39,959 nt of DNA from Sphingobacteriales bacterium (GTDB lineage Bacteria > Bacteroidota > Bacteroidia > Chitinophagales > Chitinophagaceae): the NCBI GenBank assembly GCA_027491165.1, contig JAIXWS010000098.1, positions 1-39,959 on the forward strand. The letters are read 5' to 3'. The notes under the pieces were generated by a model, which was not told the DNA's origin, searched no databases, and was given only the letters and a program-made list of their open reading frames with translations. Position numbers and translations under genes: made by a program. Positions 1 to 39,959 of this stretch are shown in pieces (the stretch's first letter is position 1; each line of letters begins with the position of its first letter).

Positions 1-357
1 AACAGCAGCCTTAACCCTAAGCCCAAGCACTACAACAACTTATACCGTAACGGTAACGAATGCAAACAATTGTTCTGCAACAACTACCCAAACGATTACA
101 GTTAATCCATTACCAACACCAGCAATCGCCGTAACAGAAACTTCTGGCACAGCGAACAATGATGCTATCATTTGCATCGGCGCAAGTGCTACGATGACTG
201 CGAGTGGTGGAACGACTTATTTGTGGAGTACGGGTGCAACAACAGCAGCCTTAACCCTAAGCCCAAGCACTACAACAACTTATACCGTAACGGTAACGAA
301 TGCAAACAACTGTTCTGCAACAGCTACCCAAACGATTACAGTTAATCCATTACCAAC
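1..357 (+). repeat. 240-nt repeat, two near-identical partial copies
   Basis: Bases 1-117 and 241-357 align without gaps and differ at only two positions (70 and 83 against 310 and 323). The period is 240 nt, or 80 codons, so the reading frame is kept. The window begins inside this array, so the copy number upstream cannot be judged. Confidence 0.93.
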
Positions 358-3300
358 GATAAGTGGTACTATGAGTGCTTGTGTAGGTTTGACTTCAAGT
401 TTGACCGGATCAGCAACTGCTCACCCAACAACACCATGGCTATCATCAAATACTGCGGTAGCAACGGTATCGAGTACCGGTGTGGTTACAGCCTTAACAG
501 CGGGTACGACAACCATTACCTATATGAACAACAATGGTTGTATCGTAACAGGAACCTTTACGGTTAATCCATTGCCAACCATAACAGGTACGATGAGTGC
601 ATGTGCTGGATCAACTTCAAGCTTGATTGGATCAGCTACTCCTGATGCATCAACACCATGGACTTCATCCAATACTGCAGTGGCAACGGTATCGAGTACC
701 GGTGTGGTTACGGCCTTAACAGCAGGTACTACGACGATTACCTACATGAACAACAATGGTTGTATCATATCAGGAACCTTTACGGTCTTCGTATTACCGA
801 CGATTACAGGAACAACTGTTGCTTGTGTTGGTTTGACTTCGACCTTAACTGGAGCGGGTACACCTCACCCAACGACACCATGGACCTCATCCAATACAGC
901 AGTGGCAACAGTATCAAGTACAGGTGTTGTTACAGCCCTATCAGCTGGTACGACCATTATTACGTACCGAAATAATAATAACTGTATTGTGACAACAACA
1001 TTTACAGTGAATGCATTGCCTACCATTACAGGTACTATGAATGCTTGTCTTGGTTTAACTTCAAGCTTAACTGGTTCGGCAACAGCTCATCCAACAACGC
1101 CTTGGACATCCTCTAACACTGCTGTTGCAACTGTTTCGAGTACAGGTTTGGTTACAGCACTATCAGTAGGTACGACCACGATTACATACATGAACAATAA
1201 TGGATGTATTGTAACAGGAACCTTTACGGTAAATTCATTACCAACGATGAGTGGCACTATGAGCATATGTGCAGGTACAACCTCAACTTTGACTGGATCA
1301 GCAACAGCGCATCCGACAACGCCGTGGACTTCATCTAATACAGCAGTGGCAACCGTATCAAGTACTGGTGTGGTTACGGCTCTAACAGCAGGTACCACTA
1401 CGATTACTTATATGAATAGCAATGGCTGTATTGTGACAGGAACCTTTACGGTTTTTGTATTGCCTACTATTACAGGTACTATGAATGCTTGTCTTGGATC
1501 AACTTCAAGTTTGACTGGAGCGGGAACGCCTCATCCAACAACGCCATGGGTATCTTCTAATACAGCGGTAGCAACCGTATCGAGTACTGGTTTGGTTACT
1601 GCATTGACAGCAGGTACAACCAACATTACCTACATGAATAACAATGGTTGTATAGTAACTGCTGCCTTTACGGTAAATCCATTGCCTACTATGGGTGGTA
1701 CTATGAATGCATGTGCAGGCTTGACTTCGACCTTGACTGGCTCAGCAACGGCTCATCCAACAACACCATGGACCTCTTCTAATACTGCTGTAGCAACGGT
1801 ATCAAGTACTGGTGTGGTTACTGCCTTAACCGCAGGTACTACGACGATTACCTACATGAACAGCAATGGTTGTATTGTGACAGGAACCTTTACGGTTAAT
1901 GCTTTACCAACCATAACAGGTACTATGAGTGCTTGTGTTGGCGCTACGGAGACCTTGACTGGATCAGCAACAGCGCATCCAACAACACCATGGACTTCAT
2001 CCAATACTGCGGTGGCGACGATTTCAAGTACTGGTGTGGTTACTGCATTATCAGCAGGTACGACGACAATTACTTATAGAAATAGCAATGGTTGTATCGT
2101 AACAGGAACCTTTACTGTATCGGTGTTATCCTCTATTACCGGTACCATGAGTGCTTGCGTTGGCTTCACTTCAAGCTTGACCGGTTCTGGTACAGCGCAT
2201 CCAACAACTCCATGGATTTCTTCTAATACTGCAGTGGCAACGGTTTCTAGTACAGGTGTGGTTACAGCCTTAACAGCCGGTACGACAACCATTACCTACA
2301 GAAACAACAATAATTGTATTGCAACAGGAACCTTCACGGTTAATCCATTGCCTGCAGCACCAACTGCTGTGACATTAATTAACTATTGTCAAGGTGCAAC
2401 TGCTACAGCCTTAACAGCAACTGGTACTAGCTTATTATGGTACACAGTAGCAACAGGTGGTACAGGTTCTTCTACAGCGCCTATACCAAGTACCGCAACT
2501 GTTGGATCAACTAATTTTTATGTTAGTCAATCTACAGCTTTTGGTTGCGAAGGACCAAGAACATTGATTGTTGTGAACATTAATCCGATACCCGTTGCTC
2601 CGACAGTTACAAGTCCGGTAAATCTATGTATCGGTGGTCCAACAGCAGCCTTGACTGCAACTGGTACCAATTTAAAATGGTATACGGTAGCAACAGGTGG
2701 AACAAGCAGTGCAACTGCACCGGTACCAAGCACGGCTACATTAGGTACTAGCAATTTTTATGTCAGTCAAACGAGCAGCTTTGGTTGTGAAGGACCAAGA
2801 TCATTGATTTCGGTTACGGTCAATCCTTTACCAACTGTAACAATCAGTTCATTGTCTCCTTATGGCTTCTTCTATTGCGAGGGCTTGAAAGTAACCTTGA
2901 AAGCAAATTCAGCGACAGCTAAATTATACAACTGGGATTTTGCGGGTACGCCCGTAGCAGGTGCTACTTTTGATACCTTCTCCGTAGGAGTAACAGGAAC
3001 ATGGGGTGTAACCGTTAGAGATACTTTTGGCTGTCTTGCCAGAGCTTCTGTTGCTGTCAACAAAGCGCCTGCTTCAGCAAAAACGGTCTTGTCTCCAACA
3101 ACAGCTCAAATCTGTGAAGAGGGTTCTGTATTGTTGACTTGTAGCCCTGGTTTTGTAGCCTTTACTTATACTTGGATTAAAGATGGCTTGCCTATTTTGC
3201 CTTCTACTCCAACAGAAAATCTAAAAAGTGCTACTGCTCCTGGTAACTATGTGGTTTATGTGATGAATACTTTTGGCTGTTTCGACACCACCAATGTGGC

Positions 3301-3787
3301 CGTTGTAACAAATTACCCAAAACCCATCAAACCAGTAATTGTCCATACACCACCGACAATGAAAGTAGCCTCTATCTATACTTATTACCAATGGTATAGA
3401 AATGGTGCACAAATTGTTGGAGCCAATAACTATCAATTAAACACAACTACTCCAGGTAAGTACTTTGTACAAATAACGGATGAAAATGGTTGTTTGAATA
3501 ATTCAGATACTATTGAAATTTTGCAACCCAATTCTATTAGTAATGTGACCACCAATGGTGTGATTAAGATTTATCCAAATCCTACTCAAAGCATTGTAAA
3601 CATTGATGCTCCAATTCCAGTCAATGTAGTGGTTACAGACCTTACAGGGCGCATCGTATCAGATGTTAAGGATGCCAAGTCTGTAGATCTTGAAAACTAC
3701 GCAGATGGTACCTACATCTTTAGATTATTTGATCAATCGAATCAACTGATTTCAATACAAAAAATATCGAAATCTTCCAATAGATAG
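1..3787 (+). CDS. Giant T9SS-secreted Ig-like repeat protein, 5' end outside window
   Basis: The frame is open from base 2 to the TAG at 3785-3787, so the N-terminus is missing; about 1261 residues are visible. In order it shows PKD-like Thr-rich repeats (to about base 349), nine 74-residue units resembling bacterial Ig-like group 2 domains (350-2347, core SSNTAVATVSSTG), two Ig-like units containing LWYTVATGG or LKWYTVATGG, further Ig/PKD-like units, and a C-terminal T9SS type A sorting domain starting at IKIYPNP. T9SS cargo of this kind is exported across the outer membrane and either anchored to lipopolysaccharide or released. An adhesin or surface-fibre role is inferred from the architecture; no catalytic domain is visible. 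Composition is very rich in Thr, Ser and Ala with few charged residues. Confidence 0.9.
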   Translation, partial: TAALTLSPSTTTTYTVTVTNANNCSATTTQTITVNPLPTPAIAVTETSGTANNDAIICIGASATMTASGGTTYLWSTGATTAALTLSPSTTTTYTVTVTNANNCSATATQTITVNPLPTISGTMSACVGLTSSLTGSATAHPTTPWLSSNTAVATVSSTGVVTALTAGTTTITYMNNNGCIVTGTFTVNPLPTITGTMSACAGSTSSLIGSATPDASTPWTSSNTAVATVSSTGVVTALTAGTTTITYMNNNGCIISGTFTVFVLPTITGTTVACVGLTSTLTGAGTPHPTTPWTSSNTAVATVSSTGVVTALSAGTTIITYRNNNNCIVTTTFTVNALPTITGTMNACLGLTSSLTGSATAHPTTPWTSSNTAVATVSSTGLVTALSVGTTTITYMNNNGCIVTGTFTVNSLPTMSGTMSICAGTTSTLTGSATAHPTTPWTSSNTAVATVSSTGVVTALTAGTTTITYMNSNGCIVTGTFTVFVLPTITGTMNACLGSTSSLTGAGTPHPTTPWVSSNTAVATVSSTGLVTALTAGTTNITYMNNNGCIVTAAFTVNPLPTMGGTMNACAGLTSTLTGSATAHPTTPWTSSNTAVATVSSTGVVTALTAGTTTITYMNSNGCIVTGTFTVNALPTITGTMSACVGATETLTGSATAHPTTPWTSSNTAVATISSTGVVTALSAGTTTITYRNSNGCIVTGTFTVSVLSSITGTMSACVGFTSSLTGSGTAHPTTPWISSNTAVATVSSTGVVTALTAGTTTITYRNNNNCIATGTFTVNPLPAAPTAVTLINYCQGATATALTATGTSLLWYTVATGGTGSSTAPIPSTATVGSTNFYVSQSTAFGCEGPRTLIVVNINPIPVAPTVTSPVNLCIGGPTAALTATGTNLKWYTVATGGTSSATAPVPSTATLGTSNFYVSQTSSFGCEGPRSLISVTVNPLPTVTISSLSPYGFFYCEGLKVTLKANSATAKLYNWDFAGTPVAGATFDTFSVGVTGTWGVTVRDTFGCLARASVAVNKAPASAKTVLSPTTAQICEEGSVLLTCSPGFVAFTYTWIKDGLPILPSTPTENLKSATAPGNYVVYVMNTFGCFDTTNVAVVTNYPKPIKPVIVHTPPTMKVASIYTYYQWYRNGAQIVGANNYQLNTTTPGKYFVQITDENGCLNNSDTIEILQPNSISNVTTNGVIKIYPNPTQSIVNIDAPIPVNVVVTDLTGRIVSDVKDAKSVDLENYADGTYIFRLFDQSNQLISIQKISKSSNR
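350..2347 (+). repeat. Nine tandem 222-nt units encoding 74-residue Ig-like domains
   Basis: Units begin at 350, 572, 794, 1016, 1238, 1460, 1682, 1904 and 2126. Each is exactly 222 nt with no insertion or deletion. Each encodes a unit starting LPT or LSS, with Cys at unit positions 11 and 64, the core TPWxSSNTAVAT, and a TFTV end. Synonymous positions differ widely between units while the protein is nearly constant. Confidence 0.95.
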
Positions 3788-3814
3788 TAATCTAAAATAG
3801 AATTTCTACCCTAG

Positions 3815-3855
3815 CAAAATGGCTGATTGTAACTTACAATCAGCCATTTTGTTTG
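3815..3855 (+). terminator. Strong hairpin terminator after the adhesin gene
   Basis: Arms 3815-3832 and 3834-3851 are perfect complements (18 bp, core ATGGCTGATTG) around a minimal loop, followed by a short T-rich tail. It starts 27 nt after the stop codon. Confidence 0.85.
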
Positions 3856-3966
3856 ATGGTGTACAATGATCATCAGAAAAGAAAATTGTTTGTATGGATA
3901 GGGTATTTTTTTGGAGCTAGATGAATATAGGGTTTGTAGCTCTTTGAGGCCAGCATGCAAAATAGA

Positions 3967-3996
3967 AAAGCAAGCCATAAGGCTTGCTTTCTCTTT
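3967..3996. terminator. Hairpin terminator between convergent genes
   Basis: Arms AAAGCAAGCC (3967-3976) and GGCTTGCTTT (3981-3990) are perfect complements around a 4-nt loop ATAA. An A run on one side and a T-rich run on the other let it work on either strand. Its place between converging genes suggests a bidirectional or backup terminator. Confidence 0.75.
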
Positions 3997-4122
3997 GTGT
4001 TATCTTTAATCATTGTGATTAGGGCCTTAAGGTGCCTCCTAATCATGCGCTTTTTTAGGTTTTTTATTGCTTGCTAGCTGCTTGCAAATAAGGGATGATG
4101 TAGGCTTGAGATCAGGTGGAGG

Positions 4123-4668
4123 CTAGTGAATTTCTATATATTCCAGTCTTTCAGAAATTCTGTTCTTGATGATACACCTTTTGATTTCAGATTCGGCATA
4201 GCCAAGTGCATAAATATCCTCCCTAAATTCCCTAAAATCCCTGCCGATCAAGGCTCCTCCCTTTTTGATTTTAGGAATCCATTTGGATAACATATTTTGA
4301 TGAGCATGTTTCATCGGTAAACAATTAAGATCGTAATAAATAAAGTCGAAAGTTTCGTTAGGGATGTTTTCGGCTAATAAAAGGGCATCTCCTTTTAGGA
4401 GTTTGGCTCTTTTGCCAAACTTGCTCAGTTTTTGCTTACAACGATTTTCATTTTGATTATTATTTCTGTAGGCGCTACCATCTATAATTTCCCATAAGTC
4501 AATACCTGTAAGGTGTAAGTCCTTGTTTTCTTTAAGCATGTAATACATACTCCTCCCAGCCTTGGCGCCAAGTTCTAACCCATAATGGTATTGTTGTGCC
4601 CGTATAAAATAGGGTAAATCAAAAATAAACCATCCTTTATATTTAAACCATTGGATAATATTGATCAT
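4123..4668 (-). CDS. Class I SAM-dependent methyltransferase, Methyltransf_24-like
   Basis: This predicted 181-residue protein has a Rossmann methyltransferase core. Motif I is GLELGAKAG (about residue 30), the acidic end of strand 2 is TGIDLWE, then KGDALLLAE, strand 4 FDFIYYDLN, and GGALIGRDF. The order matches class I methyltransferases of the Methyltransf_24 type; the substrate is unknown. The frame extends upstream to a TTG at 4764, but that extension runs through a terminator-like hairpin at 4716-4753, so the ATG at 4668 is preferred. It follows the beta-helix gene on the same strand but is probably transcribed separately. No signal peptide is seen, so it is predicted cytoplasmic. Confidence 0.75.
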   Translation of the reverse strand: MINIIQWFKYKGWFIFDLPYFIRAQQYHYGLELGAKAGRSMYYMLKENKDLHLTGIDLWEIIDGSAYRNNNQNENRCKQKLSKFGKRAKLLKGDALLLAENIPNETFDFIYYDLNCLPMKHAHQNMLSKWIPKIKKGGALIGRDFREFREDIYALGYAESEIKRCIIKNRISERLEYIEIH

Positions 4669-4715
4669 AGTGTTTCGATGTTCCCAGTTGTGGCTTTGCT
4701 TGCATGAAATAATGG

Positions 4716-4753
4716 GCAAAAAATAATCGTTTACAAAAGCGTAAACGACTATT
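4716..4753 (-). terminator. Terminator of the beta-helix T9SS gene
   Basis: On the minus strand, arms at 4753-4741 and 4734-4722 pair over 13 bp with one G-U, around the 6-nt loop GCTTTT. The core is CGTTTAC pairing with GTAAACG. A run of six U follows, and the start is 38 nt after the stop at 4791. It lies inside the longest possible frame of the methyltransferase and therefore argues for that gene's internal ATG. Confidence 0.85.
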
Positions 4754-4790
4754 TTATGATTCAAGAATGTATTGAGTGCTAAAGACTCTT

Positions 4791-6611
4791 TTAGTTTTTA
4801 ACTATTTTGCTCGTCATTTTATGGCCATTGGCTTCTGTAATTTGTAGCAGATAATTTCCAGTTGCCCAATTTGAAACATCAATTGACTCTAATTGTGTGT
4901 TCAAATCCTTACTGAGTATTAATTGACCGCTGATAGTGTAAACAGCTATTTTTGATCCTAAGATAGTTTCTGCGATATAAATGGTTTGCGTAGCTGGATT
5001 AGGATAAATTTTGATATGGCTACTTATATTTTTGTTATCTATGCTTAATCCCTTAACAGCAATTTTTGCAGCGCGGAAAGTATCTGCATCTACATAAGCT
5101 ACAATAGAAATGGAATCACTTGCTGCAGGAGCAGTATAAACGGAACGCACATAATTTACCGTATCAATGTATCGGTTTGTTGGTGTAAAACTTCCTTTGT
5201 TAGCCATAAATGTTCCATTAATATGGCGAAGGGTCAGGGAATCCATTTTAGAGCCGTCATTGAGTCTGAAATCTGCACTCAATGGAAAGCTAGTAGCACT
5301 TGGGTCAATAGGTAAACCATTGTTTAATAACCAAGTTAATTTAACAAAGCTGTTGATCACACCACTCATGGTTCCTGCTTTATGACCGATAAGTTTAGTA
5401 GTATCATTTTGTCCCCACCAGCAATAGTCTGCATCAAAATCAATTACACTGCTGCTAAGAGATGGGCTATTGAAAATTTCCGCTTGTCTGCTGCCATCGC
5501 TTTTGGGATTAAAAAAGTGTGTGCTAGCAAATCGCACGATTGTAGCAGTAGCACCAGCAGTATTGTAAACTGCTGCTACGGGCGATTGGTTTCCTTTGAT
5601 TACACCACCTGTGATAAATAGACTGCCATTGACATTGTAGATAGCACCACCAAAATTGGGGGAGCCTGTTGCTGTGGAGGGTATTTTGTTGTCTGTAATA
5701 TGGAAACTGCTGTAGCCATACAATAGGCAATTATTCAACCAAATACCGGCTCCTGCATTAGCTGTGTTATTACTAATTGTTGCCGTGTCCCTCAAAAACA
5801 ATACATCATTAAAAGACGCGATACCACCGCCCATATTGGCTTTATTGTTCTTAATGCTTGCCTGATTTTCTAAAGTCCCGACACCAAAAAGGCCGCCACC
5901 TGCCACCTTTGCTTCATTGTTGGCAATTTCTGAAAAACCAGTGATAGAAGCTCCACCATTAGCTTTGGAGAATACACCACCACCACTTCCATCGGCTTTA
6001 TTGTTGTTTACTTTGGCGAATCCAGACATAAGGAAGGTGGAGTTTGCGTATACACCGCCGCCTTCTTCGCTTGCACTGTTGTTGCTAACCATTGCATTGC
6101 CTGTAAGGTCTAATCTACCTGTACTGTAGATACCGCCCCCGTTTGCAAAAACACCAACTGCGCTGCAATTGGTGATTTTTGAACGACCACCGATAGATAA
6201 TATTTTGCTACCATTGTTGCAAATACCGCCACCAGCGCCATCCGTTATTTTACCATTTTGGATCACTAAATCTTTGATATAAACACTACCATTGTTGATA
6301 AGAATAGCTCTATTCTTTAATTCGGCATCAATAATGCTGACAGCGGATGTATCTGATGTACCTGTAAGCTTTAGGTCTTTGCCAATAACAAGGTTATTTT
6401 CTTTGAAGGTATGCGGGCTTAAGACCAAGGAGTCACCTGAAAGAGCAGCACTAATAGCGTCGCTTATTTTGCTGTAGGTTGGTGGTACAATTACCCCTGT
6501 GCGATAGAGAGTAATGCTTTGTGCCTGTGCAGTATTATGGACACCCAAAGCCATTGATGATGCTACTAAAACAGCACTAATAATGTTTGAATTTGGTAAT
6601 TTTTTTATCAT
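4791..6611 (-). CDS. Secreted beta-helix protein with T9SS sorting domain
   Basis: This 606-residue protein begins with a signal peptide (about residues 1-30, ending NTAQAQ). From about residue 100 to 390 it has many short GGG[IVL]-type turns such as GGGIYSTG, GGGVYANS and GGGVFSK, spaced about 20-25 residues apart and rich in Asn. This pattern is typical of right-handed parallel beta-helices and Pmp-like autotransporter repeats. The last 80 residues form a T9SS type A sorting domain (IKIYPNP, ending SKIVKN). It is predicted to be surface-exposed or released. No catalytic residues of a polysaccharide lyase could be identified, so enzyme or adhesin remains open. Confidence 0.88.
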   Translation of the reverse strand: MIKKLPNSNIISAVLVASSMALGVHNTAQAQSITLYRTGVIVPPTYSKISDAISAALSGDSLVLSPHTFKENNLVIGKDLKLTGTSDTSAVSIIDAELKNRAILINNGSVYIKDLVIQNGKITDGAGGGICNNGSKILSIGGRSKITNCSAVGVFANGGGIYSTGRLDLTGNAMVSNNSASEEGGGVYANSTFLMSGFAKVNNNKADGSGGGVFSKANGGASITGFSEIANNEAKVAGGGLFGVGTLENQASIKNNKANMGGGIASFNDVLFLRDTATISNNTANAGAGIWLNNCLLYGYSSFHITDNKIPSTATGSPNFGGAIYNVNGSLFITGGVIKGNQSPVAAVYNTAGATATIVRFASTHFFNPKSDGSRQAEIFNSPSLSSSVIDFDADYCWWGQNDTTKLIGHKAGTMSGVINSFVKLTWLLNNGLPIDPSATSFPLSADFRLNDGSKMDSLTLRHINGTFMANKGSFTPTNRYIDTVNYVRSVYTAPAASDSISIVAYVDADTFRAAKIAVKGLSIDNKNISSHIKIYPNPATQTIYIAETILGSKIAVYTISGQLILSKDLNTQLESIDVSNWATGNYLLQITEANGHKMTSKIVKN

Positions 6612-6702
6612 CGGATCAGTTTTTCAACATTTAAATGTAGGCAAACCTTTTTAAGGCTTCTTTGTAGAATACAATGCTACAAATTTTATGTCTAAAATCA
6701 AA

Positions 6703-6734
6703 ATGAAAAGGGGTAATTATTATCTAATCACCCC
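6703..6734 (-). terminator. Terminator of the T9SS-rhodanese operon
   Basis: On the minus strand GGGGTGATTA pairs with TAATTACCCC (10 positions, one mismatch) around a 5-nt loop, followed by TTTTCATTTT. It starts 28 nt after the rhodanese stop codon. Confidence 0.8.
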
Positions 6735-6762
6735 ATGTTTTCAATTGCACTTATAGTTTGTG

Positions 6763-7062
6763 CTACATTTCTTGCCAAGCCTTCATACCACCATCCACAT
6801 TGGTTAGGTCTTCGAAACCAGCTTGTTCCAAAAAGGTACAAGCCTGTAGGCTTCTTCTTCCAGAATGGCAATACACGTAAATTTCTTTGCTTTTTAGATC
6901 GTCAATCTCGTCTATTTGAAAGGATAAAATATTGCCTAGGGGCAAAAAATGACCGCCAATATTAAAGGCATTGCGCTCGTCGGGTTCACGCACATCCAGT
7001 AAAATCAAGTCTGGCCTTGCTTCTAGTTGTTCTTTTAACGCTGCTACGCTGATGTGTTTCAT
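6763..7062 (-). CDS. Single-domain rhodanese-like protein
   Basis: At 99 residues this is one complete rhodanese domain. It has the entry motif LLDVREPDE (residues 21-29), an active-site loop CHSGRR with catalytic Cys65, and the closing NVDGGMKAW. Such proteins carry sulfur as a persulfide on the Cys; the physiological acceptor cannot be told from sequence. There is no signal peptide, so it is cytoplasmic. Its ATG lies 2 nt after the stop codon of the upstream secreted protein, which suggests co-transcription, and a terminator follows. Confidence 0.92.
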   Translation of the reverse strand: MKHISVAALKEQLEARPDLILLDVREPDERNAFNIGGHFLPLGNILSFQIDEIDDLKSKEIYVYCHSGRRSLQACTFLEQAGFEDLTNVDGGMKAWQEM

Positions 7063-7064
7063 GT

Positions 7065-8933
7065 TTATTTTTTTACAAACTGTTGAACATCAAAAATACT
7101 ATTTTTTGAGAAAAACTGAATTTGGTAATGTCCATTGGAAAGTTGTTGCAGATTGATTTTTTGTGTTGGTCCTGTAGTATGGCCTTTTTGCATGGTTTGC
7201 CCAAGTAGATTTTTGATTTCATAATACAAATCCATCTCTTGGCAATCTACTGTAAAATTCAGTTCTTCTGTAGTCGGGTTGGGCCAAATAGTTAGGGGTG
7301 TTTTTGGCCTGATTTTCTGCTCCTGAATTGTGGATCCAATAATGTCTTGCCCCAATATCGGACGAATCATCAATGCTCCACTAACAAGTGAAGGATTCCA
7401 TACATTCAACACATTGTAATAGGCGTGGTTGCCACCAATGCGATTGCGATCTAGACCAATGTACAAACTATCACTGCCACTGAGCGCTGCTTGGGTGGTG
7501 CCAATATAAAAAGTTCCCTTGGGCATAGGGATGGCTTTGTCAAATTTATAGATCCAAAAATGATTAATGGTATCTCTATAGCTGGGTTGTAAATTTTCTA
7601 ATTCATAAATAATCTTATCGGCACTAGAAGAGCCATAGGCAATACTTTGGTAGATAACGACTGAAAAGTATTTGTTGCTTGCGAGCGGAACTTGTCTTCC
7701 AAAATAGATCGCTACACCGCGTAAAGTATCGGGTTGATTGAGGTGCTGTTCAATAGCAATTTTACCCGGTAGTGTAGGGAAGAGATTGAGGAAATAACTC
7801 ATTTCGGCAGTGCCATCATCATAGGCTAAATAATTATCGAAAATTTGCGTACCAATGATGGTGTCATTTTCTTTGCTTGCATCACCCAATGGAGCTTGCA
7901 AATAATATTTGTGTTCAAAAATTACGGGGTCGTAATAGCCAAAACTGGGTGTAGTGCTGTAGGTATTCCATTCAATGTCTGCTGTAGCTTTTGAGGCAAT
8001 GTTTTTGTTGCTACCAGCATCGCTTGATAAGCTAATTAAAGAGGGAGATGTATAGGCGCTGTACCCGAAATTGGCAATATTTTGATTAGCATTAAAATTG
8101 TTTTTGATAACACTTTTAAATTTTGAGCTGCGTTCAGCACTCGCATTGGAGAGGTATTGTCGGTAGGGCATTGCCGTATAATCGTTCAATAAATTGGTAG
8201 GTGATAGGGTGAAGGCAACATCGTTAATGGCCGTATCAAATCTATTTCTACCACTGTTCATTCTGATATAGTCAATGTTCCATACATCGTCATTAAGGCC
8301 CATAGAAGCCTTATTGACAAATCTAAATTGAAAGCCACTATGCAGAAATTGGGTATCTACAAGGGCAATCATAACCTGCTTAAAATCGCTTAATAGGGTA
8401 TCACTTCTACTCCACACTTTGATCCAATTGCTGCTTTTGGAAGAAGATTTGAAATACAGCATCAAAGAGTCGTTTTTTTCGGGGGCAAAACCCATGCCAG
8501 CTGCTTGGAATAAAAAACTAAAGTAGATGCTATCGGCGGCTATCTTGCCGCTCAAGTCTATTTGTTGCGAAGTAAGACTGTCTGCATAACGAACGCTATT
8601 GGGATTACTCGTGTCGTATGGTTTTCCAAATTGATTTATCGCATCAAAGGTGGCAATGCCTCTGCTGTAGCTATTTACAGCCATTGTGTTATTGATATAA
8701 ACTTGTCGGTCTACCCATTTTGTTGGGTTGGGAATAGCATTGTATTGAGCAAAATCTTCAAAAAAGGGTAGTGTTAAAGCTGTCGTTTTTGCATGAATAA
8801 AGTTTCCACTCATTTTTTGCACAAAGGGATTGTAATCAATCGTGCCTATTTGTTCTTGAGCGAAACTATTTCCAAAGTTAAGTACTAAAAATACGTAGAG
8901 TAGGCAGCAAAATGTGGACAATTTTGTTTTCAT
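7065..8933 (-). CDS. Secreted protein with T9SS sorting domain, function unknown
   Basis: This 622-residue protein has a signal peptide ending about NSFAQ (residue 26). An N-terminal region (LPFFEDFAQYN to WNIDYIRMN, about 55-225) looks like the jelly-roll region common at the N-terminus of Bacteroidota T9SS cargo. A middle region follows with no recognised family, then a C-terminal sorting domain from LTIWPNPT to QFVKK. Note WPNP rather than the usual YPNP. No catalytic motif is visible. It lies between the PASTA gene upstream (107-nt gap) and the rhodanese downstream (2 nt), all on the same strand. Confidence 0.85.
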   Translation of the reverse strand: MKTKLSTFCCLLYVFLVLNFGNSFAQEQIGTIDYNPFVQKMSGNFIHAKTTALTLPFFEDFAQYNAIPNPTKWVDRQVYINNTMAVNSYSRGIATFDAINQFGKPYDTSNPNSVRYADSLTSQQIDLSGKIAADSIYFSFLFQAAGMGFAPEKNDSLMLYFKSSSKSSNWIKVWSRSDTLLSDFKQVMIALVDTQFLHSGFQFRFVNKASMGLNDDVWNIDYIRMNSGRNRFDTAINDVAFTLSPTNLLNDYTAMPYRQYLSNASAERSSKFKSVIKNNFNANQNIANFGYSAYTSPSLISLSSDAGSNKNIASKATADIEWNTYSTTPSFGYYDPVIFEHKYYLQAPLGDASKENDTIIGTQIFDNYLAYDDGTAEMSYFLNLFPTLPGKIAIEQHLNQPDTLRGVAIYFGRQVPLASNKYFSVVIYQSIAYGSSSADKIIYELENLQPSYRDTINHFWIYKFDKAIPMPKGTFYIGTTQAALSGSDSLYIGLDRNRIGGNHAYYNVLNVWNPSLVSGALMIRPILGQDIIGSTIQEQKIRPKTPLTIWPNPTTEELNFTVDCQEMDLYYEIKNLLGQTMQKGHTTGPTQKINLQQLSNGHYQIQFFSKNSIFDVQQFVKK

Positions 8934-9040
8934 GGCGCATTAATAAAATTATAGCAATAGTAGATAATAAACGCATTTCGGCACCCAATATTGCCCCGCT
9001 AAACCAAGTGTCAGGGCTCAATTGTAGAAAATCTTATCCC

Positions 9041-9880
9041 TTATTTTTGATCGCTACTATCATTGACTGGAGCACCACTTGGCTCGTGGATTAGATCTTC
9101 TTGTGTTGCATTTTGTTTAAAATAAAAACCCAACTCATCGCCTTCTCGTAATCTATTGGCTGTACCTAGTTCGTTTAAGGCGCTGGGCACTTGCATATAC
9201 ACAATGGCCGATGCGGTATCTGTAATTTCGTCTGATGCCACTGCGGTAAATAATAGATTATTAGCCGACAGCATGGCCACTGCTTCGGCATAGCTCAGTC
9301 CTACGATATCGGGTACATCAAATACGGTATTACCCAATCCATCTCCTAATACAAGACTAATTTTGCTGCCTTGGGGAATCATTTGGCCAGGGCGAATAAT
9401 GCTGCCATTAAACAGCTGATCCAATACAGCACCCTGTGCGATGTCTGGGCGATATGTAGTATCTCCCAATTCTAATTTGCTGCTGTTTAAGATCATGATG
9501 GCACTACGCAAGGATAGCCCATTAAGATTAGGCATGGGTGTTTTGGGAGGTTCCGCTTTGTTGACGGTTAAAAAAATGGTACGTCCCGGTTTTACGATTT
9601 CACCTACTTCTGGTTCTTGCCCAAGTATCGTCAATGCTTTTTTACTGGGGTCATAGGCCGAGTCTATTTGAATGTCGAAGCCTATTGTTTTTAGTTGTGA
9701 TTCCCCAGCTTTGAGGGGTTTCCCAACAATGTTGGGCACCTTTAATTGGGCTCCGTGTCCGGTAATAAATCCAAGCATAGCAAAGAATAGGAAGTACAAA
9801 ACGATGCACAAGCCAATAATGGCTAGAACATTCATTCTAAAGGAATTTTTGAAACCTGTTGATTTTACTTCTTTATTCAC
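9041..9880 (-). CDS. Membrane-anchored PASTA-domain protein
   Basis: The 279 residues comprise a short cytoplasmic N-terminus, one transmembrane helix (about residues 16-38), and three PASTA domains at about 48-110 (starts VPNIVGK), 116-182 (MPNLNGL) and 189-257 (VPDIVGL), then a hydrophilic tail. PASTA domains bind peptidoglycan fragments or mediate protein contacts in Ser/Thr kinases and penicillin-binding proteins. Here no kinase or transpeptidase domain is attached. The start is GTG at 9880; an ATG at residue 16 is possible but would begin at the helix itself. It lies 35 nt downstream of ddl, consistent with a shared cell-wall operon. Confidence 0.88.
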   Translation of the reverse strand: MNKEVKSTGFKNSFRMNVLAIIGLCIVLYFLFFAMLGFITGHGAQLKVPNIVGKPLKAGESQLKTIGFDIQIDSAYDPSKKALTILGQEPEVGEIVKPGRTIFLTVNKAEPPKTPMPNLNGLSLRSAIMILNSSKLELGDTTYRPDIAQGAVLDQLFNGSIIRPGQMIPQGSKISLVLGDGLGNTVFDVPDIVGLSYAEAVAMLSANNLLFTAVASDEITDTASAIVYMQVPSALNELGTANRLREGDELGFYFKQNATQEDLIHEPSGAPVNDSSDQK

Positions 9881-9915
9881 TTGCTTTATTTTAATGCGTC
9901 CGTTTTTTAATTATT

Positions 9916-10917
9916 TTATTTTTGCGCACGATTGAGCGCGTCTTCTAAAATGGCATTGTAAAATGTATGGAGTTCAATCCCTGCGCAACGCAATTGCTGC
10001 GGAACAATGCTGCTTTCGCTTTGGCCGGGCATAGTATTTACTTCTAAAAAGTACAGCTTATTGGTGTCTTTTTGTAAAATAAAATCCATGCGCACTACTC
10101 CTCGGCAATTCAGATATCGATACAAATATTGTGCCTTATTAGCCAATTGATTGTTGATTTCATCGCTAAGTTTTGCTGGGGTTATTTCGTTGGTAACACC
10201 CGGTGTGTATTTGGCTTCAAAATCAAAAATGGCTGTTTTACCCAATACAATTTCGGTTGGAGGTAAAGCGTGCAATTGTCCCGCGATATTGTACACGCCA
10301 ATAGTGAGTTCTCGACCTTCTATAAATTCTTCAATCAATACTTGGTCGTCTTCAGTAAAGGCTTTTTCAATAGCCGGCAATAATTTTTCTACAGAAGAAA
10401 CTTTGCTTACGCCCAAACTAGAGCCACTTTCATTGGGTTTAACAAAGAGGGGCATTTTTAATTGCTCTAAAATATTTCCAATAGAATAAGCTTGGTTCTT
10501 GAAGAGCAATACAGAATTGGATATGCCTACCACATGGGCATCTTTAACTACCTTATTACAATTGCTTTTATTAAACGTTAAGGCAGAAACAATCGTGTTG
10601 CAAGTGGTGTAGGGAATCTCTAACATATCTAGGTAGCCTTGCAATCTGCCATCTTCTCCTGGTGTACCATGCATGGCTATAAATGCTGCCTCAAAATTTA
10701 TTTTTTGTCCCTCGATGTTTAAGCTAAAATCATTTTTATCTACGCCTACCTTCTGTCCATTTTCTTGTTCATGCCACCAGCCTTCTTTGCTAATGATAAT
10801 CTTGTATATGTTGTATTTTTCTTTCGAAAGGTTTTCTTCAATGGTGTGAGCTGTCTTAAGCGAAATAACATATTCACCTGAATAACCTCCTGCTAATAAA
10901 GCAATATTTTTCTTCAT
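9916..10917 (-). CDS. ddl: D-alanine--D-alanine ligase
   Basis: This enzyme joins two D-Ala in an ATP-dependent reaction in the cytoplasm, supplying the dipeptide for peptidoglycan precursors. The 333 residues show the N-terminal LLAGGYSGEYVIS region, the ATP-grasp signature LFVKPNESGSSLGVSKV, VLIEEFIEGRELT, the metal-binding strand VVRMDFIL, and FLEVNTMPGQSESS. All are characteristic of Ddl and the length fits the family. The equivalent of the usual GGxSxE start is GGYSGE. A perfect TAnnTTTG box lies 30 nt upstream of the ATG, so this is probably the first gene of the ddl-PASTA operon. Confidence 0.96.
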   Translation of the reverse strand: MKKNIALLAGGYSGEYVISLKTAHTIEENLSKEKYNIYKIIISKEGWWHEQENGQKVGVDKNDFSLNIEGQKINFEAAFIAMHGTPGEDGRLQGYLDMLEIPYTTCNTIVSALTFNKSNCNKVVKDAHVVGISNSVLLFKNQAYSIGNILEQLKMPLFVKPNESGSSLGVSKVSSVEKLLPAIEKAFTEDDQVLIEEFIEGRELTIGVYNIAGQLHALPPTEIVLGKTAIFDFEAKYTPGVTNEITPAKLSDEINNQLANKAQYLYRYLNCRGVVRMDFILQKDTNKLYFLEVNTMPGQSESSIVPQQLRCAGIELHTFYNAILEDALNRAQK

Positions 10918-10946
10918 AAAAATTGTGTGCCTATAAAATGAATGCC

Positions 10947-10954
10947 CAAAGGTA
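10947..10954 (-). promoter_or_regulatory. Predicted -7 promoter box for ddl
   Basis: The minus strand reads TACCTTTG, a perfect match to the Bacteroidota -7 consensus TAnnTTTG, 29 nt before the ATG. The -33 region (TTAC at 19-nt spacing) matches TTTG poorly. Confidence 0.6.
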
Positions 10955-11000
10955 ATTTAAAAATACAGCCTAAGTAAGGATAATTTACTGGGCGGTTGAA

Positions 11001-11093
11001 CATAAGCGTTTTGGGATTAATACCTCTTATGTCTTAGTGGTCTCTGTCCAAGCATAGTATCTGTTCTAATAGCTCCTGTTGCAAAACAGAGAC
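11001..11093 (-). other. Possible structured region between DUF349 gene and ddl
   Basis: The 244-nt gap 10918-11161 has no supported gene. It contains an 8-bp inverted repeat (11040-11047 with 11086-11093, GTCTCTGT and ACAGAGAC, 38 nt apart) and a 6-bp one (CATAAG at 11001-11006 with CTTATG at 11026-11031). An A/T-only 9-bp hairpin abuts the DUF349 stop (11143-11162). The first two could form a folded RNA on the minus strand or be chance; no RNA family was recognised. Confidence 0.25.
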
Positions 11094-11161
11094 TTGTATG
11101 TTGATGCTTTTTTTGCCCGAATCCACATGCCCTTCTCTTTGCATTATTTTTGTAAAAATAA

Positions 11162-12820
11162 TTAAGATGCAGATTCACCAGGTGTTTCTGCAGTGCTTGA
11201 TTGAGCATCCAACTCCATTTGAGCGATTTGCGCTTGTAAACGCTCTATTTTGGGCGCTCTGTTTTTGATTCTCTGGTCTATTTCTATGACCAGTTGGCCC
11301 AAGTGCTTTTTCAGTTCTTCTGATTTTGGTCCTTCGCTTATGTTTTGAAGGCTTTCGTTAAACTCAATAATTTGAGCCTCTTCATCTGTCGATTCAAATA
11401 TCATCTCCTCTAAGCTCTTTTTTAAATCAATAAGGCGTTGGGCTTTATTTTTTTCTTCTTGTTGTTTTTGTGCTGCCCTTTGTTGTTCCAACTCTTCGTC
11501 ACGACGCTTTCTATCTGCGTCACGGCGTGCTCTATCTTCGTCTTTGCGATTAAAAAAGTATTTTCTAGCTGCAATAAACTGCTCCCATTGGACCTCGCTT
11601 TGTTCTTTAGCTACTTGACCTATTTTTTTCCATTCTTCAAAAATTAAGTTCATTTCTTCGCTTGTTGCTCTCCAATTATTGCTTTCTTTCAAGGCTTCAA
11701 CGCGTTCAACCAGCTTTTGCTTTTTAATATAGTTTTCTTCAAGCATTGTTTTAAATAGCTCTGTTTTTGCACGCTTTGCATTAAAGAATACTTCTTTGGC
11801 TGCATTAAATCTATCCCACAACAGGTTGCTGAATTCGGCGGGCACACTGCCAATTCCTTTCCATTCAGTCATTAAGTCGGCATAAGCTTGTGTTGTAATA
11901 GCCCAGTCTGTGCTGTCTTTGATGCTTTCAGCTTTTTCTACAATGGCTAATTTTTTTTCATAGTTGGCCTCTTGCTCCACTTTTATTTGGTCAGTGTGGA
12001 TTTTTTTGCGGTCGAAAAAATTATTTTTAGCGCTAATAATTCTTTGCCATAGAGCTTCATTTTTTTCGGGCATGGTTTTGCCAATCCCTTTCCATTCTTC
12101 CAAAATTTGTTTAAAAATTTCCGATGTTTCTTTCCAGTTTTCAGAGTTGGCTAGAGCCTCCGCCTTGTCTGCTAATTCCATTTTGAGATCTAGGTTCTGA
12201 AGCATTTCTTTACCAATTTCTTCTTGGTGGTTTCTCTTGTCTTCAAAAAACTTGGCTTTTATACGTTCCAATTTATCCCATAGTTCTTCATTTCGTTTTT
12301 TATCCACATAGCCCATTGATTTCCATCGCTCCCCAAATTCTTTAAATTTTTGGGTCATGTCTTTCCAATTGTTATGCTCTAGGCTCATAGCTTCGGCTTC
12401 GGCCACCAAAGCGCATTTTTCTTGGTAGTTTTTTTCAATTTGTCCTTGAATCTCAGATTCAAATTGGCTTATTGTAGCGAGCAAGGCGTTGAAATCACCA
12501 ATTGCATTTGTCTGTTTAATATGATCATGGAAACGGTTTATCTTACCCATGAGCTTTAGCTTGTCGCTCGCCTCATTCCATTCCTTCTCTAGCTCGACAC
12601 ATTGCTTATTCAGCTCTGTAAATTTCTCTATTAAATTTTGAATTACGGCATCCCCAGTTACAGGGTTCAATATCGACATTGTCTTCTGTTCAAAAGGTTT
12701 TACCCTTAATTGAGCTCCCTCTTCTAGGCTGCAATATTCTTTGCCGGCAAAGCTTTTAGCATTCCACCATACTTGTAATTGCTCTGTAGTGCTCAGGGCT
12801 GTTTGATTAGTCGTATCCAT
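11162..12820 (-). CDS. DUF349 repeat coiled-coil protein
   Basis: The 552 residues contain four consecutive DUF349 units of about 75 residues between roughly 135 and 440. Each has the pattern W-x-x-x-T ... EWKxIG ... LWxRFxxAKxxFF (for example EEWKGIGKTMPEKNEALW). A highly charged helix rich in Arg, Glu and Gln (about 435-475) and a Glu-rich C-terminal helical part follow. The protein is predicted to be long, alpha-helical and cytoplasmic, with no catalytic motif. DUF349 proteins are widespread in Bacteroidota and Actinobacteria without a settled function. A terminator lies upstream, so it is transcribed separately from the DUF4197 gene. Confidence 0.88.
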   Translation of the reverse strand: MDTTNQTALSTTEQLQVWWNAKSFAGKEYCSLEEGAQLRVKPFEQKTMSILNPVTGDAVIQNLIEKFTELNKQCVELEKEWNEASDKLKLMGKINRFHDHIKQTNAIGDFNALLATISQFESEIQGQIEKNYQEKCALVAEAEAMSLEHNNWKDMTQKFKEFGERWKSMGYVDKKRNEELWDKLERIKAKFFEDKRNHQEEIGKEMLQNLDLKMELADKAEALANSENWKETSEIFKQILEEWKGIGKTMPEKNEALWQRIISAKNNFFDRKKIHTDQIKVEQEANYEKKLAIVEKAESIKDSTDWAITTQAYADLMTEWKGIGSVPAEFSNLLWDRFNAAKEVFFNAKRAKTELFKTMLEENYIKKQKLVERVEALKESNNWRATSEEMNLIFEEWKKIGQVAKEQSEVQWEQFIAARKYFFNRKDEDRARRDADRKRRDEELEQQRAAQKQQEEKNKAQRLIDLKKSLEEMIFESTDEEAQIIEFNESLQNISEGPKSEELKKHLGQLVIEIDQRIKNRAPKIERLQAQIAQMELDAQSSTAETPGESAS

Positions 12821-12896
12821 AAAATAAAATGAGTAAGATCAAGAAGTTGAAGGTATGGAATATTTTGAGAATAAGAAAGGGGCCAATGTTAGCTTT

Positions 12897-12935
12897 TTAC
12901 AAAAAAAATAGCCTTCATTTCTGAAGGCTATTTTT
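12897..12935 (-). terminator. Terminator of the DUF4197 gene
   Basis: Arms 12904-12917 and 12922-12935 are perfect complements (14 bp, core ATAGCCTTCA) around a 4-nt loop. On the minus strand a U run from the A tract at 12897-12904 follows. It lies 21 nt past the stop at 12956. Confidence 0.88.
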
Positions 12936-12955
12936 AGAAGTTATGGTCTACAATT

Positions 12956-13744
12956 TTATTTTTTGATAGAACCAAAAACACGGGTAATGATATCGCTACC
13001 AGTGCCTACAGGGTCTAGTCTTATTTTCTTTTCTTCGCCAGCAATAGCAGTAAATAGACCGTTTAATGCACGTTCTGTAACATAACCTGTAAGGTCGGTA
13101 TTTACGCGCGCTTTGATGATAGGTAAAGTATTGTAAACACTGAATACTTGAGCCCAAGCTTCCTCAACATTATGCTTGCTCATCGAACGAGCAATAATAG
13201 GGCGGAAGGCTTCTGTAATTTGAGGCGTAGTTCGTGTACGCAATAGGTTAGTTGCGGCATTGTCGCCACCGTTTAAAATAGACAGTGCATCTTGGATAGT
13301 GAAAGAGCTAATGCTGTTTGCCAATATGGGCAAAGCTTCTGCAGATGCATCTTCAGCGGCACGGTTCATCGATACTATCGCTTCGTCCACTACTTTTCCC
13401 ATACCCATTTGGCGCATTTTGGCTTCTATATTGCGCACTTCAGCAGGCATTAATATTTTAATAAGTGCGTTGCCCAAAAAGCCATCTTGTGCCGATAAGT
13501 TTTTAGTGGCAGTTTGCGCACCTAGTTTTAAAGCTGCCCTTAAGCCACTGCCAATTTCTTCGTTATTCATCAACTTAGTAGGCGTTGGTTCTTTTTTGTA
13601 AGGGTTTGGAGTAGATGTTGCCGTAATGATTTCTTTGGGCTTAGCAATTTGATTTGCCTTTTTTATCACCTCTTGAAAGCTTTGTGCTTGCACGCTGGCA
13701 AGTCCCGCAGGAATCAAAAATAAAGAGAGCAATATTTTTTTCAT
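12956..13744 (-). CDS. DUF4197 family exported protein
   Basis: This 262-residue protein has a signal peptide ending SVQAQ (about residue 21) and a DUF4197 domain. Visible family features are GLRAALKLGAQTA, ILMPAEVRNIE, the SSFTIQDALSILNGGDNAAT stretch and EEKKIRLDP near the C-terminus. The family is exported and of unknown function. The frame extends upstream to 13792, but a perfect TATATTTG promoter box lies at 13772-13779 and the signal peptide starts at MKKILLSL, so the ATG at 13744 is chosen. It follows the outer-membrane receptor gene on the same strand but appears to have its own promoter. Confidence 0.88.
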   Translation of the reverse strand: MKKILLSLFLIPAGLASVQAQSFQEVIKKANQIAKPKEIITATSTPNPYKKEPTPTKLMNNEEIGSGLRAALKLGAQTATKNLSAQDGFLGNALIKILMPAEVRNIEAKMRQMGMGKVVDEAIVSMNRAAEDASAEALPILANSISSFTIQDALSILNGGDNAATNLLRTRTTPQITEAFRPIIARSMSKHNVEEAWAQVFSVYNTLPIIKARVNTDLTGYVTERALNGLFTAIAGEEKKIRLDPVGTGSDIITRVFGSIKK

Positions 13745-13771
13745 AAATCGTGTTTTGATGTTTTGTTGCAA

Positions 13772-13779
13772 CAAATATA
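13772..13779 (-). promoter_or_regulatory. Predicted -7 promoter box for the DUF4197 gene
   Basis: The minus strand reads TATATTTG, a perfect TAnnTTTG, 27 nt before the chosen ATG. It lies within the longer reading frame and so helps to reject the upstream start. Confidence 0.6.
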
Positions 13780-13799
13780 ATGCCAAATTCAATTGCTAG

Positions 13800-16316
13800 T
13801 TATTTTTGACCGCCACCACCTCCATTATTATCATCTTCTCCACCAGACTTTAAATTACCATCCCTTGTCTGCAGTTCTTTCTTTTGGTCGGTAGTTTTTC
13901 CTCTTCTTCCTCTTCCTCCTCCCATCGATTGGTTAAATTCTGTTTTGCCAAATTTGTAAGTGAAAGTTAATGTGGCTATACGAGTCTCTCTATCACGGTA
14001 AATGCTTTGCTCGTACAAGGGCAAGTTGAAGTTGGTCGTGTATTTTCGAGTATTAAAAATATCCGTAACATTAAGGGTAAGACTTGCTTTATTGCCTTTT
14101 AAGAAAGTGCCTTTAAGGGCTAAATCCATCCAATATACTTCTTGCAAACGCCCTTGGGCTGCAGGTTTGGCACTTTCGTAATTGCCCATAAATTGTAAGG
14201 ACAATTGCTTGCTGAATTTATAATTACTGTTCAGTTTGGCAAACCAGCTAAATCCTTCATTGTTGATACTTGGGTCAACATTTGATCCATCAATTTTGTT
14301 TTGAAAGAAATTGGTGCTCAAGGTCGCATCCCAAGCTTTGGTGATTTGTGATTTACCGATAAGTTCTAGTCCAAATGTTCGTCCCGAACTCAGGTTTACA
14401 TTTTGGCTAAAGCTGGTACCATCCGCATAGGTTTTTGTATAATTTTGACTGAGGTTATTGGTGTTTTGAAAGTATACGCTAGCCATAATGTTGTTGCCTT
14501 TGGGCAATTGTATGTTATAAGCGATTTCAACATTATCGATGAATTCGGGTTCCAAATTGGGATTGCCTGAAGTAGTGTCTAAGGCATTGCTGATGTTTAA
14601 ATAAGGTAATAATTGGCGGAAATAGGGTCTGTCTGTACGACGGGAATAGTTGAGGTAAACTTGTTGCGTTTCTTTGAGTTGATAGGCCAAATAAGCAGTT
14701 GGGAAAAGATTTAGAAAAGAATTGTTGTAATTGGTGAGTACCGTTGCACCGCCATAGCCATTATAACTTGCATATTCTAGTCGCAAGCCACCTTGATAGC
14801 TCCATTTTTTGTATTTATTGGTATAGTTGGTATAGGCTGCGTGCGTGTGTTGGTCATATTTATATTCGTTTTTCAATACAAAATCGGTATTGGCAGTGCC
14901 ACCTGGTAGCGTAATGGTTGCATTATTTTTGGAATCAAACCAAAAGTTTTGAGATTTTAATCCGGCCTCTATTTTGGCTTCTTTTTTGCCTAGTGGGCTG
15001 CTAAAGTCTGTTTGGATATTAAAGTTGCGGTTGGTATTGGCGCTCGGTACTTCTTGTACGGTAACTCCCGAAGCAACATTGCCCTTAGCATCTAGGTCGT
15101 AGGTCCGCAAATTTTGATTGATATCTGTTTGCGAATAGGAAAAGGAGGCATCTGTTACAAGCTCCTGTTTTGGTTTTTTGAATTTGTGTTTCCAATTCAT
15201 GTTGGTAGAGCCACTGTTAGGGCCACCCCTAAAAATCTCGTCGCGGCGCTGGATGCCATACACAATACCCGGCGCAGAAAGCAAGTCAAATTCTTGATAG
15301 CCCTTGTTGCCAAAGCGCATAAAGTTGATGTTTTGCGTGAGTGATAGGGTATTTAAGGAATCAGGGTTATAACCCACTGTGATGGAGTTAAAGGATCCAT
15401 CAAATTGCCTCAATCCATCGGCAGCGGTATAGGATCCAGAGTCATTATTGCGGTTGCTTCTTTGCGTTGTGTTTCTTTGGTAGTTGTTGCTGATGCGGAA
15501 ATTACTGTTCAGCGCATAGTTCCATTTGTCTTTACGCATATTAATATTGAGTCCGCCATTGTATTTATCCCTAGTGCCAGCACCAAGGGTGAGCATGCCA
15601 TTTAAACCTTGGTTTTTGCTGGCTTTGGTAATGATGTTGATGATGCCTGTTTTGCCCTGAGCATCATATTTAGACGATGGGTTGGTAATGATTTCGACAT
15701 TGTCGATACTGGCTGCTGGTAAGGCTTGTAAGGCCGAAGCGACATCACCTGCTAATAGGGTAGCGGGTCGGCCGTCAATTAAAATGGTTACATTGCTTTT
15801 GCCACGGAGGCTCACATTGCCCGAGGCATCTACCGTTACCGAAGGGATATTTTGTAAGACATCGGCAGCGGTACCACCGGTAGCGGTTATATTTTTATCT
15901 ACATTAAATGTTTTTTTATCGATGCTCATTTCGAGCATGTTTTTTTCTTTTACAATCGCTACTTCTTTGAGTGATCGCTCGCTTGAACGCAAAATGATAT
16001 TGCCCAAATTCACATCGGCAGAGCCAGTTTTGACCACAATAGCTTCGCTGATATACTCTTTGAATCCTAATAAGGTAATTTTGATTTTATAATTGCCTTC
16101 AGCTACATTGTCTATGCTAAAAGTGCCGTCATCCTTGCTAGTATTACCGCTTACAAAACTATTGTCCATACTTTTTAGTAGCGAAATGCTGGCATCTGCT
16201 ATAGGTGCTTTATCGGTAGACTGTAAGCTGCCTCGGATATTGATTGTAAGCGCTTGAGCCCAAGTATTTAGCGATACGGCAAAATAGAGGAGCAACAGAG
16301 GTAGGCATTTTTTCAT
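13800..16316 (-). CDS. TonB-dependent receptor-like outer-membrane beta-barrel protein
   Basis: The 838-residue protein has a signal peptide ending about NTWAQA, a carboxypeptidase-regulatory-like beta-sandwich (about 25-110, IADASISLL to YKIKITLLGFKEY), a plug domain (about 130-230, containing GTAADVLQNIPSVTVDASG and SSKYDAQGKTGIINIITK), and an Asn- and Tyr-rich barrel of the 'outer membrane beta-barrel' family. It is probably a gated outer-membrane channel or receptor; the substrate is unknown, and no SusD partner is adjacent. The last barrel strand (TLTFTYKFGK) is followed by about 45 basic and Gly-rich residues (RGRRGK, GGGGGQK). The start is set at MKKCLPLLLL. Confidence 0.9.
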   Translation of the reverse strand: MKKCLPLLLLYFAVSLNTWAQALTINIRGSLQSTDKAPIADASISLLKSMDNSFVSGNTSKDDGTFSIDNVAEGNYKIKITLLGFKEYISEAIVVKTGSADVNLGNIILRSSERSLKEVAIVKEKNMLEMSIDKKTFNVDKNITATGGTAADVLQNIPSVTVDASGNVSLRGKSNVTILIDGRPATLLAGDVASALQALPAASIDNVEIITNPSSKYDAQGKTGIINIITKASKNQGLNGMLTLGAGTRDKYNGGLNINMRKDKWNYALNSNFRISNNYQRNTTQRSNRNNDSGSYTAADGLRQFDGSFNSITVGYNPDSLNTLSLTQNINFMRFGNKGYQEFDLLSAPGIVYGIQRRDEIFRGGPNSGSTNMNWKHKFKKPKQELVTDASFSYSQTDINQNLRTYDLDAKGNVASGVTVQEVPSANTNRNFNIQTDFSSPLGKKEAKIEAGLKSQNFWFDSKNNATITLPGGTANTDFVLKNEYKYDQHTHAAYTNYTNKYKKWSYQGGLRLEYASYNGYGGATVLTNYNNSFLNLFPTAYLAYQLKETQQVYLNYSRRTDRPYFRQLLPYLNISNALDTTSGNPNLEPEFIDNVEIAYNIQLPKGNNIMASVYFQNTNNLSQNYTKTYADGTSFSQNVNLSSGRTFGLELIGKSQITKAWDATLSTNFFQNKIDGSNVDPSINNEGFSWFAKLNSNYKFSKQLSLQFMGNYESAKPAAQGRLQEVYWMDLALKGTFLKGNKASLTLNVTDIFNTRKYTTNFNLPLYEQSIYRDRETRIATLTFTYKFGKTEFNQSMGGGRGRRGKTTDQKKELQTRDGNLKSGGEDDNNGGGGGQK

Positions 16317-16685
16317 ACTGGTTCGTTCAGGCGCTAATGTATACAATTGGTTTAAAAAAGGTTGCAAAGATGTGCGTATAAATTCTATTATTAGAGTTTA
16401 AAACCTTGTCAAGACGTTAAATTGTACTTTGTATGGCCGTAGGAAGTTTTTTTCAGAAAATCAAGAGCTAATAAACGAACGATCAAACCAAGGCAGTAGA
16501 GGAGTATATCCTATTATTGCAGGTATTCCCAAAACCGACCAAACAGTTTAGTGTATGCAGTATGTCTATTGGGGAACTATGTATCTTTTTGTTGTAATGG
16601 TCTGACATTATTAAATCACCAACTATGGCCAGTTCCTCAAAGAGGTCCTTTATTCGCCAGAAAAATCAACTATCTTTGAAAGGTC
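16317..16685. other. Divergent intergenic region
   Basis: This 369-nt gap lies between the receptor gene (-) and the alpha/beta hydrolase gene (+). Apart from the hydrolase -7 box at 16671-16678 I see no hairpin with a T tract, no RNA gene and no convincing reading frame. No perfect TAnnTTTG box was found for the receptor gene. Confidence 0.5.
16671..16678 (+). promoter_or_regulatory. Predicted -7 promoter box for the hydrolase operon
   Basis: TATCTTTG matches TAnnTTTG perfectly. A TTTA at 16649-16652 could serve as the -33 element (18-nt spacing). The box ends 7 nt before the ATG at 16686, which implies a leaderless transcript or use of the next ATG at 16710. Confidence 0.55.
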
Positions 16686-17543
16686 ATGAATAGAGTGCTA
16701 CATAGAGAGATGGAGCATGCTTTTCCATCAGAAAAAATAAAAGTAGGTGGGCAGATGCTGCATTACCTCAAAATTGGTGCAGGTCCTAAATTGGTTCTTG
16801 CCTTTCATGGCTATGCCAATAATGCCTCTATGTTTTATTTTTTGGAGCACTCAGATTATACGGTCTTGAGTTTTGATTTGCCTTTTCAAGGAAAATCAGA
16901 ATCTATGCCCGGGGCTATAATCAGTAAGGACAACCTAAAACAATTGGCTACAGAATTGATGAGTGCCTACAATGTGCCAAAAATAGGTTTGGTGGGTTTT
17001 AGTTTGGGTGCAAGGGTTTGCCTTTGTTTGGCCGAGCAAATGCCGGAGCATATTCGGAATATTGTTTTGGTGGCGCCCGATGGTACAAGGCATAATTATT
17101 TTTACCAATTTCTAACAGCTACTGCTCTTGGACGTTTTGCTTTCAGGGGTTTTGTGCGTTTTGGCGCATTGTATATTCAGTTATTTTCTTTCTTGCAAAA
17201 ATTGGGCTTGCTTAGTCGTTCCCTTTTCACATTTGCGATGCAATACATCCGCAGGCCAGAATCGCGCCAACTCTTGTATAATATTTGGATGTCCACCAGT
17301 AAGCTTATTCCAGATTTGCACAAAGCAAAGCATAATATTAAGGCCAATCGTATTCCTGTACATTTATTAATGGGCCAACAAGACAAAGTTATTCCGCTCC
17401 AAAATGCCCATAATTTTAAAGGGCATAGTGCAGATATTGTTATCCATGTTTTTGATCGTGGACATAATCTTTTAGATTTTGAAGAGGTACGCGGAACACT
17501 TGCTGCCTGGTTATTTCGAACCAACCAATCTAATAATTCCTAA
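16686..17543 (+). CDS. Alpha/beta hydrolase
   Basis: At 285 residues this is a single-domain alpha/beta-hydrolase fold protein. It has the oxyanion motif AFHGYANN (39-46), nucleophile elbow GFSLGA (Ser106), acid in GQQDKVIP (Asp233) and base in DRGHNLL (His260). The triad is complete; the substrate is unknown. A hydrophobic stretch in the cap region (about 145-185) may contact lipid or membrane. The start could instead be the ATG at 16710 (MEHAF), because the promoter box leaves almost no leader before 16686. Its stop overlaps the start of the glycosyltransferase (TAATG), indicating translational coupling. Confidence 0.87.
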   Translation: MNRVLHREMEHAFPSEKIKVGGQMLHYLKIGAGPKLVLAFHGYANNASMFYFLEHSDYTVLSFDLPFQGKSESMPGAIISKDNLKQLATELMSAYNVPKIGLVGFSLGARVCLCLAEQMPEHIRNIVLVAPDGTRHNYFYQFLTATALGRFAFRGFVRFGALYIQLFSFLQKLGLLSRSLFTFAMQYIRRPESRQLLYNIWMSTSKLIPDLHKAKHNIKANRIPVHLLMGQQDKVIPLQNAHNFKGHSADIVIHVFDRGHNLLDFEEVRGTLAAWLFRTNQSNNS

Positions 17544-18691
17544 TGGTACTCATTTTTTTTGCCTCAATATTGATTGCCCTTTATGTGGTATTGATATTGC
17601 TATACCATATGGGATGGTGGCTGCAAAAACCTTTTGTAAAAAGTGCTGTTTGGATGCCACATACCAAGGTTTCCGTTGTAATAGCAGCGCGCAACGAAGC
17701 TGCAAATATTGAACAATGTATTCGGAGTATTTTGGCACAAGAATATCCGCCTGAATTATTGGAAATTACAGTGGTTGATGATTGTTCGGAGGATGAAACC
17801 TTAACCCTGTTGCGCAATTTGGAGGCCTCTAATGTGCGTGTTTTTTTGCTATCAGACTTTTTGGACAAGGAAGAAAAGGTCATTTCGTTTAAGAAAAAAG
17901 CTTTGGCTTTGGGCATTTCAAAAAGTACTGGAGATTTGATTGTGACTACTGATGCCGACTGCTGGATGGGTAGGAATTGGCTCAGTACCATTGTTTCTTT
18001 TTACGAAAGCAAAGGCTCAGAAATGATCGTTGCTCCAGTACAATTTGTGCACGATAATTCTGTGTTGCAATTATTTCAGTCTATCGATTTTATGATGATG
18101 CAGGGTGTAACAGCGGCCACAGTTCGTTTGCATTTAGGTATTATGTGTAATGGTGCAAATTTGGCTTTTTCGCGCAAGGCCTATAATGCTGTAAATGGCT
18201 ATAGTGGTGTCGATCATTTGGTGTCGGGTGATGATTATTTATTGCAATTAAAAATCAAAAAGCAATTTCCCGATTCTGTACATTATTTAAAGTCAAGAGC
18301 GGCTATTGTGCATACTTTGCCCCAAAACACCTGGCAGTCTTTTTTTCAGCAACGCATTCGTTGGGCATCTAAAACGGGTAAATATGAGGATCGAAAAATG
18401 ACCCTTATCTTATCGCTTATTTATGTACTCAATTGCCTGCTTTTGTTTTTGTTTTTGTTGAGTTTTTTTCAGTCTTTTTACTGGTCTTTGTTTGGGCCAA
18501 TTTTGTTGTCAAAAATGTTGATGGAAATACTGTTTTTATATCCGGTCGCCCATTTTTATCGCGATAAGAAACAATTGGTATATTTTGTATTCTTACAGCC
18601 CTTGCATATTGTGTATATCATTGTGGCAGGGTTTTTGAGTAGGTTTAGTCGTTTCGAGTGGAAACAAAGAATCGCCATTCAAAAACATTAA
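17543..18691 (+). CDS. Membrane-bound family 2 glycosyltransferase
   Basis: The 382 residues show an N-terminal transmembrane helix (about 2-24), a GT-A catalytic domain and about three C-terminal membrane segments (about 285-370). Catalytic features are VSVVIAARNEAANIE, VVDDCSED (Asp79, Asp80), the DxD-type TTDADC (137-139), the acidic SGDD (228-231) and QQRIRW (269-274), which together resemble processive or lipid-linked GT2 enzymes. It is predicted to use a nucleotide sugar at the inner membrane; the acceptor is unknown. Translational coupling to the upstream hydrolase suggests a shared lipid or glycolipid pathway (inference). Confidence 0.9.
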   Translation: MVLIFFASILIALYVVLILLYHMGWWLQKPFVKSAVWMPHTKVSVVIAARNEAANIEQCIRSILAQEYPPELLEITVVDDCSEDETLTLLRNLEASNVRVFLLSDFLDKEEKVISFKKKALALGISKSTGDLIVTTDADCWMGRNWLSTIVSFYESKGSEMIVAPVQFVHDNSVLQLFQSIDFMMMQGVTAATVRLHLGIMCNGANLAFSRKAYNAVNGYSGVDHLVSGDDYLLQLKIKKQFPDSVHYLKSRAAIVHTLPQNTWQSFFQQRIRWASKTGKYEDRKMTLILSLIYVLNCLLLFLFLLSFFQSFYWSLFGPILLSKMLMEILFLYPVAHFYRDKKQLVYFVFLQPLHIVYIIVAGFLSRFSRFEWKQRIAIQKH

Positions 18692-18722
18692 TTTTTATTT
18701 TTTTTTACAAAAGAAAAAAGCA

Positions 18723-19127
18723 ATGCGCAAGTCCATTTTTATAGTTGTTGTCATGATTTTATTAGGACTTACAGTTTATGTCTATTGGTTTTATTATCGC
18801 TCTTATGGCGATGGATTTAGAGAAGGGTATTTTCAGAAATTTTCTCGAAAGGGCAATATTTTCAAAACCTATGAAGGCGAATTGTTGCTAGAGGGTTTTG
18901 GTGCGCGTGGTTTACCAAGAGGCAATAATTTTTCTGCCAATTATTTTTATTTTTCAGTGATTGATGAGCCTATTGCCGACTCCCTCGAGAAGTCTATTGG
19001 CAAAACAGTAAAGGTTCATTACACCCAATATTTGCGCTCTTTACCTTGGCGCGGGGACCATTACAATGTCAAAAATCTTGAAGATGGCCAATATATAGTG
19101 GATAGAATTGAATGGGTCTCCGAATAA
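18723..19127 (+). CDS. Conserved small membrane-anchored protein, function unknown
   Basis: At 134 residues it has an N-terminal hydrophobic helix (about 5-25) and a small soluble domain containing SYGDGFREGYFQKFSRKG and FKTYEGEL. I recognise this as the kind of short Bacteroidota protein sometimes labelled 6-phosphogluconate dehydrogenase in databases. It has none of that enzyme's NADP-binding or catalytic regions and is far too short. It lies 31 nt after the glycosyltransferase and is probably in the same operon. It ends 14 nt from a convergent gene. Confidence 0.8.
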   Translation: MRKSIFIVVVMILLGLTVYVYWFYYRSYGDGFREGYFQKFSRKGNIFKTYEGELLLEGFGARGLPRGNNFSANYFYFSVIDEPIADSLEKSIGKTVKVHYTQYLRSLPWRGDHYNVKNLEDGQYIVDRIEWVSE

Positions 19128-19141
19128 GAATGCGTCATTTT

Positions 19142-19849
19142 TTATTGCCCGAGTATTAAAAATATAGCAGGTTGTTTCGCTAATGTAATGTCCGAAGCGC
19201 TCCATTGGGCAATGTTTTTCGTGATAATTTTTTCGTCGGCTGCACCGATATTTATGGCCACTGTTAATAAGGTTTTAGCGGTGCAATGTCTTGTCAAATC
19301 TTGTAATAAGGCATTGTTTCTGTATGGTGTTTCGATAAAGATTTGGGTTTGATTTTCTTTATTCGATAGCACTTCTAATACCTTAATTTTTTTAGCCCGC
19401 TCGGGCTCTTTCACAGGTAAATAGCCATTAAAGGCAAAGCTTTGACCATTGAGTCCCGATGCCATCAGTGCTAATAAGATAGAGCTGGGGCCTGTAAGGG
19501 GTATTACTCGAGCGCCCATTTGTTGAGCAACAGCGGCTAATTCGGCACCAGGGTCGGCAATGCCCGGGCAGCCTGCATCACTCAGTACGCCCACTTCCTT
19601 GCCTTCTAACAACCATTTTTTGAACAAAGACAGATCTAATGTTGCATTTCTATTGGTTTCTGAAAAATGCAATTCGTCGATGTTTATTTCTTTGTCTATT
19701 TGTTTCAAAAATCGCCTAGCCTCACGAAGGTTTTCAACAAAAAAATACTGTATTCTTTTACACACAACAGACACCTCTGATGGCAATGTATGCATTGCAT
19801 TTTCGGCTAAGGGCACGGGTATCATGTAGAGGCAACCTAGTGTAGACAT
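19142..19849 (-). CDS. RsmI-like SAM-dependent methyltransferase (tetrapyrrole methylase fold)
   Basis: The 235 residues resemble RsmI, which 2'-O-methylates C1402 of 16S rRNA. Visible motifs are VENLREARRFLKQ, GVLSDAGCPGIADPGAELA, PLTGPSSILLALMASGLNG, FNGYLP and IFIETPYRN. The N-terminus (TLGCLYMIPVPLAEN) differs from the usual RsmI start GTLYVVATPIGNLED, and the protein is shorter than typical RsmI (about 280). It may be the Bacteroidota paralogue rather than the canonical enzyme, so the rRNA target is tentative. It is the last gene of the SPOR-M20 operon, 8 nt after the M20 stop. Confidence 0.82.
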   Translation of the reverse strand: MSTLGCLYMIPVPLAENAMHTLPSEVSVVCKRIQYFFVENLREARRFLKQIDKEINIDELHFSETNRNATLDLSLFKKWLLEGKEVGVLSDAGCPGIADPGAELAAVAQQMGARVIPLTGPSSILLALMASGLNGQSFAFNGYLPVKEPERAKKIKVLEVLSNKENQTQIFIETPYRNNALLQDLTRHCTAKTLLTVAINIGAADEKIITKNIAQWSASDITLAKQPAIFLILGQ

Positions 19850-19857
19850 TGCTATTT

Positions 19858-21045
19858 TTATTCAGCTTTTAGATAGGAATAGGCAGCATAGCTCATCAGC
19901 CCAACGCCTGTAATGAGTGCGTTTTCGTCAATATCAAAATGGGCATTGTGCACCGATGCTGTTTTGGTTTCATTGTTGGTATTGGTGCCCAACCTGTAAT
20001 AGCATCCGGGTACTTGTTGGCTATAAAAAGCAAAATCATCGGCCGTCATGCGCAGAGATAACTCCCGGACATTTTCTGATCCCAAGTAATCTTTTGCATA
20101 AGTTTCTATGTTTTGGGTAAGTATTTGATCGTTAAATAAGGAAGGGTAACCTTTGGGAATAGTTACTGTTGCTTTTGCTCCAAAAGAGGTAGCAGTATGG
20201 TGTACTATTTCTGTAATTAAATGATGTGCTTCTGCACGCCAGCTTTCATCCATTGTGCGCAAGGTGCCTGCTATTTCTACAGTGTCGGGAATTACATTAT
20301 TTACGGTTCCTCCGCTAATTTTCCCGAAACTAAGTACCGAAGGAATAATAGGATTGCTGCGTCGCGATATGACTTGTTGTAAGGCTACAATTACTTGGGC
20401 CGAAATAGCTATTGGGTCAATAGTTTGATGGGGTAGTGCAGCATGTCCACCTTTCCCTTCTATACGGATATGTATTTCGTCCGTGCTGGCCATGTATTGC
20501 CCTGCACGAAACCCAACTACCCCTGCAGGTAAATGAGGATAGACATGTAAGGCTAGTATGGCATCTACTCTAGGATTTTCTAAAACGCCCGCTGCAATCA
20601 TCATACTGCCGCCCCCAGGGTGCATTTCTTCACCGGGTTGAAAGATTAATTTAAGTGTGCCTTCCCATTCATTTTTTAAGTCATTCATGATTTGGGCTAA
20701 ACCCAAAAGGCAAGCAGTGTGGGCATCATGGCCGCAGGCATGCATGATGCCAGTGTTTGTTGATGTATAGCTTAGCTCATTGAGTTCTGTAATGGGCAAG
20801 GCATCTAACTCAGCTCTAATAGCTAAACATTTTTTTGTTGGATTTATACCTTCTATGAGGGCTACAATGCCAGTGCCTGCAATGCCTTTGGTATAGGGTA
20901 TGCCCATTTTTGCAAGTTCTGAAGCCACAAAGGCACTTGTTTCAAACTCTTGAAAAGATAGCTCGGGATGCGCATGTATGTGTTCGCGTATACGCTTGGT
21001 TTCTTGAAATAAAGCCTCTGCTTTTTGACGTATTGTATTAATCAT
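19858..21045 (-). CDS. M20 family amidohydrolase
   Basis: At 395 residues this is a M20D-type metal-dependent amidohydrolase, the group that includes hippurate hydrolase, IAA-amino acid hydrolases and N-acetyldiaminopimelate deacetylase. It has RxHIHAHPELSFQE near the N-terminus, ACGHDAH (metal-binding region, Cys104, His106, His109), QPGEE (catalytic Glu137/138), the dimerisation domain starting GKGGHAALPHQ, and a C-terminal DDFAFY. There is no signal peptide, so it is cytoplasmic; the substrate is undetermined. Its ATG overlaps the SPOR gene's end by 8 nt. Confidence 0.92.
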   Translation of the reverse strand: MINTIRQKAEALFQETKRIREHIHAHPELSFQEFETSAFVASELAKMGIPYTKGIAGTGIVALIEGINPTKKCLAIRAELDALPITELNELSYTSTNTGIMHACGHDAHTACLLGLAQIMNDLKNEWEGTLKLIFQPGEEMHPGGGSMMIAAGVLENPRVDAILALHVYPHLPAGVVGFRAGQYMASTDEIHIRIEGKGGHAALPHQTIDPIAISAQVIVALQQVISRRSNPIIPSVLSFGKISGGTVNNVIPDTVEIAGTLRTMDESWRAEAHHLITEIVHHTATSFGAKATVTIPKGYPSLFNDQILTQNIETYAKDYLGSENVRELSLRMTADDFAFYSQQVPGCYYRLGTNTNNETKTASVHNAHFDIDENALITGVGLMSYAAYSYLKAE

Positions 21046-21508
21046 TTTTATGGAATGTGTTTATTTCAACAATATCAGGAACCACCATACAAGGAGAATA
21101 CAGTCCACTCAATTGGCGATACAGCTCATCGGCATCCTTTCGTGTACTGAAATTACCTACTTTAATTTTGTATTGGGGTAAGGCATAGGTCATATACACA
21201 CGTACTCCAGGGTTGCGCCGCATAAAGTCGGCCTTCGTATTATTAGCCTTGCCGCGGTCTATCCCTGAATAAATGATCACTCTATACCCTTTGGTCGAGC
21301 GAATGCTGCCGCTTTGTATTTTGGCATTGTTTGATGGTGTAATAGGTTGTTGCTTTTTTGTTTCGCTAAATGAGCTAACAATATGGATTCGTGGATCGCA
21401 AAAAAGAGCAACAGCTTTATTATTGCTATCCATGTTTTGCCCAAAATTAATTGTTGGGTTATAGCAAATTGCCATTATGATCATGCTTATTGTTAACAAA
21501 TAGCTCAT
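21038..21508 (-). CDS. Secreted SPOR-domain protein
   Basis: The 156 residues have an N-terminal hydrophobic signal (MSYLLTISMIIMAICY) and a C-terminal SPOR domain (about 85-150, GYRVIIYSGIDRGKAN, VYMTYALPQYKIKVGNF, DADELYRQL). SPOR domains bind glycan strands stripped of stem peptides, often at division sites. It is predicted to be periplasmic. It is the first gene of a three-gene minus-strand operon and overlaps the amidohydrolase by 8 nt. A perfect -7 box lies 35 nt upstream. Confidence 0.87.
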   Translation of the reverse strand: MSYLLTISMIIMAICYNPTINFGQNMDSNNKAVALFCDPRIHIVSSFSETKKQQPITPSNNAKIQSGSIRSTKGYRVIIYSGIDRGKANNTKADFMRRNPGVRVYMTYALPQYKIKVGNFSTRKDADELYRQLSGLYSPCMVVPDIVEINTFHKND

Positions 21509-21543
21509 TGTGGGTTAAAAATAGTTTGAAATTTTTTCAAGAG

Positions 21544-21551
21544 CAAATGTA
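21544..21551 (-). promoter_or_regulatory. Predicted -7 promoter box for the SPOR-M20-RsmI-like operon
   Basis: The minus strand reads TACATTTG, a perfect TAnnTTTG, 35 nt before the SPOR gene ATG. No good -33 TTTG was found at the usual spacing. Confidence 0.55.
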
Positions 21552-21687
21552 CAATTTCATTTTGCTAGATTGTTTAAAATCAATAAATGCTCAATTTTTT
21601 AAGCCATGATTTTGGAGCGCTTTAAATCTGGAATGTGTTTTTATTGAAAAATTGTTATTTTTAGCTTCTATATTGAATGATTATCCT

Positions 21688-24600
21688 ATGAAACAAAACA
21701 TTAATTTTTCGGTGCTGAAGGCTAAATTATCGAGAATACTTTGCCTTATTATACTGTCATCCGTTTATGTCAATATTGCCTTTGCAGCCGTTGTGGTTAC
21801 AATTCCCTCTACTCCGGGTACGGATACAACCAATTTTACCCCAACCAATAGAAGAACCAATTTTTCTGCTGCTCGAATGCTTTTTACTGCTTCCGAGATT
21901 GGTGCTACCGGTACAATAACGCATTTGGCTTTTCAAAAACATTCGGGTTCAACCTCTACAAGTGTAAACTACATTAGTATCTTCATGAGAGAAACGACGG
22001 CCACTACTGTTTCTACAACAGTGCCAACAGGTTTTCCAACAGGTTTTACACGTGTGTATAATAGTAGCTTTATCGACAATACCATGACTAGTGGCTGGAC
22101 TACGATAAATCTATCAACAGCTGTGGGCGAAATCATGACATATTCCGGCGGCTCTAATAACCTAGAAATTATTTTGGTCAAAACCAATTCAGAAACGGCT
22201 ACATCAAGCTTCCCCATCTATAATTGTCATTCGACTACTGGACCAGTTTCTGCTTATTATTTTAGTAATTCTGCGGCATTAGGAACATCCTTTACCAGTA
22301 CTACCACCAAAAGACCTAATGTACAGTTGACTATAGAAAGCACTTGTGCTGGTAAGCCTGCAAAAGGATCTATTTCTGGCCCAAGTACAGCGGTGTGTAA
22401 TGCTGCAAGCTTTACATTGACGGGTACTGGATTAACAATGGGTACGGGTATGAAATACCAGTGGCAATCAAGAAGTGCAGGTGTTGGCCCCTATGTCAAC
22501 ACTGCTGCATCCGATACCTTTACAACATTAACCACTAGCTCGACGTTTAATAGGGATTATCGTGTTTATTCATTATGTACCTTGTCTGGACAAAGCGACA
22601 CCTCAACAGCGATTACGATTAACGTAGTCAATCCTTCCACCATAACGGCATTGACGGATACCACTTTTTGCAATGGGGGATCAGTTACCCTCAATGCTAC
22701 AACCACTTCAGGTATTACCTACACTTGGTTTAATGGTGCCGTCAATACGGGTGTTACGGGTAATACCTATGTAGCCACAACCTCAGGAGTTTATTCGTGT
22801 AGAGCAAGTACAGTAGCTTGTTCAGCGGGCGTATTTAGCAATACAAAAACGGTTACCGTCAATCCTTTGCCTCCAACAACAGTAAGTGCTTTATCGAGTA
22901 CTACTTTTTGTGATGGTTTGAGTGTTGTATTGCAAGGCCCAACGGGTTCGGGTCTTTCCTATCAATGGCAAAGGGCTGGGCTAGATATTTCAGGCGCCAC
23001 TAGCTCATCTTATACAGCAACTACATCGGGTAATTATCGCGTAAGGGTTGCCAATACCAGCACAGGTTGCTTTGATTTTTCTTCTGTTACCGCTGTTACC
23101 GTCAATCCAATGCCCATGAAGCCGGTCATTGCTGGTGCAGGTGGCAAAACCTCTTTTTGCTCTTCTGATAATTTAGTCTTGAGCACCACACCTACAAGTG
23201 GTATCTCTTATCAATGGAGAAATTTATCTGGAAATATAGCAGGTGCAACAGGTAGCTCTTATACGGCAACCAATTCGAATACCTATAGTCTTACAGCAAC
23301 ATTAGGCTCCTGCTCTATCGAAAGCGATCCCCTGGTGATTACAGAAAACCCTCGTCCTACCGCAACTATTTCACCTGCGGGTAGCGTTAGTTTTTGTAAC
23401 GGAGATAGTTTAAAAGTAAATGCCTCTGTAGGAACTGGGGTGAGTTATGAATGGCAAGAATCAGGAACGCCCATTTCTGGAGCAACAGCATCTTCTATTT
23501 TTGTTAAAACTGCCGGAGTATATCGTGTGAAAATCACCAACACCAGCACTGGTTGTAGCGATCAATCACTCACCTTAACTGTGAATATCATTTCGCCATC
23601 TTTACCTACCATTGCAGCAGCTGGTCCTTCCACTTTTTGTGTTGGGTCTAGTGTTACTTTAAATGCTACGATTGGAGCGGGCTTAATAGCGCAATGGCAA
23701 GATGGTATAACGAACATTCCTGGTGCTACCACCACAACATATGTAGCTACTACTTCCGGAGTATACCGTATGAAGGTTACCAATGGTGTTGGTTGTGCCG
23801 CCTTTAGCTCACCGATAACCGTTACTGTAAATCCCTTGCCCGATAATTCTACTACGATTACAGGTGGTACTGATATTTGCGATGGAGATGCATCCGTTAT
23901 TTTAGCGGCAATTAAACCTGGATATACTTATCAATGGCGCAATTTAGGCGTGAATATACCCGGCGCAACACTTAATCCATTTCTAGCTAAAACTGCCGGA
24001 ACTTATTCCGTAATGGTTAAAGACTCCAATGGCTGTTCTCTTGCCTCCTCTGATGCTGTTTTTACGGTAAAATTTGTGCGCCCATTTTATATTACTCCAT
24101 ACGGTAATACCTTTTTCTGTGATGGTGAAAAAACCAAATTGTCAACCCAAAAGGGATTTACCTCTTATCAGTGGTATTTAAATGGTGTGTTTATTCCTGG
24201 AGCCACAGACACCTTTGTGTATGCTGATAAAAACGGAAAATACACCGTGCAAGTGCAAGATCCTACAAACGGATGTTATGCTAGCTCTTTAGATTTTAAT
24301 ATTGTGGTTATCCCTGCTCCCGATACTCCCTTCATCACCCAATCGGGTACTCGATTAAGTACGGTTGTAAGAGGTGTAAGTTATCAGTGGTATAAAGATG
24401 GCATAGCAATTGCTGGTGCAATAGACTCCTTCATTTTTACCACTGGTGCGGCAAAATATGCAGTGGTGGTTACCAATAGTAGAGATTGCAGTAAACGTGC
24501 AGAAATCGATTTAAGTACTACTGCAATCCATCCAGGAGCTGTTACTACATACTATATTAAAGTATACCCTAATCCTACAAACAGTCAATTAAATGTAGTG

Positions 24601-24777
24601 GCTCCAAAAGATATGGTGGTCGCTTTATTTGATATTCAAGGCCGTGAATTATTCAAACAAAAAGATGCAACACAAATAGACATGAGTCCTTTTGCTTCGG
24701 GAGTTTACATCATTCAATTCACCAATGCAGAGGGTCAGGTAGTTGCTCAGGAAAAAGTTTCAAAAATGGATTATTGA
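21688..24777 (+). CDS. Large Ig/PKD-like repeat protein with T9SS sorting domain
   Basis: The 1029-residue protein has a signal peptide (about 1-32, ending NIAFA), an N-terminal domain of about 200 residues rich in Thr and Ser (FTPTNRRTNFSAARMLF to RPNVQLTIES), then about nine Ig-like repeats of 80-90 residues. Each repeat has a FCNG/FCDG turn, a YQWQ or YTWF strand, an ISGAT/IPGAT turn and a YRVxVxN end. The T9SS type A sorting domain starts at IKVYPNP. It is predicted to be cell-surface or released; no catalytic domain is visible. The frame opens at a TTG at 21652, but the signal peptide begins at the ATG at 21688. Confidence 0.9.
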   Translation: MKQNINFSVLKAKLSRILCLIILSSVYVNIAFAAVVVTIPSTPGTDTTNFTPTNRRTNFSAARMLFTASEIGATGTITHLAFQKHSGSTSTSVNYISIFMRETTATTVSTTVPTGFPTGFTRVYNSSFIDNTMTSGWTTINLSTAVGEIMTYSGGSNNLEIILVKTNSETATSSFPIYNCHSTTGPVSAYYFSNSAALGTSFTSTTTKRPNVQLTIESTCAGKPAKGSISGPSTAVCNAASFTLTGTGLTMGTGMKYQWQSRSAGVGPYVNTAASDTFTTLTTSSTFNRDYRVYSLCTLSGQSDTSTAITINVVNPSTITALTDTTFCNGGSVTLNATTTSGITYTWFNGAVNTGVTGNTYVATTSGVYSCRASTVACSAGVFSNTKTVTVNPLPPTTVSALSSTTFCDGLSVVLQGPTGSGLSYQWQRAGLDISGATSSSYTATTSGNYRVRVANTSTGCFDFSSVTAVTVNPMPMKPVIAGAGGKTSFCSSDNLVLSTTPTSGISYQWRNLSGNIAGATGSSYTATNSNTYSLTATLGSCSIESDPLVITENPRPTATISPAGSVSFCNGDSLKVNASVGTGVSYEWQESGTPISGATASSIFVKTAGVYRVKITNTSTGCSDQSLTLTVNIISPSLPTIAAAGPSTFCVGSSVTLNATIGAGLIAQWQDGITNIPGATTTTYVATTSGVYRMKVTNGVGCAAFSSPITVTVNPLPDNSTTITGGTDICDGDASVILAAIKPGYTYQWRNLGVNIPGATLNPFLAKTAGTYSVMVKDSNGCSLASSDAVFTVKFVRPFYITPYGNTFFCDGEKTKLSTQKGFTSYQWYLNGVFIPGATDTFVYADKNGKYTVQVQDPTNGCYASSLDFNIVVIPAPDTPFITQSGTRLSTVVRGVSYQWYKDGIAIAGAIDSFIFTTGAAKYAVVVTNSRDCSKRAEIDLSTTAIHPGAVTTYYIKVYPNPTNSQLNVVAPKDMVVALFDIQGRELFKQKDATQIDMSPFASGVYIIQFTNAEGQVVAQEKVSKMDY

Positions 24778-24798
24778 TCTAATCAATAATCCATTTTT
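24762..24798. terminator. Bidirectional terminator overlapping the stop codon
   Basis: Arms 24762-24778 and 24782-24798 are perfect 17-bp complements (core ATGGATTATTGAT) around loop CTA. A and T tracts on opposite sides let it act on both strands. It lies between two convergent genes, and its left arm encodes the last residues and stop (Met-Asp-Tyr-stop) of the T9SS gene. Confidence 0.88.
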
Positions 24799-24804
24799 GA
24801 GCTC

Positions 24805-25584
24805 TTATTTTTTGGTAATTCGCTCGGCCTCTTTGATATTATAAAAGCCATTGGCTTGTGTAAGGCAGGTAATGGTGAGGTCGTTGACACAAACGTGTGG
24901 GGGCAAGCTAGCGCAATAATAGACAGCATCTGCAATATCATTGGCTTGTAGAGCATTTACCCCTTCATACATTTTAGCAGCACGATCTTTATCTCCGTCA
25001 AAACGAACTAAGGAAAATTCTGTTTCGGCCATTCCAGGGTTGATGGCCGTAACCTTAATGCCATAGGGCAAAAGGTCTATACGCATTGATTGCGACAATG
25101 CATCCACTGCAAATTTTGTAGCACAATAAACATTGCCATTTTTATAAGCCAATTTGCCCGCGGTTGAGCCGATATTAATGATATGCCCACTACATTGTTC
25201 ACGCATCATAGGTGCTATTTGGCGAGTAACGTACAAAAGCCCTTTTATATTGGTGTCAATCATATTGTCCCAATTATCGGTGTCGCCTTCATCAATTGTG
25301 GCTAGGCCAGCAGCTAAGCCTGCGTTGTTCACTAAAATATCTATTTGTGACACCTCTTTTTGTAATAGAGCAATATTTGTTTGCACTGCTTCCTTATCCC
25401 GCACATCAAAGCATAGAGCGATAACCTTCCTGCCATATTGTGCCTCCAGCTCTTGTTTTAAAGACTGTAGCCTATCGTTTCGACGACCATTGATAATGAT
25501 ATCAAAGCCTTTTTGGGCAAATAAGGTAGCAATAGCTTTTCCAAAACCAGAAGTAGCACCCGTAACCAATATCGTTTTATTCAT
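24805..25584 (-). CDS. Short-chain dehydrogenase/reductase, YdfG-like
   Basis: The 259 residues form a classical SDR. The NADP-binding TGATSGFG (8-15) and the basic NGRRNDR after strand 2 suggest an NADP preference. Others are NNAG (86-89), Asn112, Ser140, and the YCATK catalytic Tyr153 and Lys157. The C-terminal half (NPGMAETEFSLVRFDGD, SLPPHVCVNDL) closely resembles E. coli YdfG, which oxidises 3-hydroxy acids and L-allo-threonine and reduces malonic semialdehyde. The exact substrate here is an inference. It is monocistronic, with its own -7 box. Confidence 0.92.
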   Translation of the reverse strand: MNKTILVTGATSGFGKAIATLFAQKGFDIIINGRRNDRLQSLKQELEAQYGRKVIALCFDVRDKEAVQTNIALLQKEVSQIDILVNNAGLAAGLATIDEGDTDNWDNMIDTNIKGLLYVTRQIAPMMREQCSGHIINIGSTAGKLAYKNGNVYCATKFAVDALSQSMRIDLLPYGIKVTAINPGMAETEFSLVRFDGDKDRAAKMYEGVNALQANDIADAVYYCASLPPHVCVNDLTITCLTQANGFYNIKEAERITKK

Positions 25585-25606
25585 TCCTTATTTTTAATTA
25601 AGGATG

Positions 25607-25614
25607 CAAATATA
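25607..25614 (-). promoter_or_regulatory. Predicted -7 promoter box for the SDR gene
   Basis: The minus strand reads TATATTTG (perfect TAnnTTTG), 22 nt before the ATG at 25584. It is divergent from the box at 25673-25680. Confidence 0.6.
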
Positions 25615-25672
25615 CTTTTCTGACCCGAACTTTATTTAAAATATCATTTAGGACAAACGCTCAATTATACCC

Positions 25673-25680
25673 TAAATTTG
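25673..25680 (+). promoter_or_regulatory. Predicted -7 promoter box, near-leaderless
   Basis: TAAATTTG is a perfect TAnnTTTG and ends only 5 nt before the ATG at 25686. If real, transcription would begin at or next to the start codon. Confidence 0.5.
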
Positions 25681-25685
25681 TATCT

Positions 25686-26012
25686 ATGCCGCTTAATACC
25701 TCCGAGCAAAAAGCACTTGTCAGCACCTTACCCGAAGACCTTCGTTTGGTTGAAGAAGCCTACCTTTCGGAAGAAGATTTTTTGAATGCACTTGTGCCAA
25801 AAGTGGCCTATATGATGCAATACAATAGTGGTGTTTTTTTTCAATTATTGTATAAATTAGATGTGCTAGAGCCTAAGCTCAAAGTGGCTATGCAACAAGC
25901 TGATGTGCCTATGGCCATAGCACGCTTGATTTTAGAAAGGCAAATGGAAAAAATAATTTCGCGTAGAGATTTCCCAGCTAGTGCATCAAAAGAAGAAGAT
26001 CTTTCTTGGTAA
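25686..26012 (+). CDS. Small hypothetical protein
   Basis: This 108-residue protein is not recognised. It is acidic at the N-terminus (LPEDLRLVEEAYLSEEDF), probably all helical, and has no signal peptide or membrane helix. A Met-rich middle (AYMMQYNSG) and LARLILE-like helices are visible, and the C-terminus is polar (SKEEDLSW). The ATG is the only reasonable start: no other ATG, GTG or TTG occurs in frame for about 40 codons. It lies 110 nt before yebC and may be part of that transcript. Confidence 0.7.
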   Translation: MPLNTSEQKALVSTLPEDLRLVEEAYLSEEDFLNALVPKVAYMMQYNSGVFFQLLYKLDVLEPKLKVAMQQADVPMAIARLILERQMEKIISRRDFPASASKEEDLSW

Positions 26013-26122
26013 GATTATATCTCCAATCTCTTTGTATATGGAGCGGCCTATTCGCTAATTCCCTAAATATGTTTTATTTTGCATCCTCAAAACCTAATAA
26101 AATTTAAGAAATTCACTAAACT

Positions 26123-26833
26123 ATGGGTCGCATATTTGAAGTAAGAAAGTCCACCATGTTTGCACGTTACGACAGGATGGCCAAGCAATTTAGCCGTATT
26201 GGTAAAGACATCGTTATTGCAGTAAAAAAAGGTGGTCCCGACCCAGATACCAACCCAATGCTGCGTCGCGTAATACAAAATGGTAAGGCTATTAATATGC
26301 CTAAAGACCGTATTGAATCTGCTATAAAAAATGCACTGGGAAAAGATACCAGCAATTACGATGAGGTATTATACGAAGGTTATGCACCACATGGTATAGC
26401 CGTATTAGTGGTTACGGCTACAGATAATACAACCCGTACAGTGGCCAATGTTAGAATGCATTTTAATAAGACAGGCGGAAATCTAGGTAATAGTGGTTCT
26501 GTAGGATTTATGTTTAAGCATATGGGTATGTTTAAATTGAATCCTGCCGGATTGAGTATAGAAGATTTGGAGTTGGAATTAATTGATGCCGGATTAGAAG
26601 AATTGGGGGAAGATGCCGATGGTAACTTAATTGTACGTTGTGGTTTCAATGATTTCGGAAACATGATGAAAGCCCTCGAAGAGCGCAATATTTCTGTTAT
26701 TTCTTCAGAGATAGAATGGATCCCTGAAAATACCGTTTCACTAAGCGAAGAGCAAGCCGAAGAGGTCTTTAAATTAATTGCCCGTGTAGAGGAAGATGAC
26801 GATGTGCAGCAGGTCTTTCATAATATGGCTTAA
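26123..26833 (+). CDS. yebC: YebC/PmpR-family protein
   Basis: The 236 residues match the YebC/TACO1 family in length and motifs: KKGGPDPDTNPMLRRVIQNG, INMPKDRIESAIKNA, YEGYAPHGIAVLV, TDNTTRTVANVR and GNLGNSGSVGFMF. Family members are described as DNA-binding regulators and, more recently, as translation factors that relieve ribosome stalling; which applies here is open. The N-terminus (MGRIFEVRKSTMFARYDRMA) replaces the usual HSKWANIKHRK motif, a version seen in Bacteroidota. It is followed by a 93-nt gap with 8-nt periodic repeats, then the rRNA methylase. Confidence 0.94.
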   Translation: MGRIFEVRKSTMFARYDRMAKQFSRIGKDIVIAVKKGGPDPDTNPMLRRVIQNGKAINMPKDRIESAIKNALGKDTSNYDEVLYEGYAPHGIAVLVVTATDNTTRTVANVRMHFNKTGGNLGNSGSVGFMFKHMGMFKLNPAGLSIEDLELELIDAGLEELGEDADGNLIVRCGFNDFGNMMKALEERNISVISSEIEWIPENTVSLSEEQAEEVFKLIARVEEDDDVQQVFHNMA

Positions 26834-26843
26834 AAAACGGTGA

Positions 26844-26923
26844 CAATTTGGTAATTAGTTAATTCGATAATTGCTGAATGTAGAAAGATTTATTGTCGAA
26901 TTGTCTTATTGCCGAATTGGATC
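26844..26923 (+). repeat. 8-nt periodic AATT/ATTG repeat between yebC and the rRNA methylase
   Basis: AATT occurs at 26845, 26853, 26861 and 26869, with AATG at 26877, all exactly 8 nt apart. After a short break, degenerate 8-mers ATTGTCGA, ATTGTCTT, ATTGCCGA and ATTGGATC run head to tail at 26892-26923. The block ends 3 nt before the methylase ATG. Confidence 0.75.
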
Positions 26924-26926
26924 AAA

Positions 26927-27706
26927 ATGGAATACAAAAAACGAAATTTTTCACCCAGACCTTCGCGTCCTTCTTTGCCATTATTAATTGGGCGTAAACC
27001 CATATTGGAGGCATTGGAGAATGGCACTTCTGTAGAGAAAATTTTTCTTTTGCGCACAGCTACTGGTGAAGAAATTTCAGCCATCAAACAACTTGCTCGC
27101 GAAAGGAATATACCTATCAGTCAAGTACCCGTTGAAAAACTCAATGGCATGACCAAAGCCCAACACCAAGGGCTAGTGGCTTATACAAGCTTGTTAGAAT
27201 ATATAGAATTACAAGAAGCGATTGATTTTGTAGTAGAAAAAGGAGAAACCCCATTATTTGTTTTATTGGATGGGGTTACAGACGTGCGTAATGTAGGCGC
27301 CATTGCTCGTAGTGCATTATGTTGTGGCGCACAAGGCTTGATTTTACCCACCTCTAATGCAGCTTCCCTTACTGAAGATGCTATAAAAACATCTGCAGGC
27401 GCACTAACCCAAATTATGCTATGTCGTACACCATCGGTGCCCCAAGCACTAGACGTGTTGAAGCTTAATGGCATTCAAATTTTAGGCACTTTTATGAAAG
27501 GGAGTGTCCCTGTTTATGAGGCTGATCTCACAATACCCAGCACCATTATTATGGGTGCCGAAGATACCGGTATTAGTAAAGATGTGATTCGTCGTGCCGA
27601 CCAATTAATCCGTATTCCCATGGCCAAAGCTTTCGATTCCCTCAATGTTTCGGTGGCGGCCGGGATGATATTGTATGAAGCTGCCAAGCAGAGAATTTTG
27701 CAATAA
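26927..27706 (+). CDS. rlmB: TrmH/SpoU-family rRNA 2'-O-methyltransferase, RlmB-like
   Basis: The 259 residues show an N-terminal substrate-binding domain (LIGRKPILEALENG, KAQHQGLVAY) and a SPOUT catalytic domain with the three SpoU motifs: DVRNVGAIARSA, MGAEDTGIS and IPMAKAFDSLNVSVAAGM. This arrangement is that of RlmB, which methylates the 2'-OH of G2251 in 23S rRNA using SAM. The exact nucleotide is inferred. A basic N-terminal tail (KKRNFSPRPSRPS) is present. The frame opens at a TTG at 26909 but ATG 26927 is preferred. A strong terminator follows. Confidence 0.9.
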   Translation: MEYKKRNFSPRPSRPSLPLLIGRKPILEALENGTSVEKIFLLRTATGEEISAIKQLARERNIPISQVPVEKLNGMTKAQHQGLVAYTSLLEYIELQEAIDFVVEKGETPLFVLLDGVTDVRNVGAIARSALCCGAQGLILPTSNAASLTEDAIKTSAGALTQIMLCRTPSVPQALDVLKLNGIQILGTFMKGSVPVYEADLTIPSTIIMGAEDTGISKDVIRRADQLIRIPMAKAFDSLNVSVAAGMILYEAAKQRILQ

Positions 27707-27722
27707 AAATAAATACCCAAAG

Positions 27723-27767
27723 AAACAGGCAATAGAACAATCATCATTCTGTTGCCTGTTTTTATTT
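27723..27767 (+). terminator. Terminator after the rRNA methylase gene
   Basis: Arms 27723-27737 and 27747-27761 pair over 15 positions with one G-U (core AACAGGCAA and TTGCCTGTT) around a 9-nt loop. TTTATTT follows. Confidence 0.88.
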
Positions 27768-27831
27768 AAAAAAAAGCTGCAGCACTATCTCTTTATTAGA
27801 TAAATAATTATCTTCACTGAAACAAAATAAG

Positions 27832-29052
27832 ATGATGAAGGCACTCGTTTTCCTGTGTTTATGCTGTTTAGCCATAAATGTTTCTGCCCAAGATTTTCAA
27901 TATAATTTCAAGGCTACTGAGGTGAAATTTTCAGGCACCGGCTCCATTTCTATAAAACACGATTCTTTAGCAACTGCCTATAGCACCGCCCATTGGCGCA
28001 ACACCGGTTTGCGTGAACCAGCGGGATGGTCTAGTGGTAGTACGATGAATGCCACTGCGAATTTTGAATTTTTTTGTGCCAAAGCTCCTGATTCAATTAG
28101 TATACGTGGTTTAGGAAATGATACCATTAATCTTCCGATGCGCACCGTAAAATTATTGCCTGGCACAGGCATGTATACTTGTACTTATCCTGTAGCCGTA
28201 GCCAGTAAATCCTTCGCAAATGGCGTGGTGAATTATTATGCGCCTTTTAATATTTATTGGGAGATTTCCTTTGATAAAGGATTAACTTGGTATAGGGCGG
28301 ATACCACTGATCATAAAATATATGTTACCAAAAGTGCCCCTATGATTGAAACGACCAATTTTAAGCATTTTCATACGGTGTTAGAGTTGAGCTGTAAAAA
28401 TGCAAAGGGGCAAACGACGGATACCGGCATTATCAGTAAATGTTGGAGCGAATTTACAGACCAGATTGTGCTTAATCATAAAGGTGATTCTTTACACTAT
28501 TATAAAAATTACCTTACCTCAAATACCCAATTACCGCTTTTATTAAGACACCGAACTGCTCAATGTTACACTTTTGCACAACTATTTGCAGCATTAATAA
28601 AAATTCAAGGAGTTAATAAAACAAGCAACTACGTATTTATCACTCCAAGGGCAGTTGCCTCACCCTGCGGTGGCACCATCAATCGTTTTTTGGTGAAAAA
28701 TTGGAGTTTTATCAAGAAGTCTGACTCTTCTTCCTGCCCTTCATTCCCTTACAAAAATGTAGGCACAACATTAACAAGCACGGGTTATACCCATACTTCG
28801 GCAGATGTGACCGACCAAACAGGCATTCCTGGTTCTTGCAATAGCAATCCCTCGTCTTTCTTTAACAACCACCAGATATGCAAATTTGACGGCGTTTATT
28901 ACGATGCTTGTTATGGCGTAAAGTTCAGTTCGCTCATTGATATAAAAACCAAAGCATTTGATGCTTGGGGTGTACAGTTGAGCACGGGTACTTGGAATTT
29001 TACAGATGATTTGTCTAGGGCAGATTTGTCAGAAACCATTACAACCTGGTAA
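27832..29052 (+). CDS. Secreted transglutaminase-like (papain-like fold) protein
   Basis: The 406-residue protein has a signal peptide ending NVSAQ (about residue 20). A beta-rich N-terminal part includes FNIYWEISFDKGLTWYRA and HKIYVT. The C-terminal part carries a plausible catalytic triad: Cys245 in HRTAQCYTFAQLFAALIKIQG, His347 in NNHQICKFDG and Asp358 in VYYDACYGV. This order and spacing match transglutaminase-like cysteine enzymes. No T9SS domain is present, so the location is periplasm or export by another route. Substrate unknown. It is followed after 3 nt by another secreted protein. The call is by motif reading, not a database search. Confidence 0.72.
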   Translation: MMKALVFLCLCCLAINVSAQDFQYNFKATEVKFSGTGSISIKHDSLATAYSTAHWRNTGLREPAGWSSGSTMNATANFEFFCAKAPDSISIRGLGNDTINLPMRTVKLLPGTGMYTCTYPVAVASKSFANGVVNYYAPFNIYWEISFDKGLTWYRADTTDHKIYVTKSAPMIETTNFKHFHTVLELSCKNAKGQTTDTGIISKCWSEFTDQIVLNHKGDSLHYYKNYLTSNTQLPLLLRHRTAQCYTFAQLFAALIKIQGVNKTSNYVFITPRAVASPCGGTINRFLVKNWSFIKKSDSSSCPSFPYKNVGTTLTSTGYTHTSADVTDQTGIPGSCNSNPSSFFNNHQICKFDGVYYDACYGVKFSSLIDIKTKAFDAWGVQLSTGTWNFTDDLSRADLSETITTW

Positions 29053-29055
29053 ATT

Positions 29056-29907
29056 ATGAACATGCACATTTGGAGCAAAACACTATTAGTGCTGTTGGCT
29101 TTTTTTAACTGCATCTTTTATGCTCAAGCGCAATGGCGTATTGAGCGTAAAATTATTATTGAAGATGGCCAATTCTATTTTTTTACTGTTGATGATGAAA
29201 CGCAATTAGCCACATTATATTCTGGTTTGGTAAGTCAAAAATTAAAGGGGGCAAAGAAAAGACTATTTCCCATTGGCAGAGAATATACAGAGCCATTTAA
29301 TCCACTTGCATTTGATATCAATGCCGATGAATTTGTTGGTGTCAATTGGATACTGAATAGTATGAATGGCCGCTATGATGCGATTAAGAAAATAAGTATC
29401 AAAGATTGGAGCAAAGGAAGAGCGGATTGGACGAATGAAGATTGGGGGCAAGCTAGTTTTGATATGCCTGTTGCTGCACCAAATGATCCATGGGAGCGAA
29501 TGTTGGAAGTAAATAATACCCTAGAAAATTGCTTTTTTGATATTATACAATCAAACACACTCGTGATGGGTGTTTGTAATCAGGGGCAATTATGGATAAA
29601 GGAATACAAAGGTAATATTTGGAAAAATAGGGCCGAGATAAAGGTGCCTTTCAAACAATGTTTTACTTTGATCAATCGACCAAACGGCAAAATCGGCCTA
29701 CTTGATGCCCATGCTAATTACTATCAAATTGATGAGCAAAAAAATGAATTAAGCTTAATTCAAAAAGGGAATTATGTAAAAGCGCAAATTGTCATCGTCG
29801 ATAAAGACAAGAAAGAAAACTATCTCATCGCTAATGAAGCCATTGAAGCAGGAATCTATAATTCATTGGATCAGGTCATTAAAGAATCTGCCATTAAACT
29901 GCATTAA
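29056..29907 (+). CDS. Secreted protein of unknown function
   Basis: The 283-residue protein has a signal peptide ending FYAQAQ (about residue 26). The mature part is rich in Trp, Lys and Asn and predicted mostly beta (WRIERKIIIEDGQFYFF, TLVMGVCNQGQLWIKEYKG, GKIGLLDAHANYYQID); its spacing might reflect a beta-propeller-like arrangement, but I cannot assign a family. It starts 3 nt after the stop of the transglutaminase-like gene, so the two are almost certainly co-transcribed and may work together. No catalytic motif was recognised. Confidence 0.75.
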   Translation: MNMHIWSKTLLVLLAFFNCIFYAQAQWRIERKIIIEDGQFYFFTVDDETQLATLYSGLVSQKLKGAKKRLFPIGREYTEPFNPLAFDINADEFVGVNWILNSMNGRYDAIKKISIKDWSKGRADWTNEDWGQASFDMPVAAPNDPWERMLEVNNTLENCFFDIIQSNTLVMGVCNQGQLWIKEYKGNIWKNRAEIKVPFKQCFTLINRPNGKIGLLDAHANYYQIDEQKNELSLIQKGNYVKAQIVIVDKDKKENYLIANEAIEAGIYNSLDQVIKESAIKLH

Positions 29908-29929
29908 TTTATTTATCAAACAACTTTTT

Positions 29930-30499
29930 ATGAAAGCTATATTTTCAACATTACTTTTGGTATCGATTGCAATCAGCACTTCAGCTGCAAACCTTACTGC
30001 TACTGTTTCTTCGGGTTCAGGCATGGGCTCCAAAAAGGGGAAAATCAACCTTACGATTAGTGGGGGTATTGCCCCATATACCATATTGTGGACAGGCCCC
30101 GGCGGCTACAGCTCAACGAAAATTAATCCCGATTCTTTAGCTTCGGGCACTTACTGCGTGAGTGTTACAGACCAATATTGTGGTGTGGCCAAATTATGTG
30201 TTACCCTTAGCGAACAAACCAGCAGTATAGACGAGATTACGCTCGCTAAAGCCCATATATACCCCAATCCTTTTGGGCGCGAGTTGTTTATTGATCTCAA
30301 TGATCACAGACCAAAAGGTGACCTAAGCTTGAAATTGTATGATCCATTGGGTAAATTGGTAGCCTACAAGAAATGTGCTGCTGCCCAACACCTTCAGTGG
30401 ACATTTGAAAATGAATTGGCTGCTGGGTTCTACCTGATCAGTGTTGAATCTGAAGATGGCTTCAAATTGGTCCGTCAAGTGTGTCGAATTGGTAAATAA
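29930..30499 (+). CDS. Small T9SS cargo with SprB-like repeat
   Basis: The 189-residue protein has a signal peptide (MKAIFSTLLLVSIAISTSAA). One SprB-like repeat follows (about 35-80: GGIAPYTILWTGPGGYSS ... LASGTYCVSVTDQ), and then a T9SS type A sorting domain (HIYPNPFG to QVCRIGK). It is predicted to be exported and exposed. The longest frame starts at 29789, inside the upstream gene, but the signal peptide fixes the ATG at 29930, 22 nt after that gene's stop. It completes a run of three secreted-protein genes. Confidence 0.87.
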   Translation: MKAIFSTLLLVSIAISTSAANLTATVSSGSGMGSKKGKINLTISGGIAPYTILWTGPGGYSSTKINPDSLASGTYCVSVTDQYCGVAKLCVTLSEQTSSIDEITLAKAHIYPNPFGRELFIDLNDHRPKGDLSLKLYDPLGKLVAYKKCAAAQHLQWTFENELAAGFYLISVESEDGFKLVRQVCRIGK

Positions 30500-30574
30500 A
30501 GCCTAGCCCATAGTATTATAATTTTCATTTTCTGTATAAATTAATTTTGCCTTTCTGCACTCGATTTTATCCTT

Positions 30575-30582
30575 TACCTTTG
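30575..30582 (+). promoter_or_regulatory. Predicted -7 promoter box for ccmC
   Basis: TACCTTTG is a perfect TAnnTTTG, 18 nt before the ccmC ATG. A TTTG at 30546-30549 is a possible -33 element, but its 25-nt spacing is longer than usual. Confidence 0.55.
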
Positions 30583-30600
30583 GCAAAATTTTAAACATCG

Positions 30601-31278
30601 ATGCGCCAATACTGGTGGAAAGTGCTTTGTGCCATTTTATTGTTTTATTCCTTTTTTGAAGGATTATTAGGCCAAGTGCCAGCCCGTGAAATATTGAACG
30701 AAACGATTCGTAATCTTTATTTTCATGTACCCATGTGGTTTACCATGATTGTCCTTTTTGCAGCTTCGGCTTATTATGCACTCGCATACCTGCGTTCAAG
30801 TAATCCTATTCACGACATTTACTCTTCTGCACTGGCCTCAGTAGGTATTTTCTTTAGTATTTTAGGCATGCTCACGGGTATGGAATGGGCTCAATACACT
30901 TGGGGTGCAGCATGGAGTAATGATCCCAAACAATTGGGTACGGCCTTGTGCATGCTCACCTATTTTGCCTATTGGGTATTACGAAGTGGTATTAAAGATG
31001 AAGATAAGCGCGCCAAAATTAGCGCGGTATACAACATTTTTATATTTGCCCTCATGATTCCACTCATTTTTATTTTACCCAGAATGGTAGATTCACTCCA
31101 TCCCGGAAATGGTGGTAATCCAGCTTTTAGTAATTATGATTTAGATAGTAGAATGCGACTTGTGTTTTACCCAGCCGTACTTGGTTGGATATTGATGGGC
31201 TTTTGGTTGTCCGCCTTATTAAGACGCATCATGCTTTTAGAACATAACAAAAATGAAGAATTAAATTATATCAACTAA
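30601..31278 (+). CDS. ccmC: Cytochrome c biogenesis protein CcmC (heme handling)
   Basis: The 225 residues form about six membrane helices. A Trp-rich WWD-like loop (EWAQYTWGAAWSNDPKQLGT, about 100-119) and two candidate heme-ligand His residues (YFHVPMWF and SLHPGNGGNP) match the CcmC/CcsA heme-handling family. It is predicted to deliver heme for cytochrome c maturation at the inner membrane. The WWD sequence is a reduced version of the proteobacterial motif. The ccmD-like gene follows after 14 nt. No ccmA, ccmB, ccmE or ccmF lies in the window. Confidence 0.87.
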   Translation: MRQYWWKVLCAILLFYSFFEGLLGQVPAREILNETIRNLYFHVPMWFTMIVLFAASAYYALAYLRSSNPIHDIYSSALASVGIFFSILGMLTGMEWAQYTWGAAWSNDPKQLGTALCMLTYFAYWVLRSGIKDEDKRAKISAVYNIFIFALMIPLIFILPRMVDSLHPGNGGNPAFSNYDLDSRMRLVFYPAVLGWILMGFWLSALLRRIMLLEHNKNEELNYIN

Positions 31279-31292
31279 GAAATTTTCAATCC

Positions 31293-31490
31293 ATGAATAA
31301 ATTGTTTTCTCTGTTAATACTATTGCTTTTGATGGCTCATGAAGTAAGTGCCCAAGATATGGCTGTAGATATGCGTAGTAATGGCAAAATATACGTTGTG
31401 GTTTTTGTTTTAGCCACTATATTTGCAGGAATTTTCGCATTCTTGGTCTACTTAGAAAAGAGGTTGAAAAATTTAGAATCCAAAAAATAA
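31293..31490 (+). CDS. CcmD-like small membrane protein
   Basis: The 65-residue protein has an N-terminal hydrophobic stretch that may be a signal peptide (to VSAQ), then one transmembrane helix (about 34-52, KIYVVVFVLATIFAGIFAF) followed by a charged end (VYLEKRLKNLESKK). The size, topology, charged C-terminus and position directly after ccmC are those of CcmD, which helps release heme-loaded CcmE. Sequence identity to CcmD cannot be judged, so the call rests on context. Confidence 0.7.
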   Translation: MNKLFSLLILLLLMAHEVSAQDMAVDMRSNGKIYVVVFVLATIFAGIFAFLVYLEKRLKNLESKK

Positions 31491-31525
31491 TCTATTAAAT
31501 CAAAAAAAACAAACAGTTAAAAATC

Positions 31526-32935
31526 ATGTCAGGAACGTACAGTTTTTTCCAAGGTGTGGAGCGTAATTTTGATAAAGCTTCTGTATACACTCGTTTCGAA
31601 AAAGGAATCTTAGAACAAATTAAGGCTTGTAACTCGGTATACAGAATGAAATTTCCGGTACGTATCGGTGATCAGGTAGAAGTAATTGAAGCATACCGTG
31701 TACAACATTCTCACCATAAATTACCTTGTAAAGGTGGTATCCGTTATAGTATGGATGTAAACCAAGATGAGGTAATGGCATTGGCTGCATTGATGACGTA
31801 TAAATGTGCAATTGTGAATGTACCATTTGGCGGTGCAAAAGGCGGTATCCGTATCGACCCTAAAAAATATACACCCTATGAGCTAGAAAAAATTACGCGT
31901 CGTTATGCTGCGGAATTGGTTAAGAAAAACTTTATCGGTGCTGGTGTTGATGTACCTGCGCCAGATTATGGAACAGGTGCGCGCGAAATGGGCTGGATTG
32001 CCGATACTTATGCTACATTAAACCCTGGAGACATTAATGCAATGGGTTGTGTAACCGGTAAGCCTGTAAGCCAAGGTGGGGTGAATGGACGTACAGAAGC
32101 AACAGGATTAGGTATTTTCTACGGTATTCGCGAAGTAGTGAATGTTGCAGAAGACATGCAAAAACTTGGATTGACAACGGGTATTGAAGGAAAAAGAGTT
32201 GTAGTACAAGGTCTAGGAAATGTAGGGTATCACGCTGCCAAGTTTTTTGCCGAAGCAGGTGCTATTTTGGTAGGTCTTGCAGAATATGAAGGTGGTATTT
32301 ACAGTGAGAAAGGTTTGAATCTTGAAGATGTATTAGCTCATCGCAAATCTACAGGTTCAATCCTTGGTTTCCCAGGTGCTAGCGATATTAAAAATAGCCT
32401 CGATACTCTGGAAGTAGATTGTGATATTTTGATTCCAGCTGCCTTAGAAGCGGTTATCAATGGTGATAATGCTCCACGTATCAAAGCTAAAATTATTGGC
32501 GAAGGTGCTAATGGACCACTAACGCCAGATGCTGATGTCGTATTGAACGCGAAGGGTGTTATTGTGGTGCCCGATATGTATTTGAATGCAGGTGGTGTTA
32601 CCGTATCTTATTTTGAATGGTTGAAAAACTTAAGTCACGTGCGTTTTGGTCGTCTAGAAAAACGCTTTAGTGAAAACCAAAATGCTGCTATCGTTAAATC
32701 TTTTGAAGATTTGATCGGTAAAAAGTTAGATGACGTTGAGCGCCGTCAAATTCAACATGGTCCAGATGAAATTGATTTGGTTTACTCAGGTCTTGAAGAC
32801 ACGATGATTGGCTCTTACCACGAAATTCGTGAGTCATTGCTTTCTACGGGTGCAGATGATTTGCGTACCGCTGCTTTTGTTAGCTCTATCAACAAAATAG
32901 GTGTGGCATACGAACAATTGGGTATTTTCCCATAG
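31526..32935 (+). CDS. gdhA: Glu/Leu/Phe/Val dehydrogenase, probable glutamate dehydrogenase
   Basis: The 469-residue cytoplasmic enzyme interconverts glutamate with 2-oxoglutarate and ammonia. It shows the substrate-binding [11 protein letters not shown], the catalytic Lys region [43 protein letters not shown], and the nucleotide-binding [16 protein letters not shown] followed by [13 protein letters not shown] and [10 protein letters not shown]. The length is slightly above the 410-450 of most members. It lies 35 nt after the ccmD-like gene and could be read from the ccmC promoter or its own. Two strong hairpins follow. Cofactor preference is not determined. Confidence 0.93.
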
Positions 32936-32961
32936 TGCTTTTTCAGCACTATTACATATTT

Positions 32962-32997
32962 ATCCGCCAACTCAAGCAAAGAGTTGGCGGATTTTTT
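32962..32997 (+). terminator. Terminator after the dehydrogenase gene
   Basis: Arms ATCCGCCAACTC (32962-32973) and GAGTTGGCGGAT (32981-32992) are perfect complements around a 7-nt loop, followed by TTTTT. Confidence 0.93.
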
Positions 32998-33070
32998 ATA
33001 GCCAGTAGAGCTCTTTTTTTGCACTGTCTACATCCACAATAATAGGGGCCAAAAGGGCATGTATTGAAAC

Positions 33071-33103
33071 AAAAAATGCTGCACAAATGGTGCAGCATTT
33101 TTT
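33071..33103. terminator. Second terminator, between convergent genes
   Basis: Arms 33071-33083 and 33091-33103 form 13 perfect pairs (core ATGCTGCA and TGCAGCAT) around a 7-nt loop. A and T tracts on opposite sides suit the terC gene on the minus strand as well as the dehydrogenase. Confidence 0.88.
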
Positions 33104-33125
33104 GTTGTTTAATTAAAGATAATGA

Positions 33126-33911
33126 CTAGGCAATATCCTCCGGCACATCTTCAGGATCTGGTTCTTGCAGCTTTACAGGAGTCGATTTTTTGCGCATTTT
33201 CATATTGATCAGTTCTACAGCAAATGAGAAGGCCATTGCAAAATAAACATAGTTTTTAAGGTGCAATTCGTGTGCTTTTTCGGGCGACCAGCCTTCAACC
33301 ACCAAAACCATACCCACCATCACTAAGAATGATAATGCGAGCATTTTAAGGGTTGGGTGTTTCGCAATAAATTTGGCAATGTTATCGCTGAAAAAGAACA
33401 TCACAAACATGGCTATAACCACTGCAATAATCATTACTTCGAGGTGATTGGCGATACCTGTTGCCGTTACTACGCTGTCAAAAGAAAAGACCATATCTAC
33501 AAGGATAATTTGCGTCATTGCCTTGGCAAAACCACCTGATTTTTTCTTTACATCTGCCTCGAGCGCATCCTCATCACCTTCTAGTTTATGATGGATTTCC
33601 ATTACCGTTTTAAACAGTAAAAACAACCCTCCGCCGATCATTACGAGGCTAGAAATATCAAAACCTTTGTCCATAATAGTAAACAAAGCTTTACCCTTCT
33701 GTCCCAATAACCAGCCTAGTGCCATCAATAATAAAATACGGGTGGCAATACCAAAAACCATCCAGTAAAGGCGGGCTTTTTTACGGTTTTCTTGGGGTAT
33801 GCGCCCCATAATGATAGATACAAATATCACATTATCGATTCCCAAAATAATTTCGAGAATGGTTAAAGTGAGTAAACTAATAAGTGCGTCGGCACTGAGT
33901 AAATATTCCAC
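33126..33911 (-). CDS. TerC family integral membrane protein
   Basis: This 261-residue protein has about seven membrane helices and the TerC signatures TILEIILGIDNVIFVSIIMGR (split by helix 1) and VDMVFSFDSVVTATG, each with conserved acidic residues in the membrane. TerC family members are linked to metal ion efflux, often of Mn; the ion here is inferred. A charged loop (KLEGDEDALEADVKKKSG) separates the halves, and the C-terminus is acidic. The start is taken as the GTG at 33911 (VEYLLSADAL), which fits the family start; the longer TTG frame from 33956 adds a Phe- and Asn-rich stretch unlike the family. Confidence 0.85.
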   Translation of the reverse strand: MEYLLSADALISLLTLTILEIILGIDNVIFVSIIMGRIPQENRKKARLYWMVFGIATRILLLMALGWLLGQKGKALFTIMDKGFDISSLVMIGGGLFLLFKTVMEIHHKLEGDEDALEADVKKKSGGFAKAMTQIILVDMVFSFDSVVTATGIANHLEVMIIAVVIAMFVMFFFSDNIAKFIAKHPTLKMLALSFLVMVGMVLVVEGWSPEKAHELHLKNYVYFAMAFSFAVELINMKMRKKSTPVKLQEPDPEDVPEDIA

Positions 33912-33993
33912 TAGATAATTGAAAGTTGAAAATGAAAAATTATTGAAAAAAAGCAATTAAGCATTAAACATTACCCCACCAACATTTTAACAA

Positions 33994-35373
33994 CTATTTC
34001 TTTCCAAAAGGTAAGCCCATTCCCCCAGGCATACTCATGCCACCCATGCCGGGTAGTCCCATACCACCAGGGCCACCCATACCTTTAAATTTGTTCATTT
34101 GCCCCATCATTTGGCGCATTTGTTCAAACTGTTTCATAAAGGCATTGACCTCAGAGATATCTTTGCCAGAACCTTTGGCGATTCTTGCACGGCGCTTGGT
34201 GTCAATGCTGTCAGGGTTGTTGCGTTCAAATGGCGTCATTGAATTAATCATGGCTTCAATGCCTTTAAAAGCATCGTCGCTAATATCAATGTCTTTAATC
34301 GCTTTGCCCACACCGGGTATCATTGCCAATAAATCTTTGATGTTTCCCATCTTTTTGATTTGTTGCAATTGGTCCTTAAAATCTTCGAAGTCAAATTTGT
34401 TAGCGCGAATTTTCTTTTCTATTTTTTTGGCTTGCACCTCGTCAAACTGAGCTTGAGCACGCTCTACAAGGGTAGTGATATCACCCATACCAAGGATACG
34501 CTGCGCCATACGCTCTGGGTAAAAGGCATCAAGCGTATCTAGCTTTTCGCCCATGCTCACAAACTTGATAGGCTTATTTACCGTGTATTTAATGGTGAGT
34601 GCCGCACCACCGCGGGTATCACCATCCAATTTGGTCAATACAACGCCCGTGAAATCAAGACGGTCGTTGAAGGCTTTGGCCGTATTTACGGCATCTTGCC
34701 CGGTCATCGAATCGACAACAAACAAAATCTCATGTGGATTGATCGCATTTTTGACATCGGTAACTTCTTGCATCATTACCTCGTCAATCGCTAAACGGCC
34801 TGCCGTATCAATGATGATGATGTTGTTGCCATCTGTTTTGGCTTGTGCAAGGGCATTTTGTGCTATGCTAACAGCATTCTTATTTTCAGGTTCGGCATAG
34901 ACAGGCACTTTGATTTGCTCGCCCAATACTTGCAATTGGTTAATGGCCGCAGGACGATAGATGTCACAAGCTACTAATAATGGTTTTTTACCTTTTTTGG
35001 TTTTGAGGTAATTGGCTAATTTGCCGGAGAAGGTTGTTTTACCCGAACCTTGCAAGCCCGCTATGAGAATGATGGTAGGACGATGACTAACATCAAATTC
35101 GGCCTCCGTGCCGCCCATCAATTCAGTCAATTCATCTTTTACGATTTTGACCATCAATTGCCCTGGAGATACAGCAGTTAATACTTTTTCGCCCAGTGCT
35201 TTTTCTTTTACTTTATCGGTAAATTCTTTGGCTATTTTAAAGTTTACGTCCGCGTCTATTAATGCACGGCGGATGTCTTTGATGGTACTTGCTACGTTGA
35301 TTTCCGTTACACGGCCTTCACCTTTTAGTTGTTTAAAGGCCGATTCGAGCCGCTCGCTTAAACTATCAAACAT
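33994..35373 (-). CDS. ffh: Signal recognition particle protein Ffh
   Basis: The 459-residue SRP GTPase has the N domain (to about 85), G domain with GLQGSGKTTFSGKLA, ACDIYRPAAINQLQ, DTAGRLAIDEVMM, TKLDGDTRGGAAL and GMGDITTLVERA, and a Met-rich M domain. Together with the 4.5S-type RNA it binds signal sequences of nascent inner-membrane proteins and delivers them to FtsY. The last 35 residues are Gly/Met repeats (GMGGPGGMGLPGMGGMSM). It lies 83 nt upstream of terC on the same strand. No SRP RNA gene is seen nearby. A -7 box lies 41 nt before the ATG. Confidence 0.96.
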   Translation of the reverse strand: MFDSLSERLESAFKQLKGEGRVTEINVASTIKDIRRALIDADVNFKIAKEFTDKVKEKALGEKVLTAVSPGQLMVKIVKDELTELMGGTEAEFDVSHRPTIILIAGLQGSGKTTFSGKLANYLKTKKGKKPLLVACDIYRPAAINQLQVLGEQIKVPVYAEPENKNAVSIAQNALAQAKTDGNNIIIIDTAGRLAIDEVMMQEVTDVKNAINPHEILFVVDSMTGQDAVNTAKAFNDRLDFTGVVLTKLDGDTRGGAALTIKYTVNKPIKFVSMGEKLDTLDAFYPERMAQRILGMGDITTLVERAQAQFDEVQAKKIEKKIRANKFDFEDFKDQLQQIKKMGNIKDLLAMIPGVGKAIKDIDISDDAFKGIEAMINSMTPFERNNPDSIDTKRRARIAKGSGKDISEVNAFMKQFEQMRQMMGQMNKFKGMGGPGGMGLPGMGGMSMPGGMGLPFGKK

Positions 35374-35414
35374 ATCTATCTATTTTATTTTTACGCTATT
35401 AAAAATGATGAACG

Positions 35415-35422
35415 CAAAAGTA
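35415..35422 (-). promoter_or_regulatory. Predicted -7 promoter box for ffh
   Basis: The minus strand reads TACTTTTG, a perfect TAnnTTTG, 41 nt before the ffh ATG. No good -33 element was found. Confidence 0.55.
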
Positions 35423-35496
35423 ATGGATAATTGGGGATTTGAGGAAAATCCTTGTGAAGCCTGGTCGATTTTCAGCATCCAAAACAAGTAAGCGTT

Positions 35497-36078
35497 TTAC
35501 AAATTCACATTGCTCTTGAAAATCTTGATGGCAATGGCCAAAAGAATCACACCCATAAACTTGCGCACAACCGCTATCCCCGAAGGGCCTAATAATTTTT
35601 CGATAAAATTAATAGAGCGTAAGCAGGCAAATACGATAATCAAATTGATCAAAATGCCAATGAGGATATTGTACTGATGATACACCACTTTGAGCGAAAC
35701 AATTGTGGTCAATGTACCCGAACCAGCAATGATAGGGAAGGCAATCGGCACAATACTGCCCGATTTAGAATCTTTGTCGGCCTTGAAAATCTCGTGACCC
35801 AATACCATTTCAATGGCCAAAATGAATATGACGATAGAACCTGCAATGGCAAATGAACTCACATCGAGCCCCATAAATTTCAGTGCTTTTTCTCCCGCAA
35901 AAAAGAACAGCAGCATTAAGCCGCCCGAAACTAAAGTGGCCTGTACGGCGCTGATATCGCCCATTTTCTTTTTTAAGGAAACAAGAATAGGGATTGAACC
36001 TAATATATCAATCACCGCAAAAAGCGTTAGGCTTACGGTAACGATTTGGGAAATATTGATGCTATCGATGGAATCCAT
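35497..36078 (-). CDS. MarC family integral membrane protein
   Basis: The 193 residues give about six transmembrane helices in the MarC pattern: VSLTLFAVIDILGSIPILVSL, GEKALKFMGLDVSSFAIAG, and IVPIAFPIIAGSGTLTT (motifs broken between helices). The length fits the family. MarC-type proteins were once tied to antibiotic resistance, but the function is unsettled and transport is a guess. It is 88 nt downstream of the carboxypeptidase-regulatory-like gene on the same strand. Confidence 0.9.
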   Translation of the reverse strand: MDSIDSINISQIVTVSLTLFAVIDILGSIPILVSLKKKMGDISAVQATLVSGGLMLLFFFAGEKALKFMGLDVSSFAIAGSIVIFILAIEMVLGHEIFKADKDSKSGSIVPIAFPIIAGSGTLTTIVSLKVVYHQYNILIGILINLIIVFACLRSINFIEKLLGPSGIAVVRKFMGVILLAIAIKIFKSNVNL

Positions 36079-36166
36079 GTTGATTTAAATTAAAATGAAA
36101 AAAGTAGGACAATATTAACCGGGATTAGTGCCAAACATTTTTTTAACTGCTGAAGCGTGCAAAACA

Positions 36167-36877
36167 TTATCCAGAATTACGGGGCGTATTGGGTTTGCTT
36201 GTACGACGAAAACGCTCGGCCGTGTAGCGGATATAGCTGTAATAGTCGTACAAACTCAAATTGCGTAATGCTTCGTAGCTCGGGCGGTAGCGCTTCATGT
36301 ACTTCTTAAGCTCTTCTCCTTCGAGGCCCGTTAATTCTTTTACTAAATTTTCGTTGAAGGTAAAGTCGATAAATTTTTCTCGTTCAAACATGGCATAGCT
36401 CTCTTGGAATTTCCATTTCAATTGGTTGCTACGGCTCAGGGCTGTAAAGGGGCTTTCTAATTGCTCGAAACTCGTCATGCGCGGATAATCGAGTGCAGAT
36501 CGATACAATTCGTGGTTTTTGATGCTGTCTATTTGGTATTGGCTGAGATGGCTATGGGCAAATCGATCGGTATCCAATACCACAATTTTATCAAGGTATA
36601 TTTTAAAGTAAGCGGGTATATGGCCTTTCGAAATTCGGAAACGCGTGATTTTGTATCCTGCCATCCTCACTTCGAGCAATTCCCCTTTTTTTGCATTGAT
36701 GTTAAAAGCGCCATTGCTATCTGTAAATACAAGGCTGTTGTCGTAGATGTTCACCAATTGGGCATTTGCCAATGGGACCTTTGCTTCACGATCTTGCACT
36801 GCACCTTTGATTTGCTGGGCAAAACCACTGCTGATGCAGCACATGCAAAAAATATAGAGGATAAATTGTTGGAACAT
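36167..36877 (-). CDS. Secreted carboxypeptidase-regulatory-like domain protein
   Basis: This 236-residue protein has a signal peptide (about 1-20, ending SGFAQ) and a CarboxypepD_reg-like beta-sandwich (about 22-98: IKGAVQDREAKVPLANAQL ... FTDSNGAFNINAKKGELL). A charged helical C-terminal part of about 135 residues is not recognised (includes EGEELKKYMKRYRPSYEAL). Isolated domains like this occur in Bacteroidota outer-membrane-associated proteins. Function unknown. It is divergent from the porin gene. Confidence 0.83.
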   Translation of the reverse strand: MFQQFILYIFCMCCISSGFAQQIKGAVQDREAKVPLANAQLVNIYDNSLVFTDSNGAFNINAKKGELLEVRMAGYKITRFRISKGHIPAYFKIYLDKIVVLDTDRFAHSHLSQYQIDSIKNHELYRSALDYPRMTSFEQLESPFTALSRSNQLKWKFQESYAMFEREKFIDFTFNENLVKELTGLEGEELKKYMKRYRPSYEALRNLSLYDYYSYIRYTAERFRRTSKPNTPRNSG

Positions 36878-36971
36878 TTGAGGGTTAAAGGTAAGTGCTA
36901 CAGTGAATATTGAATAAATAATGCTTGTTAAAAAAGAAGTAATTGAAATCTGAGCTTTAATTTCAAAAACT

Positions 36972-36979
36972 TAACTTTG
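36972..36979 (+). promoter_or_regulatory. Predicted promoter for the porin gene
   Basis: TAACTTTG is a perfect TAnnTTTG. TCTG at 36949-36952 matches the -33 TTTG in three of four positions at the standard 19-nt spacing. It lies 26 nt before the TTG start at 37006. Confidence 0.6.
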
Positions 36980-37005
36980 CTCCTAATCGACAAAAAACGA
37001 AACAT

Positions 37006-38991
37006 TTGTTATCCCTATACCGATATTTTATTGCCCTTGTTTTTTTGGCTGGCTTGCTCGCAGAAAATGCTGTGGCCCAATTACCAACGGGCGGCTCAAG
37101 GGCTACAAATTTTGGCAATGCCAATGATTCGGCAGGAAAGAAAACCAATACCAGTGACTGGGAAAATGAGGATGCACAAATATTCAGCACCAAAATTTTT
37201 TCTTCACTAAAGGTATATCCTGATACTTCTTTACGTAACATACATCGCCGCCCTTTTAGTCAACCCTGGTATCGTGATTTAGGGAATTTAGGCAGCCCAA
37301 GTTTTAATCTTTTGTTTACACCCCAAAACCCAGTGGGCTTGTCTCTTGGCTACCATAGTTTTGACGCATTGCGCTTTCATATCGATAGTTTGCACTATTT
37401 TAATACCACCAAACCCTACTCTGATTTTACGTATAATTTGGGCAGCAAATCGGAGCAAATGGCTCAAATATTTCACACCCAAAATATCAAGCCTCATTGG
37501 AATATGGCCGTACATTATCGTAAGATCAATACGCCAGGCTATTATTATACCCAGCGCAATAACCACGATAATTTTTATTGGACGACCAATTATAAATCCC
37601 CTTCCAAAAATTATGAATTGTATGCTGCTGCCAGCTACAACAAGCAACAGCATGATGAAAATGGCGGCGTTCTATCAGATACATTTTTTAATAATAGCCA
37701 ATATGCCGATCGTAAAACTATTCCCGTAGCTTTTTTTACTACTGGCTTTAATACAGCTCGTTCGCCCGTAACGACATTGCAGCGCGATTTTACTGTTAAA
37801 TTAGAGCATGCGTATTCTTTGGGTGCAAAGGACACTACTTACAATGAAGATTCTACCCAATTCGACATCAAGTTAAAGTCTCGCTTTAGGATTAGTCATA
37901 AAGTAGAGATGGGATCTCAGCGCTATCAGTTTAAAGATGTCAAACCAGATTCTTTGCGCTATGCTGCGTTCTTTCAACGCAAATTTGCCACTGGCGATTC
38001 GGTGTATATGCGTCAGGAATGGTTTTATGTAGATAACCGATTTTTACTCAACGGGTTGTTAGGTAATATTGATAACCCTATTGTGTTTAATGCAGGGATA
38101 GGCAATCGAATTGACCAATTGAATACCCAATATATTGTTGGTAAACAAGAAGATAATGTATGGAGTAATTATTTGGTGGGCAGCTTGCGCAAAGAAGCCA
38201 TCAAAGCCAAGCAATGGGCTTTTGAAGCCAAGGCACAACTTTTTGTAACGGGTGCAGCTGCTGGTAATTTTTTGCTAGATGCAGCTATTGCTAAAGATTT
38301 GGGCGAAAAATGGGGTATGGTAAAGATTGGAGCAAGCCAACAATTGAATAATGCGCCCTATAATTTTACCATTTATCAAAACCAATACTGGGCCCGCAAT
38401 TATAATTTTGACAAGGAAAGTAGTACCAAATTATTTGCTCAATTGTATAGTAGTCGTTACAAATTATCTGCCGGTTTCCAAAACTATTTAATGAGTAATT
38501 ACCTCTATCTCAATGAAGCCCAAAAGCCTATCCAATCAGCCACAGCATTTTCTTTGACTCAGTTTTGGCTTCGGAAAATATTTCAGTTTGGCCGTTTTAG
38601 GATGGATAATGAATGGCTCTATCAACAACAAAGCAATGCTGCGCCTGTTAATGTTCCTCAATTTGTTGGTCGCCATCAATTGGCGATTGAAACAGCCATT
38701 TTTAAAAAGCAATTAAAAATAGCCTCTGGTGTTGAAATGCGCTACCATAGCGCTTATTATGCCAATGGTTATTCGCCTTTTTTCAATCAATTTTATCTGC
38801 AAAACACCTATCGTGTAAGCAATATTCCGGAGGCTTCTGTGTTTTTTAATTTTAACATCAAACGGTTTAGGTCCTATATCATGTTTGATCAAGTACAGCA
38901 GTTATTCAATAGTAACCTTGTTATTAGTAAAGGCTATCACGCGCAAAATGCTATGTTGCGTTTTGGTTTTAGTTGGGTGATGGTCAATTAA
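37006..38991 (+). CDS. Putative outer-membrane porin
   Basis: The 661-residue protein has a signal peptide (to about ENAVAQ) and a long beta-rich body with alternating aromatic and polar strands. Examples are FGFSWVMVN at the C-terminus, YNFTIYQNQYWARNYNFD and LGYHSFDALRFHID. It resembles the Bacteroidota 'putative porin' family. It is predicted to be an outer-membrane barrel; substrate unknown. The start is TTG at 37006, because no ATG occurs between the promoter and the signal peptide. The final residues are consistent with a closing barrel strand. yqgF follows after 27 nt. Confidence 0.85.
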   Translation: MLSLYRYFIALVFLAGLLAENAVAQLPTGGSRATNFGNANDSAGKKTNTSDWENEDAQIFSTKIFSSLKVYPDTSLRNIHRRPFSQPWYRDLGNLGSPSFNLLFTPQNPVGLSLGYHSFDALRFHIDSLHYFNTTKPYSDFTYNLGSKSEQMAQIFHTQNIKPHWNMAVHYRKINTPGYYYTQRNNHDNFYWTTNYKSPSKNYELYAAASYNKQQHDENGGVLSDTFFNNSQYADRKTIPVAFFTTGFNTARSPVTTLQRDFTVKLEHAYSLGAKDTTYNEDSTQFDIKLKSRFRISHKVEMGSQRYQFKDVKPDSLRYAAFFQRKFATGDSVYMRQEWFYVDNRFLLNGLLGNIDNPIVFNAGIGNRIDQLNTQYIVGKQEDNVWSNYLVGSLRKEAIKAKQWAFEAKAQLFVTGAAAGNFLLDAAIAKDLGEKWGMVKIGASQQLNNAPYNFTIYQNQYWARNYNFDKESSTKLFAQLYSSRYKLSAGFQNYLMSNYLYLNEAQKPIQSATAFSLTQFWLRKIFQFGRFRMDNEWLYQQQSNAAPVNVPQFVGRHQLAIETAIFKKQLKIASGVEMRYHSAYYANGYSPFFNQFYLQNTYRVSNIPEASVFFNFNIKRFRSYIMFDQVQQLFNSNLVISKGYHAQNAMLRFGFSWVMVN

Positions 38992-39018
38992 TTTTTTTTC
39001 AAAAACAGCATCATTATT

Positions 39019-39432
39019 GTGGCAAGGATCTTATGTATTGATTATGGTAAAAAGCGCTCGGGCATTGCTGTTACAGACCCCTTGCAAATCATTGCCACTG
39101 GACTCACCACTGTCGATTCGGAAAGTTTGATTTATTGGCTCAAGCAATATCTCAAAGCTGAAGCGCTCGAAAAAGTCCTTATTGGTTATCCCCTTGCTCT
39201 AGATAATACGCCAACCGATGCTACACCTCTTGTCGATAAGTTTCTCCGAAATTTTAAAAAGGTTTTCCCCCAATTAGTCATCGAAACGATCGACGAACAA
39301 TTTACATCACAAATGGCTTCGGCGGCAATGGTAGCCATGGGTATGAAGAAAAAGGAACGACAAACAAAAGGCAATATCGACGAAATGAGCGCCACTATAA
39401 TGCTTCAAGAATACCTGCAAAACCAATCTTGA
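39019..39432 (+). CDS. ruvX: YqgF/RuvX-like RNase H-fold nuclease
   Basis: At 137 residues this has the YqgF fold motifs: CIDYGKKRSGIAVTD (catalytic Asp), VLIGYPLAL, ETIDEQFTS (Glu) and NIDEMSATIMLQ (Asp). The family processes the 5' end of pre-16S rRNA in E. coli and was earlier proposed as a Holliday junction resolvase; which role holds here is open. The start is GTG at 39019. Peptide deformylase lies 51 nt downstream on the same strand, an arrangement also common in Bacteroidota. Confidence 0.92.
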   Translation: MARILCIDYGKKRSGIAVTDPLQIIATGLTTVDSESLIYWLKQYLKAEALEKVLIGYPLALDNTPTDATPLVDKFLRNFKKVFPQLVIETIDEQFTSQMASAAMVAMGMKKKERQTKGNIDEMSATIMLQEYLQNQS

Positions 39433-39483
39433 TTATTTACTTAACTTCGCCCACTCAATAGACATTACAAAGAAGACCTCAAC

Positions 39484-39959
39484 ATGAAATTACCAATTGT
39501 AGCCTACGGACATCCCGTTTTGCGCACCATGTGCCCTGATATAACACCGGAGTACCCCGAATTAAAAAAACTGATAGCGGATATGTGGGAAACCATGTAC
39601 CACAGCAATGGCGTAGGTGTGGCTGCTCCGCAAATCAACAAAGCCATTCGCTTGTTTGTAGTAGATACCGTGCAAATTGTAGAAGGTTTTGATGAAGATG
39701 ATAAAAAGGAATTCCCAAATGAGCAAGGCATTAAGGCTGTATTTATTAATGCGCATAAAATAGAAGAATCGGGCGAGCCTTGGGCTTATAATGAAGGCTG
39801 TCTCAGCATACCCAAAGTGCGCGAAGATGTGCTACGGGGTGAGCGTGTGCGCCTTAGCTATGTCGATGAAAATTTTGTGCCACAAGAGGCCGAATTTGAT
39901 GGCATTACAGCTCGCGTAATTTTGCACGAGTATGATCATATCGACGGTAAATTATTTAT
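39484..39959 (+). CDS. def: Peptide deformylase, 3' end outside window
   Basis: Removes the N-terminal formyl group from new proteins. The visible 158 residues contain motif 1 GVGVAAPQ (43-50), motif 2 EGCLS with metal ligand Cys106, and motif 3 HEYDH with ligands His148 and His152 and catalytic Glu149. The acidic loop EGFDEDDKKEFPNEQG (about 67-82) is a lineage-type insertion. The frame runs off the window after the HEYDH helix, so only a short C-terminal part is missing. It starts at the ATG at 39484. Confidence 0.96.
   Translation, partial: MKLPIVAYGHPVLRTMCPDITPEYPELKKLIADMWETMYHSNGVGVAAPQINKAIRLFVVDTVQIVEGFDEDDKKEFPNEQGIKAVFINAHKIEESGEPWAYNEGCLSIPKVREDVLRGERVRLSYVDENFVPQEAEFDGITARVILHEYDHIDGKLF

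Follow-up and report, generated by a model that had tools for sequence, protein, structure and literature searches.

A three-gene cassette of a Sphingobacteriales bacterium that may process a surface protein of the type IX secretion system

A compact cassette of three genes on contig JAIXWS010000098.1 of a Sphingobacteriales bacterium (GCA_027491165.1) may represent an undescribed system for the processing of surface proteins. The stretch analysed, referred to here as the window, comprises 39,959 nucleotides. To judge from its sequence, the first gene product, P1, appears to belong to the transglutaminase (papain-like) superfamily, as a cysteine enzyme that is exported by Sec, carries a Cys-His-Asp triad and has a correspondingly predicted fold. 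It is followed by P2, a putative exported partner protein, and by P3, a small cargo protein of the type IX secretion system (T9SS). We give about an even chance to a scenario in which P1 is an envelope enzyme of transglutaminase fold that processes or modifies the T9SS protein encoded next to it, analogous to LapG, with the fold, the periplasmic location, the substrate, proteolysis in preference to transamidation and the role of P2 all being predicted features.

The P1 gene (27832..29052, + strand) is an ORF of 406 amino acids, the P2 gene (29056..29907, +) one of 283, and the P3 gene (29930..30499, +) one of 189 with the ATG at 29930 taken as start; a mechanical ORF list has a TTG at 29789 instead. 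These coordinates agree with the initial annotation, which had described three genes in tight series with gaps of 3 nt (P1/P2) and 22 nt (P2/P3). An inverted repeat with a T-run (27725..27764, +), seen by eye 3' of the upstream gene and absent from the list of a terminator scan, is a possible terminator that would separate the cassette from that gene. A sigma-70 promoter scan, which is ill-suited to Bacteroidota promoters, found 7 sites versus 10.0 expected. Signal peptides were assigned by eye, with a crude rule based on hydrophobic runs taking over in related loci.

In P1, a Sec signal peptide of approximately residues 1–19 (27832..27888, +; by eye), ending in SA before a Q, precedes an N-terminal domain (27889..28338, +) that is probably β-rich. 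This domain can be aligned and is conserved among close relatives, some of which show weak BNR/Asp-box and FnIII-like matches (E 0.05–0.25). The transglutaminase-like domain follows at residues 170–406 (28339..29049, +) and contains the predicted nucleophile Cys245 (28564..28566, +) as well as the predicted catalytic His347 (28870..28872, +) and Asp358 (28903..28905, +), the same residues that had been named as a triad in the earlier reading and whose codons are found as expected. None of the three varies in the 15 close rows (window included) or in the 33 rows of an alignment that unites the window, its 14 close relatives and 18 distant rows, reaching down to 21% identity. From this alignment, the fragments L126_5452, L127_4387, L124_7932 and L124_8308 had been removed beforehand. 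Five matches from a separate search, at E 0.002–0.14, were left aside as weak. Only six columns show no variation over the 237 residues of the domain, and the triad accounts for three of these.

The P1 of the window matches no model of Pfam or NCBIfam. The profile of the P1 family scored 40.4 against 30 transglutaminase cores from Bacteroidota via the Cys half only, compared to 15.8 for a reversed profile and at most 18.2 for 150 column shuffles, while two subsets of true transglutaminases reached a far higher 142.8 against each other. Cys245 is aligned with the Cys of the transglutaminase cores and, in a search of PDB profiles, with that of peptide:N-glycanases. His347 and Asp358 fall on the core His and Asp in a non-significant local alignment: the His/Asp part of the profile alone scored 12.7, with a shuffle maximum of 16.0, and 8.45 in an earlier run, likewise not above the shuffles. 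Transglut_core (PF01841) was the commonest Pfam match, in 5 of 15 close rows (best 0.0013, 19.5 bits) and in 2 of the 10 distant rows scanned, always below the cut-off of 23 bits, which was reached by none of the 25 rows scanned out of the 33. In its Cys motif, in the order Cys, His, Asp (invariant in 33/33 rows) and in its profile similarity above controls, P1 resembles members of Transglut_core such as Pseudomonas TgpA, but it differs in carrying its own N-terminal domain and in its spacings. Cys and His are 89–140 residues apart in the P1 family versus 34–46 in the cores; from His to Asp, 27 of 33 rows have a distance of 11, versus 15–17 in 24 of the 30 cores, those that were measurable. 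Hence, the transglutaminase-like nature of P1 asserted in the initial annotation is supported by the profile score and the invariant triad, whereas its papain-like fold and the assembly of the triad within it are predictions, an AlphaFold model built from three sequences having reached a pLDDT of only 33 and a pTM of 0.29.

In P3, the T9SS C-terminal sorting domain of type A (30257..30460, +) exceeds the cut-offs of both PF18962 (Por_Secre_tail; 4.7e-11, 43.3 bits versus 27) and TIGR04183 (9.6e-10), and a Sec signal peptide was recognised by eye. In addition, the source genome encodes SprA (TIGR04189, 2435 bits), the sole T9SS component searched for, so that the earlier designation of P3 as T9SS cargo holds. 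The SprB repeat that had likewise been proposed is present as a single SprB-like repeat (29987..30214, +) that holds the sole invariant Cys of P3 (residue 84), although its score of 27.1 bits lies just below the cut-off of 28. With this repeat and its predicted T9SS export, P3 is reminiscent of the gliding adhesin SprB of Flavobacterium; SprB, however, is a large multi-repeat protein, whereas P3 combines one repeat with a type A tail.

P2 matched neither family models nor PDB profiles. Its structural model has a pLDDT of 50, with residues ~130–235 modelled better, and a Foldseek search with this weak model gave a best E of 0.006 and none at or below 0.001. Most of the 50 matches shown are presumably propellers, and P2 is possibly a β-propeller. 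A profile-profile score of 38.2 between P1 and P2 is confined to the signal peptides and is therefore not meaningful. P2 is encoded immediately behind P1 in all 14 close loci, with a break into two frames in one of them (L043). In the distant loci, the P2 profile finds it only five times, and the other middle genes encode different proteins. P2 would be a dedicated partner or inhibitor of P1.

Whether the three genes travel together had been put forward as a check in the initial annotation, and they largely do. Apart from the window, 13 of the 14 close loci, which belong to the genus of the window and to one Flavobacteriales family, keep the order P1-P2-P3; the exception is L012, a P1-P2 paralogue without P3. 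Across 28 loci, which are kin and were examined with profiles built from close P3s, P1 has a repeat or T9SS-tail gene on its own strand within 4 kb, downstream in 24 of 28 cases and upstream in 1 of 22. One of the downstream matches (L117) looks by eye like the beginning of another P1 gene, the remainder of which is on the contig of L116 (genome G1086), and its exclusion lowers the downstream count to 23/28. T9SS tails occur commonly in this setting: beyond P3, the window encodes four proteins with such a tail, and the gene of one of these lies on the P1 strand, ~3 kb upstream of P1. With the L117 correction and the window included, the counts become 24/29 downstream and 2/23 upstream. The 14 distant loci alone contribute 11 downstream genes (10 after the L117 correction) and 1/13 upstream. 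Within the sequence examined, L122 has no such third gene, and in L115 and L116 the third genes gave no match to either profile, repeat or tail, at a threshold of 1e-3. In L119, a single polypeptide carries Ig/PKD-like repeats followed by P1, and several larger third-gene proteins resemble P3 in containing SprB or PKD repeats. The genes flanking the cassette differ among lineages. In three close locus pairs of the Flavobacteriales family, all three genes are under purifying selection (dN/dS 0.013–0.057 for P1, 0.045–0.119 for P2 and 0.059–0.128 for P3), while silent sites are saturated in the nearest pair of the window itself, which yields no ratio. Because of this selection and of a gene order kept in two distant groups, the cassette pattern exceeds what chance would produce.

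Neither P1 nor P2 carries a T9SS tail, and both should therefore be retained in the envelope, short of the surface. In the favored scenario, P1 would be exported by Sec and stay in the cell envelope for want of such a tail, while P3 would enter the periplasm via Sec and then cross the outer membrane through the type IX system to become a surface protein. During its exit, P3 would encounter P1, which may cleave or otherwise modify an amide bond in P3 or in its surface form in a LapG-like manner. P2 could serve P1 as a dedicated inhibitor, substrate adaptor or folding helper. A model for such a reaction is provided by LapG and related bacterial transglutaminase-like cysteine proteases (BTLCP), periplasmic enzymes that resemble transglutaminases, use a Cys-His-Asp triad and act on large adhesins (PMC13090378). 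Their adhesins include LapA, MapA, CdrA (PMC4694147) and DvhA, and in the Dvh case the protease gene lies within the operon of its adhesin. P1 shares with these proteases the predicted export, the transglutaminase-like features and the triad, and a repeat or T9SS protein, its putative substrate, is usually encoded adjacent. It deviates in that its neighbor is a T9SS protein instead of an adhesin of type I or Vb, and in that the gene of an extra exported protein lies behind it. Furthermore, the Asp and Glu that flank the catalytic Cys of LapG as part of its calcium site (PMC13090378) are missing: the Asp-Cys-Glu motif occurs in none of the 33 P1 rows, in which Q, T, R, E, V, A or N precedes the Cys and Y, G, S or D follows. 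A LapD-type c-di-GMP receptor was absent from the ten flanking genes scanned. P1 may hence be analogous to LapG with its adhesins, but it is not a LapG member.

A broader version of this scenario, which we consider possible yet doubtful, is a cargo-dedicated maturation in the T9SS, for which each cassette would supply its own enzyme of transglutaminase fold, a matching exported partner and a T9SS repeat protein that is processed, cyclised or linked before or during export. Such a route would form a second layer beside the sortase PorU, which belongs to a family other than that of P1. PorU, like P1 as proposed here, is a peptidase acting on T9SS cargo, in its case via a thioester intermediate (PMC10202324). 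The two are set apart by the breadth of their action, with PorU being a general CTD peptidase and P1 being tied by gene order to one cargo and equipped with a transglutaminase-like motif.

Among the alternatives, the one that survives best, albeit as an unlikely one, holds that P1 is a secreted cysteine peptidase or toxin for outside targets, P2 a protein that inhibits it or confers immunity in the periplasm, and P3 only a co-regulated surface component. The position of P2 directly behind P1 in all close loci and its faster evolution would suit such a pair, as would the distant middle genes often missed by the P2 profile, which is expected of an inhibitor or immunity gene, and the L012 paralogue lacking P3. 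On the other hand, a third gene that mostly encodes a T9SS or repeat protein would be needless for a pure toxin-inhibitor pair, and P1 showed neither a T9SS tail nor any other recognisable signal for release.

Quite improbable is a P1 that acts as a true transamidase and cross-links P3, or attaches it to envelope molecules, to build an extracellular layer or fiber. The similarity of the P1 profile to transglutaminase cores and the SprB or PKD repeats of P3 and of several larger third-gene proteins fit this idea, and the periplasmic transglutaminase domain of TgpA is active in vitro (PMC3507681). However, the 14 P3 rows lack an invariant Lys or Gln past the signal peptide, the best columns having Lys in 10 and Gln in 9 of 14 rows, both in the C-terminal tail; hence, cross-linking of P3, which the initial annotation had included as one version of the system, is not favored. 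LapG-like processing would be the better guess; against it, no conserved cleavage or linkage site was recognised in P3.

Still further down ranks a P1 with amidase activity toward sugars or peptidoglycan-type substrates, i. e. a peptide:N-glycanase-like or cell-wall enzyme, in a cassette that remodels the glycans of surface proteins. This very unlikely reading draws on a PDB profile search with the P1 family (E up to 10), in which the only three solved proteins matched were peptide:N-glycanases (1x3w, 3esw and 2f4m; E 0.029–0.37), which we take to be members of the transglutaminase superfamily. The matches place Cys on Cys but span only 35–74 positions, with an identical matched segment in two of the three, and they cover the Cys motif and the following segment, which are common to the whole superfamily. 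Moreover, the rest of the cassette contains no pointer to such chemistry: the neighbor scan revealed one GH114 glycoside hydrolase near the L037 cassette, and within the cassettes no gene with a link to glycans. Finally, a structural or binding protein that has retained the fold but has no enzymatic function would agree with the lack of any reported activity found for a relative, but it is the least probable reading, given that Cys, His and Asp never change across the 33 rows of an otherwise mostly variable alignment and that inactive relatives of triad enzymes usually lose the triad.

In the literature covered, mainly titles and the beginnings of abstracts, nothing was found on this cassette, nor was a co-mention of transglutaminase with the SprB repeat or with Saprospiraceae. 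Within the scope of these searches and of Pfam and NCBIfam, the system can thus still be called undescribed, as it had been at the outset. A co-mention of transglutaminase and the type IX secretion system concerns Yersinia entomophaga. If the proposed processing is true, the principle of LapG and its adhesins has a counterpart in Bacteroidota that operates in another secretion system. Such a system would further provide a handle on the maturation of single type IX surface proteins beside the general sortase, and a testable function for a family that is unmodelled in Pfam and NCBIfam and present in the order of the window as well as in a Flavobacteriales family.

An origin from mobile elements was considered and rejected. 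The P1 of the window had no match at E 0.01 among 72,556 plasmid and 50,697 phage records, a scan of viral contigs gave no P1 relative, and the ten flanking genes look ordinary chromosomal. As for distribution, an early impression of extreme rarity partly reflects the sensitivity limit of the search. With a profile of 6 rows, a search of the phylum recovered 1 of 395 genomes, the one of the window, and a profile of 15 rows found the family in 18 of 396 genomes of its own order.

The three neighbouring genes highlighted by the initial annotation are borne out by the reading frames, all on the same strand: a candidate transglutaminase-like cysteine enzyme of 406 aa (P1, 27832-29052), an exported middle protein of 283 aa (P2, 29056-29907) and a type IX secretion system (T9SS) cargo protein of 189 aa (P3, 29930-30499), with intergenic gaps of 3 nt between P1 and P2 and 22 nt between P2 and P3. 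Upstream, a gene whose translation reads as RNA-methyltransferase-like ends at 27706; beyond it comes an inverted repeat, recognized by eye, that carries a T-run. A cytochrome-biogenesis-like gene, likewise named from its translation, begins downstream at 30601.

This three-gene module is real and conserved. P1 is followed by P2 in all 14 close loci besides the window (in L043, P2 is broken into two frames), and P3 comes next in 13 of them, the sole exception being L012, a P1-P2 paralogue without P3 from the same genome as L008. The flanks vary: the window and L010 have RNA-methyltransferase and cytochrome-biogenesis genes, much of the family of the Crocinitomicaceae genome that carries L009 has PheT/CAP/UDG and TPR/PurC/PhoH genes, and L009 and L040 have different genes again. 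Among distant relatives, P1 precedes a protein of ~166-373 aa (in L112, a short leftover frame intervenes), which the P2 profile finds only in five loci (L109, L110, L111, L115 and L116). A crude rule scored the middle gene as exported in 28 of the 30 loci to which it was applied, among them the close loci; the rule fails for L040 and L009, in which the frames used have non-ATG starts. A Pfam scan of ten middle proteins gave no match at E < 0.01. The distant third genes are larger (400 to >1400 aa) and encode SprB or PKD repeats, in several cases together with a T9SS tail.

For loci with at least 1.5 kb of sequence available, the window not included, profiles derived from the close-locus P3s placed a same-strand repeat/tail gene within 4 kb of P1 downstream in 24 of 28 loci versus upstream in 1 of 22 (Fisher p 7e-9, which overstates the evidence because the loci are mutually related). 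The downstream cases comprise 13/14 close and 11/14 distant loci, L110 being counted via repeat genes further downstream; L012, L115, L116 and L122 have no repeat/tail third gene by profile. On visual inspection, the downstream repeat match of L117 resembles the beginning of another P1 gene, and its removal leaves 10/14 distant loci and 23/28 in total. Adding the window to this corrected count contributes one downstream and one upstream case, the latter a tail gene ending at 24777, to give 24/29 versus 2/23.

Searches of Pfam and NCBIfam with the window's P1 returned no match. The family alignment of 33 rows has invariant Cys245, Pro340, Phe344, His347, Asp358 and Tyr361, and its distant rows display the motifs GQCGSWA...LKxQGI and NHQIV...YYDPSYG, which are typical of transglutaminase cores. 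Transglut_core was scanned against 25 of the 33 rows; five of the 15 close rows matched, the best at 0.0013, as did two of the 10 distant rows, all below the cut-off. Profile-profile comparison with 30 Bacteroidota cores scored 32.7 for 15 rows (100 shuffles ≤20.4; reversed 24.2) and 40.4 for all 33 (150 shuffles ≤18.2; reversed 15.8), and two true core subsets scored 142.8 against each other. It is the Cys half of P1 that aligns to the cores; by itself, the His/Asp half reaches 12.7, inside the shuffle range, yet its best alignment pairs His with His and Asp with Asp. The spacings differ, with 89-140 from Cys to His in P1 rows versus 34-46 in the cores, and 11 from His to Asp in 27 of 33 P1 rows versus 15-17 in the cores, of which 24 of 30 were measured. 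Judging from sequence alone, the shorter His-Asp hairpin can keep register with Asp facing the residue two after His. A PDB profile search yielded three sequences at E ≤10, all peptide:N-glycanases, two of which share an identical matched segment. Taken together, P1 very probably belongs to the transglutaminase-like superfamily and may share its fold. P1 ends in an aromatic residue (W, F or Y) in 15/15 close rows, the window included, but not in every distant row.

P2 is the fastest diverging of the three proteins, its relatives being 22-50% identical to the window's copy, and has no credible family match. A weak structure model displays repeated strand units, and the best structural neighbours (E 0.006 or worse) are mostly propellers. 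In P3, a T9SS sorting tail scores 43.3 bits (cut-off 27), and a single SprB repeat scores 27.1 bits, below the cut-off of 28. In three measurable pairs, all from the L009 family, P1 is under the strongest purifying selection.

Sec-type signals can be recognized by eye in P1 and P2; neither protein carries a sorting tail, and hence both should stay in the envelope. SprA, the T9SS component looked for, is present in the source genome (Bacteroidota; 2.1 Mb, 145 contigs, 97.7% complete), which makes type IX export possible. P3 should cross both membranes, and the envelope enzyme would then meet passing cargo encoded beside it. In L119:4687-6885, Ig/PKD-like repeats are followed by a P1 domain in one frame, thus uniting enzyme and repeats in a single polypeptide, the start of which appears lipobox-like by eye. 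Both this fusion and the expected encounter of an envelope enzyme with cargo encoded alongside it make P3 and its larger counterparts the favoured candidate substrates of P1; we infer both substrate and chemistry. Cross-linking of P3, which the initial annotation had proposed as one example, may still apply, with no conserved acceptor residue in its support: P3 relatives keep one repeat, which has a single invariant Cys, and past the signal peptide they have no invariant Lys or Gln. PorU is known to cleave T9SS cargo (PMC10202324).

By analogy, the best-known parallel to P1 is LapG, a transglutaminase-like protease of the periplasm; it cleaves surface adhesins and is restrained by the receptor LapD (PMC13090378). 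The LapG calcium motif is absent from P1, which would therefore at best resemble LapG in how it works and is not classified as LapG itself. We could not find a description of the P1-P2-P3 module in the literature; the cassette represents a variation on a known theme, in which a cysteine enzyme of the envelope is paired with a surface protein.

P1 occurs in 4/6 genomes of the window's genus, which includes UBA7688, and in 2/195 genomes of its family, both from this genus. Phylum-wide, the first P1 profile matched 1/395 genomes, the window's own, and a database scan gave two P1 loci, one of them L009 (Flavobacteriales by NCBI). Strong matches were found in 10/240 genomes of the L009 family; the 9/399 matching genomes of its order are all among those from the family search. 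The 15-row profile matched 18/396 genomes in the order to which the window belongs (E 8.5e-198 to 2.9e-5). Since none of the ten L009-family genomes is on this list, even though their sequences went into the profile, the two orders were taken as different. In the 33-row tree, rooted by midpoint only, the window's genus (5 rows, 99/100) groups with the L009 family (10 rows, 99/99) with joint support of 100/100, and other same-order relatives fall outside. This grouping with Flavobacteriales-family copies instead of those of its own order hints at inter-order transfer of P1; such transfer, or else patchy loss, is possible.

T9SS tails are common in the window, as the profile from P3 and its relatives detects four tail genes besides P3 within 40 kb, at 194-3787 (9e-17), 4791-6611 (8e-15), 7065-8933 (1.6e-6) and 21652-24777 (2.4e-18), the first three marking a dense array of cargo genes; P3 is the sole match to the repeat profile. 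The protein at 21652-24777 (1041 aa as listed) has Ig-like repeats by eye, and its listed TTG start probably lies upstream of the true ATG.

Several relatives have peculiar arrangements. In L115 and L116, the C termini of the third proteins resemble sorting domains, by eye only, and the third gene of L110 (L110:7707-9494) encodes a PKD-like start and a zinc-peptidase-like motif, HEFGHHFG, in place of SprB repeats. The genome with L117 and L116 appears by eye to hold two tandem P1-type cassettes: a first P1 and its middle gene precede a second P1, which starts at one contig end, continues on another contig and is accompanied by a separate middle gene and an 855 aa protein. In L124:5161-9489, two P1 copies adjoin, each with a middle gene, and the second P1 is split over two frames.
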